This document shows positions 1-64,000 of a DNA stretch of 64,000 nt, piece after piece. Made by a program: the position numbers and the translations under genes. The stretch's first letter is position 1. Every line of letters starts with the position of its first letter. Below the pieces are notes generated by a model. That model made no database searches. It was not told the origin of the DNA and saw nothing but the letters and a program-made list of their open reading frames with translations. Source of the stretch: Fusobacterium ulcerans (lineage in GTDB: Bacteria; Fusobacteriota; Fusobacteriia; Fusobacteriales; Fusobacteriaceae); NCBI RefSeq assembly GCF_003019675.1, contig NZ_CP028105.1, positions 2,744,282 through 2,808,281 of the forward strand. The letters are read 5' to 3'.

Positions 1-1057
1 TAAGCTGTGAAGCTATCTCTCCAATAGTGAAGCTCATAGCTAGAAGTATGATGACAGGAGCCATATTTTCAGCTCCTTTGTAAAAATAAGCCATAAATTC
101 CTTACCACTCATTATTTTTTTTACAACTATGTAATAGAATGCAGTACAGATAAGGGCAGCAGAAACAGCCCAATACACTGAAATAGAACCTGAACCATGA
201 ATCATATTTCCATTTCCAGTTACATAAAGTCCAACAGGCATCATTAAAATAACAACCAAAAGAGGTAATACCATATTCATAAAATCAGGCTTCATGCTTT
301 TTCTCATTAAATTTTGGCTTCCACTGGTATCAATGAGGGGAGTTCCTTCATCCCTTACAAGTTTTCCTGTAGTTTTAGCTCTGTCAGAAGCTTTTTTCAT
401 AGGTCCCCAGTGTTTTCCTATAAAAATATAAAAAAGAAGCGTCAGCAAAGTTACCCATGGATAGAAATTAAAGGGAATACTTTTTATTAATATTTCAGAA
501 GGATTTCCACTGATAGTACCAGCAGCTATCTGCACTCCAATTATACCAATGAGAGTCGCCCCCCATCCATTGAAAGGAAAGAGTCCGCAGATTGATGTAC
601 ATACAGATGCACTTTCATAAGAAAGTTCTTCACTGGAAATTTTATATTTATCAGAAAAGGCCTTGGCAATAGTACCAGAAACCAGAATATTAATAGATGA
701 TTCAAAAAATAAAACTAATCCTATCAGATACGATAGGAAAAGAGCATGTTTTTTATTTTTAACGACTGAAGTTTTTTCAGTAAGGGAGTGAACTACTCCG
801 TTTACACCTCCAGAAGCTTGTAAAAGTATAACAAGTGCTCCAGCGAGGAGGGAAAAAGCAATTACTTCAGCATTTCCTCTTACCTGTGTCATAATATCAG
901 TCATACTTTTAACAAAAGCAGCAAAGATATTTCCATTGGTTAAGATTATATTTCCTAGTATAATTCCTGCAAAAAGTGAAACTAAAGTCTCTCTAGTAAT
1001 TATTGTAAGAACTGCTGCAACTATTACTGGCAGTACATTTAAAAAACCATGCTCCAT
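1..1057 (-). CDS. NhaC-family Na+/H+ antiporter (5' part, runs off the window)
   Basis: Reading leftward from an ATG at 1057 there is an open frame of 352 codons to the window edge with no stop, so the C-terminus is missing. It is preceded by AGGGGGA. The product is very hydrophobic, with many membrane segments. It contains the motifs FFESSINILVSG and FNGWGATLIGIIGVQ, which fit the NhaC-type antiporter family of the cytoplasmic membrane. Members exchange Na+ for protons, and some exchange organic solutes such as malate/lactate, so the substrate here is open. A charged cytoplasmic loop near residues 205-240 separates two membrane blocks. A sigma-A-like promoter lies just upstream, so it is probably the first gene of its transcript. 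Confidence 0.85.
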   Translation of the reverse strand, partial: MEHGFLNVLPVIVAAVLTIITRETLVSLFAGIILGNIILTNGNIFAAFVKSMTDIMTQVRGNAEVIAFSLLAGALVILLQASGGVNGVVHSLTEKTSVVKNKKHALFLSYLIGLVLFFESSINILVSGTIAKAFSDKYKISSEELSYESASVCTSICGLFPFNGWGATLIGIIGVQIAAGTISGNPSEILIKSIPFNFYPWVTLLTLLFYIFIGKHWGPMKKASDRAKTTGKLVRDEGTPLIDTSGSQNLMRKSMKPDFMNMVLPLLVVILMMPVGLYVTGNGNMIHGSGSISVYWAVSAALICTAFYYIVVKKIMSGKEFMAYFYKGAENMAPVIILLAMSFTIGEIASQL

Positions 1058-1090
1058 AATCTTTCCCCCTAAAAGAACATTATTAATTCA

Positions 1091-1119
1091 ATAATACACG
1101 TTTTCTTTTAAATATACAA
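1091..1119 (-). promoter_or_regulatory. sigma-A promoter of the NhaC-family gene
   Basis: On the minus strand TTGTAT (1119-1114) and TATTAT (1096-1091) are separated by exactly 17 bases. They lie 34 bases upstream of the start codon at 1057. Confidence 0.6.
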
Positions 1120-1214
1120 GTAAATCATTTATATTATAAAAAATAATATATTGTATACGAAACAAGAAGGATATACTGAATGTATAGAATGGATAAAAAT
1201 ATGAAATAAGTTAT

Positions 1215-1263
1215 AAAAAAAGGAGACTGCAAGCAGAAATATAATTCAGCTTTTAGTCATCCT
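1215..1263 (-). terminator. probable intrinsic terminator of the MORN2 lipoprotein gene
   Basis: Reading leftward, GGATGACT...AGTCTCC can pair with one bulged T. An inner AAGC/GCTT pair follows, then a run of seven T. It begins 13 bases after the lipoprotein stop. The stem is imperfect. Confidence 0.5.
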
Positions 1264-1275
1264 TATGTTAAATAT

Positions 1276-2148
1276 TTATTTAATAATTTTTTCTACCTTA
1301 CCATTTTTGAATATAGCTTCGTTAGTAATTTTACCATCTCTTGAATATTTTCTAAATAGCCCGTCAAACTGGTTGTCTACAAAAGTATATTCTCCTTCCA
1401 GTTGCCCGTTGTCATAATAAATCTTTGAAACACCATTGATTTTATCTTCAACAAAATTAACAATATTTTTTACCTGTCCATTTTCATAATAAATTTTTGA
1501 TTCTCCATGAGCTTTACCATTTTTATAATTATATTCACTTTCTAGTTTGCCGCTTTCATAGTATGCTTTTACCAATCCATTGTATTCACCATCAAGATAA
1601 TTATTTTCTTCTTTTAGATTACCGTTTTCATAATATACTTTTCCTTCTCCCTGAAGTACATCATCAATGTAATTTTCTAAGTATTGCAACTGTCCGTTAG
1701 GATAGTAGTATTCAATAGGACCATTTCTTTTATCTTCTTTAAAATTTACAAGACTTCTTAATTGACCATCTAAATAATAAATTTTTGAAACACCATCAAT
1801 TTTATCATTAACATAAGAAGATTCATTTTCCAGCTGTCCATTTTCAAAATATATTTTAGCTTCTCCATTTAATTGACCATCTTTAAATGTTCCTTCGAAA
1901 GCTACCTGCCCATTAGGGAAATATTCTTTTACAATACCTTCATATTTTCCATCTTTAAAATTTTCTTCAGATCTTATTTTACCATCTTCATATTTATCAG
2001 TTAGTTTTCCAGTAAAAGGTTTTTTCTCATTAATAATATAAACTATTCCATCTCTCATATCTTTTTTAGAAGCATCAACATCTCTTTTTCCAATATTACA
2101 GCTGATCATTAAGATAAAAAGAGAAAAAATTATTATAATTTTCTTCAT
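1276..2148 (-). CDS. MORN2 (YwqK-like) repeat lipoprotein
   Basis: This 290-residue protein starts with a lipoprotein signal (hydrophobic stretch then ILMISC, lipidated Cys 17). It then has about ten tandem repeats of roughly 23 residues with the pattern YYxNGQLxxxxNYxDGKxxG, the MORN_2 / YwqK type. The repeats should form a beta-rich rod anchored in a membrane, probably facing the periplasm or outside. Databases often call this fold 'antitoxin YwqK', but no toxin gene is next to it, so I do not adopt that role. Comparative work on invasive Fusobacterium has linked expanded MORN2 proteins with FadA and RadD-type adhesins, and both types occur further along this window. The start is supported by GGAGACTT seven bases upstream. 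Confidence 0.85.
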   Translation of the reverse strand: MKKIIIIFSLFILMISCNIGKRDVDASKKDMRDGIVYIINEKKPFTGKLTDKYEDGKIRSEENFKDGKYEGIVKEYFPNGQVAFEGTFKDGQLNGEAKIYFENGQLENESSYVNDKIDGVSKIYYLDGQLRSLVNFKEDKRNGPIEYYYPNGQLQYLENYIDDVLQGEGKVYYENGNLKEENNYLDGEYNGLVKAYYESGKLESEYNYKNGKAHGESKIYYENGQVKNIVNFVEDKINGVSKIYYDNGQLEGEYTFVDNQFDGLFRKYSRDGKITNEAIFKNGKVEKIIK

Positions 2149-2174
2149 AAATAAGTCTCCTTTGTTTTCTTACT

Positions 2175-2183
2175 ATTATATCA
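2175..2183 (-). promoter_or_regulatory. extended -10 promoter of the MORN2 gene
   Basis: TGATATAAT on the minus strand is a perfect extended -10 (TGnTATAAT), 27 bases upstream of the start codon. No convincing -35 is visible. Confidence 0.5.
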
Positions 2184-2284
2184 TACAAAAATAGTTTAGA
2201 GGGAGATTTTAAAAGATATGGAAATTATTTTCTTGAATTATAGACGGCAATTTGTTCATTAAAAATTAAAAAAAATTATATAAT

Positions 2285-2313
2285 TTGATTTTATGGTATA
2301 AATAGTATATTAT
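2285..2313 (+). promoter_or_regulatory. sigma-A promoter of the SAP-domain gene
   Basis: TTGATT and TATTAT are separated by 17 bases, ending 43 bases before the GTG start at 2357. Confidence 0.55.
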
Positions 2314-2356
2314 AGAAGGGAAGAATATTCATAAAGCATAAAAAGGAGGAGATTTT

Positions 2357-3064
2357 GTGGAAAATTTTAAGATAGTACTTTTGTTAAAATTGATAAGTGG
2401 AGCAGAATACAATACAGAGGCCTCAAAATTATTGCTGAATAAATATGAAATTAATGAAGAAAATTATTTGAAAATAGCACTAAAAGAAGACTACATAAAA
2501 ATATATGACATACAGCAAGGAACAGTGAAAGAACTTAAAGAAATATTGAAAAATGCAGGTCTGGTACAAACTGGCAATAAAGAAATGCTTATCCAAAGAG
2601 TTACTGAAAATATAGGTGAAGATGAACTTAAAAAGTATTTTGGAAATGATAAGTATAAACTAACTCCATTGGGAAGAAAATTTCTAAAGGATAATATCGA
2701 AGAGTTAGAAGAGGTATTAGCTGGGAATGGAGAAAAGGGAAATAAAGAAGCTGTTGAAGAAATTCTAGTTGAAGAAAAAATTGAAGAAACTCCAATAGAA
2801 GCTGTAGAAAAGGTTGAAGTTGAAGAGGAAATAATAGAAGAAGTTCCAACAGAGATTATAAAAGAGACAGAGATAAAAGAGGAAACAGTAAAAGGAACAG
2901 AAGAAATCAAAGTAGAAGTTAAAGAAGAGATAAAAGAAGAAGTTAAAGAAAAAGCAATAAAAGAAGAAAAGATAGTTGAACATAAAGATAAATTTGCTAA
3001 TAATTATATAATAGCAGGGATTATAATTATTGTAGCAGTAGTATGTATAAATATGTTTCTATAA
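2357..3064 (+). CDS. SAP-domain protein with acidic/lysine-rich linker and C-terminal membrane anchor
   Basis: The start is GTG, supported by AAAAGGAGGA seven bases upstream. Residues ~52-85 (GTVKELKEILKNAGL...GNKEMLIQRV) match the helix-extended-helix SAP motif, which usually binds DNA. Residues ~120-210 are low complexity, built from E, K, V and I in a short irregular repeat. The last ~20 residues (YIIAGIIIIVAVVCINMFL) form one membrane helix ending at the C-terminus. The layout suggests a tail-anchored cytoplasmic protein that could tether a nucleic acid or protein to the membrane. That role is inference. The gene stands alone between its promoter and a terminator. Confidence 0.7.
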   Translation: MENFKIVLLLKLISGAEYNTEASKLLLNKYEINEENYLKIALKEDYIKIYDIQQGTVKELKEILKNAGLVQTGNKEMLIQRVTENIGEDELKKYFGNDKYKLTPLGRKFLKDNIEELEEVLAGNGEKGNKEAVEEILVEEKIEETPIEAVEKVEVEEEIIEEVPTEIIKETEIKEETVKGTEEIKVEVKEEIKEEVKEKAIKEEKIVEHKDKFANNYIIAGIIIIVAVVCINMFL

Positions 3065-3102
3065 TAATTAAAAATGGAAAAATGATATTTAAAGTGAAAA
3101 GC

Positions 3103-3130
3103 CTCTTAGATTAATTCTAAGAGTTTTTTT
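3103..3130 (+). terminator. intrinsic terminator of the SAP-domain gene
   Basis: CTCTTAGA and TCTAAGAG form a perfect 8-bp stem with a 5-base loop, followed by seven T. Confidence 0.8.
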
Positions 3131-3208
3131 GTTTTAATGTATAAAGCTAATTTATAGTAACAGCTATTTTGAAACGTAAAGAAAATGTAAATGATTTTTT
3201 GCTTTTTA

Positions 3209-3223
3209 TGAGAAATTTTCTCA
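3209..3223. promoter_or_regulatory. 15-bp palindrome before the RloAB promoter (candidate operator)
   Basis: TGAGAAATTTTCTCA is a perfect inverted repeat with one central base. It ends 5 bases upstream of the -35 box of the ATPase promoter. The position fits an operator, but no dedicated repressor is encoded next to it. Confidence 0.4.
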
Positions 3224-3228
3224 AAATA

Positions 3229-3257
3229 TTGTAATTTTATATAGCATATGTTATTAT
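3229..3257 (+). promoter_or_regulatory. sigma-A promoter of the RloA/RloB pair
   Basis: TTGTAA and TATTAT are separated by 17 bases, 33 bases before the ATPase start. Confidence 0.5.
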
Positions 3258-3290
3258 ATATTATATAATGATGAGAAAAAGGAGGAAGAT

Positions 3291-4514
3291 ATGTTGATTC
3301 AATTTAGTTTTAAAAATTTCAAATCTTTTAGAGATGAAGTAACTCTTGATATGACAGCTTCTTCAATTAAGGAATATTCTGATAAAATAATTGAAGATAA
3401 TGGAAATAAATATTTAAAAATTACAGCTATTTATGGAGCAAATGCAAGTGGAAAATCAAATGTAATAGAAGCTTTTTCTCATATGAAAAATATTATAATG
3501 AATTCATTTAATTCAGAAGCTAAATGGCAAAATATTCCTTTAAAAAGATTTGCTTTTAATGAAAAAAGTAAAAATTCTGAAAGTATGTTTGAAGTATTTT
3601 TTAAAAACAATAATGAGGTTTATCAATATGGTTTTGAATTAGATAGTTCTAAGATAAGAGAAGAATGGCTATATAAGAAAAAAAGTAATAAATCTGAAAA
3701 ATTTGAATTATTATTTGCTAGAGAAAATGATAAATTTGAATTGTCTAATGGATTAAAAATCTATTCTGAAATGTTGAATGGCATTTCAGAAAAAACATTA
3801 ATTTTATCGTTTTTAGCTAATATAAAAATAGAAGATATAAAAAATGTTTATGATTGGTTTAAAGAAACTAAAGTTTTAAATTTAGGTGATCCCTTTATTG
3901 ATACAATAAGGTCTTCTTTTCTACCAGCCGAATTACTAAAAAATAATTTAGAAGAAAGAGATAATTTTAATAAATTTTTAGCTGATATAGATGTTGGAAT
4001 AAAAGATATAAAAATAGAAGAAGAGGTAACAGAAGAAAAGAAAAGATATAAAGCTTTTTCTATGCATTTAAATAATGATACTCAAAAGGAGGAATATCTT
4101 CCTTTGAAAGAGGAATCAGATGGAACATTAAAAATGATTTCTCTCTATTCAGATTTAAAAAAATGTTTAAACAATGGAGGAACTATTTTTATAGATGAAC
4201 TTGATGCTAAATTGCATCCTCTTTTAAGTAAATATATAGTTCAAATATTTCATAATAAAAATACAAATCCTAAAGACGCTCAATTAATTTACACTACACA
4301 TGATGTTATAAATTTGAAAAAAGAAAATTTTAGAAGAGATGAAATATGGTTTGTAGAAAAGAACAAGGAAAATGTTTCAGAGCTTTATTCATTGGTAGAG
4401 TATAAAGTTGAAAATACAAAGGTTAGAAATGATGCCAGCTACGATAAAGATTATTTGTTAGGAAAATATGGAGCACTGCCGATTTTAAAAGAGTTTGAAG
4501 TTGGTGAAAAATAA
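3291..4514 (+). CDS. RloA/AbiLi-like AAA15 (ABC-type) ATPase, candidate anti-phage sensor
   Basis: The 407-residue protein has an OLD/SMC-like ABC ATPase layout. Near the N-terminus is FSFKNFKSFRDEVTLDM. Walker A GANASGKS is at residues 49-56, a signature-like EESDGTL near 272-278, Walker B TIFIDELDAKLHP near 298 and a switch histidine in YTTHD near 334. This is the COG1106 / AAA15 type found in RloA, AbiLi and the AriA subunit of PARIS. Such ATPases are thought to detect an infection trigger and license a partner effector. The downstream RloB-like gene overlaps its stop codon (TAATG), so the two are translated together. The start at 3291 has AAGGAGGAAG just upstream. Its codon use is plainer and more AT-rich than the adhesin genes. 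Anti-phage function is inferred from the family and pairing. Confidence 0.85.
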   Translation: MLIQFSFKNFKSFRDEVTLDMTASSIKEYSDKIIEDNGNKYLKITAIYGANASGKSNVIEAFSHMKNIIMNSFNSEAKWQNIPLKRFAFNEKSKNSESMFEVFFKNNNEVYQYGFELDSSKIREEWLYKKKSNKSEKFELLFARENDKFELSNGLKIYSEMLNGISEKTLILSFLANIKIEDIKNVYDWFKETKVLNLGDPFIDTIRSSFLPAELLKNNLEERDNFNKFLADIDVGIKDIKIEEEVTEEKKRYKAFSMHLNNDTQKEEYLPLKEESDGTLKMISLYSDLKKCLNNGGTIFIDELDAKLHPLLSKYIVQIFHNKNTNPKDAQLIYTTHDVINLKKENFRRDEIWFVEKNKENVSELYSLVEYKVENTKVRNDASYDKDYLLGKYGALPILKEFEVGEK

Positions 4515-5197
4515 TGGGATTTGACAACTTGCATAAAAAAAGACAAGGAAATTTAAAAAAGAGAAAAGAAAATATTAAAGAAGTAGAGCCACTTAGATTT
4601 TTGATTGTTTGTGAAGGGAAAAAGACAGAACCTAATTATTTTGAGCCACTAAAAAATCAAATTAATGCAAAATATAGACCCGATCTTATAAATTTAAAAG
4701 TAGAATGCATAGATATTGTAGGTGCAGGGAAAAATACTGAATCTTTAATAGATTATACAATAAAATTAAGAGATAATGCTAACATTAACTATGGAAATGT
4801 ATGGTGTGTTTTTGACAAAGATTCTTTTACTTCTAATCAATTTAATAATGCTATCAGTAAAGCTGGTAATGAAAATATAAAAACAGCATGGTCTAATGAA
4901 GCGATAGAGTTATGGTTTTTATTACATTTTGAATATCTAAATACTGGAATAGGAAGAGAACAATATATAGAAAAACTTAATGGGCATTTTAAAAAATATA
5001 AGATAAATAAAGGAAAATATGAAAAAAGTCTAAATGATATTTACCAAATTCTGGAAAAATATGGAAATTATGATAATGCTGTAAAATATGCTAAAAAATT
5101 AGAAAAAATAAATTTAAAAGAAACACCTGCTAAAAGTAAACCAATGACTAAAGTTTATGAATTAGTAGAGGAGTTAAAGGTATTGCTAGAAAAATAA
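4514..5197 (+). CDS. RloB-like TOPRIM-fold effector paired with the AAA15 ATPase
   Basis: This 227-residue protein matches the RloB family. A basic N-terminus (residues 1-22) is followed by FLIVCEGKKTEPNYF near 29-43, which supplies the glutamate of a TOPRIM-type active site. VWCVFDKDSF near 96-105 supplies the DxD-like acidic pair, and SNEAIELWFLLHF follows near 130. TOPRIM-fold nucleases act on nucleic acids with metal ions. In AbiL- and PARIS-type systems the second subunit is the toxic effector. It overlaps the ATPase by one base (TAATG), which indicates translational coupling. All three acidic positions expected for metal binding appear intact. The catalytic claim comes from family knowledge, not from this sequence alone. 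Confidence 0.82.
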   Translation: MGFDNLHKKRQGNLKKRKENIKEVEPLRFLIVCEGKKTEPNYFEPLKNQINAKYRPDLINLKVECIDIVGAGKNTESLIDYTIKLRDNANINYGNVWCVFDKDSFTSNQFNNAISKAGNENIKTAWSNEAIELWFLLHFEYLNTGIGREQYIEKLNGHFKKYKINKGKYEKSLNDIYQILEKYGNYDNAVKYAKKLEKINLKETPAKSKPMTKVYELVEELKVLLEK

Positions 5198-5216
5198 TTA
5201 AAATAAATTAAAAATA

Positions 5217-5250
5217 TAAAAGCCTTTTGGATAATTCTAAAGGGCTTTTT
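5217..5250 (+). terminator. intrinsic terminator of the RloA/RloB operon
   Basis: AAAAGCCTTTTGG pairs with CTAAAGGGCTTTT through 13 pairs including two G-T wobbles, ending in a T run. Confidence 0.75.
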
Positions 5251-5273
5251 ACTATATGACAAAAGATAGAAAG

Positions 5274-5320
5274 TATTCTATATAGAATATAAGCATAGAT
5301 TAAAGGAGATATGGTATAAT
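5274..5320 (+). promoter_or_regulatory. palindrome plus extended -10 promoter of the 122-residue gene
   Basis: A perfect 16-bp palindrome TATTCTATATAGAATA (5274-5289) is followed by TGGTATAAT (5312-5320), an extended -10. The start codon is 34 bases further on. The paralogue at 58803 has the same GGTATAAT-type promoter but not the palindrome. Confidence 0.45.
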
Positions 5321-5354
5321 GGAAAAAAGAATAAAATAATATAAGGAGTATATT

Positions 5355-5723
5355 ATGAAGAGAGAAGTTGAAAATCAATTAGATCAAAAACTAATAGATG
5401 CTATTGTAAAATTTAACAGTCTATTAAGAGAAAGTTTCATAAAAAAGGAAAAAATTTCTCTTAAAATAGATGTTCCTAAATTTGAACCAAAGGAACTTAC
5501 AAACTATAGAGAATTAAAAACTGCAATAGAATGTTTGAGGCATAACTATAGAGAAATGCTCAGATATATAAAACTGGATAACTACACACCTCTTCTTAAA
5601 ATAGTGTTTTTATATGAAGAAGAAAATTCTTTTCCAGTTATATTGAATTTAGATTTACAACAATATTTGGAATCAGATTTTTTTGTGGGAAAAGAAATTC
5701 TTAATATAAAAAAAATAATGTAA
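5355..5723 (+). CDS. uncharacterised small protein, paralogue of the protein at 58803
   Basis: I do not recognise this 122-residue family. It is soluble, without signal peptide or membrane helix, and rich in Leu, Glu and Lys. It aligns end to end with the protein at 58803-59183. Shared blocks are NxLDQxLI near residue 7, ECLxHNYRExLxYIKxxNYxPxLKxxFLY near residues 56-85, and a tail with SDxxxGKExxNIK. The conserved His-Asn-Tyr-Arg stretch is the most likely functional core. AAGGAG lies nine bases upstream of the start. It is a single-gene transcript with its own promoter. Confidence 0.7.
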   Translation: MKREVENQLDQKLIDAIVKFNSLLRESFIKKEKISLKIDVPKFEPKELTNYRELKTAIECLRHNYREMLRYIKLDNYTPLLKIVFLYEEENSFPVILNLDLQQYLESDFFVGKEILNIKKIM

Positions 5724-6335
5724 AGCATTTTTTTATAAAAAATATATTATCTTTTTATTTTTTATTTTTTATTTTCAAAAAAATTATAAAATTAAATGGT
5801 ATTATTTTTTTAAATATTAAAACTATTTTAGTAAAAGATAATACTATTTGAAATAAATATACATTAATGAACTAAAAATAGCAGAGATGATTTTTGAAAA
5901 AATATTATAATAAACAGTATAATTTGATAAATTAAAAAAAGAAATGAAAAAATATAATAGGTAATTTAATGAATTCAATAGAAATAAGATGAATCAATTT
6001 AGAATAACATCAGGATAAATTCTGGTGTTTTTTTATTTTTTGTAAAGATATTATTTGAAATGATGTAAAAAAATATTTTTATTGTTGCTATTTTACTGTA
6101 AAACTGGAATGAAAATAAGCGAGAAATTAAAAAATGAGTATGTTTATTAAAAAAGTTCTTAAAACTAAAAAATCAATTTTTTTTAAAATAATTTATATAC
6201 AAGGATAGGATGTTGTGCTAATATAGATAACGTTACATTAAAAAAATAATTTAAAAAATTAAAAAATGGTTTTTAAAGAGTACTAAGTATAAAAAAGTTC
6301 GCATATATTATTATAAAATTGAAGGAGCGTAAAAG
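5724..6335. other. 612-bp AT-rich non-coding stretch
   Basis: I see no credible gene here, only very short open frames without good ribosome binding sites. The one clear element is the terminator-like hairpin at 6006-6034, nearly 290 bases past the preceding stop. This could mean an unannotated small RNA ends there or that the preceding mRNA has a long 3' tail. Confidence 0.5.
6006..6034 (+). terminator. intrinsic terminator, upstream transcript unclear
   Basis: AACATCAG and CTGGTGTT pair over 8 bp (one G-T) around an 8-base loop, followed by a run of T. Confidence 0.6.
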
Positions 6336-6440
6336 ATGGACAGGAAAAAAAGTACAAAAGATTTGTCATCCTACTGGAGAAAAAAGAAAGTCTTGAGGAT
6401 ATTCATATGCCAGTACAAAGGATCAGCTTCAAAAATTTAG
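6336..6440 (+). CDS. possible 34-residue basic peptide or gene fragment
   Basis: An ATG at 6336 follows GAAGGAGCG with ideal spacing and reads 34 codons, beginning MDRKKSTKDLSSYWRKKK. The sequence continues openly in a shifted frame (LEKKESLEDIHMPVQRISF...) up to a stop about 30 bases before the next gene's start. This could be a frameshifted remnant of a longer protein or a leader peptide. I do not recognise either frame. Confidence 0.3.
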   Translation: MDRKKSTKDLSSYWRKKKVLRIFICQYKGSASKI

Positions 6441-6501
6441 AAACCAAATTTTTACTTAATTTTATAAAAAAATAAACTTACTTGGAGAAGAGGAAAAGAG
6501 A

Positions 6502-7377
6502 ATGGATAAGGTTAAAATGCTGGGAATATACGAAGAAGGATATGGAGTTGTAGCAAAAAAAGTAATGAGGGACAAAACTTTAAATATTTTATCAAAAGCT
6601 GTCTATGCCTATATATGCAGTTATACTGGAAAAGGAAAGGATGCCTTTCCATCGCAAAATTTGATATGCAGAGATCTGGGGATAGGAAAAAGTACACTGG
6701 TAAAATATATCAAGGAATTAAAAGACAGAGGATATGTCCAGCATAAAGAAAAAGGGAAGTTTGCCCAAAATCTATATACTGTAAATGCTATACCGTGTAT
6801 AGTTTCGTCGGATACGGTAGAAACCGATACGAATCCTACCGCACGCGGTCAGGTGAACACTAATAATAACAGTCTTAATAATAACAAAAAGAATAATAAT
6901 AACATAAAAGATAAAAAGATAAATAATACACACACAGAGGTGGAAGAGAAAGCTGATGATAGTGCAGAACATAAAAATGAGATTGAGAAAGAAAAATTAA
7001 GTGATGCGCCTATGGAGATACAGGATATATTAAAAAAATATAAAGAGCTGGGACTGCCAGAGTATAACTACAGACCAGATAACTATGTAATCTTGGGAGT
7101 ATGGAGAGAATTAGGAGCTGTAAAGCTTTTTGAAGCACTGACACTGATGTCGGAGTCTGAGTTTGTAAAAAACAACATGAGCGTCAACAGTATTTTCAAG
7201 ATAGAAAACCTAAAGAAAGCCATGAATGGAAATTTTAAAGATAAAGAAAACAAGGGCAAAAAGAAGAACAGCTCCAAAAAAGAATTTAAAAGACCAGAAT
7301 ATAAAGATTTTACTGAAAAGTTGATAGATGGTGCTTTAAATGGAACATTAGGGGGAAATAAAAATGATGAAATGTAA
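6502..7377 (+). CDS. helix-turn-helix replication-initiator-like protein (phage/plasmid type)
   Basis: The 291-residue protein has an N-terminal winged helix-turn-helix at residues ~10-92. It includes ILSKAVYAYICSYTGKGKDAFPS and LGIGKSTLVKYIKELKDRGYV, as in RepA_N and phage replisome-organiser proteins that bind an origin. Residues ~110-165 are a low-complexity Asn/Lys/Glu linker. Residues ~170-245 (IQDILKKYKELGLPEYNY...) may be a DnaD-like or helicase-loader-binding domain; that part is weaker. It overlaps the next gene, a DnaC-like loader, by 14 bases. The order initiator then loader is the usual replication module of phages and integrative elements. GGAGAAGAGG precedes the start. Confidence 0.7.
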   Translation: MDKVKMLGIYEEGYGVVAKKVMRDKTLNILSKAVYAYICSYTGKGKDAFPSQNLICRDLGIGKSTLVKYIKELKDRGYVQHKEKGKFAQNLYTVNAIPCIVSSDTVETDTNPTARGQVNTNNNSLNNNKKNNNNIKDKKINNTHTEVEEKADDSAEHKNEIEKEKLSDAPMEIQDILKKYKELGLPEYNYRPDNYVILGVWRELGAVKLFEALTLMSESEFVKNNMSVNSIFKIENLKKAMNGNFKDKENKGKKKNSSKKEFKRPEYKDFTEKLIDGALNGTLGGNKNDEM

Positions 7378-8170
7378 ATATTGCAATAAAGATTATGTGA
7401 GAAATGAAAATAGATATTTGGAACTATTTCCTGAAAGCCTTAGGAAAAATGTGGAATATATTCCAGCCTGTGACTGTCTGGAAAAGGAAAAAGAAAGGGA
7501 AATGGAGGAATTGGAAAGAAAAAGAGTTCATGAATGTATAAAAAATAAAGTGAAAAAATATGAAGAAATTTCTGTCATAGATAATAAATTTTTGGAAAGC
7601 AGATTTGAAAATGCAGATATGAGCAGTAAATATATGCAGTTGGGAAAGAAATATGCAGAGAATTTTCTGAAAAAAGACAAGCAGATAGGATTGTTGTTTT
7701 ATGGGGGAGTAGGAACAGGAAAGACTTTTACTACAGCCTGTATAGCAAACTATCTCATGGAAAGAGGAAAGACAGTATTGGTAATAAATCTGGGGCTATA
7801 TCTCAATAAAGTGGGGAGAGATTGGGGAGAAGCTGAAAAAAGATTTTTAGAACAGGTAGAAAAGTGTGATCTGATAATCATTGATGACTTTGGTACTGAA
7901 AAAGATCTGGATGAGAATCAATCCTGCTGGAGAGCTGAAAAGATATATAATCTCATAGATGCAAGGTACAGAAGTAATAAACCTTTGATATTATCTACAA
8001 ATCTGATTTTCGATAGAGATGAAAAAATATGTGAACTAACTAAGAGGTTTTCTGTACATGGACAAAATAGGATAAGGGACAGAATAACAGATATGTGTTT
8101 TCCTGTAAAAGTAGCAGGGAAGAGCAAAAGAGGAATGACTCAAGAGGCATTTATAGAATTTATCTCATAA
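7364..8170 (+). CDS. DnaC/IstB-like AAA+ helicase loader
   Basis: The 268-residue ATPase has an N-terminal cysteine cluster (CKYCNKDY near residue 4 and CDC near 36), probably zinc-binding. Walker A GGVGTGKT lies near 116-123 and Walker B LIIIDDFGTE near 169-178. It also has a sensor-like ILSTNL and the arginine-containing RIRDRITDMC near the end, typical of DnaC/DnaI. It would load replicative helicase onto DNA opened by the upstream initiator-like protein. The ATG at 7364 is preceded by GGGGG at 8 bases and lies inside the end of the previous gene, so the two are co-translated. Confidence 0.85.
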   Translation: MMKCKYCNKDYVRNENRYLELFPESLRKNVEYIPACDCLEKEKEREMEELERKRVHECIKNKVKKYEEISVIDNKFLESRFENADMSSKYMQLGKKYAENFLKKDKQIGLLFYGGVGTGKTFTTACIANYLMERGKTVLVINLGLYLNKVGRDWGEAEKRFLEQVEKCDLIIIDDFGTEKDLDENQSCWRAEKIYNLIDARYRSNKPLILSTNLIFDRDEKICELTKRFSVHGQNRIRDRITDMCFPVKVAGKSKRGMTQEAFIEFIS

Positions 8171-8219
8171 AAAACAAAAAAGGATTTAATAAAAAATAGA
8201 TTAAAAGGGAGAATTACAA

Positions 8220-8459
8220 ATGGAGAGAGAGGAATATATATACAAAAAACTAGGAAATCTTTCAGCGCTGGACAAGGCACTGGCAGAGGAAATAGTGGAG
8301 CATATAGGAGAATGGGCGACAATAAATGAGGCGGCAAAGTATTTAAAAAATCATAAAAATACTATCTACGAAAGAGTTGAGGAAGGAGATGTTATTTCCA
8401 GAAGAATTGGAAACAAAATTTTAATTTACACTAGAAGCCTGATTTTTTTATTAGAATAA
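8220..8459 (+). CDS. excisionase-like helix-turn-helix protein
   Basis: Residues ~30-70 of this 79-residue protein (ATINEAAKYLKNHKNTIYERVEEGDVISRRIGNKILI) are a MerR-like winged helix of the HTH_17 / excisionase type. Such proteins direct site-specific recombinases or regulate element genes. No integrase is present in the window, so the excision role is only a family-based guess. GGGAGAA lies seven bases before the start. A phased repeat follows directly after the stop. Confidence 0.65.
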   Translation: MEREEYIYKKLGNLSALDKALAEEIVEHIGEWATINEAAKYLKNHKNTIYERVEEGDVISRRIGNKILIYTRSLIFLLE

Positions 8460-8470
8460 TTTTGAGTACT

Positions 8471-8504
8471 TCACGAATCGTCATAAATCGTCACAATTCA
8501 TCAC
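8471..8504. repeat. 10-bp phased direct repeat (3.4 copies)
   Basis: TCACGAATCG, TCATAAATCG, TCACAATTCA and TCAC follow one another with exactly 10-base spacing, about one helical turn. This is the pattern of binding sites for a small DNA-binding protein or a mini-iteron. It lies between the excisionase-like gene and the next gene. Confidence 0.55.
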
Positions 8505-8571
8505 TGGTTTATTTTTTCTCAAAAAGGTATCATATACCTATGGAAAAAACAAAAACACAGGAGGTAGCAAA

Positions 8572-8889
8572 ATGGCAACAGAAGACAATCAAGTAATATT
8601 AGCAGTGGTGCAAAAGGAAATTACAAAGGTGGAAAGTTCTATCAAAAGAGAAAAAGCTATATTGAAAAATATAGACGACATCACAGCAACTATTGAACAC
8701 ATAGCTGAACAGATAGAAGCAGGAACACCACTTCCAGAAAACTCAGCATATGAATCATATGGGGAATGGCAGACAAGTGCAGAAAAAGAGATCAAGTCTT
8801 ATCACTCTTCACTGGAAACTATTGACAAGTACAGAAGCTTACTGGCGGCATATCACTTCTATGTGAAAAACAATATACCAGAGGCTTAA
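8572..8889 (+). CDS. uncharacterised 105-residue protein of the element
   Basis: I do not recognise this soluble, helical protein. It has no signal or membrane segment. Residues ~1-60 look like a coiled coil (KVESSIKREKAILKNIDDIT), and a second helix pair follows after GTPLPENSAYESYGEW. The ribosome binding site (AGGAGGTAGC) is among the strongest in the region, which suggests high expression. A long hairpin follows directly. Confidence 0.6.
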   Translation: MATEDNQVILAVVQKEITKVESSIKREKAILKNIDDITATIEHIAEQIEAGTPLPENSAYESYGEWQTSAEKEIKSYHSSLETIDKYRSLLAAYHFYVKNNIPEA

Positions 8890-8900
8890 TCACAAATTAA

Positions 8901-8934
8901 AAAATAGGGTAGTCTTTCAAGATTACCCTATTTT
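8901..8934. terminator. 16-bp hairpin, probable bidirectional terminator
   Basis: AAAATAGGGTAGTCTT and AAGATTACCCTATTTT pair along 16 positions with one G-T and a 2-base loop. The right arm ends in TTTT and the left begins with AAAA, so it may work in both directions. Confidence 0.7.
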
Positions 8935-8949
8935 GCAAGGGAGCAGGTC

Positions 8950-9129
8950 ATGAAAGAAATAACAACAAAATTTCTGAAATACTTTGTCTGTAAATGGCTG
9001 GGAACTAAAACTGTAGAAAATATCTTGATAGTTGCTATGAGAGAGCTAGTGAAAAGAACAGAAAGCAAAATCGATGACAGGATATTTGAAGCAGTATTTG
9101 GAAAACTGGAAGGGGAGAAAAGTGAATGA
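8950..9129 (+). CDS. 59-residue uncharacterised phage-type protein
   Basis: The frame starts at ATG 8950 after GGGAGCAGG and encodes 59 residues. It begins MKEITTKFLKYFVCKWLG, then a short hydrophobic helix (ENILIVAMREL) and a charged tail. It overlaps the next gene by 8 bases (GTGAATGA), so the pair is translationally coupled. The tight spacing and small size resemble phage lysis or accessory genes, but I do not recognise the family. Confidence 0.55.
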   Translation: MKEITTKFLKYFVCKWLGTKTVENILIVAMRELVKRTESKIDDRIFEAVFGKLEGEKSE

Positions 9130-9367
9130 GAACATAGAAATCTATTTTAAAATCGTAACAACAACAGTCACTTTCCTTTTGGGATATCACAGGTATATAT
9201 TTTCACTCTTTGAAAAAAAAGTAGATAGAACAGTGTGTGAAAAAGAAAGACTCTTCATAGAAAAATTCAGAGGAGAGAATATAAGGACACTAACTGATGG
9301 AATCAAAAGAATCGAAGAGAGAATGACAAGGATAGAAGAACAATTAATGAAACAGAACAAATGCTAA
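9122..9367 (+). CDS. small membrane protein with C-terminal coiled coil (XhlA/holin-accessory-like)
   Basis: I place the start at GTG 9122, giving 81 residues, because GGAAGGGGAG lies just upstream; an upstream in-frame start would overlap the previous gene far more. One membrane helix (FKIVTTTVTFLLGYHRYIF, residues ~9-27) is followed by a charged stretch and a heptad-patterned helix (LTDGIKRIEERMTRIEEQL) at the C-terminus. The layout resembles phage hemolysin/holin-accessory or Rz-like proteins. This is an analogy of architecture, not a sequence match. Confidence 0.55.
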   Translation: MNENIEIYFKIVTTTVTFLLGYHRYIFSLFEKKVDRTVCEKERLFIEKFRGENIRTLTDGIKRIEERMTRIEEQLMKQNKC

Positions 9368-9416
9368 AAAGACTAAAAAAATCTTCCCATAAAAAAAAGA
9401 ATAAAAATAAAAAAGG

Positions 9417-9446
9417 TCCTCAGTATAAATTTACTGGGGATTTTTG
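9417..9446 (+). terminator. intrinsic terminator before the first autotransporter
   Basis: TCCTCAGTA and TACTGGGGA form a 9-bp stem (one G-T) followed by TTTTT. Confidence 0.7.
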
Positions 9447-9602
9447 TATTTAAGAGTACTTTAGAAAAGTTCTCTTTTATATACAAATGCGAACAGCAAA
9501 AGGAGGTCATTCTGACAATAAAGTCCTATAAAATGTAAAATTGGAAATTGCAGACATATTTTATATTTATTAAATTTATGTATTTTTTTTGTGGAGGGAA
9601 AG

Positions 9603-12600
9603 ATGATAGAAAAAATTATGAAGGCTGTAAAAAGTGGGAATAAGAAGAGGGGGAAAAATATTACAGTAGGGGCAGTAGTAGGAATGCTTCTCTCTTGTAC
9701 AGCAGTAATGGGAGCAGATGAGTATTTGTGGATAAGAGAAGACAGTGGAGCGATAGAATTTAATACAGCAATCACTAATGATGCTAGTGGAGCTGGTGGA
9801 AATTGGAATGAAGCAAATCCATATAGTGATGAAAATATTTGGAATGCAGATACTAAAACTTATATAAATAATATGACATTATTATCAACTGCAATCAATA
9901 TAACAGCAGATGGGTATGTAAGGGATGCAAGTTGTGCCTTAAAATTGAGTGGTGATTTAGGTGGAGTTATAAATAATAGTTTAATAATGGGAACGGATAT
10001 AAATAATGTTGTTAGAGAAAGTAGTGGAATTTATATTTATGATTCCAGTAATGTAGAAACTATAACAAATAATGGCTTAATTACTGTATCAGCTGAGGGT
10101 AGTAATGGAATTTTTAATTTTGGTACTGTGGGAACTTTGACTAACACTGGTTCAATAATGGGAACAGGATTAACAGCTGGGCATGGAATTTATAGCGTTA
10201 CCCCAACTTCTCCAGCTTCTCTAGCTAATTTAACAAATACTGGTTTAATAGCAGGAGTAGCTTCAAAAGGAGAAGGAAGTGGTGTTGTTTATATGAATGC
10301 CAATATGGAAACCTTAACAAATTCCGGATTAATAAAAGGAATAGGAAGTGGAAGTAGCAGTGGCTTAGGAATAGCAATTGGTGGTATGAGCGGAACAAGT
10401 GGTTCAATAGTAAATACTGGTTTAATAACAGGAACAGGAACTAGCAGTAGTTCTGGAATTACTAATAGAGCTAATGGAACTCTGGGAACTATTACAAATA
10501 CAGGGATTATTTATGGGGAAAAGTTTGCAGTAAATAATGCTAATGCAACAATAGGATCTTTAAATAACTATGGAATATTAGCAGCAAAAACAGCTTTAGT
10601 TATTAGCACTTCTGGAACTATAACATCTGAAAATAATTATGGATTGATGTTTAAGGGATATAGTGGAAATTATACAGCAAAAGATGATATTGATTATGGA
10701 AAATTTGGAACAACTACTGAAATAGATGGATATACAGTAATAAATACAAAAGCAAAAGGAGTGAATAAAGACAATATAACAGGAACTGGAAGTCTAAAGC
10801 TTGAAAATGGAGTATTAACATACGATGATTCTATTGGAAATCCTCAAACAGAAAATGTTTCTTTAGATAAGAAATATATTCTAAATGGAATAACAGATAC
10901 ATTGCTTGTATCAACAGGGGATAATAAATTTAATAATTCAGTAATCAATGGCTATGAAACAGCAGTTATTTTTGATGGAACAGATAGTCAGCTTACTTTA
11001 TCAGGAACAATAGTAAATGGAGGAACTGATGGAGCAAGTGATACTGTAAAAGGAAGTGCTAATAGAGATACTTTAACATTGCAAAGTGGAAGTATAGTTA
11101 ATGGAAATATAAGCATGAAAGGTGGAGATGATACCTTTGTTATTGGCAGCGAAGTAACAATTAATGGGAAAATAGGTATGGGAGATGATAATGACACTCT
11201 TACAATAGAAAAAGGAAGTATTGTTAACGGAACTCTTGATGGAGGAAGTGGAAATGATATTCTTAATTTTAATCCAGAGACAACAAGAGCTTTTGGGAAT
11301 AATGAAATAAATGTTCTGCATAATATTTCAAATTTTGAAAATATGAATATAAATACAAATGTAACTCTGTTTGAAAAAACTGTTAAAGATGATGGAACTA
11401 TAACAGATTTAGAAGTGACAGGAGCAGAAAATATATCAATAGGAGCAAAAGGAGTACTTACTTTAAGAATAGATGCAACTAGGATAGATAATACAGGTGG
11501 AACAGATAAGATTATAGGTCATGCCCTATATGGAAATAATGGAACAATAGCTTCAACTGGTGGGAAATTTCTTTTAGCATTAAATGGGGCAGGAAATGAA
11601 AGTATAATAAGCTTTGGAACTACTGAATTAGATAACAGTTTAGTAACAGGAAGCGGAGGAACTTTTGCTACAACATCTCTTCTTCATAAAGTAAAAAGAA
11701 TAGTAGGAACAGATAATGAGGTGATAATTACATCTAGAGCTGATCTTCCTACAGACATAACTTATGAAAAACTGAATGAAATATATCACAGCATTCTTTC
11801 AGTAGATGAATTAGGGAATTTTAATGTAGATGATGATGAGAAATTATCAACATTCTTAGGATACCTAAATGACATCTATGCAGGAAATCCTTACTCATAC
11901 AGTTCTGAACTATCAAGAAAATCAGCAGGAATGTTTAGAGATATAGTTACTGATAACCAATTTAAAGCTGACACAGGAAAATGGATGATCTACGGTGGAT
12001 TAACTCATGTAGATGGAGGAACTAAAGATACTTACTATGGAAAAGGGTACTATACATATGACATAGGAAGTTCTGACATGGATGCTGATACTAAGATAAC
12101 TGGTGCATATATGTTAGGAGAATACGGAGTATCTGATACATTGACTTCTGGAGTAGTAATTGGAGGAAATAAATTGAAATCTGATCTGTCTAACGGTTCA
12201 AAAGTAGATGGAAGCGCCCTATATATTGGAGCTTATGCTAAAAAATATATTGGAAATCTAAAAGTAACAGCAGGAACAGGATTCCAATACGGAGACTATG
12301 ACGCAGATAGAATGGCAGTAAACAAAGTGGCTTCTGATGAAACAAAAGCAGTGATGAAATATTCAGACAATTACAATGATATAACTTATGATATTTATTT
12401 GAATGGAAGATATTCTAATTCAATAGGAGATAATTTATTCTTAGAGCCTTACGCAACTCTATCATATACATACATAGACCAAGAGGGAGCTAACGAAGGA
12501 AATAAAGCTTTAGCTATTGAGACAGCTTCTAAATCATTTGATTACACAGTAGGAAAAGTAGGAGTAGACTTGAAAAAAGTTATTCCTCATGAAAAAGGAA

Positions 12601-12887
12601 AAAGTACATTTTCAGCAGGTGTAAGTTATACTAGAATATTTGATGGAGCAGAGGAAGAATATATCACTGGAAGATTTAAAGGTGGAAGCGACTTTGATAT
12701 CCTAGTAGCTCATAAAAATGAACACAGTATAGGACTTAATGCTAAATATGCTCTTGAATTAGAAAACGGAGTACTATTTGATGTAAAGGGAACTTACTCT
12801 GTAGAGAGAGATTCACATAATCAATCTGGTAAAAACAAGACTAAAGGTGAATGGATAGTAGGAGCAGGAATAGGATATAGATTCTAA
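9603..12887 (+). CDS. type Va autotransporter adhesin, copy 1 of a tandem pair
   Basis: I choose ATG 9603 (1,094 residues) because GGAGGG lies just upstream and the paralogue at 13103 starts with the same MIEKIMKAVKSGNKK. A long basic N-terminus leads into a signal peptide ending near VMGA (residue ~36). Residues ~40-530 form a beta-helix passenger with repeats such as LTNTGLIxG and GSLNNYG. Residues ~490-560 carry GGDDTF, MGDDNDTL and GGSGNDILN, resembling RTX Ca2+-binding nonapeptides. The C-terminal ~300 residues (from KWMIYGGLTHVDGG, ~790) form the outer-membrane beta-barrel ending in GYRF with terminal Phe. The signal, linker and barrel are nearly identical to the next gene. The product is probably displayed on the cell surface. 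Confidence 0.88.
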   Translation: MIEKIMKAVKSGNKKRGKNITVGAVVGMLLSCTAVMGADEYLWIREDSGAIEFNTAITNDASGAGGNWNEANPYSDENIWNADTKTYINNMTLLSTAINITADGYVRDASCALKLSGDLGGVINNSLIMGTDINNVVRESSGIYIYDSSNVETITNNGLITVSAEGSNGIFNFGTVGTLTNTGSIMGTGLTAGHGIYSVTPTSPASLANLTNTGLIAGVASKGEGSGVVYMNANMETLTNSGLIKGIGSGSSSGLGIAIGGMSGTSGSIVNTGLITGTGTSSSSGITNRANGTLGTITNTGIIYGEKFAVNNANATIGSLNNYGILAAKTALVISTSGTITSENNYGLMFKGYSGNYTAKDDIDYGKFGTTTEIDGYTVINTKAKGVNKDNITGTGSLKLENGVLTYDDSIGNPQTENVSLDKKYILNGITDTLLVSTGDNKFNNSVINGYETAVIFDGTDSQLTLSGTIVNGGTDGASDTVKGSANRDTLTLQSGSIVNGNISMKGGDDTFVIGSEVTINGKIGMGDDNDTLTIEKGSIVNGTLDGGSGNDILNFNPETTRAFGNNEINVLHNISNFENMNINTNVTLFEKTVKDDGTITDLEVTGAENISIGAKGVLTLRIDATRIDNTGGTDKIIGHALYGNNGTIASTGGKFLLALNGAGNESIISFGTTELDNSLVTGSGGTFATTSLLHKVKRIVGTDNEVIITSRADLPTDITYEKLNEIYHSILSVDELGNFNVDDDEKLSTFLGYLNDIYAGNPYSYSSELSRKSAGMFRDIVTDNQFKADTGKWMIYGGLTHVDGGTKDTYYGKGYYTYDIGSSDMDADTKITGAYMLGEYGVSDTLTSGVVIGGNKLKSDLSNGSKVDGSALYIGAYAKKYIGNLKVTAGTGFQYGDYDADRMAVNKVASDETKAVMKYSDNYNDITYDIYLNGRYSNSIGDNLFLEPYATLSYTYIDQEGANEGNKALAIETASKSFDYTVGKVGVDLKKVIPHEKGKSTFSAGVSYTRIFDGAEEEYITGRFKGGSDFDILVAHKNEHSIGLNAKYALELENGVLFDVKGTYSVERDSHNQSGKNKTKGEWIVGAGIGYRF

Positions 12888-12938
12888 TTAAATAACAGTA
12901 CTGAGTTAAACAATCGGAATTAAATTAATGGTGAAAAG

Positions 12939-12964
12939 ACTGGTTAAAATACAACCAGTTTTTT
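12939..12964 (+). terminator. intrinsic terminator of autotransporter copy 1
   Basis: ACTGGTT and AACCAGT pair over 7 bp and are followed by TTTTT. A similar arrangement follows the paralogue. Confidence 0.6.
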
Positions 12965-13091
12965 GCCAAATAAAAAGAGAGTTTAAAAATTCAAGTTTTG
13001 TGGTAACTTTCAAAAATTAATGAAGTCTGGAAGTGTGCACAAAGGAGAATATTTTAAAAGTTCATTTATTGTTAGATTAATAAAATTTTAA

Positions 13092-13098
13092 GGGGGGG
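13092..13098 (+). promoter_or_regulatory. G7 homopolymer in the ribosome binding site of autotransporter copy 2
   Basis: Seven G in a row sit 5-11 bases before the ATG at 13103 and form the Shine-Dalgarno core. The equivalent place in copy 1 has GGAGGG. A slip in this run would alter spacing and strength of the site. Confidence 0.5.
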
Positions 13099-13102
13099 AA
13101 CA

Positions 13103-16100
13103 ATGATAGAAAAGATTATGAAGGCTGTAAAAAGTGGGAATAAAAAAAGAGGAAGAAATATTACTATAGGGGCAGTAGTAGGAATGTTATTATCATGTAC
13201 AGCAGTAATGGGAGCAGATAATTATTTGTGGATAAAAGAAGATAATGGAGTGATAGAATATAATACAGCAATTACTACTGATGCTAGTGGAACTGATGGA
13301 AATTGGAATGAAGCAAATCCATATAACCAAAATGAATGGAATGGAAATACTTATATAAACAATGCAGTATTATCATCAAGTGGAGATAATGGAAAAACTA
13401 GTTGGGGAATTTGCTATGCTTTGAAATTAAGCGGAGATTTGAATGGAAAGAATTTTACAAATAATGGTTCTATAACGGCAGGAGCAGATTCAGCAAGCAG
13501 TTATTTTAATTATGGAATTTATAATGAAGGAACTATAGGAGTTTTAACAAATGATGGATTGATAGCAGCAACATTATTAGAGAATGGTAGTTCTAGTTAT
13601 GGAATCTATAATGAAGGAACTATAGGAAGTCTAATAAATAATGGTTCGATAATAAGCAGACTAAGTGGGATTAATGTATATGTATGTTCTATAGGAAGTC
13701 TAATAAATAATGGTTCAATAACAAGTAAAAGTAGTTATGGGATTAATGTATCTTTGAATGCAAAGATAACAACTTTAACAAATACTGGGTTGGTAGCTGG
13801 GAAGCAAGGAATTCTTGTACTTGATACAAAGACTAGTGAGAAGAGAACACTGACAAATACTGGTTTAATAGCAGGAAAAGATGGAGTAGGTATCGATGTA
13901 CGACCTAAACTATCAAATTTAACAAATACTGGGGTAATAATAGGAACAGGAAAAGATTATGAAGCTATTGGAATTATAAATTATGGTGATAATATAGAAA
14001 CTCTAAAAAACATTGGTTTAATAACAGGAATAAATACAGAAAATTATGAAGGAAATGGAATTCATATTCATAACAATATAACAGCTCTAATAAACAATGG
14101 ATTAATAACAGGAATAACTAGAGGAAGTGGTGAAAGTTACGGGATTGTTCATAAGTCACAACTTGTATCAGCTCTAATAAACAATGGATTAATAAGAGGA
14201 TTAACTACAGGAAGCGGTGCGGGCTATGGAGTTTATACAGAGAAGGGAATAGAAACTTTAACAAATACAGGGGCTATTTATGGAATAACTAATGCTATAA
14301 AGATTTACTCTACTATAATAGACTCTTTAAATAATTATGGAATATTAGCAACAAAAGGAAATTCCATTAAAGATGGAACAATAACAACTGAAAAAAATTA
14401 TGGACTATATATTGAGAGGATGACAGGAGTTGTAACAGCAGGAACAGCAGGAAGTGGAGGAAAAGAAATAATAAAAGTTGGGGATTTAGAAAGAGAGATG
14501 ACAATAAAAAATGCTACTATAATAGCTGATGGAACTTCAACAACTAGTCTTTCATTTTCTGGGACTCCTACCGAATTTGATAATTCTATACTAAATGGGA
14601 AGAATGATACATTAAAGGTTTCAGGGACAGGTCATGAAATATTAGGTTCAATAATAAATGCCTATGGGACAGCTATTGTTTTTGATACAGCAGGGGGAGA
14701 ACTTACATTATCAGGAACTAATGTAAATGGAAGTATTGATGAAACAAATAATTCTATAATTGGGAGTGACTCTGGAGATACTTTGATACTTCAGTCAGGA
14801 GAGGTAACATATAGTGGTGGTGGTAGTACTGGAACTGAAAATACAGTAATCAATGGAAATATAGATATGAAATCTGGAACTGACACTCTTACTATTGGCA
14901 GTGGGACAGTAATTAATGGAAATGTAGACATGGGAGCTGGAGATGATATCCTTAACTTTGTCAATGGAGCACAAACTAATGGAACTATTGCTGGAGGAAT
15001 AGGAAGCGACATTCTTAATTTTGAAAAGGCACTAAGCGCAAGGACAGCTTCAAGCAATGATGATGAAATAAGAATTTTACATAGTATATCTGGCTTCGAA
15101 AAGATGAATATAAATACAAATGTAACTCTGTTTGAAAAAACTATTAAAGATGATGATGCAACTTCAACAGATTTAGAAGTAACAGGAGCAAATGAAATAA
15201 AAATAAATGCTGGTGGAGTACTTACTTTAAGATTAGATACAACTAGATTGAATGACAGTAAAATAGTAGGTCATGCACTCTATGGAAATGCTGGAGTAAT
15301 AACTTCAGCTGATGGAGGGAAATTATTGCTGGCACTAAATGGGGCAGGAAATAGAAGTGTGGTAAGTTTTGGAGATACTGCTTTAGACGGAAGTTTAGTA
15401 ACAGCCTATGAAACAAAGGATAAAGGAAAGATAACATTTGCTACAACATCTTTGTTCCATGAGGTCAAGAGAATAGCAGGAAAAGATAATGAGGTAATAA
15501 TTCTATCACTGCCTAACCTCCCTACAGACATAGCTTATGAAAAACTGAATGAAATATATCATAGCATTCTTTCAGTGGATGAATTAAGAAATTTTAGTGT
15601 AGATGATAATGAGAAGTTAACATTATTCCTAGATTATTTAAATAATATCTATGCAGGAAATCCATACTCATATTCTAGTGAACTATCAAGAAAATCAGCA
15701 GGAATGTTTAGAGATATAGTTACTGATAACCAATTTAAAGCTGACACAGGAAAATGGATGATCTATGGTGGATTAACTCATGTAGATGGAGGAACTAAAG
15801 ATACATATTACGGAAAAGGTTATTACACATATGATATAGGAAGCAGTGATATGGACGCAGACACTAAAATAACTGGTGCATATATGCTGGGAGAATATGG
15901 AGTGTCAGATACACTAACTTCAGGAGTAGTAATTGGAGGAAATAAACTTAAATCTGATCTGTCTAACGGCTCAAAAGTAGATGGAAGCGCAATGTATTTA
16001 GGAGCTTACGCTAAGAAGTACATAGGAAATCTAAAAGTAACAGCAGGAGCGGGATTCCAGTATGGAGACTATGATGCTGACAGAATGGCAGTAAATAGAG

Positions 16101-16660
16101 TGGCAAGTGATACAGAAATGTCAGTGATGAAATATTCCGATAATTACAATGATATGACATATGACATTTATTTAAATGGAAGATATTCTAATCCAATAGG
16201 AGATAATTTATTCTTAGAGCCTTACGCAACTCTGTCATATACATATATCAAGCAAGATGGAGCAGATGAAGGAAGCAAGACTCTTGCAATAGAAACAGAC
16301 TCAAAATCATTTGACTACACAGTAGGAAAAGTAGGAGTAGACCTTAAAAAAGTGATACCTCATGAAAAAGGAAAGAGCACATTATCAGCAGGAGTCAGCT
16401 ATACAAGAATATTTGATGGAGCAGATGAAGAGTATATCACAGGAAGGTTTAAAGGTGGAAGCAATTTTGATATTTTAGTGGCTCATAAAAATGAACATAG
16501 TATAGGATTAAATGCTAAATATGCCCTTGAATTAGAAAACGGAATACTATTTGATGTAAAAGGAACTTACTCTGTAGAGAGAGATTCATATAATCAATCT
16601 GGTAAAAACAAGACAAAAGGTGAATGGATAGTAGGAGCAGGATTAGGTTATAAGTTTTAA
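13103..16660 (+). CDS. type Va autotransporter adhesin, copy 2 of a tandem pair
   Basis: This 1,185-residue protein repeats the plan of the preceding gene: basic leader and signal peptide to ~residue 36, then YLWIKEDNGVIEYNTAIT at the start of the passenger. Beta-helix repeats (LTNTGLIAG, LINNGSI, LKNIGLITG) follow to ~540. RTX-like motifs (GAGDDILNF, GGIGSDILNF) lie near residues 610-640. A conserved stretch FEKTxKDDxxxTDLEVTGA precedes the barrel from ~880 to the final Phe. The passenger middle is highly diverged from copy 1 while the barrel is almost unchanged, so the pair arose by duplication followed by passenger change. The non-coding 3' flank is also duplicated. No chaperone or processing partner is evident nearby. 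Confidence 0.88.
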   Translation: MIEKIMKAVKSGNKKRGRNITIGAVVGMLLSCTAVMGADNYLWIKEDNGVIEYNTAITTDASGTDGNWNEANPYNQNEWNGNTYINNAVLSSSGDNGKTSWGICYALKLSGDLNGKNFTNNGSITAGADSASSYFNYGIYNEGTIGVLTNDGLIAATLLENGSSSYGIYNEGTIGSLINNGSIISRLSGINVYVCSIGSLINNGSITSKSSYGINVSLNAKITTLTNTGLVAGKQGILVLDTKTSEKRTLTNTGLIAGKDGVGIDVRPKLSNLTNTGVIIGTGKDYEAIGIINYGDNIETLKNIGLITGINTENYEGNGIHIHNNITALINNGLITGITRGSGESYGIVHKSQLVSALINNGLIRGLTTGSGAGYGVYTEKGIETLTNTGAIYGITNAIKIYSTIIDSLNNYGILATKGNSIKDGTITTEKNYGLYIERMTGVVTAGTAGSGGKEIIKVGDLEREMTIKNATIIADGTSTTSLSFSGTPTEFDNSILNGKNDTLKVSGTGHEILGSIINAYGTAIVFDTAGGELTLSGTNVNGSIDETNNSIIGSDSGDTLILQSGEVTYSGGGSTGTENTVINGNIDMKSGTDTLTIGSGTVINGNVDMGAGDDILNFVNGAQTNGTIAGGIGSDILNFEKALSARTASSNDDEIRILHSISGFEKMNINTNVTLFEKTIKDDDATSTDLEVTGANEIKINAGGVLTLRLDTTRLNDSKIVGHALYGNAGVITSADGGKLLLALNGAGNRSVVSFGDTALDGSLVTAYETKDKGKITFATTSLFHEVKRIAGKDNEVIILSLPNLPTDIAYEKLNEIYHSILSVDELRNFSVDDNEKLTLFLDYLNNIYAGNPYSYSSELSRKSAGMFRDIVTDNQFKADTGKWMIYGGLTHVDGGTKDTYYGKGYYTYDIGSSDMDADTKITGAYMLGEYGVSDTLTSGVVIGGNKLKSDLSNGSKVDGSAMYLGAYAKKYIGNLKVTAGAGFQYGDYDADRMAVNRVASDTEMSVMKYSDNYNDMTYDIYLNGRYSNPIGDNLFLEPYATLSYTYIKQDGADEGSKTLAIETDSKSFDYTVGKVGVDLKKVIPHEKGKSTLSAGVSYTRIFDGADEEYITGRFKGGSNFDILVAHKNEHSIGLNAKYALELENGILFDVKGTYSVERDSYNQSGKNKTKGEWIVGAGLGYKF

Positions 16661-16745
16661 TTAAATGGCAGCATTGAGCTAAATAACAGAAATTAAAACT
16701 TTTGACTGCTTAATAACTAAAAAATTATTTTAAATTAGTAGTGAA

Positions 16746-16773
16746 AAGCTGGCTTATATAATGCCAGCCTTTT
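16746..16773 (+). terminator. intrinsic terminator of autotransporter copy 2
   Basis: GCTGGC and GCCAGC pair, flanked by AAAA and TTTT, at the same relative place as the terminator after copy 1. Confidence 0.6.
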
Positions 16774-16805
16774 GCTTAGTAATATAATACTTAAAGGGGG
16801 TAGAT

Positions 16806-17096
16806 ATGACAGAAGGAAAGTTTATAAGATTCTATAAGAAGAGAAATAAATGTAGAAGCCATAAAGAAGTAAAAGAAAAGATAGATTTATTTTGGGACGC
16901 ATTGCTGAAAGCACTGGAAGAAGATAAAAAGGTAGTATTCAAAGACTGGGGAGTATTTGAAAAAAGAGAGACAAAATCAAGAAAAATAAAAATGCCGATG
17001 TGGAAAGGGGAAAGGTATACTGAACCAAAAGAAGTAATAAAGTTTAGAGCAGGAAAAGGGCTTATAAAAATGGCTGAAGGTGATGCTGATGAATAA
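16806..17096 (+). CDS. HU/IHF-family DNA-binding protein
   Basis: The 96-residue protein has the HU fold signature: an N-terminal helical pair (KEVKEKIDLFWDALLKALEEDKKVVFKDWGVFEKRE) then a basic beta arm (KSRKIKMPMWKGERYTEP). It closes with KEVIKFRAGKGLIKM, as in HU/IHF C-termini. The VFKDWGVF stretch corresponds to the usual 'V.L.GFGTF' core. It would bind and bend DNA. It overlaps the next HU-like gene by 8 bases, so the two may form a heterodimer like IHF. AAGGGGG precedes the ATG. Confidence 0.82.
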   Translation: MTEGKFIRFYKKRNKCRSHKEVKEKIDLFWDALLKALEEDKKVVFKDWGVFEKRETKSRKIKMPMWKGERYTEPKEVIKFRAGKGLIKMAEGDADE

Positions 17097-17355
17097 AAGG
17101 GAGTTTGCAAAAACCTATAGAAAAATAAGTCCATATGAAGCTACAATAGAAACTGTATTAACAGATATAGATATTTTTCTTGAAACGCTAAGAGAGGCTC
17201 TGCAAATAGAAGGAGAAGTAAAGTTTGTGAAAAGAGGAACTTTTGAAGTGATTTCAAGACAACCAAGAGTGATATCTAATCCAGTGACAAGAGAAAGAAT
17301 GACTGTATATCCAAAGAAAATAGTGAGATTCAGAGCATCTAAAAAAATAAAATAG
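17089..17355 (+). CDS. second HU/IHF-family DNA-binding protein
   Basis: I place the start at ATG 17089 (88 residues; ATG 17083 is also possible) because GAAGG lies eight bases upstream. Residues ~15-65 (ETVLTDIDIFLETLREALQIEGEVKFVKRGTFEVISRQPR) match the HU helical body and the GTF core. NPVTRERMTVYPKKIVRFRASKKIK forms the beta arm and C-terminal strand. It overlaps the upstream HU-like gene and is only distantly similar to it, as expected for two subunits of one heterodimer. Confidence 0.82.
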   Translation: MNKREFAKTYRKISPYEATIETVLTDIDIFLETLREALQIEGEVKFVKRGTFEVISRQPRVISNPVTRERMTVYPKKIVRFRASKKIK

Positions 17356-17365
17356 TTAGTTGAAG

Positions 17366-17392
17366 GACAGAGAGAAATCTCTGTCTTTTTTT
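17366..17392 (+). terminator. intrinsic terminator of the HU pair
   Basis: GACAGAGA GAAA TCTCTGTC is a perfect 8-bp stem with a GAAA tetraloop and seven T after it. Confidence 0.85.
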
Positions 17393-17463
17393 ATTGTATA
17401 AAAAAACCACTTGCTAAGCGAGTGGTACAAAAAAGCCGGAAGGCTATGCTTAGAAAATAAAAG

Positions 17464-17515
17464 CTCCTTTGATATAATTAATTAGGTTTGCCGGCCGATT
17501 AACTAATCAAAGGAG
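17464..17515 (+). promoter_or_regulatory. hairpin that hides the tnpA ribosome binding site
   Basis: CTCCTTTGAT (17464-17473) pairs perfectly with ATCAAAGGAG (17506-17515), which contains the Shine-Dalgarno sequence of tnpA. An inner stem adds about eight more pairs. IS200 is known to limit transposase translation with such a 5' structure. Confidence 0.7.
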
Positions 17516-17523
17516 GTCATAAA

Positions 17524-17985
17524 ATGTATGACAATAATAGTCTATCACATACAACATGGAATTGTAAATATCATATCATATTCGCACCAAAATATAGAAG
17601 GCAGGTAATATATGGAAAAATCAAAGGAGATATAGGGCAGATATTAAGAAAACTCTGCGAATTTAAAGGAGTAGAAATAATAGAGGCTAATGCCTGTAAA
17701 GACCATATACATATGTTGGTAAGTATACCTCCGAAAATAAGCATATCAAGTTTTATGGGATATTTGAAAGGGAAAAGTTCATTGATGATATTTGATAAAC
17801 ATGCAAATTTAAAATATAAATATGGGAATAGACATTTTTGGTGTAGAGGATATTATGTTGATACAGTAGGAAGAAATAAAGAAAGGATCGCAAAATATAT
17901 AAGAGAACAGTTGCAAGAAGATATAGCGAATGATCAATTGACATTGAAAGAGTATATAGATCCTTTCGGAGAAAAAACAAACTAA
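17524..17985 (+). CDS. tnpA: IS200-family Y1 transposase TnpA
   Basis: This 153-residue transposase is full length for the family. The HUH motif is DHIHM with His 61 and His 63, and the likely catalytic tyrosine is Tyr 125 in RIAKYIREQ. HFWCRGYYVDTVG near 104-116 is the usual conserved block before it. The enzyme cuts and joins single-stranded DNA at hairpin ends. All catalytic residues are present and the frame is intact, so the element may be active. Confidence 0.92.
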   Translation: MYDNNSLSHTTWNCKYHIIFAPKYRRQVIYGKIKGDIGQILRKLCEFKGVEIIEANACKDHIHMLVSIPPKISISSFMGYLKGKSSLMIFDKHANLKYKYGNRHFWCRGYYVDTVGRNKERIAKYIREQLQEDIANDQLTLKEYIDPFGEKTN

Positions 17986-17992
17986 AGCACAC

Positions 17993-18113
17993 CAGCTACT
18001 TAAGTAGCTGAATGAAGAATTACGCGGTTGGCAAACCATTCAGTAAGGCTTAAGCCTAAGCTAGTACCATACCCTTATAGGGTGGAGCAAACCACCACTT
18101 GAAGTGGTGGTTT
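17993..18113 (+). other. structured right end of the IS200 element
   Basis: Downstream of tnpA is an 18-bp perfect palindrome CAGCTACTTAAGTAGCTG (17993-18010). A second one, AGGCTTAAGCCT, follows, then CCC/GGG pairing near 18072-18082, and finally the 12-bp right-end hairpin. This is dense structure for a transposon tail and could be transcribed. Confidence 0.5.
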
Positions 18114-18116
18114 GTG

Positions 18117-18425
18117 ATTAAAAATTTTTTAATAAATTAATATTAAATAAAGAGCCATAAAAAATAAGAGGGAATAGATAACAAGAAAGAGGATAAAGTT
18201 TATATAAAATTTCATTGAGATAGAAGTTGTATTTGTAAAAAAAGATATTATTTTGAGAAAAAAATACTTAATACTTTTTTTTATGAAATATAAAAAAATA
18301 TTAAAATTCAAAAAGTTATTAGATATCTTTAATTATAAAAAAATGTTTTATTGTAAAATGAAATATACATTTAATATTCTTTTATTTGTGTGCCAATTAA
18401 TAATGTTTATATACTTATTTTTTAA
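18117..18425. other. AT-rich region before cassette 1
   Basis: I see no credible gene. From about 18310 the sequence becomes similar to the DNA upstream of cassettes 2 and 3 (TTAGATATCTTTAATTATAA). The stretch between the IS200 end and that point has no counterpart there, so the insertion may have replaced part of the ancestral upstream region. Confidence 0.5.
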
Positions 18426-18454
18426 TTGTGTGCAAAAAATAAATGTGCTATAAT
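18384..18454 (+). promoter_or_regulatory. promoter and direct repeat of adhesin cassette 1
   Basis: TTGTGT (18426-18431) and TATAAT (18449-18454) are 17 bases apart. A repeat related to AATTGTRTGYA occurs at 18384-18394 and again at 18424-18434, where it overlaps the -35 box. The same promoter with identical spacing precedes cassettes 2 and 3. Confidence 0.75.
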
Positions 18455-18508
18455 CATGTTAAATAACATATAATGATAACTTTTTTATTTTATAAAAATT
18501 ATATTATT

Positions 18509-18553
18509 GTATTTTAAAAAACGTAATTTTAAAATACTTGTTTGTCGTTTTTT
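18509..18553 (+). ncRNA. conserved leader hairpin of cassette 1
   Basis: GTATTTTAAAA and TTTTAAAATAC form an 11-bp stem with a 7-base loop, followed by TTGTTTGTCGTTTTTT. It lies in the leader about 50 bases after the predicted transcript start and 80 before the first gene. The stem sequence differs from copies 2 and 3 while pairing and the 3' motif are kept. An SD-like AAAAGGAGGG follows without an obvious long reading frame. Confidence 0.6.
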
Positions 18554-18633
18554 AGAAAAAGGAGGGATTTTATATTATTTTTTATTAAACTGAAATGTCT
18601 TAAAAGTAATTTATTATCAAGGAGGAAAGAAAC

Positions 18634-19215
18634 ATGAAAAAAATATTGGGGATATTTCTATTATTATCTTGTATGACGACAGCACTCTATTCACAGGAAG
18701 TAAGTGAAAAAGAGGGGAGAAAAGTTCTTGAACAGATAAGGAAGGAAATTCAAGCTGAAGAAAAGGCAAAACTAAAAGCTATTGAAGATGCTGAAAAAGC
18801 AAAAGCTGAAGAGGAAAAAGCCAGAATAGCAGCTGAAAAGGCAGAGGAAAAAAAGGGGAAAAAAATACTTGAGGATATCAGAAGAGATATGAATGAATCT
18901 CTTGAAGAGAAAGTATTCAGAAGCGAGAATAACCCTGAAGCTAGAATAGCAGCAGCTGGAGCAGCTTTTGAAATAGGTAAGGAGAGAATGGCATTCTTAA
19001 AAATGGAGGAAGAAGAAATCATAAAACTTGAAGAAGTCTTGGGAATGGAACCTGATGAGAACAGAGTATTTTTAAGTCAGAAATTTGACGAAGTATATGA
19101 TCAGTTTAATTCAAACAACAATGAAATTGAACTTCTTTTATTAGAAAATGAGAAGCTTAATGAATACTTGAGTAGATTAGATAAGATGGAACAGAAAGTA
19201 AGAGCAGGAAACTAA
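18634..19215 (+). CDS. FadA-like secreted coiled-coil protein, cassette 1
   Basis: The 193-residue protein has a signal peptide (hydrophobic to LYS, cut before QEVSEKEG near residue 21). Residues ~25-85 are an Ala/Glu/Lys-rich continuous helix with EEKARIAAEKAEEKKG. NPEARIAAAGAAFEIGKE follows near 100-117, and residues 125-193 form a second coiled coil. The end, RVFLSQKFDEVYDQF followed by MEQKVRAGN, resembles F. nucleatum FadA, which has RFYKSQYQELASKY and ends LRAGN. FadA forms helical-hairpin filaments on the surface. This version is about 60 residues longer. The giant autotransporter starts 21 bases later, so both are on one transcript. It could be a partner or stabiliser of that protein; this is inference. 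Confidence 0.78.
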   Translation: MKKILGIFLLLSCMTTALYSQEVSEKEGRKVLEQIRKEIQAEEKAKLKAIEDAEKAKAEEEKARIAAEKAEEKKGKKILEDIRRDMNESLEEKVFRSENNPEARIAAAGAAFEIGKERMAFLKMEEEEIIKLEEVLGMEPDENRVFLSQKFDEVYDQFNSNNNEIELLLLENEKLNEYLSRLDKMEQKVRAGN

Positions 19216-19236
19216 ATAGGTGGGAGGAAAGATTTT

Positions 19237-22200
19237 ATGAGAAAGAACGACATCGAAAAATCTCTAAAGAGATTTTTGAAAAGAAAGGTCAGTTATTCTC
19301 TTTCGCTTTTGATAGCCTTCATGATAACAGGAGGAATATCTTTAGGTGCAGGAATAACAGCAGAGGAAATACAGGAAACTAAAAGTGATCTCTTAACTAG
19401 GATTCAAACAGAACGTGAGGAAATAAAAAGGAAAATAGCAGAAAATGAAAGGCTGATAAAAGAATATAATTCAGACTTTGTGGAGCTTGTAAGAAAGGGA
19501 GATTTTTATTCAAAACCTTTATTCAACAGTACACAAATCTTTTTTACTTATCAGTATTTAGATAATGGAAAAATGAAAGACAGAACAGAAAAGGAATTTT
19601 CTGAGACTATTGATGCAATCAACAAGCATTATGGAACAAGAAGTGGAAGAAGTCTGCTTAGATCTTCTGGAAATATAGGAAAAGACAAAATAATGTCTGG
19701 AAATGGAGTAGCTGTTGATAATGAAGTGTTCAGAGAAGAGATAAATCTGGGAGCTAATATAATACCGGTAGAACCAGTTTTGCCAGAAGTTAATCCTGAA
19801 ATTTCAGTAAATATTTCAGAGCCTACTGTTAATTTAGGAGCATTGCCTGGAACTGTAAGCATTTCTCCAATTACAATATCAACAATAACACCTCCAACAG
19901 TAGTGCCTCCATCAGCACCAACAGGAATATCACTAACAGTAACAACACCAGATGCTGTAAATAAAATAGCAGTTTCAACACCAGTGATAGTACCGCCAAC
20001 AACACCAACTGATAAAGAAATAACAGTAACTGCACCAACTGCACCTGGGGGATATGACCCAAGTTATATTTCAGTGCCAGAAGCACCAAGCAGTCCTGTA
20101 ATAAATTTACCTAATATGCCTTCAATAAATTTTGTTTCTATGTCTAATGGTAATGGTGCATATGTAGAAGTAGATGCAGTACCAGGAGGAGCAGGAAGCA
20201 GTGCAAGAATACAGAATGGAATAATTTCAGCAGTGTCTGTAATAGATGGAACTTTTATGGTAAAAAGAGAGATTCTTACTCCTTATGGAATAACAAGTGC
20301 TGGAGGATCATATGGAACAGCTACTACTACAGCTAATAACTCATTTAGATACAGCTATAGTAATTACAAAGCTTATACTTTTGCAGCAGTAACTGGAGGA
20401 GTAGGATCAGGGACAGCTGCTGGAAATATAGTAAATGCTGGAACTATAGCAGATAAATATGCTATTTCTTATGCTAACAATTATGCTGACAGTGCATCAG
20501 TACAGAGAATAGTTGCAGGAGAAGCTCTTACTTTTAATAATGGAAAATTCAGAGTAGCTAGAGAAAGTGATTCAGCTTCTGTATATCTTGGAGAATTTCT
20601 TCATATGGATATACATGGTTCAAAAGCACATGGAACTATAAGAACACATCTAGTTAATACTGTGGCAAAAATAGCATCAGATGGAGCTGGAGCTACAACA
20701 GCTACAGCAGCTGTATTGCCAGCATGGGATGATGTAATAGCAAACTATGCAACAAATACACCAAGGGCAATAGCATGGGTAAACAGTAATGATATAGCTT
20801 TGGAAGGTGGAAATCTAAATCTGACAAATATGTATCACCATACAAGTGCAGTAACAAGTGGAATAGTAATAAATACAGGAAAAATACAAATTAGACCATA
20901 TAAAAGTGGCGGAACAATATATGATGGATATAACTCTGTTTTTGTAGTTTCTTCAGAACAACAGGCTAATAAAGCTCAATATGTTATGTATAATAAGGGA
21001 GAAATAAATACCTCTACACAAAATACAGGAGTATTTACAATCAATAATGGTTGGTATAGAAGAGCTGGAGCAGAAACTTATTGTAATTCTTCAGATAATT
21101 TTGTAGTAAATAAAGGTGTCATTGAAATGACAGGAAAACATTCAATAGGTGTATATGGACAGTTTTTATCATGGAAGGCTACAGCAGCTAACAGAGGTGT
21201 TCTGCAAATGGACTTTATGGATGGAGCAAATAGAAATCCTATACAGCTATATGGTGATGAAAGTATTGGATTGTATGTACTTTCAGAATTTAATTCATCT
21301 AATATTACAGGGAATTTCCATGTAGATATTGGTGGAATAAATACAGGGAACAAAAGTATAAGTGTAGATGGAAATGATACTAATGGTGGAGAATCAATAG
21401 CTGACTACTGGAGTGGAAATACTTCTACAGATACTGTAGATGGAAGTGTAGGAATTTTATCATATAGAGATATAAACCTTACTTCACATGGAATAGTTAT
21501 CCATGATAAAACTACTGGGAATATTGGAGTAGCTCCACAAAAAAAAGCTGCTTATACATGGTCATTTACTGGAGGAGGACAGACAAGCAACTGGGCTATA
21601 ACAGCTGCAAATCCAAACTTGAATCTAGGATCTGGATATATAAAAATAAATGGTGGAAAAGATAACATTGGTATCTTTGCAAGGGAAGGAAATGTTACAA
21701 CAACAGGAAGTGTTGATCTGACTGATGGAACTGGAAACTTAGCCATCTATGCTAAAGATTATACTGCCAGTGTAGGAAAAATTACTACAACAGGAAATGT
21801 AGCAAATACAGTTGTACTTTTTGCTGACAATGGAACTATAAATGTAACTGATAGTGTAAAATTATTAGGATTGAAACTAACAGGAGCAACAACAGGAAAT
21901 CAAAATAATATATTAGCAGCATATGCAACTGCCAGCGGAACAATAAGCATGAATAATTCTGGAACTATTGGAAGTTTAACATCACCTGATATTGAAGTAA
22001 CAGGAATGGAATTGGGAGATGCTTCTGGTCAGTACAGAGGTCTTGCATTAATGGCCAATGGTGGAGTTATCAATGGAAAAAATAATTATATTAAAGTAAT
22101 AAATGGAGCAGCAGGAGTAGCTTCAATAAATTCTGGAAATATAGACATTACAGGATCAACTGTTTATGTAAATAATGGTTATGCAGTATATTCAGATGGG

Positions 22201-25200
22201 ACAGGAACTGTTGATTTATCAAATGGAAAACTTGTATTAGATGGAAATTCTGTTGCTTTTGACTTGGATTTTAGTTTAACAAATCCATTGACATTGACAA
22301 ATGCAGAAATACATGTAGTTTCTAATGATGTTACTGCTGTAAATTTAAAAAATGTATCAACAGCATTATCAGTTAATAGTTTGAAAAGCAGTATAATTTC
22401 TGCTCTAGGTGGAACTATCAACATAACTGATGATGGAATACATGATAAATACAAGATAGCAGCAGTTGATGGTGGAACTTTAAATATTGACACAAATATA
22501 AATAAAGCTGATACTGACCCAGACTCAAAAGGATACTTTTATTATAAAAGATTTTTAGGACAAAGACTTAAATTAAATGTAACTGGAGGAGTAGAAGTAA
22601 ATGCAGCAATTAACAGTGCTGATGCAACTGCATATTTCAAAGGGCAGGTAGTAGGACTTGAGATGAATTCCAGCTCATCAGCTTCTGGTGTCAGCGACAC
22701 ACAGATTAATTTAGCATCTAATTCTAAAGTGATAGCAGACAGAACGGATAGCGGTGCTGGAGCTATTGGACTGTACATGAACTTTGGAGAAATAAAACTT
22801 GCTTCAAATTCTAAAGTAGAAGTAGAAAAAGGAAGTAATGTTGTAAATAATGAGGCAGTAGGAGTATATGCTGTTAATGGAAGTAAAGTTGATAATGCTG
22901 GAACTATTGAAGTAGGAGGAAATAAATCTATTGGTATTTTAGGAATGGCATATAGAGAAGCTCCAATAGGAACTGTAATAGTAAATGAATTTGGAGCCGG
23001 CCTTACTGATCAGGGAAAAGTTAATATTATAAATGATAAAAATATAACACTTGATGGAGTAGGAACAATAGGTATCTATGCTCATAATAATAATTCTTCT
23101 GGAACAAAAGCTGGTGCTGTTGTAACAAATACAATTAATGGAGTAATAACAGTTGGATCTTCAGACACTTCTAATGCCGCAGTAGGTATTTATGGAAAAA
23201 AAGCTACAATTTCTAATCTTGGAAAAGTATCAGTAGGAGATGGAGGAGTAGCTATATATGCAACTGAAGGAAGTGAGATAACAAATCTTGGAACATTAGA
23301 TCTTGGAGCTGATGGAGTAGGAGTTATGGTTGATGGTACTTCAGATATAAGTGCAGCATCTGTTACTCTTACATCAAATAATACTGGAACTCTTGGAAAA
23401 ACTGGTATTTTCTATAAGGGAAGTCTGGGAACAGAAAGCAAAACTATAGGGGTAGCTGTAAATGCTTCAGCTCTTGATAAGGGAACGGCTATATATGTTG
23501 AAAATATGAATGCAACTTCTTCTGGAACTTTAAATGTAGGTAAAGAAGGAGTGGGTATTTTTGTAAAAGGAAATTTAACTCAGACAGGTACAAATACTGG
23601 AACTATAGATCTTACAGCTGGGAAAAATGATGCAGTAGGTATGTATACAACAACTGCAAATATTCTTAATAATACAGGGGGAAGTATAAATGTAAATGAT
23701 ACTTCTCAAATAGGAATGTATGCAGAAGGGGCAAATCGTAAAGCAACAAACAAAGGAACGATTAATCTGAATGTAGATAGTTCTACTGGTATATATGTAA
23801 AATCAGGTGCTGTTACAGACCTTGATGCAGGAAATACTATAGTATTTAATGGAAAATCAAGTGTAGGAGTTTTTGCTGAGAATGCAGCAGTAAATTTTAA
23901 AGATAATTTGACTTTTCTAAATAGTAATGAAAATAAAAATATCTATGTTTATGGGAAAGGGACTACTGTTGGAATAGATCCTGGAAAAATAGTAACTGTA
24001 AATGGAGTAGGAACTCCAACAACAGCAGGAAATAAAACTGTAGGAATCTATCTTGAAAATGCTGGTACTGGAAGTACATTTACAAGTAATACAACAGGGC
24101 AGCTTGTTGTTCAAGGTGAAGCAGTAGGTATCTATTCAAAAGGAAATAATACTTTAAATGTAAATGTGACAGCTGTAGGAGAGAAAACTACAGGAGTATA
24201 TATAGAGGGAGCTTCAACCATAACAGGAACTGTAACTGCCAGAGGAGCATCAGGAGTAGGTGCAGTAGGAGTATATGGAAGTGGTGGAGCTGTGACAATA
24301 GGCGCAGGAGGACTAACTCTTAATACAGATACAGATAAAGGAACAGGAATGTATCTTGCTGATGGGGCTTATGCATCTGGAGGAAAAATCACTGTAAATA
24401 ATACAGCTACAGTTGATAACATAGGAGTATACTACAGCAAGGGAACAGCTTCAGGAACTGTGGCAAATGGAGCTGAAGTTGAACTTACAGGAAATAAAAG
24501 TATAGGAATATATGCAGCAGATGGAATAAATCTTGTTAATAGTAAAAATATAACATCAACAGGAGGAAGTAATAATATAGCTTCGTATGTAGGAGGAAAC
24601 TCAACACTGACTTCAAATGGAAATATAATTATGACAGGAATGGACAACATAGGTATATATACAGGAAAGGGAAGTGGAATAAATAATGGAGCTATTGATT
24701 TAACAGGAGCTACAGGAACATCATCAGCAGGGATGGTGGCTAAAACTGATGCATCATCAGATACAGCTTCTGTAGAAAACAAAAATACAATTACAGTAGG
24801 AAGCAATCTTGGAATGTATGTAGCAGGAAATGGAACGAGTTCAGGAAAAAATACAGGAACAATAACTGCAACAACAGGAACAGGAGTATATGTAGATGGA
24901 GCAGCTCACAGCTTTAACGGAACTGGAGGAACTATTGCATCGAATGCAGTAGGAATCTATCTGAAAAATACAGGGGCAAATAAAATCACTGCTGGAACTT
25001 TAAATATAGGTTCAGGAGGAGTAGGAGTATTTGGAGAAAATGCTAAGATAGACTTTGCAGTAAATGTAACAGGCGCTGGAGCAGTAGGAGTTGCAGCTGA
25101 AAATAATTCAGTAATATCGGGAAATATAACAACAGGACAGGGTTCGGTTGGAGCATATCTTCTTGATGATACAGTAACATTTAATGGAGCCAATATAACA

Positions 25201-28200
25201 ACAGGAACAAATAATTCAGGAACATCAGTAGGAGTACTATTTGACAGTGCAATAACAGGTACATACACTATGAATAATGTAAGTGTAAATGCCAAAAATG
25301 GAGTAGGAATATATTTAGGTGGAACTGGAATGACTCTTAACCATAACGGAACTGTAACTACTGAAGGTGGAATTGGAATATATGTAAAAAATGGAACTAC
25401 ATTGACAACAGGAACATCAATATTAAATATAAGCAATGGTGGAACTGGAATATATGTAGAGCAGGGAACAGCAAACTTAGGTTTAAGTGGAAACTTAACA
25501 TTTAATTTTGGAACTGGTGGCGGAATAGGAATATTTAATAATGGTGGAACTTTAAATATTGGAAGTAATATTACACTTAATGGATCTGGATCACTTGCAG
25601 CAACAACTGATGGAAGCTTTGTTTCATCAGGAAATATCACAGTAGGTGAAGGTGGAACTGGTCTTCTTGGACAATACAGCAGTTCTTCTATAACAGCACA
25701 GAGTATAACAAATAGTGGAATAATTACAGCAAGCAGCGGTGGAATAGGTTTAGCAGCAGTTAAAACAGGAGCTGGAGTGCCACTAGCTCCTATAACAGTA
25801 AATAACTTGAACACTATTAATATTTCTGGAAAATCATCTGGAACATCAGAACCATCAATAGGAATATATACAGATGTAGCCAATGTAGAAAATACAGGAA
25901 ACATCAATGTAGGAACAGATGGAATAGGGATATATTCTATTCATAATGGAGTTCTTACATCAGTAAAGAATGATAATATGAAAATGACAGGTACAGATGG
26001 AATAGGAGTATACCTTAAAGGTGCAACAACTGGACTTCTGTCAAACAATATAACTTCTACTGGGGGAGCAGGAAATACAGGAGTAATTCTTGAAGATATA
26101 GGAACTATTGCAATCAATGCAGGAACAATCACACTTGGTGAAGCAGGTGTAGGAATAGTTGCAACAGGAACAACAACTTCAACTATTACAGGATCAATTT
26201 CAGTAGGAGATTCAAATTCTATTAAAAGTGCTATAGGTATAGTAGCTGATAATGGAGCAAATATAACTCTTGCTGGAACAACAACAATAACAGCAGGAAA
26301 AAATGGAATAGGAGTATATGCTGAAGGAGCTGGAACAATAATAACAGTTCCTAATGCAGCAAATATAACTGTTGGAGCTAATGGAGTATATATGTATTCC
26401 AATGGTGCTAATTTAAATTTTGCAGGAAATATCACAGCAAATAATCAAATAGGATTAGTGGCTGATGGTGGGACAGTAACTAGTACTGGAGCAACAATAA
26501 ATGTTCAGAATGGCGGATTAGGAGTATTTGTTAAAAATGCAGCTCCTGTATTTACAGGAACAACAATAAATGTTCAGGCAGGAAATTCATCTCAATACTC
26601 AATAGGAGCTTATTATGATGGAGTATCTTCTATCGGAACTGCCCCAGTGATTACACAAACAGGAAGCTATACAATAGGAATGGTACTGAATAATTCAACA
26701 GGAACAACAGCTGGAGGAATTTCTATTGGTGGAGCAGGTTCAACTAATCAAATAGGAGCAATGGCAAAAGAAAACTCTAGTCTGACAATAGCTGGAAATG
26801 TTTTAGTCTCTGGAGATGAAAATATTGGTGTATATGGAGAAGACAGTCTGATTAGAACAACTGGAAATATAACTGTGCTTGATTCTTCAATATGTGTAAA
26901 TAAATCAACATCATCAATAGGGGTTTCAATAAATGGAGGATCATACATAGGAGCTGGAAATCTTTCAGTAGGAAACTATAGTATAGGAGTCTTTGGAAAA
27001 GATATGACAGCTGGAAGTGTAATTACTCAGGGAACTGGAACAGAGACAATGGCTGTTGGAAATAATGGGCTTGGAATCTATGGAGAAGGAACTGGTGGAA
27101 CGATAACTGCTGATATGTCAAACATTACAGTAGGAACTGACAATGCAATAGGAGTATATGCAAAGGGAATGAACTCAATAGTAACAGGAAATATGGGTAT
27201 TGGTGCAAATACAAGTATAGGTATTGCAAGTGAAGGTAATGGAGATGTGACATATACAGGAGCTATGACAATAGCGAATAAAGCTGCTACAGCATCAGTA
27301 GGAATTTATAAAACAGATGGAGCAGGAACGATTTCAATATCAGCAGGAAGCTGGTCTATAGGAGAAAATGGATATGGAATCTATTTGAAGCAAACAACAG
27401 GACAATCAGCAACAGTTAATAATAATGCTGATATGAATTTACATATGGCAGCAGTAGGTATATTTTCATCTGGAGCAAATATAGTAAATAATTCTGGAAA
27501 TATAACAGTTGGAGCTACAAATGTAAATGGAGATCATGCTAATTTGGAAAAACATGAAAACTCTATAGGAATATATCTGACTGGTGGAAGTATAGGAAAA
27601 AATACTTCATCAGGAGTTATAACTATAAATCATGATCATTCTGTTGGAGTATATGTTGCAGGTTCAACAACATCATTTACAAATGAAGGAATTATCAATG
27701 TAGATAATGGTGGAATAGGAATACTTGTTCAAGATAAAGGAACTGCTGAAAATAAAGGAACTATTAATTTAGGAGGCACTTTAGCAGGATGTGGAAGCCC
27801 AACTGTAGGAATGGCAGCATATGGTGGTGCAAAAATAATCAACTCTCTTACTGGAGTAATAAATGTAAATGAAGGAACAGGGATGTATGTAAATACAGGA
27901 GCTGAACTTGTAAACAGAGGAACAATCAATGTACTCAATGGTATAGGAATAGAGGGAAATGGAAAAGTTACAAACAGTGGACTTATAACAGTTACTGGAA
28001 CTGGAACAGATAGAAGTACTTCTGGAGTAGGAGCAGCAAATGTTGGAGCAATAGAAATAGATTCAGCAGGAAATATAAAGATAAATGATAAATATGTATC
28101 TGTTGGAGGTACTTTAAGTACTGATGGAATTCTGATAATAGATGGTGCTTATGTAGATGTTACAACTGGAATACCATTATTCAGTGCTTCAAGTGTAAGT

Positions 28201-29520
28201 GGTGAAGTTAATATTATGTCAAACTTTGCTACAACAGGAAATGGAATAACATATTTAATTAAAAACTTTGTAAATACAGCTGCTGGAACAGTTACTGGAA
28301 ATAAGCTAATTCCTGTAACATCACCTTTATTTGTAGCTAAGGTAACAAGTAATGGAGATCTTGCTATTGCTAAAAGACCATATGCAGATATAGTTATTGG
28401 AGAACAGTTTGATGCACTGCATAAAGGTTTGGATAACATCCTTGAAAATAGTGGTGGAAATGGAAGAGATGCTGAAATTCTAAAGAAATTAAATGCTTAC
28501 TTAAATGATTTCTCTGGAGAGGACTTTGAAAGAGAAGCTTCAAGAACTCTTGCTGAAACAAGAGGAGATATCTATGCAACTATTCAGGGAAGAATGCAGG
28601 ATATCAACAGAGCATTTGACAACTCTTTCTATGAACTTGAATCTTCATACAATCTGACAAAGGACAGCAGTAAATACAGTGTTATCTATACTGATGGAAA
28701 CTACAAAGATTCTACATTGGGAATAGATGAATATGATTACAAGGTAATGGGACTTCTGTATATGAAGGAAAAAGAAGGAACAGAGTATGGAAGCAAATAT
28801 GGATATACATTAGGATTTGCAGGATCAAAGTTTGACTTTGATGATGGGGGATCAAAAGAGGATGTATACTCGTTGAGAGTAGGAGCACATAGAGTTAAAA
28901 ATCTAAGTGAGGAACACAAAGTATCATGGCTGTCAAGAATAGAGCTTGGATATAACAGACATATTGCTAAAAGAAAAATAGAATTGGATACAACTTATGA
29001 AAATAAGGGAGAATACAATACTTACTCTGTAGCACTAGACAATAGGATTACAAAGGTTATCTATACAGATCTGTCTAGACAGTTGGATGTATATGCTGAT
29101 TTAGATTTAGAATATGGAAAAATAGATGACTTCAAAGAAAGTGCTGGAAGCAAAGGCGGACTTGAAGTGCAGATTAAAGATAATGATTATCTAAGCGCAC
29201 AGGCAGGAGCTGGAGTGAAGGCATCTCAAAGAATCTATGCAGGAAATGATATCTCAGTAAAAGTAACAGCAGATGTAAAATATGCATATGAATTTGGAGA
29301 CAACTATGATGGAAACAAAGCAAAACTTAAAAATGGAGAAGAAGGATATTACAGTCTAATCACTCCAGAAGAAAGAGAAGGAAAGCTAACTGGTAAAATT
29401 GGACTTACAGTAGAAAAAGCGAACCACATGGGAGTAACATTCGAAGTGGAAGCAGCAGATGAAGGACACAAGAAAGATTCATCTATTAAATATGGTGTAA
29501 GATTCAATTACAAATTCTAA
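19237..29520 (+). CDS. giant RadD-like type Va autotransporter, cassette 1 (3,427 residues)
   Basis: Residues 1-40 are a long basic signal region (KRFLKRKVSYSLSLLIAF...GISLGAG). Residues 41-170 form a conserved helical N-terminal domain (AEEIQETKSDLLTRIQTERE, YFxYQYLDNGKMKD-like, GKDKIMSGNGVAVDN) shared with the other two giants. A Pro/Thr-rich linker spans ~175-290. A huge beta-helix follows to ~3,000, first a unique globular-looking part, then scores of GVGIYxxxG / NxGTIxxG repeats. From ~3,148 to the end is the outer-membrane barrel, ending NYKF. The size and plan match RadD-class Fusobacterium adhesins, which bind other bacteria and host cells; the ligand here is unknown. GTGGGAGG precedes the start. 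Copy 1 shares a near-identical inner tract with copy 3. Confidence 0.9.
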   Translation: MRKNDIEKSLKRFLKRKVSYSLSLLIAFMITGGISLGAGITAEEIQETKSDLLTRIQTEREEIKRKIAENERLIKEYNSDFVELVRKGDFYSKPLFNSTQIFFTYQYLDNGKMKDRTEKEFSETIDAINKHYGTRSGRSLLRSSGNIGKDKIMSGNGVAVDNEVFREEINLGANIIPVEPVLPEVNPEISVNISEPTVNLGALPGTVSISPITISTITPPTVVPPSAPTGISLTVTTPDAVNKIAVSTPVIVPPTTPTDKEITVTAPTAPGGYDPSYISVPEAPSSPVINLPNMPSINFVSMSNGNGAYVEVDAVPGGAGSSARIQNGIISAVSVIDGTFMVKREILTPYGITSAGGSYGTATTTANNSFRYSYSNYKAYTFAAVTGGVGSGTAAGNIVNAGTIADKYAISYANNYADSASVQRIVAGEALTFNNGKFRVARESDSASVYLGEFLHMDIHGSKAHGTIRTHLVNTVAKIASDGAGATTATAAVLPAWDDVIANYATNTPRAIAWVNSNDIALEGGNLNLTNMYHHTSAVTSGIVINTGKIQIRPYKSGGTIYDGYNSVFVVSSEQQANKAQYVMYNKGEINTSTQNTGVFTINNGWYRRAGAETYCNSSDNFVVNKGVIEMTGKHSIGVYGQFLSWKATAANRGVLQMDFMDGANRNPIQLYGDESIGLYVLSEFNSSNITGNFHVDIGGINTGNKSISVDGNDTNGGESIADYWSGNTSTDTVDGSVGILSYRDINLTSHGIVIHDKTTGNIGVAPQKKAAYTWSFTGGGQTSNWAITAANPNLNLGSGYIKINGGKDNIGIFAREGNVTTTGSVDLTDGTGNLAIYAKDYTASVGKITTTGNVANTVVLFADNGTINVTDSVKLLGLKLTGATTGNQNNILAAYATASGTISMNNSGTIGSLTSPDIEVTGMELGDASGQYRGLALMANGGVINGKNNYIKVINGAAGVASINSGNIDITGSTVYVNNGYAVYSDGTGTVDLSNGKLVLDGNSVAFDLDFSLTNPLTLTNAEIHVVSNDVTAVNLKNVSTALSVNSLKSSIISALGGTINITDDGIHDKYKIAAVDGGTLNIDTNINKADTDPDSKGYFYYKRFLGQRLKLNVTGGVEVNAAINSADATAYFKGQVVGLEMNSSSSASGVSDTQINLASNSKVIADRTDSGAGAIGLYMNFGEIKLASNSKVEVEKGSNVVNNEAVGVYAVNGSKVDNAGTIEVGGNKSIGILGMAYREAPIGTVIVNEFGAGLTDQGKVNIINDKNITLDGVGTIGIYAHNNNSSGTKAGAVVTNTINGVITVGSSDTSNAAVGIYGKKATISNLGKVSVGDGGVAIYATEGSEITNLGTLDLGADGVGVMVDGTSDISAASVTLTSNNTGTLGKTGIFYKGSLGTESKTIGVAVNASALDKGTAIYVENMNATSSGTLNVGKEGVGIFVKGNLTQTGTNTGTIDLTAGKNDAVGMYTTTANILNNTGGSINVNDTSQIGMYAEGANRKATNKGTINLNVDSSTGIYVKSGAVTDLDAGNTIVFNGKSSVGVFAENAAVNFKDNLTFLNSNENKNIYVYGKGTTVGIDPGKIVTVNGVGTPTTAGNKTVGIYLENAGTGSTFTSNTTGQLVVQGEAVGIYSKGNNTLNVNVTAVGEKTTGVYIEGASTITGTVTARGASGVGAVGVYGSGGAVTIGAGGLTLNTDTDKGTGMYLADGAYASGGKITVNNTATVDNIGVYYSKGTASGTVANGAEVELTGNKSIGIYAADGINLVNSKNITSTGGSNNIASYVGGNSTLTSNGNIIMTGMDNIGIYTGKGSGINNGAIDLTGATGTSSAGMVAKTDASSDTASVENKNTITVGSNLGMYVAGNGTSSGKNTGTITATTGTGVYVDGAAHSFNGTGGTIASNAVGIYLKNTGANKITAGTLNIGSGGVGVFGENAKIDFAVNVTGAGAVGVAAENNSVISGNITTGQGSVGAYLLDDTVTFNGANITTGTNNSGTSVGVLFDSAITGTYTMNNVSVNAKNGVGIYLGGTGMTLNHNGTVTTEGGIGIYVKNGTTLTTGTSILNISNGGTGIYVEQGTANLGLSGNLTFNFGTGGGIGIFNNGGTLNIGSNITLNGSGSLAATTDGSFVSSGNITVGEGGTGLLGQYSSSSITAQSITNSGIITASSGGIGLAAVKTGAGVPLAPITVNNLNTINISGKSSGTSEPSIGIYTDVANVENTGNINVGTDGIGIYSIHNGVLTSVKNDNMKMTGTDGIGVYLKGATTGLLSNNITSTGGAGNTGVILEDIGTIAINAGTITLGEAGVGIVATGTTTSTITGSISVGDSNSIKSAIGIVADNGANITLAGTTTITAGKNGIGVYAEGAGTIITVPNAANITVGANGVYMYSNGANLNFAGNITANNQIGLVADGGTVTSTGATINVQNGGLGVFVKNAAPVFTGTTINVQAGNSSQYSIGAYYDGVSSIGTAPVITQTGSYTIGMVLNNSTGTTAGGISIGGAGSTNQIGAMAKENSSLTIAGNVLVSGDENIGVYGEDSLIRTTGNITVLDSSICVNKSTSSIGVSINGGSYIGAGNLSVGNYSIGVFGKDMTAGSVITQGTGTETMAVGNNGLGIYGEGTGGTITADMSNITVGTDNAIGVYAKGMNSIVTGNMGIGANTSIGIASEGNGDVTYTGAMTIANKAATASVGIYKTDGAGTISISAGSWSIGENGYGIYLKQTTGQSATVNNNADMNLHMAAVGIFSSGANIVNNSGNITVGATNVNGDHANLEKHENSIGIYLTGGSIGKNTSSGVITINHDHSVGVYVAGSTTSFTNEGIINVDNGGIGILVQDKGTAENKGTINLGGTLAGCGSPTVGMAAYGGAKIINSLTGVINVNEGTGMYVNTGAELVNRGTINVLNGIGIEGNGKVTNSGLITVTGTGTDRSTSGVGAANVGAIEIDSAGNIKINDKYVSVGGTLSTDGILIIDGAYVDVTTGIPLFSASSVSGEVNIMSNFATTGNGITYLIKNFVNTAAGTVTGNKLIPVTSPLFVAKVTSNGDLAIAKRPYADIVIGEQFDALHKGLDNILENSGGNGRDAEILKKLNAYLNDFSGEDFEREASRTLAETRGDIYATIQGRMQDINRAFDNSFYELESSYNLTKDSSKYSVIYTDGNYKDSTLGIDEYDYKVMGLLYMKEKEGTEYGSKYGYTLGFAGSKFDFDDGGSKEDVYSLRVGAHRVKNLSEEHKVSWLSRIELGYNRHIAKRKIELDTTYENKGEYNTYSVALDNRITKVIYTDLSRQLDVYADLDLEYGKIDDFKESAGSKGGLEVQIKDNDYLSAQAGAGVKASQRIYAGNDISVKVTADVKYAYEFGDNYDGNKAKLKNGEEGYYSLITPEEREGKLTGKIGLTVEKANHMGVTFEVEAADEGHKKDSSIKYGVRFNYKF

Positions 29521-29527
29521 TTAAAAC

Positions 29528-29559
29528 ATTAGACTGCTCTTATTTGGGAGCAGTCTAAT
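29528..29559 (+). other. intercistronic hairpin in cassette 1
   Basis: ATTAGACTGCTC and GAGCAGTCTAAT pair over 12 bp, extendable by two G-T pairs. It lies between the autotransporter and the small DNA-binding gene and has no T run. It could stabilise the upstream mRNA end or cause partial termination. Confidence 0.6.
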
Positions 29560-29588
29560 CCTATTCTAAAGGAGGTTAAAGTAAAGTT

Positions 29589-29798
29589 ATGGAAAGAAGA
29601 AGAAAAAGAGGCCGTCCTTTAGGCAGTGGAGTGAAAAATTACCGTACTCTTGGGTGTCGTTTTACTGAAGAAGAATATTTATTGGTTCTGGAAAGTTTAA
29701 AAAAATTAAAAAAAGAATATGGCTCAAATAATAAAATAATTTTCAATCTTTTCAAAAGATATGAAAAAACTTTAAGAGAAAAAGATAATAAAATGTAG
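29589..29798 (+). CDS. ribbon-helix-helix protein with AT-hook-like tail, cassette 1
   Basis: This 69-residue basic protein begins MERRRKRGRPLGSG, whose RGRP core resembles an AT-hook for minor-groove binding. It continues with GCRFTEEEYLLVLESLKKLKKEYG...IIFNLFKRYEKTL, which reads as a ribbon-helix-helix: one strand then two helices. Such proteins repress promoters as dimers. It is encoded at the end of the cassette, behind a hairpin, and just upstream of the next cassette's promoter, so it may control either. The spacing from GGAGG to ATG is long (13 bases), suggesting modest translation. Confidence 0.65.
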   Translation: MERRRKRGRPLGSGVKNYRTLGCRFTEEEYLLVLESLKKLKKEYGSNNKIIFNLFKRYEKTLREKDNKM

Positions 29799-29800
29799 TT

Positions 29801-29840
29801 AAAAAAGTGTAATTGAATTAAATTTCTTTACACTTTTTTT
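29801..29840 (+). terminator. intrinsic terminator ending cassette 1
   Basis: AAAAAAGTGTAA and TTACACTTTTTT pair over 12 bp with a T run. Confidence 0.8.
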
Positions 29841-30042
29841 ATTTCTATAAATTATTCACTTTAATAAAGAATATTCTAATTCAGCAATCTGTCCTTAAAA
29901 ACTCATAACAAATTTTTGCAAATATTTCATTCAAATTTATTTTTTCTTAATATTTTCATTTGAAAAAACAATTATTGTATAAAAATAATTTGAATTTTTA
30001 ATTCTGTTAGATATCTTTAATTATAAAAAAAACGAGATTTTA
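29841..30042. other. conserved AT-rich spacer between cassettes 1 and 2
   Basis: There is no gene here. The sequence (for example TTCAGCAATCT and AAAAACTCATAACAAATTT) recurs with high similarity at 40660-40840 between cassettes 2 and 3. The duplication unit therefore included this non-coding DNA. Confidence 0.6.
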
Positions 30043-30140
30043 AATTGTATGTACATATATTAACTTTTTATTAAACTAATAACGAATGAAAGTTATATAA
30101 TTGTTTTTTAATTGTATGTATAAAAATAATATGATATAAT
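30043..30140 (+). promoter_or_regulatory. promoter and direct repeat of adhesin cassette 2
   Basis: TTGTAT (30112-30117) and TATAAT (30135-30140) are 17 bases apart. The 11-mer AATTGTATGTA occurs at 30043-30053 and 30110-30120, the second copy covering the -35 box. Confidence 0.78.
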
Positions 30141-30196
30141 TAGGCAACAATGTACAAATGTAAACTAATTTTATTTTCAAAAATAAGTATAAATAA

Positions 30197-30240
30197 ATTC
30201 TAAAAATCTAAATTTTAGAATATTTGTTTGTCGTTTTTTT
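30197..30240 (+). ncRNA. conserved leader hairpin of cassette 2
   Basis: ATTCTAAAA and TTTTAGAAT form a perfect 9-bp stem with a 7-base loop, followed by TTTGTTTGTCGTTTTTTT. This is the same architecture as in cassettes 1 and 3 with a different stem sequence. Confidence 0.6.
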
Positions 30241-30317
30241 ACGAAAAAGGGGCATCCTTATTTTTTTAATTAAATTAAAACATCTTGAAAGTGATTCAAT
30301 TTTAAGGAGGAAGATAT

Positions 30318-30899
30318 ATGAAAAAAGGAATTATTGTGTTTCTATTTTTATCTTGTTTAACAACGGCACTTTATTCACAAGAAATAAGTGAGAAAGAAGG
30401 AAAAAAAGTCCTTGAAGAGATAAGAAGAGAAATACAAGCTGAAGAAAAGGTAAAACTGAAAGCCATTGAAGATGCAGAAAAAGCAAAAGCTGAAGAGGAA
30501 AAAGCCAGAATAGCAGCTGAAAAGGCAGAGGAAAAAAAGGGAAAAAAAATACTTGAAGATATCAGAAGAGATATGAATGAATCTCTTGAAGAGAAAGTAT
30601 TTAGAAGTGACAATAACCCTGAAGCTAGAATAGCAGCAGCTGGAGCAGCTTTTGAAATTGGAAAGGAAAGAATGGCATTTCTGAAAATGGAAGAAGAAGA
30701 GATTGTGAAACTTGAAGAAGTTTTGGGGATGGAACCTAATGAAAACAGAGTATTTTTAAGTCAGAAATTTGATGAAGTATATGATCAGTTTAATTCAAAT
30801 AATAATGAAATTGAATTACTTTTATTAGAAAATGAGAAACTTAATGAATACTTGAGTAGATTAGATAGAATGGAACAGAAAGTAAGAGCAGGAAATTAA
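30318..30899 (+). CDS. FadA-like secreted coiled-coil protein, cassette 2
   Basis: At 193 residues it differs from the cassette 1 protein mainly in the signal peptide (MKKGIIVFLFLSCLTTALYS) and a few conservative changes such as EISEKEGKK and EPNENR. The coiled-coil body and the C-terminal MEQKVRAGN are kept. The strong conservation contrasts with the variable passengers encoded downstream, which suggests a common service role rather than a target-specific one. The autotransporter start is 16 bases after its stop. Confidence 0.78.
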   Translation: MKKGIIVFLFLSCLTTALYSQEISEKEGKKVLEEIRREIQAEEKVKLKAIEDAEKAKAEEEKARIAAEKAEEKKGKKILEDIRRDMNESLEEKVFRSDNNPEARIAAAGAAFEIGKERMAFLKMEEEEIVKLEEVLGMEPNENRVFLSQKFDEVYDQFNSNNNEIELLLLENEKLNEYLSRLDRMEQKVRAGN

Positions 30900-30915
30900 A
30901 TAGGGGGAAGATTTT

Positions 30916-33900
30916 ATGAGAAAAGGTGACATTGAAAAATCTCTAAAGAGGTTTTTGAAAAGAAAAGTCAGTTATTCTCTTTCGCTTTTGATAGCCTTCA
31001 TGATAACAGGGGGAATATCTTTAGGTGCAGGAATAACAGCAGAGGAAATACAGGAAACTAAAGGGGATCTTTTAACTAGAATTCAAACAGAACGAGAAGA
31101 AATAAAAAGGAAAATAGCAGAAAATGAAAGACTGATAAAAGAATATAATTCAGACTTTGTGGAATTAGTAAGAAAGGGAGATTTTTATTCAAAACCTTTA
31201 TTCAATAGTACACAAATCTTTTTTACTTATCAATATTTAGATAATGGAAAAATGAAAGACAGAACAGATAAGGAATTTGCAGAAACTATAGATGCAATCA
31301 ACAAGCACTATGGAACAAAGAGTGGAAGAAGTCTTCTTAGATCAACTGGAAACATTGGAAAAGACAAAATAATGTCTGGAAATGGAGTAGCTGTTGATAC
31401 TGAGGTATTTAGGGAAACAATAGAAGTAGGAGCAAATATCGTTCCTGTTGAACCAATACTTCCTGAAATAAATAAAACAATCAACATAACAGTAGGAGTG
31501 CCAACAATTGGAGGAATACCAACAATAACAGCTCCAACAATAGTAGCGCCAACAGCACCAACAGCAATTACTACTCCAACAATTAATGTAACAACACCAG
31601 GAGCAGTAGCTTCAATAAATGTAACAGCTCCAAGCGTACCTACACCAACAGTACCAGGAGATAAGACTATTGTTAAGCCAACTGTAGCAATTCCAAATGC
31701 AGTGGATCCAACAATGGTTGTAGCACCAACAGCACCAACAGCTCCTGTTATTGTTCCTATAACAGTAAATTCTTTTAGTATAACAACAGCTGGAGATGGT
31801 AATGGTGATGGATCTTGGTATTGGAATACAGGAGGTTCAAATGGAATTATTTCACAGGTAATTATGACTGCTGGTACATGGGATATTAATAATTTTTCAA
31901 ACAGTACTATTACTTCAGGATATGATAGTGAAATTACAGGATATTCAGCCTATATGCCATTTCAAAGAGATGGAATAACACAATATGCAGGAGCACCAAT
32001 AGATGATAAAAGTTATAGTGGAACTGGAATTGGTTCAGGTAAAATGGGGATTTATAGAATCGTTGGATCTCCTTATTCTTCTTTTGGAACTGGAACAACT
32101 GTTAATATAAATGCAACTACAAGAAGTGGAACTGTAAGTACTTTAAGACAGTTTATTCATTTTGATCCACATGGTGAAGAAGCCGCAATACTATCAAAGA
32201 TCACTAATGCTACATCAGATGAAAAAACAAAAGCACAAACTTATTATGACATAGCTAAAGCAAACAATGGAATGGCTGCTGGGCATGAAAGAGCAATGTT
32301 TTTAACTTTAAAAGGAGATATTAATTTAACTGGAAATACAGTAAATATAGTTGGATTACAAGGGCATTCATATGGGGATGCGTCAAATTATGGATCTTCA
32401 CAAGTATTTGTATTTAATAGTGGTAATATAAAAGTAAATGGTGAAAAAAATGCAATTTATGCTTATACAGCTGTAGGAGATACTGCACATAGATATTTCA
32501 CATTTTCAAATCATACATTAGATGGGCAAACAGGAAGCATGAAAATAGAAGGAGCTTCAAGTAAAAATAATGCTATGGTTGTTTTTGACAGACAAAATAG
32601 TGGGGTTAATCATGTACTAAGTTTTTTTAATGATGGTTTAATGGAAATAGAGGATGGAAGTCAAAATATAGGAGTATTTCTAGGAACTGGAATTAATAAG
32701 GGTACAGTTGAATTAAATGCTCCAATCATAATAAGTGGTGGAACAAATAATGTAGCAGTATATCATGGTGCTCAAGGAGTAGGGCCTACAAATCAATTAG
32801 CAGGACAATCAGTGTTGAAAGCTGATATCACAGGTGGAACAAAAAATATAGGTTATTTTACAGAATTTGCTCAAACTTTAAATGATACTACTGGAACAAA
32901 GCCAAATCATGCTTTCACAATATCTGGAACAGCAGAAAATTCAATTGGTGTCTATTCGAAAGCTAATGTAAATATAGGAACAGGATCTGTAGTATTAACA
33001 GGTGGAACAAATAATGTAGGTCTATATACTGAAAATGGAAATATAATTTCTAAAGGTAGTATAGAATTTGGCACAGGAACTTCTGTTGGAAATGTTGGAG
33101 CATATGCAAAAAATGGATATTCTATTACAGTTGATTCTGCTAAAACAACAGGAACTTCAACTAATGGAACATTATTGTATTCAGATGGAGGGACAATTAA
33201 TGTAACTTCTGATGTGTCAGCAACAGGAATGCAGGTAACAGGAGCTGATACTTCTAATAAAAATAACTCTATGCTGGCTTTTTCAACTGGAGGAGGAATT
33301 ATTAATTTAACAAATAATATTCTTGGGTCATCTTCAACACCAGATATTGAAGTTACAGGAATGGCATTAACTGATGCTTCAAGTATGTATAGAGGAATTG
33401 GATTAATGGCTGATGGGGGAACTATTAATGTTTTATCTCCTGTTTATATAAAAGTTACAAATGGTGCTGCTGGAGTAGCATCAATAAATACAAATGGAAA
33501 CATAAATATAGCAGCAGGGTCAACAATAGAAGTAGATAATGGATATGCTGTATATAGTGATGGAACTGGAAAAATAGATATGCAAAATTCTACAATAATA
33601 CTTGGTGGGAATGCAACAGCATTTGATATCTATAAGTCAGGAACAAATCCATTGACAGTAACAGGAACAACAGTAAAAGTAGTTTCTAATGATGTAATAG
33701 TTTTTAATGTTAAAAATATTACAGCCCCACTAGATGTAAGCACACTAGAGGCCTCAATAAATCCAGGGGTAACAGTAACAAATGATGGAATTCATACTCA
33801 ATATATAGAGGCAGCAGTGGATAAAGCTATAATAAATGTAGATACTGCACTGAATAAAGCGGATACATCTGGAGCTTCATTCTACTTCTATAATAGATTT

Positions 33901-36900
33901 ATAGCACAAAACAGTGTTTTAAATGTAAACGAAAATGTTACATCAGAACTTGCTACATCTCAAACTACTAACTTTAAAGGACAGGTAATAGCTCTTGAGA
34001 TGAACTCAAGTAAAAGTGCAACTTCTAATGCAACTTCAAAAATTAATATAGCTTCATCAGCAACAGTAAAAGCAGGAAGAACAGATGCAGGAGCTGGAGC
34101 AGTAGGGGCATTTATTAACTATGGAGAAATTAACAATGATGGAACTATTGAAGTACAAAAAGTAAATATTTCTGTAAAAGGTGGAACAGGTATATTTGCA
34201 ACAAATGGATCAAAAGTTGATAATAAGGCAACAGGAAAAATTGATGTTTATGGAGATGAAGCATTGGGTATCTATGCAACAGCATGGAGAAAAACTTCAC
34301 TGGGAACTTTAGCAGGAGAGGAATTTGGATCAAGTGCTTTAAATCAAGGAGAAACTTCAGTAATAAATAGTGGAAATATAGTAACTAATGGGGAGAAATC
34401 AGTAGGTATATATCTTGAAAATAATAGTAGAGATGCTAGTTTAGCCATTGGAATGAATAGAGAAATATCAGCTGTCAATGCAGGAAATATAACTGTTGGA
34501 AAAGACTCAATAGGAATATATGCCAGTGGAACTGGAACAGGATATGAATCTGAAACAAAAATAGGAAATACAGGAACATTGAAAGTAGGAGAAAATTCTA
34601 CAGGAATGTATGGAGAAAACGCAGTTACAATAACAAATATTGGAAACCTTGAATTAGGAAAAGGCGCTACTGGTATTGCTTTAAGTCCAGATTCAAAATT
34701 GGATTCATCAGCAGTTTTGGGAACAATAACAACAACAGGAGGAGTTAGTGACAGAGTTTTACTAGCAATTCATGGGGATACAAGTTCTCCAGCAGCAACT
34801 TCAATAGCAACTCCTGGAGGAATAATAGATACAGGTTCAATAAGCAATATGACTTCATTATATGTTCAGGGAGCAACAGGAGCTTCTACTGGTTCTAGTA
34901 CTACATTGAAAATTGGAGCAAGTGGAGTAGGAGTATATGTAAACAGTGGAAGTGCAACTAATGCTGGAAAAATAGAGATGGCTTCTGGAAAAACAAATGC
35001 AGTAGGAATGTATACTAAAAAAGGAACAGTTACTAATACAGGAACTATTGAAGTGGGAGATTCTACTCAATTAGGAATGGTAGGAGTAAGTTCTGATGCC
35101 AATTTAGTAAATACAGGAATTATTGATTTAAAAGGAACAGGAGCAGCAGGAATAGTTGTTCAAAATGGCGCAACAATTACAGACAGTGGAGCTTCAAATT
35201 TAACTTTCAGTTCAACAAAATCTTTTGGTATAGCAGCAGATAATGCAAAGGTTGTACTAAATGGAGGAACTGTATCAATTGCCAACTCAGGAGAAAATAT
35301 ATATGTTTATGCTAAAAACAATTCAAATGTAACAATAAGTAATGCAACAACAATAAATGGAGCTGTTGTTGATCCTATAAAAAAATCTGTTGGAATTTAT
35401 TTAGATGGAACTAATGTTTTAACTAATAATTCAACTTTAACAGCAACAAATGGAGCAATAGGAGTATATGCAAATGGAGCTAATTCTCTGACAAATGGAA
35501 TATATATTTCTACTGGAGACAGTACAGTAGGTATTTATTTTACTAATGGAGGAACTTTAGCTAATACAGTTGTAAATTCTGGTTCATCAAGTGGAAATTC
35601 AGTTGGAGTATATGCTTCTGGAGGGCAGGTAAATGTAACTGGCGGACTTGCTTTAAATATAGGAACTGGTGGTAGTACAGGTACAGGAATGTATCTTGCT
35701 GATGGAGCTGGAGTAACTGGAGGAACAATCACTGTTACAAACAACTCATCAACTGCAAATATAGGGGTATACTACACAGGAGCAAATACAAAAACAGCAG
35801 CTCATGGAGCAGAAATTATTCTTGCTGGAACTAATCAGGAAGTAGGTATTTATGCTAATGGGGGAATAAAAGTAACTAACAGCAAAAATATAACTGATAA
35901 TACAGCGACTGGTTCAGTAGGAGCTTTAGTAAGCGGTGGTTCAACATATACTGCAACAGGAAACTTTAACAGAACAACAGCTGGAGCAGCAGTTGGATAT
36001 TATGCAGATAATGGAACAGCAGATAATAAAGGAACAATAAGTCTGACAGGAGCTGGTTCAACAGCAGCAGGAATGGTAGCAGAAGGAACAGCTTCAGCAA
36101 CAGCTGTTGTAAAAAACAGCTTAACAATAACAGCTGATAATTCAGTTGGTATGGCTGTACTGAGCGGAACAGGAACAAGTACAGGAATAAATGCTGGAAC
36201 TATAAATGCAACAACAGGAACTGGAGTATATGTAAAAGGTGCAAATACAGGATTTAATGGAGCTGGTGGAACAATAAATCTGACAGGTGCAGGAACTGGT
36301 ATTGTACTTGATAATACAGGAGCTGGAAAAATAACAAATGCAGGAACTATAACTCTTGCAGCTAATTCAGTAGGGGTATATGGAGATAATGCTAAAATAG
36401 ATTTCCCTGTTACTATTAATGGAACATCAGGAACTGGTATATATGCAGAAAATGGTTCAGTAGTATCTGGAACTGTAAATGCTGGAAATTCAAAAGATAC
36501 AGTTGCAGTTTACCTTGCAGATAATACAGCAAGTGTAAATGGAGCAGTAATAACAGCAGGAGGAGTTACAAGTACATCATCTATCGGACTATATCTTGGT
36601 GGAACAGGACTTACTCACACAGTAGGAAATTCTACAATAAATGCTCCTACTTTAGGAACTATTGGTATCCTTACAGATAATGGAAATACAATAAACTATT
36701 CAGCAACTACAAATGTAGGAAATGGCGCAATAGGAATGTATTTAAAAGGAACAGGAACTCTTCTTAATGCCAATGCGGGAACTATAAATATAACAGGAAC
36801 TGGAATAGGAGTATTGGTAGATACAGGAGCTACAGCTAATCTAGGAACATCAGGAACACTTACAGTAAACTTTAATGGCGGAGGAGGAATACTTTCATTT

Positions 36901-39900
36901 AACAATGGAGGTACAGTAAATCTTGGAGCTAATATAGTTATTGGAAGTGGAACAGGAACACTAGCAGCTACAAAAGATGGAAATCTTTCTAACTCAGGAA
37001 CTATCACAATAGGAGATGGTTCAGCTGGACTTCTTGGAGTATACAGCGCTGGAGGACCATTTACTGTATCAAATACTGCAACAGGTGTTATAAATGTACA
37101 GGCAGGAGGACTTGGACTGGTAGCTACAGGAACAGGGGCTCTGGTAACTGTTAAAAATGATAATCTGATAAATGTAACAGGAAAAGATGCAGTAGGTATG
37201 TATGCTGATGTTGGAAATATTGATAATGCGCTGGGAACAATAAATGTAACTAATAATGGTATAGGAATGTATCTGGTAGGAGCAGGAAGTATTTTAGACT
37301 TTGGAACATTAAATGTAACAAAGGGTGTAGGATATGTAGTAAATGGAGCAACATTGGGAGCAGCAACTGGAACAGTGACTCTTCATGCAGGAGATAAAGA
37401 TAATTACTCTATTGGAGGATATTATTTGAATACTTCAGGAACTATAAATCTTCCAGCAATAGCAGATGCAGACTATTCAATCAAGGCAGCTATCAGTGGT
37501 GGAGTAAATACAGTAACTGGAGCAATAACAACAACTGGCGGACAAAACAAAATAGGGATATTTGCTTCAGGTTCTGATACAGGACTGGGAACAGTAACTG
37601 TAGGAGGAAAAGGAAACATAGGAGTATATGGAAAAGACAGCAAATTAACTGTAAGCGGAATAACTGTAGCTGATTCAACTCTAACTAATACAGAGGATAT
37701 ACCTGTTGGAGTAGTGTTGAATGGTGGAAGCTATATTGGAAGTGGAAATGTTTCTGTAGGAAATAACGGAATAGGATTATATGCAACAGGTATTCAAAAT
37801 AATATACAGCATAATGGAGGAACTCTTGGTGTAGGAAATTCATCACTTGGATTCTATGGTGAAGGAACAGGAACTAACAGCTTAACTGTAAATACTACAG
37901 GAATAACACTTGGAGATAACAATTCTATAGGAGTGTATGCTAAAAATATAAACTCATCTGTAACAGGTGATATGTATGTTGGAACAAATACAAGTATAGG
38001 AATAGTAAGTGAAGGAAATGGAAATGTAACATATTCAGGGGATCTGACAATAGAAGATAAAGGAACTGGAGTAAATGATACTGGTTCAGTAGGTATCTAT
38101 AAACTAGATGGAACAGGAACTGTAAATGTATTAGCAGGTAACTGGAATGTAGGAAATAATGGATATGGAATTTTCTTGAAACAGGCAGCAGAACAATCAG
38201 CAACAATTAACAATAATGCTGATATGACTTTAGAAACAGCAGCTGTAGGAATATTCTCAAGTGGAAAAAATATAGTAAATAACATTGGAGATATAACTGT
38301 AGGAAAAACAGATGTAAATGGAGAGCATGATAAAACTGATAAGCATTTAAATTCTATAGGAATGTATCTAACAGGAGGAACTGTAGCAACAAGTTCTGGA
38401 ACGATAACTGTAAACCATGATCATTCAGTAGGAGTATATGGAGAAGGAACAGAAACAAGATTCACAAATACAGGAACTATCAATGTAGATAATGGTGGAG
38501 TAGGAATTCTTGTAAGAAATGGTGCAGTAGCTGTAAATGCTGTAGGAGGTGACATTAATTTAGGAGGAACACTAGCATCATGCGGAGCTGTAACAATAGG
38601 TATGGCATCATATGGAGCAGGAGCTACTATCATTAATAATGGAACTATTACAGTAAATCAAGGGGCAGGAATGCTTGTTGGTACAGGAACAATATTTGAG
38701 AATAATGGAACTATTGTAGTAAACAATGGGGTGGGAATAGAAGGTATTGGAAGTACAATAAACGCTGGACATATAGTAGTAAATGGCGGATCAGCTATAG
38801 GAAATGGTGGATTAGCAACTGCTGAAATAGGATCTGTTACAATCACACCAGATGGAACTATTAAAATCAATGGAAACTATACTTCTATTGGAGGAACTCT
38901 TTCTACAGCAGGAAATATAATAGTAGATGGAGCATATGTAGATGTAACAACTGGAACACCTCTATTTAATGCAAACAGTGTAAGCGGAGAAGTAAAACTG
39001 CTTCCAAACTTTGCAGCAACAGGAAATGGAATTTCATATGAGATAGATGGTTTTGTAAATACAGCAATGGGAGCAATTACAGGAACTAAACTTACTCCTG
39101 TAACATCACCTCTGTTTATTGCAAAAGTAACAGATAAAGGAAGCCTTGTTATAGCTAAAAGACCATATGCAGATCTAGTAATAGGAGAGCAGTTTGATGC
39201 TTTACATAAAGGACTGGATAATATTCTTAAAAATAGTGGTGGAAGTGGAAGAGATGCTGAAATTCTGAAAGGGTTGAATGAATATCTGGAAGGGCTTCCA
39301 GCAGATCAATTTGAAAGAGAGACATCATTGAAATTAGCTGAAACAAGAGGAGATATCTATGCAACTATTCAGGGAAGAATGCAGGATATCAACAGAGCAT
39401 TTGACAACTCTTTCTATGAACTTGAATCTTCATACAATCTGACAAAGGACAGCAGTAAATACAGTGTTATCTATACTGATGGAAACTACAAAGATTCTAC
39501 ATTGGGAATAGATGACTATGATTACAAAGTAATGGGACTTCTGTATATGAAGGAAAAAGAAGGAACAGAGTATGGAAGTAAATATGGATATACAATAGGA
39601 TTTGCAGGATCTAAGTTTGACTTTGATGATGGTGGATCAAAAGAGGATGTATACTCATTGAGAGTAGGAGCACATAGAGTTAAAAATCTAAGTGAGGAAC
39701 ATAAAGTATCATGGCTGTCAAGAATAGAACTTGGATACAACAGACATATTGCTAAGAGAAAACTTAACCTTCAAGAAACATTTGAAAATAAGGGAGAGTA
39801 CAATACTTACTCTGTAGCACTTGACAACAGACTTACAAAAGTTATCTATACAGATCTTTCTAGACAGTTGGATGTATATGCTGATTTAGATTTAGAGTAT

Positions 39901-40305
39901 GGAAAAATAGATGACTTTAAAGAAAGCGCTGGAAGCAAAGGCGGACTTGAAGTGCAGATTAAAGACAATGATTATCTGAGCGCACAGGCAGGAGCTGGAG
40001 TGAAGGCATCTCAAAGAATCTATGCAGGAAATGATATCTCGGTAAAAGTAACAGCAGATGTAAAATATGCATATGAATTTGGAGACAACTATGATGGAAA
40101 CAAAGCAAAACTTAAAAATGGAGAGGAAGGATATTACAGCCTAATTACTCCAGAAGAAAGAGAAGGAAAACTAACAGGAAAAATTGGACTTACAGTAGAA
40201 AAAGCGAACCACATGGGAGTAACATTCGAAGTGGAAGCAGCAGATGAAGGACACAAAAAAGATTCATCAATTAAATATGGTGTAAGATTCAATTACAAAT
40301 TCTAA
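30916..40305 (+). CDS. giant RadD-like type Va autotransporter, cassette 2 (3,129 residues)
   Basis: It is the shortest of the three giants. Residues 1-170 (signal region and helical domain) and the last ~300 (barrel from ~2,850, ending NYKF) are nearly identical to copies 1 and 3. The Pro/Thr-rich linker at ~180-285 has many APTAPT-like units. The passenger part at ~290-700 (from SFSITTAGDGNGDGSWYW to GTKPNHAFTISG) is unique and contains the block FIHFDPHGEEAA. Copy 1 has a related FLHMDIHGSKAH, so the block may be structural. The rest is beta-helix repeats. It lacks the inner tract shared by copies 1 and 3. It should be surface exposed and adhesive; the ligand is unknown. Confidence 0.9.
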   Translation: MRKGDIEKSLKRFLKRKVSYSLSLLIAFMITGGISLGAGITAEEIQETKGDLLTRIQTEREEIKRKIAENERLIKEYNSDFVELVRKGDFYSKPLFNSTQIFFTYQYLDNGKMKDRTDKEFAETIDAINKHYGTKSGRSLLRSTGNIGKDKIMSGNGVAVDTEVFRETIEVGANIVPVEPILPEINKTINITVGVPTIGGIPTITAPTIVAPTAPTAITTPTINVTTPGAVASINVTAPSVPTPTVPGDKTIVKPTVAIPNAVDPTMVVAPTAPTAPVIVPITVNSFSITTAGDGNGDGSWYWNTGGSNGIISQVIMTAGTWDINNFSNSTITSGYDSEITGYSAYMPFQRDGITQYAGAPIDDKSYSGTGIGSGKMGIYRIVGSPYSSFGTGTTVNINATTRSGTVSTLRQFIHFDPHGEEAAILSKITNATSDEKTKAQTYYDIAKANNGMAAGHERAMFLTLKGDINLTGNTVNIVGLQGHSYGDASNYGSSQVFVFNSGNIKVNGEKNAIYAYTAVGDTAHRYFTFSNHTLDGQTGSMKIEGASSKNNAMVVFDRQNSGVNHVLSFFNDGLMEIEDGSQNIGVFLGTGINKGTVELNAPIIISGGTNNVAVYHGAQGVGPTNQLAGQSVLKADITGGTKNIGYFTEFAQTLNDTTGTKPNHAFTISGTAENSIGVYSKANVNIGTGSVVLTGGTNNVGLYTENGNIISKGSIEFGTGTSVGNVGAYAKNGYSITVDSAKTTGTSTNGTLLYSDGGTINVTSDVSATGMQVTGADTSNKNNSMLAFSTGGGIINLTNNILGSSSTPDIEVTGMALTDASSMYRGIGLMADGGTINVLSPVYIKVTNGAAGVASINTNGNINIAAGSTIEVDNGYAVYSDGTGKIDMQNSTIILGGNATAFDIYKSGTNPLTVTGTTVKVVSNDVIVFNVKNITAPLDVSTLEASINPGVTVTNDGIHTQYIEAAVDKAIINVDTALNKADTSGASFYFYNRFIAQNSVLNVNENVTSELATSQTTNFKGQVIALEMNSSKSATSNATSKINIASSATVKAGRTDAGAGAVGAFINYGEINNDGTIEVQKVNISVKGGTGIFATNGSKVDNKATGKIDVYGDEALGIYATAWRKTSLGTLAGEEFGSSALNQGETSVINSGNIVTNGEKSVGIYLENNSRDASLAIGMNREISAVNAGNITVGKDSIGIYASGTGTGYESETKIGNTGTLKVGENSTGMYGENAVTITNIGNLELGKGATGIALSPDSKLDSSAVLGTITTTGGVSDRVLLAIHGDTSSPAATSIATPGGIIDTGSISNMTSLYVQGATGASTGSSTTLKIGASGVGVYVNSGSATNAGKIEMASGKTNAVGMYTKKGTVTNTGTIEVGDSTQLGMVGVSSDANLVNTGIIDLKGTGAAGIVVQNGATITDSGASNLTFSSTKSFGIAADNAKVVLNGGTVSIANSGENIYVYAKNNSNVTISNATTINGAVVDPIKKSVGIYLDGTNVLTNNSTLTATNGAIGVYANGANSLTNGIYISTGDSTVGIYFTNGGTLANTVVNSGSSSGNSVGVYASGGQVNVTGGLALNIGTGGSTGTGMYLADGAGVTGGTITVTNNSSTANIGVYYTGANTKTAAHGAEIILAGTNQEVGIYANGGIKVTNSKNITDNTATGSVGALVSGGSTYTATGNFNRTTAGAAVGYYADNGTADNKGTISLTGAGSTAAGMVAEGTASATAVVKNSLTITADNSVGMAVLSGTGTSTGINAGTINATTGTGVYVKGANTGFNGAGGTINLTGAGTGIVLDNTGAGKITNAGTITLAANSVGVYGDNAKIDFPVTINGTSGTGIYAENGSVVSGTVNAGNSKDTVAVYLADNTASVNGAVITAGGVTSTSSIGLYLGGTGLTHTVGNSTINAPTLGTIGILTDNGNTINYSATTNVGNGAIGMYLKGTGTLLNANAGTINITGTGIGVLVDTGATANLGTSGTLTVNFNGGGGILSFNNGGTVNLGANIVIGSGTGTLAATKDGNLSNSGTITIGDGSAGLLGVYSAGGPFTVSNTATGVINVQAGGLGLVATGTGALVTVKNDNLINVTGKDAVGMYADVGNIDNALGTINVTNNGIGMYLVGAGSILDFGTLNVTKGVGYVVNGATLGAATGTVTLHAGDKDNYSIGGYYLNTSGTINLPAIADADYSIKAAISGGVNTVTGAITTTGGQNKIGIFASGSDTGLGTVTVGGKGNIGVYGKDSKLTVSGITVADSTLTNTEDIPVGVVLNGGSYIGSGNVSVGNNGIGLYATGIQNNIQHNGGTLGVGNSSLGFYGEGTGTNSLTVNTTGITLGDNNSIGVYAKNINSSVTGDMYVGTNTSIGIVSEGNGNVTYSGDLTIEDKGTGVNDTGSVGIYKLDGTGTVNVLAGNWNVGNNGYGIFLKQAAEQSATINNNADMTLETAAVGIFSSGKNIVNNIGDITVGKTDVNGEHDKTDKHLNSIGMYLTGGTVATSSGTITVNHDHSVGVYGEGTETRFTNTGTINVDNGGVGILVRNGAVAVNAVGGDINLGGTLASCGAVTIGMASYGAGATIINNGTITVNQGAGMLVGTGTIFENNGTIVVNNGVGIEGIGSTINAGHIVVNGGSAIGNGGLATAEIGSVTITPDGTIKINGNYTSIGGTLSTAGNIIVDGAYVDVTTGTPLFNANSVSGEVKLLPNFAATGNGISYEIDGFVNTAMGAITGTKLTPVTSPLFIAKVTDKGSLVIAKRPYADLVIGEQFDALHKGLDNILKNSGGSGRDAEILKGLNEYLEGLPADQFERETSLKLAETRGDIYATIQGRMQDINRAFDNSFYELESSYNLTKDSSKYSVIYTDGNYKDSTLGIDDYDYKVMGLLYMKEKEGTEYGSKYGYTIGFAGSKFDFDDGGSKEDVYSLRVGAHRVKNLSEEHKVSWLSRIELGYNRHIAKRKLNLQETFENKGEYNTYSVALDNRLTKVIYTDLSRQLDVYADLDLEYGKIDDFKESAGSKGGLEVQIKDNDYLSAQAGAGVKASQRIYAGNDISVKVTADVKYAYEFGDNYDGNKAKLKNGEEGYYSLITPEEREGKLTGKIGLTVEKANHMGVTFEVEAADEGHKKDSSIKYGVRFNYKF

Positions 40306-40324
40306 TTAAAGCAATAATTAAAAC

Positions 40325-40356
40325 ATTAGACTGCTCTTATTTAAGAGCAGTCTAAT
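40325..40356 (+). other. intercistronic hairpin in cassette 2
   Basis: A perfect palindrome with arms ATTAGACTGCTCTTA / TAAGAGCAGTCTAAT separates the autotransporter from the small DNA-binding gene. The cassette 1 hairpin has G-T pairs where this one has A-T pairs, so pairing is conserved. Cassette 3 has no counterpart. Confidence 0.65.
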
Positions 40357-40385
40357 GCTATTCTAAAGGAGGTTAAAGTAAAGTT

Positions 40386-40595
40386 ATGGAAAAAAAAAGA
40401 AAAAGAGGCCGTCCTTTAGGCAGTGGAGTGAAAAATTACTGTGCTTTTGGATGTCGCTTTACTGAAGAAGAATATTTATTAATTCAAGAAAGCCTAAAAA
40501 GTTTAAAAAAAGAATATGGATCAAAAAATAATATAATTTTTAATCTTTTTAAAAGATATGAAAAAACTTTAAGAGAAAAAGATGATAGTATATAA
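40386..40595 (+). CDS. ribbon-helix-helix protein with AT-hook-like tail, cassette 2
   Basis: The 69-residue protein is a close homologue of the one at 29589: KKRKRGRPLGSG at the N-terminus, then GCRFTEEEYLLIQESLKSLKKEYG...IIFNLFKRYEKTL. Codons 2-5 contain a run of nine A, absent from copy 1, where replication slippage would shift the frame at the very start. The proposed DNA-binding role rests on the RHH pattern and basic tail only. Confidence 0.65.
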   Translation: MEKKRKRGRPLGSGVKNYCAFGCRFTEEEYLLIQESLKSLKKEYGSKNNIIFNLFKRYEKTLREKDDSI

Positions 40596-40598
40596 AAT

Positions 40599-40638
40599 AA
40601 AAAAGTGTAAATGATTTAAATACCTTTACACTTTTTTT
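40599..40638 (+). terminator. intrinsic terminator ending cassette 2
   Basis: AAAAAAGTGTAAA and TTTACACTTTTTT pair over 13 bp with a T run, homologous to the terminator of cassette 1. Confidence 0.8.
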
Positions 40639-40840
40639 ATTTTTTCTATAATTATTCATTTTAATAAAAAATATTCTAATTCAGCAATCTATTCTTAAAA
40701 ACTCATAACAAATTTCTGCAAGTTTTCCATTCAAATTTATTTTTCCTTAATATTTTCATTAAAAAAATCATTATTGTGTAAAAATAATTTAAAATTTTTA
40801 ATTCTATTAGCTTTCTTTAAATATAAAAAATATGATTTTA
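40639..40840. other. conserved AT-rich spacer between cassettes 2 and 3
   Basis: No gene is visible. It is the counterpart of the spacer at 29841-30042. Confidence 0.6.
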
Positions 40841-40938
40841 AATTGTATGTACATATATTGCTTTTTTATTAAAACATTAACGATCAAAAGTTATATAATT
40901 GTTTTTTAATTGTATGTAAAAAAATATTGTGGTATAAT
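40841..40938 (+). promoter_or_regulatory. promoter and direct repeat of adhesin cassette 3
   Basis: TTGTAT (40910-40915) and TATAAT (40933-40938) are 17 bases apart. AATTGTATGTA occurs at 40841-40851 and 40908-40918, at the same 67-base distance as in cassette 2. Confidence 0.78.
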
Positions 40939-40995
40939 TATTTGAATATGTTTTAAATGTAAACTTATTTAATTGTTAAAATATAAAACGAATAA

Positions 40996-41038
40996 ATTCT
41001 AAAAAACTTATGTTTGGAATATTTGTTTGTCGTTTTTT
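40996..41038 (+). ncRNA. conserved leader hairpin of cassette 3
   Basis: ATTCTAAA pairs with TTTGGAAT (one G-T), then TTTGTTTGTCGTTTTTT, then AAAAGGAGGG. It matches the element in cassettes 1 and 2. Confidence 0.6.
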
Positions 41039-41112
41039 GTAAAAGGAGGGATAATTTTTTATTAAAAAAATTAATATATTAAAAGTAATTTATTCTTAAG
41101 GAGGAAAGAAAC

Positions 41113-41694
41113 ATGAAGAAAATATTGGGGATATTTCTTTTTATATCTTGTTTGACAACAGCACTTTATTCACAGGAAGTAAGTGAAAAAGAGGGGAGAA
41201 AAGTTCTTGAACAGATAAGAAGAGAAATACAGGCTGAAGAAAAGGCAAAACTGAAAGCCATTGAAGATGCTGAAAAAGCAAAAGCAGAAGAGGAAAAAGC
41301 CAGAATAGCAGCAGAAAAAGCTGAAGAGAAAAAGGGGAAAAAAATACTTGAGGATATTAGAAGAGATATGAATGAATCTCTTGAAGAGAAAGTATTCAGA
41401 AGCGACAATAATCCTGAAGCTAGAATAGCAGCAGCTGGAGCAGCTTTTGAAATTGGAAAGGAAAGAATGGCATTTCTGAAAATGGAGGAAGAAGAAATCA
41501 TAAAACTTGAAGAGGTTTTGGGGATGGAAGCTGATGAGAACAGAGTATTTTTAAGTCAGAAATTCGATGAAGTGTATGATCAGTTTAACTCAAATAATAA
41601 TGAAATTGAACTTCTTTTATTAGAAAATGAGAAGCTTAATGAATACTTGAGTAGATTAGATAGAATGGAACAGAAAGTAAGAGCAGGAAATTAA
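41113..41694 (+). CDS. FadA-like secreted coiled-coil protein, cassette 3
   Basis: The third 193-residue copy has the signal peptide MKKILGIFLFISCLTTALYS and then the same K/E/A-rich coiled coil and RAGN end. It is closest to the cassette 1 protein, sharing EVSEKEGRKVLEQIR, which agrees with the copy 1 / copy 3 similarity inside the autotransporters. The downstream start is 17 bases away. Both the gene and its ribosome binding site (AAGGAGGAAAG) are intact. Confidence 0.78.
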   Translation: MKKILGIFLFISCLTTALYSQEVSEKEGRKVLEQIRREIQAEEKAKLKAIEDAEKAKAEEEKARIAAEKAEEKKGKKILEDIRRDMNESLEEKVFRSDNNPEARIAAAGAAFEIGKERMAFLKMEEEEIIKLEEVLGMEADENRVFLSQKFDEVYDQFNSNNNEIELLLLENEKLNEYLSRLDRMEQKVRAGN

Positions 41695-41711
41695 ATAGGG
41701 GGAAAGATTTT

Positions 41712-44700
41712 ATGAGAAAAGGTGACATTGAAAAATCTCTAAAGAGGTTTTTGAAAAGAAAAGTCAGTTATTCTCTTTCGCTTTTGATAGCCTTCATGAT
41801 AACAGGAGGAATATCTTTAGGTGCAGGAATAACAGCAGAGGAAATACAGGAAACTAAAAGCGATCTTTTAACTAGGATTCAAACAGAACGAGAAGAAATA
41901 AAAAGGAAAATAGCAGAAAATGAAAGACTGATAAAAGAATATAATTCAGACTTTGTGGAACTTGTAAGAAAGGGAGATTTTTATTCAAAACCTTTATTCA
42001 ATAGTACACAAATCTTTTTTACTTATCAATATTTAGATAATGGGAAAATGAAAGACAAAACAGAAAAGGAATTTTCTGAAACTATAGATGCAATAAACAA
42101 GCATTACGGAACAAGAAGTGGAAGAAGTATTCTTAGGTCTTCTGGGAATATAGGGAAAGACAAAATAATGTCTGGTAATGGAGTAGCTGTTGATAATGAG
42201 AGTTTCAGTGAAACAATTAATTTAGGAGCAAATATTAAATCATTAAATCCAGAATTACCAATAATAGAGCCAAATATAAATGTAAGTGTAACAACACCAA
42301 CAGTAAATCTTGGAGGACTTCCTGGAACTGTAAATCCTGTAGTACCAGTAATATCATCAATAACAGCACCAGTAATAATACCTCCAACAGCACCAATGGG
42401 GGCATCAGTGTCAGTGGCAACACCAAGTGCAGTAGCTGCAATATCAGTAACAGCACCAACAATAACAACACCAAATACACCAGAGGATAAAAATATTGAA
42501 GTGGCTCCTATAACAGCACCAAAAGGATTTACACCAACAATAATAATCACTCCAAATAAACCAGGAGCACCACAGGTAATAGTTCCACAAGACTTTACTC
42601 CACCAGTAATATCATTTAATGGAACTGGTTTTGGTCAGGGATCAGCTATAGATACGCCAAAAAGTAATATCATTATCCAGAATTATGATACATATACTAC
42701 AGATACTCCTGTAATAATAACAACTGGAAGTGCTGGAACAACTTGGACAGGAGGAACAATAACAACAGTAACAAATACAAACGGTTCTTCTTATCCAGCA
42801 ACACCAGGAACATATCAATTAGCACCTGGTTCTACTACAACATTATTAAATGCGTTTATTAATGAGCTTAGAGATCATAATGCTAATATTGGTGGAGAAT
42901 ATGTAATGAAGGATGCAGGAGGAGGGAATACAACAAAAATATTCTTAAGTCATAATCCTGCTGGAGTTGGTGGGATAGGAGGATCATATCATGGAATCAA
43001 CGCTGCTGGAGAAAGAAGAGCTGTATTTTCTGGAAAATTAGAATTGCAAGGAATTGCAGCTACAAATAATACCAATGTTCTAGTTGGAGTAGAACATCAA
43101 TTATGGAATGCAAATTGTCATGTAGGAGCATATTCTGTATTTGAAAATAGAGGAGAAATATTATTATCTAGTGGAAATAATATAATTGGAATAATGATTG
43201 ATACTGAAACTTCTCCAAATGCAGGAAGTGCAAGACATAAAACAATTAATACTGGGAAAATAATTATCAATAGCCAAAATAGTATAGGTATTGATTTTGG
43301 TAATTATGTTAATAATTACTTATTGGTAGATGTTTCTGTAGGAAATATTGAAGTTAATGGGGAAAATAACTATGGATTAAGAATGAATGACATACATGGA
43401 AACACATATTTTGATAATGGAGTTACAATAACTTCAGGATTAAACTCAAGTAATGCTGCAACAAAAATTACTGTTGGTGGAAAAAATAATGTAGGAGTAT
43501 CTATTGCAAAATATTTGTCAAGTGCAGCAAATATTAATCCAATAGCTAATATTTCAAACTTGAATATAGAAGTTACTGGAGAAAATGTTGTAGGATTCCT
43601 GAGAAATGCTAATTATTCAGCAAATAATATAAATGATATGCTGTTAAATAGTATAACTATGGGGACATTCAGTTTTGGGGCTGGGGCTAAAAATAGTGTT
43701 CTTGTAAGAAGTGATAAATATGGAATCCAGATAAGTAAAGATATAAGCTCTACACTAGGGTCTACGGGAAATATATTTGCTCAGGCAACTAAAACTGGAA
43801 AAATAATAAATAATGCAAAATTAAGCAGCACTTTAGGAAGCTTTACTGGACTTCTTTCAAGTGGGACTACTGGAGCTTCTGTAGAAAATAAAGGAACTGT
43901 AGAAATAACTGGGTCAGGAAATAATAATGTAGGAATAGGAGTATTAGATACAGCTATTGGAAGTAATAGTGGAACTGTAAAAGTTCTTGGAACAGGAAAT
44001 AATAAATCAGGAATATATAATACAGGAACATTTACTATTTCCAATGGAAGTAATATAGAGGTTTCTGGAGAGGCTTCTTCTGGAATATATAATGAAAGTA
44101 CAGTAAATATAAGTGGAACTGTTGCTTTAAAAGGAACTGCTGGAACAACAGGAATATACAGCAATGGTGGAACAATAACATCAACATCAGGAAACGCATT
44201 GAGTATAAGTATAGATGATACATCAAATCCAACAACAAAAGGATTAGCTGTATATGCAGAAGGTGGAGCAAACGTAACTCTTGGAGCTGCTAAAATAGAA
44301 GTAAAAAATGGAGCAGCAGGAGTAGCAGCCTTTGGAGCAGGAACAAGTATCAGTCTGATAGGTTCAGAATTAAAATATTCTGGAGAAGGATATGCTGCAT
44401 ATTCTGATGGGAATGGAACAATTAACTTAACTAATGCTAAGTTAGAGCTTTCAGGAAAAGCAACAGGAGTAGAACTTGATCTGCTTGCTCCTAAAGTAAC
44501 ATTAAATGGAACAACAATCACAATGATGTCAAATGATGCTACAGTAGCAAATCTGAAAAATGCAACTGGGCTTCTTTCTAATAGTTTAAAAAGTACTGTT
44601 GAAACAAATCTGGGATCAGGAGTAAGTATAGTAGATGGATTTGATGGTGTTACTACATTTGATAAATATAAAATAGCAACTGTAGATGGTGGAGATTTAA

Positions 44701-47700
44701 CTATTGATGCTGATATGGATAAATATAGCCAAAATGATACTACTACTGGATATTTTTATTCTAGAAGATTTTTAGGGCAGAGACTTAACCTCACAGTTGC
44801 TTCTGGTAAGACAGTAACAGCTTCAACTGATACAGCATATGCAACTTCATACTTTAACAACCAAGTAGTAGGACTGGAGATGAACTCAAGTAAAGCTGCT
44901 ACAAGTGCAACAGATGCACAAATCAATTTATTGGCTAATTCTAAAGTAATAGCTGATAGAACAGATGCAGGTGCTGGAGCAATAGGACTGTACATGAATT
45001 TTGGTAAAGTAGATATTGCAGCAGGTGCAGTAGTGGAAGTAGAGAAAGAAACATCTGGAGGAAATATTGTAAATGCAGGTGGAGTAGGAGTTTATGCTGT
45101 AAATGGAAGCACTGTAACAAATGCTGGTGAAATCAGTGTAGCAGGAAAAAATGCTATAGGAATATTAGGAATGGCATATAGAGAACAGCCTGTAGGAACT
45201 CCTCTGGTAGATGAGTTTGGAAATACAGGAATTTTTACAAATCAAGGAAAAATAGAAATTATTAATAATCAGGATATTAAACTTGATGGAACTGGAACTA
45301 TAGGTATCTATGCATATAACAACAGTGGAGGATCAAGCGCAAATTCCAAAGCAACAAATACAGGAACAATAGAGGTAGGAGAATCAACAGCTACAAATGC
45401 TGCTATAGGAATCTATGGAGATAAGTCTCTCATTGCCAATAGTGGAAATATTAAAACAGGAAAAGAAGGAATTGGAATTTATGGTATTAAAGGTTCAACT
45501 ATCAGTAGTCTTGGAACTCTTACATTGGGAGCAGATGGAATTGGTGTAATGGTTGATGGGACATCAAATATTACAGCTACATCAGTAATTCTTGCAGCAG
45601 GATCAGGAACAGATGCAAATGGTAAAACTGGTATTTTCTACAAAGGAACAGGTTCAGAATCACAAAGTATAGGTATAGCTATAGATGCTTCAGCTTTTGA
45701 TAAAGGAACAGCTGTATTTGTAGAAAATATGAATCTGTCATCTGGCGGACAGATAGATGTAGGAAAAGATGGAGTCGGTATTTTCCTAAAAGGAAATACA
45801 AGCGCCAATACAGCAACTAATACAGGAATTATCAATCTGACAGGAACAAAAACTGGTGCTGTTGGTATGTATACAAAGATAGGGAAAATAATTAATACAG
45901 GAACTATCAATGTAAATAATTCTACTCATATAGGAATGTATGCTGAAGGTCCTGGAAACACAGTTGCCAATGGAAATATAATAAATCTTAATGTAAATAA
46001 CTCTACAGGTATCTTTGTTAAAGATGGTGCGAAGGCAGAGCTAAATATAGGAAATACCATCAATTTCATACCAGGAACATCAGATAGTCTGGGAGTATTT
46101 GCACACAAAGGTGAAGTTGAATTTAAAGACAATATTCTATTTTCAAATAATAATGAAAATAAGAACATCTATGTTTATGGTAAAGATGCAACTGTTGGAA
46201 TAGATCCTGTAAAAACTGTAACAGTAGATGGAGTAGGAACTCCAACAACAGCAGGAAATAAAACTGTAGGAATCTATCTTGAAAATGCTGGTACTGGAAG
46301 TACATTTACAAGTAATACAACAGGGCAGCTTGTTGTTCAAGGTGAAGCAGTAGGTATCTATTCAAAAGGCAATAATACTTTAAATGTAAATGTAACAGCT
46401 ATAGGAGAAAAAACTACAGGAGTATTTATTGATGGAGGATCAACTATCACAGGAACTGTAACTGCCAGAGGTGCATCAGGAGTAGGAGCAGTAGGAGTAT
46501 ATGGAAGTGGTGGAGCTGTAACAATAGGCGCAGGAGGATTAACTCTTAATACAGATCTGGATAAAGGAACAGGAATGTATCTTACTGATGGGGCTTATGC
46601 ATCTGGAGGAAAAATCACAGTAAACAATACAGCTACAGTTGATAATATAGGAGTATACTACAGCAAGGGAACAGCTTCAGGAACTGTAACAAATGGAGCT
46701 GAAGTTGAACTTACAGGAAATAAAAGTATAGGAATATATGCAGCAGATGGAATAAATCTTGTTAATGCTAAAAATATAACATCAACAGGGGGAAGTAATA
46801 ATATAGCTTCATATGTAGGAGGAAACTCAACACTGACTTCAAATGGAAATATAACTATGACAGGTACAGGCAGCAACATAGGTATATATACAGGAAAGGG
46901 AAGTGGAATAAATAATGGAGCTATTGATTTAACAGGATCTACAGGAACATCATCAGCAGGGATGGTTGCTAAAACTGATGCATCATCAGATACAGCTTCT
47001 GTAGAAAACAAGAATACAATTACAGTAGGAAGCAATCTTGGAATGTATGTAGCAGGGAATGGAACAAGTTCAGGAAAAAATACAGGAACAATAACTGCAA
47101 CAACAGGAACAGGAGTATATGTAGATGGAGCAGCTCACAGCTTTAACGGAACTGGAGGAACTATTGCATCAAATGCAGTAGGAATTTATCTGAAGGATAC
47201 AGGTGCAAATAAAATCACTGCTGGAACTTTAAATATAGGTTCAGGAGGAGTAGGAGTATTTGGAGAAAATGCCAAGATAGACTTTGCAGTAAATGTAACA
47301 GGAGCAGAAGCAGTAGGAGTTGCAGCTGAAAGTGGAACAGTAATATCAGGAAATATAACAACAGGACAGGATTCTGTTGGAGCATATGTACTGGATAATA
47401 CAGTTTCATTTAATGGATCTGTAATTACAACTGGTACTAACTCATCAAATACATCAATAGGAGTACTTCTGGCAAATGGAATAGGAACATATACTATGAA
47501 CAATGTAACTGTAAATGCTAAAAATGGAGTAGGAATCTATCTGGGAACAGGAGCTAATCTTACACACAATGGTACAGTTACTACAGAAAATGGAATAGGT
47601 ATCTATGTAGCAAATGGAACTACTCTTACAACAGGTACAACTGTTCTGAATGTAAAAAATGGTGGAACAGGTGTATATATAGATCAGGGAACAGCTAATC

Positions 47701-50700
47701 TTGGAACAACAGGAAGCCTTACATTTAACTTCTCATCAGGAGGCGGAATAGGAATATACAATAATGGCGGAACAATGAATATTGGAAGCAATATCAGTGT
47801 TACAGGATCAGGTTCTCTTGCAGCTACAAAAGATGGAAGCCTTACATCAAGCGGTACACTAAATATAGGAACAGGAGCAGTAGGACTTTTAGGAGAATAT
47901 GGAGCAGCTACAACTACTCCTAAAGAAATAAGAAATACAGCTTCAGGGATTATCAATGCTACTAGCGGAGGAATAGGACTTGCAGCTATAAAATCAGGAG
48001 CAGGACCAGGAGCTCTAGTGACAATAACAAATGCTGGAACTATCAGCGCATCTGGACAGTCTGCTGGAAATGATCCATCAATAGGAATATATACAGATAC
48101 AGCAAATGTAGTAAATACTGGAACTATTAATGTAGGAGCTAATGGAATAGGAATATATGCAGTATTTAATGGTACAGGAATTACAGTCCAAAATAATAAT
48201 GTAAAAATGAATGGAAGTAATGGAATAGGAGTTTATCTGAAAGATGGAGCAGCTCTTGCATCAGGAAACAGCATAACAGGATCAGGTTCAAATAATACAG
48301 GACTTGTACTTGAAAATACAGCTGTACCAGCATCTGTAGGAACTATTTCACTTGGAGCAGACAGTATTGGAGTAATGGCTACAGGAGCAGCTGCAACAGG
48401 AATAATTAATGGAAATATATCAGTAGGTGCTGGAAATAACGCAATAGGTATTGTAGCAACAAACGGTGCTAATGTTACACTTAGCGCTGCATCTACAGTT
48501 ACAACAGGAGTTAACGGAATAGGAGTATATGTAAATACAGCATCAACAGCTGTGGTGAATGATGCTTCTAAAGTAAGTGTAGGAACTGGAGGAGTATACC
48601 TTTATTCAAATGGGGGAAATTTATCATTTGCTGGAAATCTTGTTGTAAATGATCAGATAGGAATCGCTGCTAATGGGGGAACTGTAACAACACTTGGAGC
48701 AACATCAATTACAGTAACAAATGGTGGAATAGGAGCATACATCAAAGGTTCTGTACCAACACTTACAGGGACTGCTATTAATCTGCAAAGCGGAACAGCT
48801 TCAAAATATTCAATGGGTATCTACTATGATGGTGTAACTGGAATAGGAACAGCTCCAACTATCAATCAAACAGGAAACTATACAATAGGAATGGTATTGA
48901 ACAATTCATCTGGTACAGCCAGCGGAGTAAATATTTCAGGACAGAACCAAATAGGAATTATGGCGCAGCAAGGGTCAGTACTTAATGCTGGTGGAACAGT
49001 GACAATAGCAGGAGATAAAAATATAGGAATCTATGGAGATAATAGTAATATCACAGCAAATTCAGGAATTTTCGTAGGAAATTCTACATATACAGCTGAT
49101 AAGAGCAGTTCGTCTATTGGAATATTTATGAAAGGTGGAACATATACTGGAAGTGGAAATGTTACTGTAAAAGAGAACAGTATAGGAATCTATGGAGATC
49201 AGATGACAGGAGGAAGTATAACTCATCTGGGAGTAGGAAATGTCATGACTCTTGAAGATAACGCTATTGGTTTTTATGGAACAGGAACATCTGGAAATAT
49301 GGAAGCAGAATTTACAGGTGGAACTACAGGAGGAAATGGAACAATTGCCTTCTATGGTAAGGGAATTAATATGAAGGTTACTTCAGATATATCTCTTGGA
49401 AATAATACAGCTGTAGGAATTGTAAGTCAAGGAACTGGAAATGTGACATATAATGGCGCTATAAGTGTAGGAGAGAAGTCTATTGGTATCTATAAAGCTG
49501 ATGGAGCAGGAGTAATTACAACATCAGCAGGGAACTGGAATATAGGAAAAGGTGGATACGGTATCTATGCAAAACAATCAGGAGCACTGGCATCAACAAT
49601 AAATAATGGGGCTAGTATGATACTTGATACATCAGCAGTTGGAATCTTCTCTGATGGAAAGAATAAAGTATATAATTCTGGAAATATAACAGTGGGAGCT
49701 ACTGATTTAGGACCATCAGGAGATCATAGTAAAACTGACGACCATTTAAACTCTGTTGGAATGTATCTGGCAGGAGGAACTATTGCAGAAAATACAGGAA
49801 CAATAACTGTTAATCATGATCATTCAGTAGGAGTTTATGTAACAGGTACAGGAAGCTACTTTACAAATAAAGGAGCTGGAGTACTGAACATTGACGGCGG
49901 AGGAGTAGGAATCCTTGTAAAAGATGGAGGAATAGCATTAAATGAAGGAACTATTACTCTGGGAACTAATCTGGCAGCATGTGGAGCAGAAACTGTAGGA
50001 ATGGCAGCATTTAATGGTGGAAGAATTCTTAATACAGGAACTATAAATGTAAATGCTGGAGTAGGAATGCTTGTGGAAACTGGAGCTGTTCTTGATAATA
50101 CAGGAGTTCTTAATGTAACTGGTGGTGTAGGAATACAGGGAGCAGGAACAGTTATAAATAAAGGAACTATTAATGTATCAGGAAGCGGAACAGCAACAAA
50201 TCTTGGTGGATCATCTGGTCCAGCTAACATAGGTGCTGTAAAAATAGAATCTGATGGAACTATTACAATTAATGATCAGTATGTAGCTATTGGAGGAACA
50301 TTAAATGCAGCAGGAGCCATTGTTGTAAATGGCGCTTATGTAGATGTAACAACAGGAGTACCTATGTTTAATGCTTCAAATGTAACTGGAGAGGTAAAAC
50401 TGCTTTCTAACTTTGCATCTACAGGAAATGGAATTTCATATCTATTCCAGAATTTCCTAAATACAGCAGCAGGAACAGTATCAGGTTCAAAACTAACTAC
50501 AAAGACATCACCATTGTTTGTAGCGAAGATAACAACAGATGGACATTTAGCTGTGGTGAAAAGACCATATGCCGACCTTACAATAGGGGAGCAGTTCGAT
50601 GCTATGGATAAAGGACTTGACAATATACTTAAAAATAGTGGTGGAAGCGGAAGAGATGCTGAAATACTAAAAGGTTTAAATGAATATTTAGATGGATTAG

Positions 50701-51707
50701 CAGCAGACCAGTTTGAAAGAGAAACATCACAAAAGCTTTCAGAATTCAGAGGGGATATATATGCAACTATTCAAGGAAGAATGCAGGATATCAACAGAGC
50801 ATTTGACAACTCTTTCTATGAACTTGAATCTTCATACAATCTGACAAAAGACAGCAGTAAATACAGTGTTATCTATACTGATGGAAACTACAAAGATTCT
50901 ACTTTAGGAATAGATGACTATGATTACAAAGTAATGGGGCTTCTGTATATGAAAGAAAAAGAAGGGTCAGAATATGGAAGCAAATATGGATATACAGTAG
51001 GATTTGCAGGATCGAAGTTTGACTTTGATGATGGTGGATCAAAAGAGGATGTATACTCATTGAGAGTAGGAGCACATAGAGTTAAAAATCTAAGTGAGGA
51101 ACATAAAGTATCATGGCTGTCAAGAATAGAGCTTGGATACAACAGACATATTGCTAAGAGAAAGCTTAATCTTCATGAAACATTTGAAAACAAAGGAGAG
51201 TACAATACTTACTCTGTAGCACTTGACAACAGACTTACAAAGGTTATCTATACAGATCTGTCTAGACAGTTGGATGTATATGCTGATTTAGACTTAGAGT
51301 ATGGAAAAATAGATGACTTTAAAGAAAGCGCTGGAAGCAAAGGCGGACTTGAAGTGCAGATTAAAGATAATGATTATCTAAGCGCACAGGCAGGAGCTGG
51401 AGTGAAGGCATCTCAAAGAATCTATGCAGGAAATGATATCTCAGTAAAAGTAACAGCAGATGTAAAATATGCATATGAATTTGGAGACAACTATGATGGA
51501 AACAAAGCAAGACTTAAAAATGGAGAGGAAGGATATTACAGCTTAATCACTCCAGAAGAGAGAGAAGGAAAACTGACTGGTAAGATTGGACTTACAGTAG
51601 AAAAAGCCAACCACATGGGAGTAACATTCGAAGTGGAAGCAGCAGATGAAAGTCATAAGAAAGATTCATCAATTAAATATGGTGTAAGATTCAATTACAA
51701 ATTCTAA
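41712..51707 (+). CDS. giant RadD-like type Va autotransporter, cassette 3 (3,331 residues)
   Basis: The conserved N-terminal domain (1-170) and barrel (~3,050-3,331, ending NYKF) match the other giants. The linker at ~175-300 is rich in Pro and Thr (for example TAPTITTPNTPEDKN). Residues ~300-780 are unique. From nt ~46230 to ~47373 the sequence is nearly identical to nt ~24004-25147 of copy 1, beginning at GVGTPTTAGNKTVGIYLENA. Before and after that tract they diverge clearly. The repeats GIGIYVxNGTTL and NTGTINVGxxxIG build a long beta-helix. No RHH gene or intercistronic hairpin follows. Confidence 0.9.
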   Translation: MRKGDIEKSLKRFLKRKVSYSLSLLIAFMITGGISLGAGITAEEIQETKSDLLTRIQTEREEIKRKIAENERLIKEYNSDFVELVRKGDFYSKPLFNSTQIFFTYQYLDNGKMKDKTEKEFSETIDAINKHYGTRSGRSILRSSGNIGKDKIMSGNGVAVDNESFSETINLGANIKSLNPELPIIEPNINVSVTTPTVNLGGLPGTVNPVVPVISSITAPVIIPPTAPMGASVSVATPSAVAAISVTAPTITTPNTPEDKNIEVAPITAPKGFTPTIIITPNKPGAPQVIVPQDFTPPVISFNGTGFGQGSAIDTPKSNIIIQNYDTYTTDTPVIITTGSAGTTWTGGTITTVTNTNGSSYPATPGTYQLAPGSTTTLLNAFINELRDHNANIGGEYVMKDAGGGNTTKIFLSHNPAGVGGIGGSYHGINAAGERRAVFSGKLELQGIAATNNTNVLVGVEHQLWNANCHVGAYSVFENRGEILLSSGNNIIGIMIDTETSPNAGSARHKTINTGKIIINSQNSIGIDFGNYVNNYLLVDVSVGNIEVNGENNYGLRMNDIHGNTYFDNGVTITSGLNSSNAATKITVGGKNNVGVSIAKYLSSAANINPIANISNLNIEVTGENVVGFLRNANYSANNINDMLLNSITMGTFSFGAGAKNSVLVRSDKYGIQISKDISSTLGSTGNIFAQATKTGKIINNAKLSSTLGSFTGLLSSGTTGASVENKGTVEITGSGNNNVGIGVLDTAIGSNSGTVKVLGTGNNKSGIYNTGTFTISNGSNIEVSGEASSGIYNESTVNISGTVALKGTAGTTGIYSNGGTITSTSGNALSISIDDTSNPTTKGLAVYAEGGANVTLGAAKIEVKNGAAGVAAFGAGTSISLIGSELKYSGEGYAAYSDGNGTINLTNAKLELSGKATGVELDLLAPKVTLNGTTITMMSNDATVANLKNATGLLSNSLKSTVETNLGSGVSIVDGFDGVTTFDKYKIATVDGGDLTIDADMDKYSQNDTTTGYFYSRRFLGQRLNLTVASGKTVTASTDTAYATSYFNNQVVGLEMNSSKAATSATDAQINLLANSKVIADRTDAGAGAIGLYMNFGKVDIAAGAVVEVEKETSGGNIVNAGGVGVYAVNGSTVTNAGEISVAGKNAIGILGMAYREQPVGTPLVDEFGNTGIFTNQGKIEIINNQDIKLDGTGTIGIYAYNNSGGSSANSKATNTGTIEVGESTATNAAIGIYGDKSLIANSGNIKTGKEGIGIYGIKGSTISSLGTLTLGADGIGVMVDGTSNITATSVILAAGSGTDANGKTGIFYKGTGSESQSIGIAIDASAFDKGTAVFVENMNLSSGGQIDVGKDGVGIFLKGNTSANTATNTGIINLTGTKTGAVGMYTKIGKIINTGTINVNNSTHIGMYAEGPGNTVANGNIINLNVNNSTGIFVKDGAKAELNIGNTINFIPGTSDSLGVFAHKGEVEFKDNILFSNNNENKNIYVYGKDATVGIDPVKTVTVDGVGTPTTAGNKTVGIYLENAGTGSTFTSNTTGQLVVQGEAVGIYSKGNNTLNVNVTAIGEKTTGVFIDGGSTITGTVTARGASGVGAVGVYGSGGAVTIGAGGLTLNTDLDKGTGMYLTDGAYASGGKITVNNTATVDNIGVYYSKGTASGTVTNGAEVELTGNKSIGIYAADGINLVNAKNITSTGGSNNIASYVGGNSTLTSNGNITMTGTGSNIGIYTGKGSGINNGAIDLTGSTGTSSAGMVAKTDASSDTASVENKNTITVGSNLGMYVAGNGTSSGKNTGTITATTGTGVYVDGAAHSFNGTGGTIASNAVGIYLKDTGANKITAGTLNIGSGGVGVFGENAKIDFAVNVTGAEAVGVAAESGTVISGNITTGQDSVGAYVLDNTVSFNGSVITTGTNSSNTSIGVLLANGIGTYTMNNVTVNAKNGVGIYLGTGANLTHNGTVTTENGIGIYVANGTTLTTGTTVLNVKNGGTGVYIDQGTANLGTTGSLTFNFSSGGGIGIYNNGGTMNIGSNISVTGSGSLAATKDGSLTSSGTLNIGTGAVGLLGEYGAATTTPKEIRNTASGIINATSGGIGLAAIKSGAGPGALVTITNAGTISASGQSAGNDPSIGIYTDTANVVNTGTINVGANGIGIYAVFNGTGITVQNNNVKMNGSNGIGVYLKDGAALASGNSITGSGSNNTGLVLENTAVPASVGTISLGADSIGVMATGAAATGIINGNISVGAGNNAIGIVATNGANVTLSAASTVTTGVNGIGVYVNTASTAVVNDASKVSVGTGGVYLYSNGGNLSFAGNLVVNDQIGIAANGGTVTTLGATSITVTNGGIGAYIKGSVPTLTGTAINLQSGTASKYSMGIYYDGVTGIGTAPTINQTGNYTIGMVLNNSSGTASGVNISGQNQIGIMAQQGSVLNAGGTVTIAGDKNIGIYGDNSNITANSGIFVGNSTYTADKSSSSIGIFMKGGTYTGSGNVTVKENSIGIYGDQMTGGSITHLGVGNVMTLEDNAIGFYGTGTSGNMEAEFTGGTTGGNGTIAFYGKGINMKVTSDISLGNNTAVGIVSQGTGNVTYNGAISVGEKSIGIYKADGAGVITTSAGNWNIGKGGYGIYAKQSGALASTINNGASMILDTSAVGIFSDGKNKVYNSGNITVGATDLGPSGDHSKTDDHLNSVGMYLAGGTIAENTGTITVNHDHSVGVYVTGTGSYFTNKGAGVLNIDGGGVGILVKDGGIALNEGTITLGTNLAACGAETVGMAAFNGGRILNTGTINVNAGVGMLVETGAVLDNTGVLNVTGGVGIQGAGTVINKGTINVSGSGTATNLGGSSGPANIGAVKIESDGTITINDQYVAIGGTLNAAGAIVVNGAYVDVTTGVPMFNASNVTGEVKLLSNFASTGNGISYLFQNFLNTAAGTVSGSKLTTKTSPLFVAKITTDGHLAVVKRPYADLTIGEQFDAMDKGLDNILKNSGGSGRDAEILKGLNEYLDGLAADQFERETSQKLSEFRGDIYATIQGRMQDINRAFDNSFYELESSYNLTKDSSKYSVIYTDGNYKDSTLGIDDYDYKVMGLLYMKEKEGSEYGSKYGYTVGFAGSKFDFDDGGSKEDVYSLRVGAHRVKNLSEEHKVSWLSRIELGYNRHIAKRKLNLHETFENKGEYNTYSVALDNRLTKVIYTDLSRQLDVYADLDLEYGKIDDFKESAGSKGGLEVQIKDNDYLSAQAGAGVKASQRIYAGNDISVKVTADVKYAYEFGDNYDGNKARLKNGEEGYYSLITPEEREGKLTGKIGLTVEKANHMGVTFEVEAADESHKKDSSIKYGVRFNYKF

Positions 51708-51803
51708 AAAATAATATATTAAAAGGTTATAAGAAAATAGAAAAACTAGTCTAAAAAACAGAAGAAGAATAAAACTGTAATAGAAAAATTAAAGATAAAT
51801 AGG

Positions 51804-51834
51804 AAAGGTGGCTTAAAAATTAGCCACCTTTTTT
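51804..51834 (+). terminator. intrinsic terminator after cassette 3
   Basis: AAAGGTGGCT and AGCCACCTTT pair over 10 bp and are followed by a T run. It is unrelated to the terminators of cassettes 1 and 2. Confidence 0.8.
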
Positions 51835-52140
51835 ATAACTGAGATTTATATATTTTTTACTGAAAAAATCATAAATATATTTAATTCTTTCTAAGATTTT
51901 AAAATATAAAATATATATAATACCAAAATTAAGAAAATAAAAGGTTTTTAGAGATGATATATATTGGGTATAAAACCAAGAATCCAAGAGTATCTAAAAA
52001 CAAAATCATTACTTTAATAAATAAGTATAATACAAATAATGAATGAAATGTATTCATGCTATTTATTTGATATTAATGTTCTTTTCTGATAGACTTATCT
52101 AAATTGTAACAGAAAATAAAATATATTAGGGGGAATAATT
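51835..52140. other. AT-rich upstream region of the solute-binding protein gene
   Basis: No gene is visible. ATGAAT (52039-52044) and ATTCAT (52052-52057) form a short inverted repeat that may be a regulator site. No clear -35/-10 pair was found. Confidence 0.35.
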
Positions 52141-53646
52141 ATGAAGAAATTATTGTGGATACTACTGCCACTTTTACTGCTGATTGGTTGTGGAAAAGAA
52201 AAAACAGCTGATGCAGGAAAAACAAAAGAAAATAAACTGATATATAGTCAAAGCAGTGAATCAGTGACACTTCATCCGCATGAAGCAACAGATGTATATT
52301 CGAGAAGAGTAATTTCAAATATCTTTGACAGGCTTATAGAAACTAATGAAAAATTAGAGATAGTTCCTGGACTGGCAGAAAGCTGGGAACAGATAGATCC
52401 TTTAACATTGAAATTCAATTTGAGAAAAGGAGTCAAATTCCAAAATGGAGATGAATTTACTTCAGAGGATGTAAAATATACATTTGAAAATGCTAAAAAA
52501 TCTGCAAAAGTAGGGACTTTGTATTCAATGATAGATACTGTAGAAACACCTGATAAATATACTGCTGTATTTAAAACAAGTACACCATCAGGATCTCTTA
52601 TGCATCACTTAACACATATAACAGCATCTATTCTTAATAAAAAATATTATGAGGCAACAGAAAATACTAATCATAATCCTATGGGAACTGGAGCATATGC
52701 TCTTGTAGAATGGAAACCCGGAGATTATATGACTCTTAAAAGAAATGAAGAATATTTCAGAGGAAAACCTGCTATAGAAATAGTTGAAGTAAGAGCTGTC
52801 CCTGAGGAAAATAGCAGAGTTATCGCTATCGAGACAGGAGAGCATCATATAACAGGAGATATCGATTCAATAGGTAGAAAGATACTGGCAGGAAGAGAAG
52901 ACGTGAGAATAGAAGAAATAAGCTCTCTAGGGGTTGCTTATTTAGGAATTAATACTGCTAAAGGTGCATTGCAAGATGTAAGAGTAAGAAAAGCTATTGC
53001 TATGGGAGTAAATAGAGATATTATTATAGACTCTGTTCTAATGGGAGCAGTAGAAAAAGCCAACAGTCTTCTTGGACCAGGGGTAGTAGGATATTCAAAA
53101 GATACGAAGCCTTTTGAGTATAACCCAGAAGAAGCTAAAAAATTATTGAATGAAGCAGGATACGAAACTCTTGATCTTGTTATGGTAACAAGCAATAATG
53201 ATTTAAGAAAACAAATGGCAGAAATTATGCAGGCCCAATTAAAAGAAATAGGAATAAATATAAAGATAGAAATATTAGAATGGGCAACTTTCCTGAACAC
53301 TACTGGAAGCGGAAAGAGTGATTTATTCATGATAGGATGGTCAAATTCATCTGGAGATGCTGATTATGGACTTACTCCTATGCTTCACAGCAGCATGAAA
53401 GGAAACTCTGGAAATAGAAGTTTTTTTGACAATAAAGAATTTGATACATTATTAGAAGAAGGAAAAGTAGAATTGAATCCTGAAAAAAGAGCAGAAATTT
53501 ATGCAAAAGCTCAGGATGTTATGAATAGAGAAGTACCAATTCTTCCAATATATTTCATGCCAGCAAGTGCAGGAATAAGAAAAGAAGTAAAAGGATTTGT
53601 ACAATCTCCAATAAATAATCCTACATTCTACAAATTATCGTTTTAA
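52141..53646 (+). CDS. family 5 ABC-transporter solute-binding lipoprotein (peptide/nickel type)
   Basis: The 501-residue protein has a lipoprotein signal (LLLLIGC, lipidated Cys 17) and the SBP_bac_5 fold. Recognisable blocks are LHPHEATDVYSRRVISNIFDRL near residue 40, FNLRKGVKFQNGDEFTSEDVKYTFE near 97-121 and MGTGAYALVEWKPGD near 181. A late DVRVRKAIAMGVNRDIII block follows near 280. It binds peptides, glutathione or a metal chelate outside the membrane and hands them to a permease. No permease or ATPase gene follows, so it is an orphan that may share another transporter. AGGGGGAAT precedes the start. Confidence 0.88.
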   Translation: MKKLLWILLPLLLLIGCGKEKTADAGKTKENKLIYSQSSESVTLHPHEATDVYSRRVISNIFDRLIETNEKLEIVPGLAESWEQIDPLTLKFNLRKGVKFQNGDEFTSEDVKYTFENAKKSAKVGTLYSMIDTVETPDKYTAVFKTSTPSGSLMHHLTHITASILNKKYYEATENTNHNPMGTGAYALVEWKPGDYMTLKRNEEYFRGKPAIEIVEVRAVPEENSRVIAIETGEHHITGDIDSIGRKILAGREDVRIEEISSLGVAYLGINTAKGALQDVRVRKAIAMGVNRDIIIDSVLMGAVEKANSLLGPGVVGYSKDTKPFEYNPEEAKKLLNEAGYETLDLVMVTSNNDLRKQMAEIMQAQLKEIGINIKIEILEWATFLNTTGSGKSDLFMIGWSNSSGDADYGLTPMLHSSMKGNSGNRSFFDNKEFDTLLEEGKVELNPEKRAEIYAKAQDVMNREVPILPIYFMPASAGIRKEVKGFVQSPINNPTFYKLSF

Positions 53647-53662
53647 AATAAAATAACAAATA

Positions 53663-53693
53663 AAAAAGCTCCCCTGAGATATGGGGAGTTTTT
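53663..53693. terminator. bidirectional intrinsic terminator
   Basis: CTCCCC and GGGGAG form the core of a stem flanked by A and T runs, between two convergent genes that end at 53646 and 53695. Confidence 0.8.
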
Positions 53694-53694
53694 A

Positions 53695-54228
53695 CTATGT
53701 ATTAATAAATTTATTATACAATTTTACAGAAACAATTCCTAAAATACACCCGATAACAGCCCCCATTATTACATCACTAGGATAGTGTACAAAGAGATAT
53801 AACCGTGAGTACCCTATTATAAAAGCAAAAATAAATGCACATATTCCCCATTTTTTATTCTGAGAAAATAATACAGCTGCTGAAGCAAAAGATGCCATTG
53901 TATGCCCAGAAGGAAAAGAAAAATCTTTTGGAGCAGAAATCAGTAATTGTGTAAAATTAACCAGATCAAATGGTCTTATTCTTCTGACTAAAGGTTTAAG
54001 AATAATATTTCCAATTAATGCACATAGAAAAATCGAGATAAACATCATTATTCCAATTTTTCTGTATTTCTTTATAACCATAAGAACACAAGCAAGCACT
54101 ATCCAGAAAATCCCAACATTTCCTAATTTTGTCACTAAGGGCATAAACTTATCAAGAAAAAGATTTCTATGATGTTCTTGAATGTAGAATAAAATCTGTA
54201 TATCAGTAGATTCAAAAAGATGAAGCAT
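53695..54228 (-). CDS. PAP2-family membrane phosphatase
   Basis: I choose ATG 54228 (177 residues) because AGGAGG lies just upstream; a longer reading would include that site. Five to six membrane helices carry the three PAP2 motifs KPLVRRIRP, PSGHT and SRLYLFVHYPSD, with both catalytic histidines. Family members remove phosphate from lipid carriers such as undecaprenyl diphosphate or from phosphatidate at the outer face of the inner membrane. Its start overlaps the end of the upstream sigma-like gene by 17 bases, so they are cotranslated. Confidence 0.85.
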   Translation of the reverse strand: MLHLFESTDIQILFYIQEHHRNLFLDKFMPLVTKLGNVGIFWIVLACVLMVIKKYRKIGIMMFISIFLCALIGNIILKPLVRRIRPFDLVNFTQLLISAPKDFSFPSGHTMASFASAAVLFSQNKKWGICAFIFAFIIGYSRLYLFVHYPSDVIMGAVIGCILGIVSVKLYNKFINT

Positions 54229-54706
54229 TATTCCTCCTAACATAATCTTCTATTTTTATAAACTTTTCAATTTTTCTTTCTATTCCTTTAATTCTTTTTG
54301 TTATGAAAGTAGTATCCATACCAGTTTCTTTATAAATTTTATCTTGATCAATATCAAGGATAAGAAGATTCAAAAGCTGGTTCTCCATTTTTGTCAAATG
54401 AGTTTTAAGAAAAAATTTAAATGAATCATTGGAAAAACTGCTGCTGTAATATGTTATATCAGAATTTTCAAAGATTATGCTTAATATTTTATTTTTTTTA
54501 TTTGTTTTGCTCACAAATTTTAGCTGGAGATAAATATAATGAAATACAATTTCAGAAAAAATCTTAACTATTTTAGAAATAAAAGATTTAAGAAATTCTT
54601 TTAAAATTTCAGCATATTTTTCATAAAAAAGAAAATCCTGAACTTTAAAAGTGATAATAATAGAAGATGTCAACTTTGTATTGGATGAAATTGAAAAATT
54701 TTTCAT
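54212..54706 (-). CDS. degenerate sigma-70-like protein
   Basis: The 164-residue protein aligns with the sigma factor encoded at 55135-55728. FLKTHLTKMENQLLNLLILDIDQDKIYKE corresponds to YLKTHLSPMENEIFEYMLAEMTYTEIAEK (region 4). FSEIVFHYIYLQLKFVSKTNKKNKIL corresponds to FTTFALLCIKRQIITALKNSNSGKNRIL (end of region 2). The acidic core of region 2 (DREDVMQEAMIG in the paralogue) is lost. It has a good ribosome binding site (AGGAGGT) and an intact frame, so it is kept rather than decaying. It could be an alternative sigma factor with unusual specificity or a decoy. It leads an operon with the PAP2 phosphatase. Confidence 0.55.
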   Translation of the reverse strand: MKNFSISSNTKLTSSIIITFKVQDFLFYEKYAEILKEFLKSFISKIVKIFSEIVFHYIYLQLKFVSKTNKKNKILSIIFENSDITYYSSSFSNDSFKFFLKTHLTKMENQLLNLLILDIDQDKIYKETGMDTTFITKRIKGIERKIEKFIKIEDYVRRNNASSF

Positions 54707-54928
54707 AAAATAACCTCCTATTAGTTAAGACTAATTTTGTTTGCAACAAATATTAACATATTATTACAATATTATAGCATAGGAAATATTTTAAGTAAAT
54801 CAAGATTAATAATAATATTTTAAAAATAACAAGATTTAAAGATATAATTTAATTAAGAAATAAAATAAAAATTAATCATTAAAAAATTTATAAAAATAAT
54901 TAAATTTAATTTTTTATAAAAAATATGT

Positions 54929-54934
54929 TATAAT
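54929..54934 (+). promoter_or_regulatory. possible -10 box of the small membrane peptide
   Basis: TATAAT is present about 50 bases before the TTG start at 54985. The -35 region (TTAATT at 17 bases) is weak. Confidence 0.3.
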
Positions 54935-54984
54935 GTTAAAAATTTAATTTAATCATTTTATGACTTATAGGTGGAAGTGGTCAG

Positions 54985-55077
54985 TTGAGAGTAAAATTAT
55001 TTTTAATTATGTTGGGAATTGGTTTAATGGGAGTAGTAGTGGCTGAACTCCTATTTTTAGAAAAATTAATGATTTAA
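54985..55077 (+). CDS. possible 30-residue hydrophobic peptide
   Basis: From a TTG start the frame reads MRVKLFLIMLGIGLMGVVVA and then ELLFLEKLMI before TAA, a single membrane helix with a basic start. A GGTGGAAG ribosome-site-like sequence lies about eight bases upstream and a strong terminator follows nine bases after the stop. The small size, own promoter-like box and terminator fit a small membrane protein or type I toxin-like peptide. Translation is unproven. Confidence 0.35.
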   Translation: MRVKLFLIMLGIGLMGVVVAELLFLEKLMI

Positions 55078-55085
55078 AAAAGCAT

Positions 55086-55127
55086 CAATCCCTTTACACA
55101 GCACTACAGAACTGCGTAAAGGGATTG
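55086..55127. terminator. bidirectional intrinsic terminator
   Basis: CAATCCCTTTACACAG and CTGCGTAAAGGGATTG pair along 16 positions with one mismatch. On the minus strand it is followed by CTTTTTT and serves the sigma factor gene; on the plus strand it ends the small peptide transcript. Confidence 0.75.
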
Positions 55128-55134
55128 TTCTTGA

Positions 55135-55728
55135 TTATTCTTTTTCATATTCTTCAATGAAAGTTTTTAGTTTTTTCTTTATTCTTTGGATACTGTTGTC
55201 TACAGATTTTAATTCTCTTCCAGTCTTTTCTGCTATTTCAGTATAAGTCATTTCAGCAAGCATATATTCAAAAATCTCATTTTCCATAGGGCTTAAATGT
55301 GTTTTTAAATATTTGTTTAAATACTTCATTTTCTCTTTACTTAGATAAATTTCTTCTGGATTATAAAAATTGAAAGATTTGTTGTCATATGTAAGATCTG
55401 CTTCATCTTCATCATCAGAAGAAGTAGAAACTGCCATATTTAATATTCTGTTTTTTCCAGAGTTAGAATTTTTTAATGCAGTTATAATTTGACGTTTGAT
55501 ACATAATAGAGCAAAGGTTGTAAAAGAAGCATTCTTATTTTCATCATAAGCATTAATGGCTTTTAAAAGCCCAATCATAGCTTCCTGCATAACATCTTCT
55601 CTATCACCACCATGAAAGAAGTATTTTTTTGTTTTGAAAATCATAAGTTGTTTAAAGCTTTCAAAAATTTGTTGTATGGCGTCTTCATCACCCTCTTGAG
55701 CGGCATGAATAGTGTGAATATTTATCAT
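55135..55728 (-). CDS. sigma-70 family RNA polymerase sigma factor (SigH-like)
   Basis: The 197-residue protein has region 2 at ~25-90 (GDREDVMQEAMIGLLKAINAYDENKNASFTTFALLCIKRQI), the core-binding and -10-reading part. An acidic linker (SSDDEDEADLTYD) follows. Region 4 at ~135-190 (LSPMENEIFEYMLAEMTYTEIAEKTG...SIQRIKKKLKTF) has a clear helix-turn-helix. It most resembles the SigH/sigma-30 group of Firmicutes-type regulators rather than the housekeeping factor. AAGGAGGAAAAAA precedes the ATG. It is monocistronic, with a terminator shared with a convergent small gene. Confidence 0.85.
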   Translation of the reverse strand: MINIHTIHAAQEGDEDAIQQIFESFKQLMIFKTKKYFFHGGDREDVMQEAMIGLLKAINAYDENKNASFTTFALLCIKRQIITALKNSNSGKNRILNMAVSTSSDDEDEADLTYDNKSFNFYNPEEIYLSKEKMKYLNKYLKTHLSPMENEIFEYMLAEMTYTEIAEKTGRELKSVDNSIQRIKKKLKTFIEEYEKE

Positions 55729-55739
55729 TTTTTTTCCTC

Positions 55740-56072
55740 CTTAAGTAAATTAAGTTTATGTACAAAATGATAAAATCTTCTCCCAGTATTAATATAGAAA
55801 CATTTAACGAATATATTATAACGAAAAAAAATTTTTTTTCAATAGAAAAATAAAAAAATATTAAAAAATATAAAATTACTTTTGTAATATTATTGGTTTG
55901 AAAATACTAAAAAAACAGACAGTGAGGTGGTTTGTGAACGAAAGTATATAAAAAAAATCATAATTTATTTGTATACGAAAAAAAATTTTGATTTTTTTAA
56001 AAATAGTTTTATTTGTTTAAAAAAATAACAGAATATATTAATATAAAAGCACGTTAAAAAACATATAATAAT
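55740..56072. other. AT-rich intergenic region
   Basis: It holds the upstream region of the sigma factor gene on the minus strand and no recognisable gene. GTTATAATATATTCG on the minus strand near 55820 may contain its -10 box. Confidence 0.35.
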
Positions 56073-56109
56073 AAAAAAGATACCCCTAATCCATTGATTA
56101 GAGATATCT
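56073..56109 (-). terminator. intrinsic terminator of the diguanylate cyclase gene
   Basis: Reading leftward AGATATCTCTAATC and GATTAGGGGTATCT pair along 14 positions (two G-T), followed by six T. Confidence 0.75.
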
Positions 56110-56125
56110 ATAAAAATAAAAGGTT

Positions 56126-58375
56126 TCATTCATAAAAAGCAAAAGAATTTTTAGAAGTATTTTTTATATTATAAAGAGCAATATCAGATTTTTTGTATAA
56201 CTCCTGAAATGTAGTTCCATCTTGTGGAAATACAGCTACTCCAATAGAAACAGAAATAGCTACTGAAAGGTCAGAATGGCTGTAAGTTATTGTAAAATCA
56301 TTCAAAACTTTTTTTAAAGTTTTACTTAACTCTTCTCTGGAAGAAATATTTTTTAAAAATACAATAAATTCATCTCCGCCTAATCTTCCAATAATACTTT
56401 GCTCCTTGAAACGTTCTATTAACTTTAGAGATAATTCCTGAAGAGCAATATCCCCCATTACATGACCAAGAGTATCATTAAGAGTTTTAAAATTATCCAA
56501 ATCCAAGATAATAAAAGCATGTGAAGAGCCCTTATCTTCTTTTGAATTTTCTAAGAAATTATCAATATGTTTTTTTATGGCTCTGCGATTGTATAGAGAA
56601 GTTAGGGGATCTTTTTCCGACATTTCTTTAAGTTCTTTTATATTAGAAATATCCTTTATAAGAAGTATTCCCTTTATTTCATCAGTAGATATTTTTTTTA
56701 TTACTCTGATACAGCATTCAGTCCAGATATATTTCCCTTTGTTATCTTTTATACGATAATCAGCTTTAAATTCATTGACACCATTAAAATATGAAAGCAG
56801 CATATTTTTTCTGGAAAAACTTTCTCTTACATTCTGGATATCTTCAGAATGGATTTTATGCTTTATAAAATATTCAAAAAGTTTGTCATAATTTTTCTTT
56901 TTGCTGGATTTATTTAAAAGATTAATTGTATTTTTAGATAAATTTATCTCATATGTATAAATATTATCAGTCTGTAAAGCTTCGCAATATTGTTTTTCTA
57001 AGAATAGAGAAACCTCATTTTCTTTTTCTTCAGTAACATTTTCAATAACTCCAACAGTTCTTATTATATTCTTATTTTCATCAAAAATATTAGTAAGTGT
57101 AAGTCGTTCCCAAAGATAAGAATTATTGCTGATTTGAACTCTGATAACTCCAGAAGAATTCTTTACATTTTTATTAAATATTCTTTCATAGATTTTTAGA
57201 AATTCGCCAACAGATTCCTCACAAACAAAATTATTTTCAACAAGGCTTTCAGGGACATTTTCAATTACTTGATTAAGCTGATGCCTTTTAGGAACTGAAT
57301 TTTTAAATGTAAGGGTTTTGGTATTCTGATTGTATTCAAAAGCTACGTTGGAAGTTCTATCCATAGCAACTCTGAATATTTCCTCATCCAATTTGAGTCT
57401 TTCATTACTTTGGATTAGTTCATCTTTTGCTTTTTTATTAAAATAGATAATAGAAATCATTCCAAGTATAAAAATAATAAACATTTTTATAGAAAATTTT
57501 GTCATGAGGGATTGAATAAAATTTAGACGATTTTGCATAGCATCTACAGAAATAACAGATATTATATACCAATTATTTATTCCTAAAGGACTGTAGTAAG
57601 CAAATTCTCTACTTCCATTATGCGTATATTCCATAAAACCATTTTTTAAATTTAAAATATCATTTTCAATTTTTTCTCGAATATTATTTTTATTAAAAGT
57701 TGCATTTGAAAAAAATTCCCAAATATTATTTTCTGATATAGTTTTATCTATATTAGAAGACTTTAATATAAATTCCTGCGAACTGCTTGTCAATAAAATA
57801 TATCCATTCTTAGCCTGCATACTTTCATGGAGCAGAAAAGAAAAAGTAGAGAGTTTATAGACTCCACAAACTATCCCTATTGTTTTATTGTGTCTAATAA
57901 TAGGAACAGCTTCCAGAAATATCTGAGTTCCTTTTTCAAAAAGTGAATCAGTAATTTCTGTTATTTCATGAATTCCGTTTATTGAACTTGCAAAGTATTT
58001 TGTATGTGCAACATTATGAATATCACCACTTGAAAAGTAAGCCTTACCATCTTTATCCGCTATAAAAACTCTGTCAAATTGAGTTAAATTTTTTAATTTT
58101 ATTGCAAGATCAAGAATATCTTTAGTATCCATATTTTCATTATAGGTAAAAATATTAGCAGCACTTTCCAAAACCATCATATTATTTTTTAAATGGTTTT
58201 TAACTATTGTACTTTGAAGCATAGCTCTGTATTCTAGTTTATCCTTGTAAAGTTCCATTTCATTGGCATAAAAAGATTTGAAAAAATTTGCTATTGAGAA
58301 TGCAGAAAAAATAAATATAAGAAAAAGACTGGCAGTCAGCATAAAATACTTGTTTAATTTATTAAAAATCCCCAT
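56126..58375 (-). CDS. membrane diguanylate cyclase with Cache, PAS and GGDEF domains
   Basis: I prefer ATG 58375 (749 residues) because AAGGGG then lies nine bases upstream; the earlier ATG at 58384 touches that site. There is a membrane helix at ~8-30 and an extracytoplasmic dCache-like sensor at ~35-285 (RVFIADKDGKAYFSSGD, FLEAVPIIRHNKTIGIVCG). A second helix lies at ~290-312. Two PAS-like domains follow at ~325-450 and ~460-580. The GGDEF domain at ~590-745 has DPLTSLYNRRA and intact GRLGGDEF. No EAL domain is present. It should make cyclic di-GMP in response to an outside ligand. The RxxD inhibitory site five residues before GGDEF is absent (KEQS there), so product inhibition is probably lost. 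Confidence 0.88.
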   Translation of the reverse strand: MGIFNKLNKYFMLTASLFLIFIFSAFSIANFFKSFYANEMELYKDKLEYRAMLQSTIVKNHLKNNMMVLESAANIFTYNENMDTKDILDLAIKLKNLTQFDRVFIADKDGKAYFSSGDIHNVAHTKYFASSINGIHEITEITDSLFEKGTQIFLEAVPIIRHNKTIGIVCGVYKLSTFSFLLHESMQAKNGYILLTSSSQEFILKSSNIDKTISENNIWEFFSNATFNKNNIREKIENDILNLKNGFMEYTHNGSREFAYYSPLGINNWYIISVISVDAMQNRLNFIQSLMTKFSIKMFIIFILGMISIIYFNKKAKDELIQSNERLKLDEEIFRVAMDRTSNVAFEYNQNTKTLTFKNSVPKRHQLNQVIENVPESLVENNFVCEESVGEFLKIYERIFNKNVKNSSGVIRVQISNNSYLWERLTLTNIFDENKNIIRTVGVIENVTEEKENEVSLFLEKQYCEALQTDNIYTYEINLSKNTINLLNKSSKKKNYDKLFEYFIKHKIHSEDIQNVRESFSRKNMLLSYFNGVNEFKADYRIKDNKGKYIWTECCIRVIKKISTDEIKGILLIKDISNIKELKEMSEKDPLTSLYNRRAIKKHIDNFLENSKEDKGSSHAFIILDLDNFKTLNDTLGHVMGDIALQELSLKLIERFKEQSIIGRLGGDEFIVFLKNISSREELSKTLKKVLNDFTITYSHSDLSVAISVSIGVAVFPQDGTTFQELYKKSDIALYNIKNTSKNSFAFYE

Positions 58376-58384
58376 AACATCCAT

Positions 58385-58746
58385 CCCCTTTTATTCAAGT
58401 AGAAATCAATTATGTATTATAAAAGTATTGTTTAAAATGCTCTTTTGTTTATTATAATATAATTAAAGGAAAATATCAATGTTAATTTCGTATTAAAGGT
58501 AATAATTAATTTTAAAGAATAAATGAAAAACACAATAAATATATTTATTTATAATAAGTCATTTACTGGAAATAATTTATAAAATTCAACAGAATTTATA
58601 TATGGCAGAATTACCATTGGGAGAAGTTCATGTATAAATAAAGATATTATCATAAATTAATTTTTTATATTTCTTTCTTTAATACTAAAATTGAAAATAA
58701 CAGGAAAATTTAATTGTTAAAATATATGTTAAAAGTTATAAACAGA
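58385..58746. other. AT-rich divergent intergenic region
   Basis: No gene is visible. It carries the upstream regions of the cyclase gene (minus) and the small paralogue gene (plus). Confidence 0.4.
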
Positions 58747-58755
58747 TGGTATAAT
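58747..58755 (+). promoter_or_regulatory. extended -10 promoter of the small paralogue
   Basis: TGGTATAAT is identical to the box before the paralogous gene at 5355. Confidence 0.5.
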
Positions 58756-58802
58756 CAATATATACTATAAAAGAGAGACGATGAAATAGGGTGGGGATAG
58801 AA

Positions 58803-59183
58803 ATGAAAAGAATTGTAAAAAATAATTTAGATCAGCAGTTAATAAATTCCATGGTGCTATATCATGAACTTTTAAAAGAATCTTTCAAGAAAAGAGAAAG
58901 AGTAAAAAGTAAAATTATTGTTCCTGAATTTAATTATTCAGAATTGGTATATTATACAGAACTAAAAAATACTTTAGAATGTTTAAAACATAACTACAGA
59001 GAATTGTTGAAGTATATTAAAATTGAGAATTATTCACCTATGCTGAAGGTAATATTTTTATATGATTATGAATATTGTGTTCCTACAGTGATAAACATGA
59101 CTTTAAAGGAATTTTTAGCAAGTGATTTATATATAGGAAAAGAGGAAATAAATATAAAGCCAAGAGATATTGGAATATACTAA
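58803..59183 (+). CDS. uncharacterised small protein, paralogue of the protein at 5355
   Basis: I place the start at ATG 58803 (126 residues), because this M aligns with the start of the paralogue and GGGTGGGG lies just upstream; a GTG four codons earlier would overlap that site. The aligned core reads LKNTLECLKHNYRELLKYIKIENYSPMLKVIFLYDYE near residues 55-90. The C-terminus has SDLYIGKEEINIK. No signal or membrane segment is seen. The family is unknown to me. It is monocistronic. Confidence 0.7.
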   Translation: MKRIVKNNLDQQLINSMVLYHELLKESFKKRERVKSKIIVPEFNYSELVYYTELKNTLECLKHNYRELLKYIKIENYSPMLKVIFLYDYEYCVPTVINMTLKEFLASDLYIGKEEINIKPRDIGIY

Positions 59184-59202
59184 GATTTATTTGAAATTAA
59201 AT

Positions 59203-59241
59203 AAAAAACACCTTTAATTAAATTTTAAAGGTGTTTTTTTT
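59203..59241. terminator. bidirectional intrinsic terminator
   Basis: AAAAAACACCTTTAA and TTAAAGGTGTTTTTT pair perfectly over 15 bp between convergent genes. Confidence 0.85.
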
Positions 59242-59253
59242 ATCATAGATGAA

Positions 59254-59919
59254 TTAATTGTTTTCACATTTAATCAGAGAAGCTAAGAAAAGCAGAACAA
59301 TACAGCATAGCCAGATTGCATATGTTCCACATAAAGTACTTAAAACTCCTCCAAAGAATATTCCCACAGGAAAAGAAAAAACTAAAATGAAATATTTAGA
59401 AGCAACTTTTATAGATTCTATGTCTTTTTTTATTAAAACGTCACCAATATGTGCTCCAAGACTTCTTAAATTTCCAGTAGCAATGGTACTGTTGTGCACA
59501 TTGCCATTATATTTTCTAAAATTACTTAACTGAAAAGTTGTTATTACAGAAAGTAAAAAGTTTACTATATTGTTAGAAAAAGAAGTAGAAATAAATCCAA
59601 CTCCTAATAAAATGATAAGTTCTGTCAGTAAAAGTGCTTTTTGAAGTTTTGGTACTTCATAATCTTTTAAAGTAAATTTTAATAATTGAGCAAATACAGC
59701 ACCTAAAAGACACCCTGAAATAGGAACAACACTAGAGATAAGCATATTGAAATCATTTTCATATAATGATAATCCTATTTTAGCCATATTTCCTGTATGC
59801 ATACTGACAAAAGCTTGTCCTCTTGTAAAGAACGCATACGCATTAATAAATCCCCCAATGAAAGTAAGAAGACCCATAAAGATCAAACTTTCATCTACCT
59901 TATTTTTTTTCACTTCCAT
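59254..59919 (-). CDS. YoaK-family (DUF1275) membrane protein
   Basis: The 221-residue protein has about six membrane helices. It opens with the family block LLTFIGGFINAYAFFTRGQAFVSMHTGNMAKIGL and later has LSNFRKYNGNVHNSTIATGNLRSLGAHI. Both are characteristic of DUF1275 / YoaK, whose function is not established. Length is typical. AGGGGGA precedes the ATG. It is a single gene. Confidence 0.85.
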   Translation of the reverse strand: MEVKKNKVDESLIFMGLLTFIGGFINAYAFFTRGQAFVSMHTGNMAKIGLSLYENDFNMLISSVVPISGCLLGAVFAQLLKFTLKDYEVPKLQKALLLTELIILLGVGFISTSFSNNIVNFLLSVITTFQLSNFRKYNGNVHNSTIATGNLRSLGAHIGDVLIKKDIESIKVASKYFILVFSFPVGIFFGGVLSTLCGTYAIWLCCIVLLFLASLIKCENN

Positions 59920-60374
59920 TTAAAATCCCCCTTAGTTATTCATAGCATTTTAGACTATATCATAATCAAAAACTATTTTCAATGAAAAATATATATAAAA
60001 ATAAAAACCCTGTTTAAAAGTTCTGAATAAAAGGTAATTAAAAGAAAAAATAAAATTAAAGAAAAATAATTTTATTTCCTCTATATAGTATATTGTATAC
60101 CATATTGTAATTAAAAAATAAAAGATAAAAATAATTTATATATCATATAAAAAAGATACATTTATTTGGATAAAATAAAATTTTTATTGAACTCTCTATT
60201 GCTGTAAAAGAACTTTGCAAATAGAAGAATAAAAAAATAAATCTAAAAAGTATGATATAATATATTATATTACAAAAAATCATAATTTTACTACTAAAAA
60301 TTTATAAAAAATAAAATAGATTTTTAAGACATAATTTTTATCATATATGACGGCAAAGAAAACAGGGGGATTAT
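59920..60374. other. AT-rich divergent intergenic region
   Basis: No gene is visible. TGATATAAT at 60253-60261 is an extended -10 that could serve the downstream gene, leaving a leader of about 105 bases. Confidence 0.4.
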
Positions 60375-60893
60375 ATGGAAGATAGATTCGTTATTTTTAC
60401 TGGAACAATTTGCAGTACTTATTTAAATAGAATGAGAGATTATGCTATGAGGGATTTAGAAAATGAAACTAAGAAGGGGAAAACTAATTTTTTAAAATTC
60501 TCTAAAATAGTAGAAAAAATTTATAATGAAAATAAAATAGAATCTCTAAATTTTTCATATGATGAAATAAGAAAAATAGAGGAAAAGAATAGAATAATTT
60601 TTTCATTGCCTTTTTCTGGAAGTGGGGAATTGCTGAAGGTATCACCTGATACAATAGATGGATTAAAGTTACCTGTAATGAGAAAGGAAGAAGAAATTAT
60701 ATTTTCTTTGAAAGAAACTGAGTTCAAAGATGAACATGAAATAAAAGAAGAACTGATAAATCTTTTGACTAAAATAAATGAAATTTGCAGCTTCTTAAAA
60801 AAAGAAATTGAAAACTATAATAAGGATCTTGCAAATATGCTGAAAGAAAAAAGTGTGGAATTATATGAAAAAATATCATTTAGAACCTGGTAA
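60375..60893 (+). CDS. uncharacterised 172-residue soluble protein
   Basis: I do not recognise this protein. It begins MEDRFVIFTGTICSTYLNRM and has no signal peptide or membrane helix. A beta-rich middle (RIIFSLPFSGSGELLKVSPD, residues ~75-95) is followed by EEIIFSLKETEF. The last ~65 residues form a charged helical stretch with coiled-coil character (INEICSFLKKEIENYNKDLANMLKEK). AGGGGGAT lies before the start. It is followed by the long leader of the cold-shock gene, so it may be a monocistronic unit without an evident terminator. Confidence 0.6.
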   Translation: MEDRFVIFTGTICSTYLNRMRDYAMRDLENETKKGKTNFLKFSKIVEKIYNENKIESLNFSYDEIRKIEEKNRIIFSLPFSGSGELLKVSPDTIDGLKLPVMRKEEEIIFSLKETEFKDEHEIKEELINLLTKINEICSFLKKEIENYNKDLANMLKEKSVELYEKISFRTW

Positions 60894-60977
60894 GATTTTT
60901 TTTAAAGTAATTATAAAGTGTTCAAGCTCTGAAAAAATGGGTACTAAAAAAGAAAAAATATAAATAAAAAATAAATG

Positions 60978-61006
60978 TGTACAAAATTTAAAAAATAGTG
61001 TATAAT
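60978..61006 (+). promoter_or_regulatory. promoter of the cold-shock gene
   Basis: TGTACA and TATAAT are separated by 17 bases. The predicted transcript start leaves a leader of about 175 bases. Confidence 0.55.
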
Positions 61007-61112
61007 ACTTGTATAGTGATAAAGAGATTTATATGTTTTGAAAAAATGTTTTAATATTTAATAAAGTTCTTTCTTTGAAATTACCATTAGTAAGTATTAA
61101 ATTTTTTATCAA

Positions 61113-61150
61113 CATTCTTAACAAGTTTAAGAATGCTATCAAAATGATAG
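61113..61150 (+). promoter_or_regulatory. paired hairpins in the cold-shock leader
   Basis: CATTCTTAA/TTAAGAATG (9 bp) is followed at once by CTATCA/TGATAG (6 bp). Cold-shock mRNAs of other bacteria carry long temperature-responsive leaders; this may be one, but no sequence match to them is claimed. Confidence 0.45.
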
Positions 61151-61189
61151 GTTGGTATCATTAAAAAATTATATTTATGGAGGTAACAA

Positions 61190-61387
61190 ATGAAAGGTAC
61201 AGTTAAATGGTTTAATCAAGACAAAGGTTTTGGATTTATTACAGGTGAGGATGGGAAAGAAGTATTCGCTCATTATTCTCAAATCCAAAAAGACGGATTT
61301 AAAACTTTAGCAGAAAATGAAGAAGTTGTTTATGAAGTAACTCAAGGTCAAAAAGGACCTCAAGCTTCTAACATAAAAACTAGATAA
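61190..61387 (+). CDS. cold-shock protein, CspA family
   Basis: The 65-residue protein is a complete cold-shock domain. RNP1 is KGFGFIT, RNP2 is VFAHYSQI, and the opening is [14 protein letters not shown]. It binds single-stranded RNA or DNA and melts mRNA structure. GGAGGT precedes the ATG, and a terminator lies 14 bases after the stop. Confidence 0.95.
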
Positions 61388-61400
61388 TTTTAAATAGATT

Positions 61401-61428
61401 AAGGTTAAGGAAACTTAGCCTTTTTTTT
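61401..61428 (+). terminator. intrinsic terminator of the cold-shock gene
   Basis: AAGGTTAAG GAAA CTTAGCCTT forms a 9-bp stem (one G-T) with a GAAA loop and eight T. Confidence 0.85.
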
Positions 61429-61507
61429 TATTTAAAAAATAAGCTACTCTTTTCATAAAATAAAAAAACTTTTTAATAAAAAAATAAAATAATTAAGGAT
61501 AAATCAC

Positions 61508-61547
61508 AAAAGAACTATCTGTTGTTGTAAGCAGACAGTTCTTTTTT
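61508..61547. terminator. second hairpin terminator, convergent region
   Basis: AAAAGAACTATCTG and CAGACAGTTCTTTT pair along 14 positions with one mismatch, followed by T. It may end the minus-strand gene that stops at 61599 or catch read-through from the cold-shock gene. Confidence 0.65.
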
Positions 61548-61598
61548 ATTAAAATTATTTGAAAAGTAATTAATTATTATAAATAACTTTCATAATAA

Positions 61599-62009
61599 TT
61601 ATATATTATCATCTGGATTTTCTTCTTTGTCATCTTCTTCATATTCAGATATAGTAGGCAGAGCAAAGCCAATACGTCTAGCAGGTTTTGTTTTATCCTC
61701 TCTTTCAACAAAAGTAATCAAGAAGTTAAGCTGGCTGATATGCTGTATTAATTGAGCCTCTTTTCCTTCTACAAATCCATAAAAATATAGTATGTCAGGG
61801 TTTTGATAACCAATATCTGTAACAGACATTACAACAGAAGAACCAAAAGAAGCAAGTTTTAAAGCAATTTCATGATCTTCATCTAATATCTCTTCAAATT
61901 CTCTAATTTGTTCTACCAGTTTTTCATATTTCCAATCAGCCATATTATAGTCACGAGGCAATGTTTCTTCTATAACATCTGGTAGTTTAGGTTTTTTATC
62001 TTTAGCCAT
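61599..62009 (-). CDS. uncharacterised conserved protein (DUF6173-like)
   Basis: The 136-residue soluble protein has a core, residues ~45-100, containing ALKLASFGSSVVMSVTDIGY and PDILYFYGFVEGKEAQLIQH. I associate this with the DUF6173 family from memory, with moderate certainty. The C-terminal tail is acidic (EYEEDDKEENPDDN). The family has no established function. GGGAGG precedes the ATG. The gene is divergent from the lysine-rich protein gene that follows. Confidence 0.65.
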   Translation of the reverse strand: MAKDKKPKLPDVIEETLPRDYNMADWKYEKLVEQIREFEEILDEDHEIALKLASFGSSVVMSVTDIGYQNPDILYFYGFVEGKEAQLIQHISQLNFLITFVEREDKTKPARRIGFALPTISEYEEDDKEENPDDNI

Positions 62010-62212
62010 AAATCCTCCCTTGATATATTGAATCAGAAATAAAAAACAGCAATTTTTCTCTTAATACTCTATGAAATGATGAATATTTAAATGATCTTTT
62101 ATTTTATATTATAACATAAAATAATTAGGGAATTAAATAATTATTATAAAATAAAGGAAAGGGAAAACCAGCCTAGAATTATATAGTAACTAAAAATATG
62201 GAGGCGGAAGTT

Positions 62213-62485
62213 ATGAAAAAAGTAAAAGAGGATTTAAATGAAGTTAAAGAAGCAATAAAAAAGACTAAAGACGATTTAAAAGAGGTAACTAAAGAAAAAG
62301 CTCATGAAAAGAAAAAAGATATAAAAGAAAAAGCTGATTATTTAAAAGAGGATATAAAAAACACTGCTAAAGAGGTCAAAGAGGATATAAAAGAAAAAAC
62401 TAAAAAAGCAAAAGATACTGTAAAAGAAAAAGTAGAAAAGGATAAAGAAAAATTAAAAGAAATAAAAGAAGTTATAAAAAAATAG
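62213..62485 (+). CDS. lysine/glutamate-rich LEA-like helical protein
   Basis: I use ATG 62213 (90 residues), because GGAGGCGG lies just upstream, inside a longer in-frame reading. Almost the whole protein is an 11-residue-like amphipathic repeat of K, E, D and A (VKEDLNEVKEAIKKTKDDLK, then KEKADYLKEDIKNTAKEVKE). It has no Cys, Trp or Pro. This composition resembles group 3 LEA or apolipophorin-like stress proteins that cover membranes or protect proteins. The similarity is compositional only. It has its own terminator. Confidence 0.6.
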   Translation: MKKVKEDLNEVKEAIKKTKDDLKEVTKEKAHEKKKDIKEKADYLKEDIKNTAKEVKEDIKEKTKKAKDTVKEKVEKDKEKLKEIKEVIKK

Positions 62486-62495
62486 TACGAAAAAG

Positions 62496-62528
62496 AAAAG
62501 AGCTTCAATTTAATGAGGCTCTTTTGTA
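62496..62528. terminator. intrinsic terminator between convergent genes
   Basis: AAAAGAGCTTC and GAGGCTCTTTT pair over 11 positions (one G-T). Confidence 0.75.
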
Positions 62529-62539
62529 TTTAGCATATT

Positions 62540-62653
62540 TTACATATCATAATCTTTTTTATTACTCTTATACTGCTTATAAATAAAAAATATACCTATA
62601 AATAAGATAAGAAAAACTATTACAAAAGATAAAGTTAATAAAAGTATCCTCAC
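62540..62653 (-). CDS. 37-residue single-span membrane peptide
   Basis: A GTG start at 62653 follows AAGGAGGT with ideal spacing. It encodes MRILLLTLSFVIVFLILFIG, then IFFIYKQYKSNKKDYDM: one membrane helix and a short charged tail inside or outside. It begins 25 bases after the preceding minus-strand gene ends, so it is probably the last gene of that operon. Function is unknown; many such peptides modulate larger membrane proteins. Confidence 0.55.
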   Translation of the reverse strand: MRILLLTLSFVIVFLILFIGIFFIYKQYKSNKKDYDM

Positions 62654-62678
62654 AAATACCTCCTTATAAATGAACATT

Positions 62679-63293
62679 CTAATTATACCTTACTGTATCT
62701 CTATACCATTCTTTTTGTTTTTTATATTCTTTTGAAAGAAAGCCTTTGCTTACTTTTATTTGAGGGGAGTTAGAGAGTATTTTTCTTAGCAGTCCTTCAA
62801 ATAAATGAATTTTATTATATTCTAATAAAATTTTAACTTTTTTACCATCAATTTTATAAAGGTATACCATTAAAGAATTTCTGTATCTTTGAATTATTTT
62901 ATGAGTATGTATCCATATTACTGAATTAATATCCAGCCTTTCAAGTGAAAATCCTCTGTTAATTATAAGAATATTATCTCGAAGCAGTAAAGGGAGAGAA
63001 TAAATACTAAAATTAAGAGAAAGATTTTTCTCCTCCTCAGTGAGAAGAGATTCAAAAGCATCTTGATTTTTCCAGATGGATTTCCATGCAAAAAACCAGA
63101 TAATACAAGCAAAGAAAACAACTACTGTAATAATAGAAACAGCCAAAATAGCATCTCTTCTTCTTGCTGGACCAACAAGCTCTACAGGAAATCTAGTAGC
63201 TTCTTTATAGAGAACAGCAGCAAAGAATATATTAATACTCAGCAAAATTCCCCATACTGAAAATAGAGATAAATATTTTATTTTATTTTTCAT
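62679..63293 (-). CDS. uncharacterised membrane protein with two N-terminal helices
   Basis: The 204-residue protein has membrane helices at ~8-28 and ~49-72, separated by a short charged loop (PVELVGPARRRD). A soluble domain at ~80-204 follows, with NSVIWIHTHKIIQRYRNSLMVYLYKIDGKKVKILLEY, a beta-strand-rich pattern similar in style to PH-like domains. I do not recognise the family. AAGGAGAAT precedes the ATG, which lies 15 bases after the upstream gene, so the two form an operon. Confidence 0.65.
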   Translation of the reverse strand: MKNKIKYLSLFSVWGILLSINIFFAAVLYKEATRFPVELVGPARRRDAILAVSIITVVVFFACIIWFFAWKSIWKNQDAFESLLTEEEKNLSLNFSIYSLPLLLRDNILIINRGFSLERLDINSVIWIHTHKIIQRYRNSLMVYLYKIDGKKVKILLEYNKIHLFEGLLRKILSNSPQIKVSKGFLSKEYKKQKEWYRDTVRYN

Positions 63294-63308
63294 AAAATTA
63301 TTCTCCTT

Positions 63309-64000
63309 TTATCTAAAATCACTCTCTTTTGGAATATTTCCTTCTGCTATTATAGATTCAAATTTTTCAACTGCATTCTCAACTGCTTCATCATTTTCTA
63401 AATTCAATGCTTCATCCAGCAGGACTCTAAATACATTTTCAAGTTGATAATCATAATAGTCATATTCATTAGTCCATTCTGCTAATCCCTTCAAAAATTC
63501 ATCTAAGTTGCCATCTTTTTTTAGGTTTTCAGTAAGCTTTTCTGCATCATCTATTGTGAATATTTCAAGATTATGCTGACTGTGAACAAAGCTGTGAGCA
63601 TACAAAAGTGGATATATTACTTTGCTCCAGCCATATTTTTTTATTATACGAGCAAAACTTTCTTCAAAATAACTTGGTTCTTCATGATCTGGGTTTGTAC
63701 TTTGAAATAATTCTGCATAGAGAAGTACATCTTTTTCATTAACCAGTGCCAGTTCTGTTGCAAAAAATGAACCACCAGCAGATTCTCCATCTAATGAAAC
63801 TTCATCTTCTGGACTATTGAGGTTTATTAGTTTTCCTACTATTTTACGCATTAATGGATGAAGTTCTGGATATTTTACAGCTTGTTTAGCAAAATATTCC
63901 TCAATCACTCCTATAGAGTCATCTTCATTTTCAAAATCTTCCCATAAGATATCAAAATACCAGTTGTAATCATCTTGCTCTGACTTATCAATTCCTTTTG
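63309..64000 (-). CDS. uncharacterised soluble protein (start beyond the window)
   Basis: The frame stays open from the stop at 63309 to the right edge, including YNWYFDILWEDFENEDDSIG before the first in-window GTG. The true start is therefore probably outside, and at least 230 residues are encoded here. It is acidic and mostly helical, with EESFARIIKKYGWSKVIYPLLYAHSFVHSQHN in the middle. I do not recognise it. It heads the operon with the two membrane proteins downstream. Confidence 0.65.
   Translation of the reverse strand, partial: KGIDKSEQDDYNWYFDILWEDFENEDDSIGVIEEYFAKQAVKYPELHPLMRKIVGKLINLNSPEDEVSLDGESAGGSFFATELALVNEKDVLLYAELFQSTNPDHEEPSYFEESFARIIKKYGWSKVIYPLLYAHSFVHSQHNLEIFTIDDAEKLTENLKKDGNLDEFLKGLAEWTNEYDYYDYQLENVFRVLLDEALNLENDEAVENAVEKFESIIAEGNIPKESDFR

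What the first reader, a model, noticed from the sequence alone, without database searches (positions are those of the whole stretch)
54212..55728. Degenerate sigma factor coupled to a PAP2 phosphatase beside an intact SigH-like factor
The 164-residue protein aligns with regions 2 and 4 of the neighbouring sigma factor but lacks the acidic region 2 core. Its gene overlaps a lipid-phosphatase gene. It may be a divergent sigma factor, or a decoy that competes for core polymerase or for region-4 partners, with envelope functions as its output.
Basis: partly seen in the sequence, partly recalled or inferred. Interest (0 to 1): 0.6.

Follow-up and report, generated by a model that had tools for sequence, protein, structure and literature searches.

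The report
Stripped-down sigma factor copy beside phosphatase
A small Fusobacterium gene is a fast-evolving, shortened copy of a family of sigma factors (the proteins that aim RNA polymerase at promoters); it kept the part that docks on the polymerase flap and reads DNA but has no recognisable core-binding domain, so it is probably a minor regulator rather than a working sigma factor.

Summary
The 164-aa ORF is real. Its residues ~68-154 are sigma region 4 of the neighbouring SigH-like family (shuffle z 9-16 against close paralogues; profile match 97%), although Pfam and NCBIfam see nothing. The claimed region 2 match is not supported: residues 1-66 score no better than shuffles; only the 'KNKILN' stretch after region 2.4 is shared. 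It is not a pseudogene: three species keep it open at ~60% identity with dN/dS 0.45-0.55 (95% limits below 1). It is narrow (3 of 98 Fusobacteriota genomes); a fourth close species has PAP2 and the promoter but no gene. The 17-nt overlap with PAP2 is not conserved (23-nt gap in both relatives), but the two genes look like one unit: shared extended -10 promoter upstream, terminator after PAP2, separate terminator after sigH. Region 4.1 is best kept (46% identical, 85% similar); the recognition helix has changed (24%). Most likely a sigma-derived accessory or regulatory protein that acts through its region 4 fold (polymerase flap or DNA); the mechanism is inferred, no binding was tested. More striking context: these species carry four to six close SigH-like paralogues.

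The parts
54212..54706 (-). Shortened sigma-like protein, 164 aa; residues ~68-154 = end of sigma region 2.4, linker and region 4; residues 1-66 unassigned
   Evidence: orthologues L002 1489-1977(-), L003 1486-1965(+)
54714..54719 (-). Ribosome binding site AGGAGG of the sigma-like gene
   Evidence: sequence; same AGGAGGTTATTTTATG in both orthologues
54771..54799 (-). Promoter TTTACT-17-TATAAT with extended -10 (TG), conserved in four genomes including the one that lacks the gene
53695..54228 (-). PAP2-family lipid phosphatase, 177 aa from the ATG behind AGGAGG (54233-54238); motifs KPLVRRIRP, PSGH, SRLYLFVHYPSD intact
   Evidence: motifs read from the sequence
53669..53688 (-). Terminator after PAP2
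55135..55728 (-). Intact SigH-like sigma factor, 197 aa, one of four close paralogues in this genome
55086..55127 (-). Terminator separating the sigH-like gene from the sigma-like gene
   Evidence: 17 pairs
54985..55077 (+). 30-aa TTG-start peptide with one probable membrane span, divergent to the sigma-like gene, conserved in four genomes

Best explanation
A duplicated SigH-like sigma factor gene was shortened and rebuilt in one Fusobacterium clade into a small regulator. It keeps the region 4 fold, above all helix 4.1, and has no recognisable core-binding region 2, so it should not form an ordinary holoenzyme. Shown: descent from the SigH family, selection to keep the frame, operon signals shared with PAP2. 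Inferred: it acts through its region 4 fold, by docking on the RNA polymerase beta-flap or on a partner of region 4, to tune transcription by the SigH-like paralogues and/or of its own operon.
For: Region 4 homology; model of residues ~92-158 at pLDDT ~68-86 whose best structural match is F. nucleatum sigma-H 3mzy, Z 9.9 over 66 residues, rmsd 1.4 (the alignment held sigma rows, so this leans towards sigma); 4.1 at 46% identity and 85% similarity against 24% identity in the recognition helix; dN/dS 0.45-0.55 with upper 95% limits 0.71-0.87; frame open in three species where neutral drift would leave stops in ~99% of runs; own promoter, RBS and terminator.
Against: Fast evolution (~60% identity between orthologues where SigH keeps 99%; dN/dS ~50 times that of SigH) and absence in G007 speak for a weak or dispensable role. 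No binding data. Residues 1-85 have no identified fold (pLDDT 30-51). A pure DNA-binding role is not excluded.
Confidence: 0.45

Rival explanations
1. It is a DNA-binding helix-turn-helix regulator of its own PAP2 operon or of other genes, without polymerase contact.
For: Region 4 is a helix-turn-helix; LuxR-type domains give structural scores close to those of sigma; invariant basic residues K137 and R138 lie in the changed recognition helix; the gene is first in the operon.
Against: The best kept element is 4.1, not the recognition helix; no operator was sought or found.
Confidence: 0.25
2. It is a still-active but divergent sigma factor: the N-terminal half is a worn region 2 that still binds core and melts promoters.
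For: The alignment with the family is colinear and the stretch after region 2.4 is 55% identical; shuffling residues 1-80 lowers the profile score in 98 of 100 trials.
Against: Residues 1-66 are indistinguishable from shuffles; gaps of 6 and 4 residues fall in 2.3-2.4; the QE of 2.2 reads KE or KN; no Pfam or NCBIfam sigma match.
Confidence: 0.12
3. It is a decaying paralogue without function.
For: Fast evolution, relaxed dN/dS, absent in one of four clade members, narrow distribution.
Against: No stops or frameshifts in three species, dN/dS below 1 with 95% limits excluding 1, RBS and promoter conserved.
Confidence: 0.1
4. It is the region-4 half of a split sigma factor like SigO-RsoA of Bacillus, needing a separate region-2 partner.
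For: Region 4 with no recognisable region 2, the layout of SigO as described in PMC8103513.
Against: All ten Pfam region-2 matches in the genome lie in frames of 157 aa or more; no small region-2-only frame was found.
Confidence: 0.05

Closest known systems
SigH-like sigma factors of Fusobacterium (PDB 3mzy, F. nucleatum sigma-H; NCBIfam TIGR02859 / PRK08295 models)
   Same: Homologous region 4 and end of region 2.4; colinear order; an intact member is the neighbour gene
   Different: About 35 residues shorter; region 2.1-2.3 not recognisable; recognition-helix residues changed; fast evolving
SigO, region-4 subunit of the Bacillus subtilis SigO-RsoA pair
   Same: Region 4 protein without a recognisable region 2 of its own
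   Different: No separate region-2 partner found in the genome; homology to SigO not tested directly
YlxM / UPF0122 (PDB 1xsv, 1s7o)
   Same: Small protein with a sigma-4-like helix-turn-helix (Z 7.8 to 1xsv)
   Different: Different sequence family; this one descends from SigH paralogues and has an extra N-terminal part
Bacteriophage T4 gp33
   Same: From my own knowledge: binds the RNA polymerase flap in place of sigma region 4; a possible way of working
   Different: Phage protein, no sequence relation tested; flap binding untested here

Membership tests
sigma-70 family sigma factor | Region 4 homology | tested here: met
   z 11-16 for the C-terminal half, profile probability 97%
sigma-70 family sigma factor | Region 2 with core-binding 2.2 and promoter-melting 2.3 | tested here: not met
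   N part scores as shuffles; no Pfam Sigma70_r2 match in any of three orthologues
sigma-70 family sigma factor | Core RNA polymerase binding and promoter-directed initiation | not testable with these tools
   needs biochemistry
SigO-RsoA split sigma | Separate region-2 partner protein | tested here: inconclusive
   no small region-2-only frame among Pfam matches in the genome; a divergent partner would be missed
YlxM/UPF0122 | Sequence family membership | tested here: not met
   no Pfam match to any family for this protein
pseudogene | Disrupted frame or neutral evolution | tested here: not met
PAP2 phosphatase (neighbour gene) | PAP2 domain with the three catalytic motifs | tested here: met
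   PF01569 5e-24; motifs read in the sequence

The most novel reading that the evidence does not exclude
A chromosomal sigma decoy: a sigma-derived protein that occupies the polymerase flap (or the region-4 partners of the SigH paralogues) and tunes competition among an expanded set of close SigH-like factors, while the same transcript makes a lipid phosphatase.
Probability: 0.2. Interest if true: 0.65.

Novelty: new variant of a known kind. Interest (0 to 1): 0.33.

Why it matters
It would be a traceable case of a sigma factor losing its core-binding half and being kept by selection for something else, with intact paralogues and an absent state in close relatives for comparison. It also points to an expanded SigH-like set in these fusobacteria for which my paper searches found no description.

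Tried and rejected
Searches for homologues in genome contigs and viral contigs, plasmids and phages found none; the first two back-translate short peptides, leave out near relatives of the window's genome and can miss fast-evolving proteins. Pfam and NCBIfam gave no match; the PDB sequence search gave only chance hits. The fold from the three orthologues alone was unusable (pLDDT 42); the 14-sequence model is usable only for residues ~92-158. Foldseek gave no match below E 0.001. The parent paralogue could not be resolved: the stem branch is too long (2.2-3.0 changes per site). PAP2 homologues elsewhere are not next to a similar protein: a few loci held weak sigma-like or chance matches, none convincingly related to this protein. 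Apparent frameshifts in the SigH-like gene and PAP2 of G001 were not resolved and may be assembly errors.

Full report
What is there. On the minus strand, in order of transcription, lie a SigH-like sigma factor (55135-55728), a strong terminator (55127-55086), a promoter (54799-54771, TTTACT-17-TATAAT, extended -10), the 164-aa protein of the finding (54212-54706), a PAP2 phosphatase (53695-54228) and a terminator (53688-53669). The sigH-like gene and the finding's gene are therefore likely separate units, while the finding's gene and PAP2 are likely one. This rests on consensus signals, not on transcript data; promoter-like sites in this AT-rich region are no more frequent than in shuffles, but this one is conserved in four genomes.

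Is it a sigma relative? By Pfam and NCBIfam it is nothing. Against the close SigH-like paralogues its C-terminal half scores 11-16 standard deviations above shuffles, with 0 of 500 reaching the observed value, and a three-orthologue profile matches the family profile with 97% probability over residues 17-154. Splitting the signal shows where it comes from: residues 89-164 alone score 64.5 against a shuffle mean of 12.8, whereas residues 1-66, 1-80 and 1-88 alone are within shuffles; scrambling residues 1-66 leaves the full score unchanged, scrambling 1-80 lowers it in 98 of 100 trials. So region 4 and the end of region 2.4 (KNKILS or KILN against KNRILN) are shared; a region 2 in the first 66 residues is unproven.

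Which parts are kept? Helix 4.1 is 46% identical and 85% similar to the paralogues; the recognition helix is 24% identical; region 2.1-2.2, where the paralogues are 88% alike, is 19% identical. From established knowledge, sigma region 2.2 binds the beta' clamp, and region 4 docks on the beta-flap and reads the -35 box. The pattern fits loss of core-clamp binding and of the old DNA specificity while a region 4 scaffold is kept. That is inference.

Is it a live gene? Orthologues in G002 and G001 are 62% and 60% identical, with the same RBS and promoter. Pairwise dN/dS is 0.46-0.55 with bootstrap 95% limits of 0.29-0.71, 0.34-0.87 and 0.32-0.87. In a neutral simulation at 0.2-0.25 changes per site about 1% of runs kept the frame open. 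Between close relatives PAP2 has dN/dS 0.14-0.16 and SigH 0.01, so this gene is constrained, but much less than its neighbours. Of 98 Fusobacteriota genomes only three hold it; the other matches are region 4 of ordinary sigma factors. In G007, whose SigH is 99% identical, the promoter stands upstream of PAP2 and the gene is missing. An ATG in the matching place, followed at once by TGA and without the AGGAGG, suggests a loss rather than an ancestral absence, but in such AT-rich DNA this is only suggestive.

Overlap. PAP2's likely start is the ATG at 54228 behind AGGAGG, giving a 17-nt overlap. In both orthologues the upstream stop codon comes 23 nt before the PAP2 start, so the overlap is a property of this species, not of the arrangement.

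Structure. The three-orthologue AlphaFold model is not usable (mean pLDDT 42). With sigma paralogues added to the alignment, residues ~92-158 reach pLDDT of about 68-86 and the best structural match is F. nucleatum sigma-H 3mzy (Z 9.9, 66 residues, rmsd 1.4). Because sigma rows were in the alignment this agrees with, but is not independent of, the sequence result, and LuxR-type helix-turn-helix domains score close behind.

Interpretation. The most economical reading is a duplicated and shortened SigH-like factor turned into a small regulator that acts through region 4. Whether it binds polymerase, a partner of the sigma factors, or DNA cannot be told from sequence. A split sigma like SigO-RsoA (described in PMC8103513) is less likely because no separate small region-2 protein was found among ten Pfam matches in the genome.

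Context. The genome holds four close SigH-like factors (the other three are 65-72% identical to the window's: at 2462132, 2681756 and 2743094) plus a more distant one (39%) beside a gene that reads as leucyl-tRNA synthetase; G002 has six close ones and a further one at 52% on an 89-kb contig. The papers found on Fusobacterium sigma factors treat sigma-E; none found here describes this expansion, though the library is partial.

Noticed in passing
G000:C1 2462132, 2681756, 2743094 and window 55135-55728: Four close SigH-like sigma factors (65-72% identical to the window's) scattered in one genome; close species have four to six. No obvious anti-sigma gene was seen in the flanking ORF lists, but this was not tested by family search. 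Their separate roles are unknown.
   Followed up: partly
window 54985-55077 (+): A 30-aa TTG-start peptide with one probable membrane span (LRVKLFLIMLGIGLMGVVVAELLFLEKLMI), conserved at 73-90% identity in the three other genomes with this locus, including the one lacking the sigma-like gene.
   Followed up: partly
window 41712-51707 (+): A 3331-aa autotransporter-like protein just upstream of a peptide-binding lipoprotein gene.
   Followed up: no
L003 470-620 and 2120-2200 (G001): The SigH-like gene and PAP2 each appear frameshifted in G001 while the sigma-like gene between them is intact; could be assembly error.
   Followed up: no
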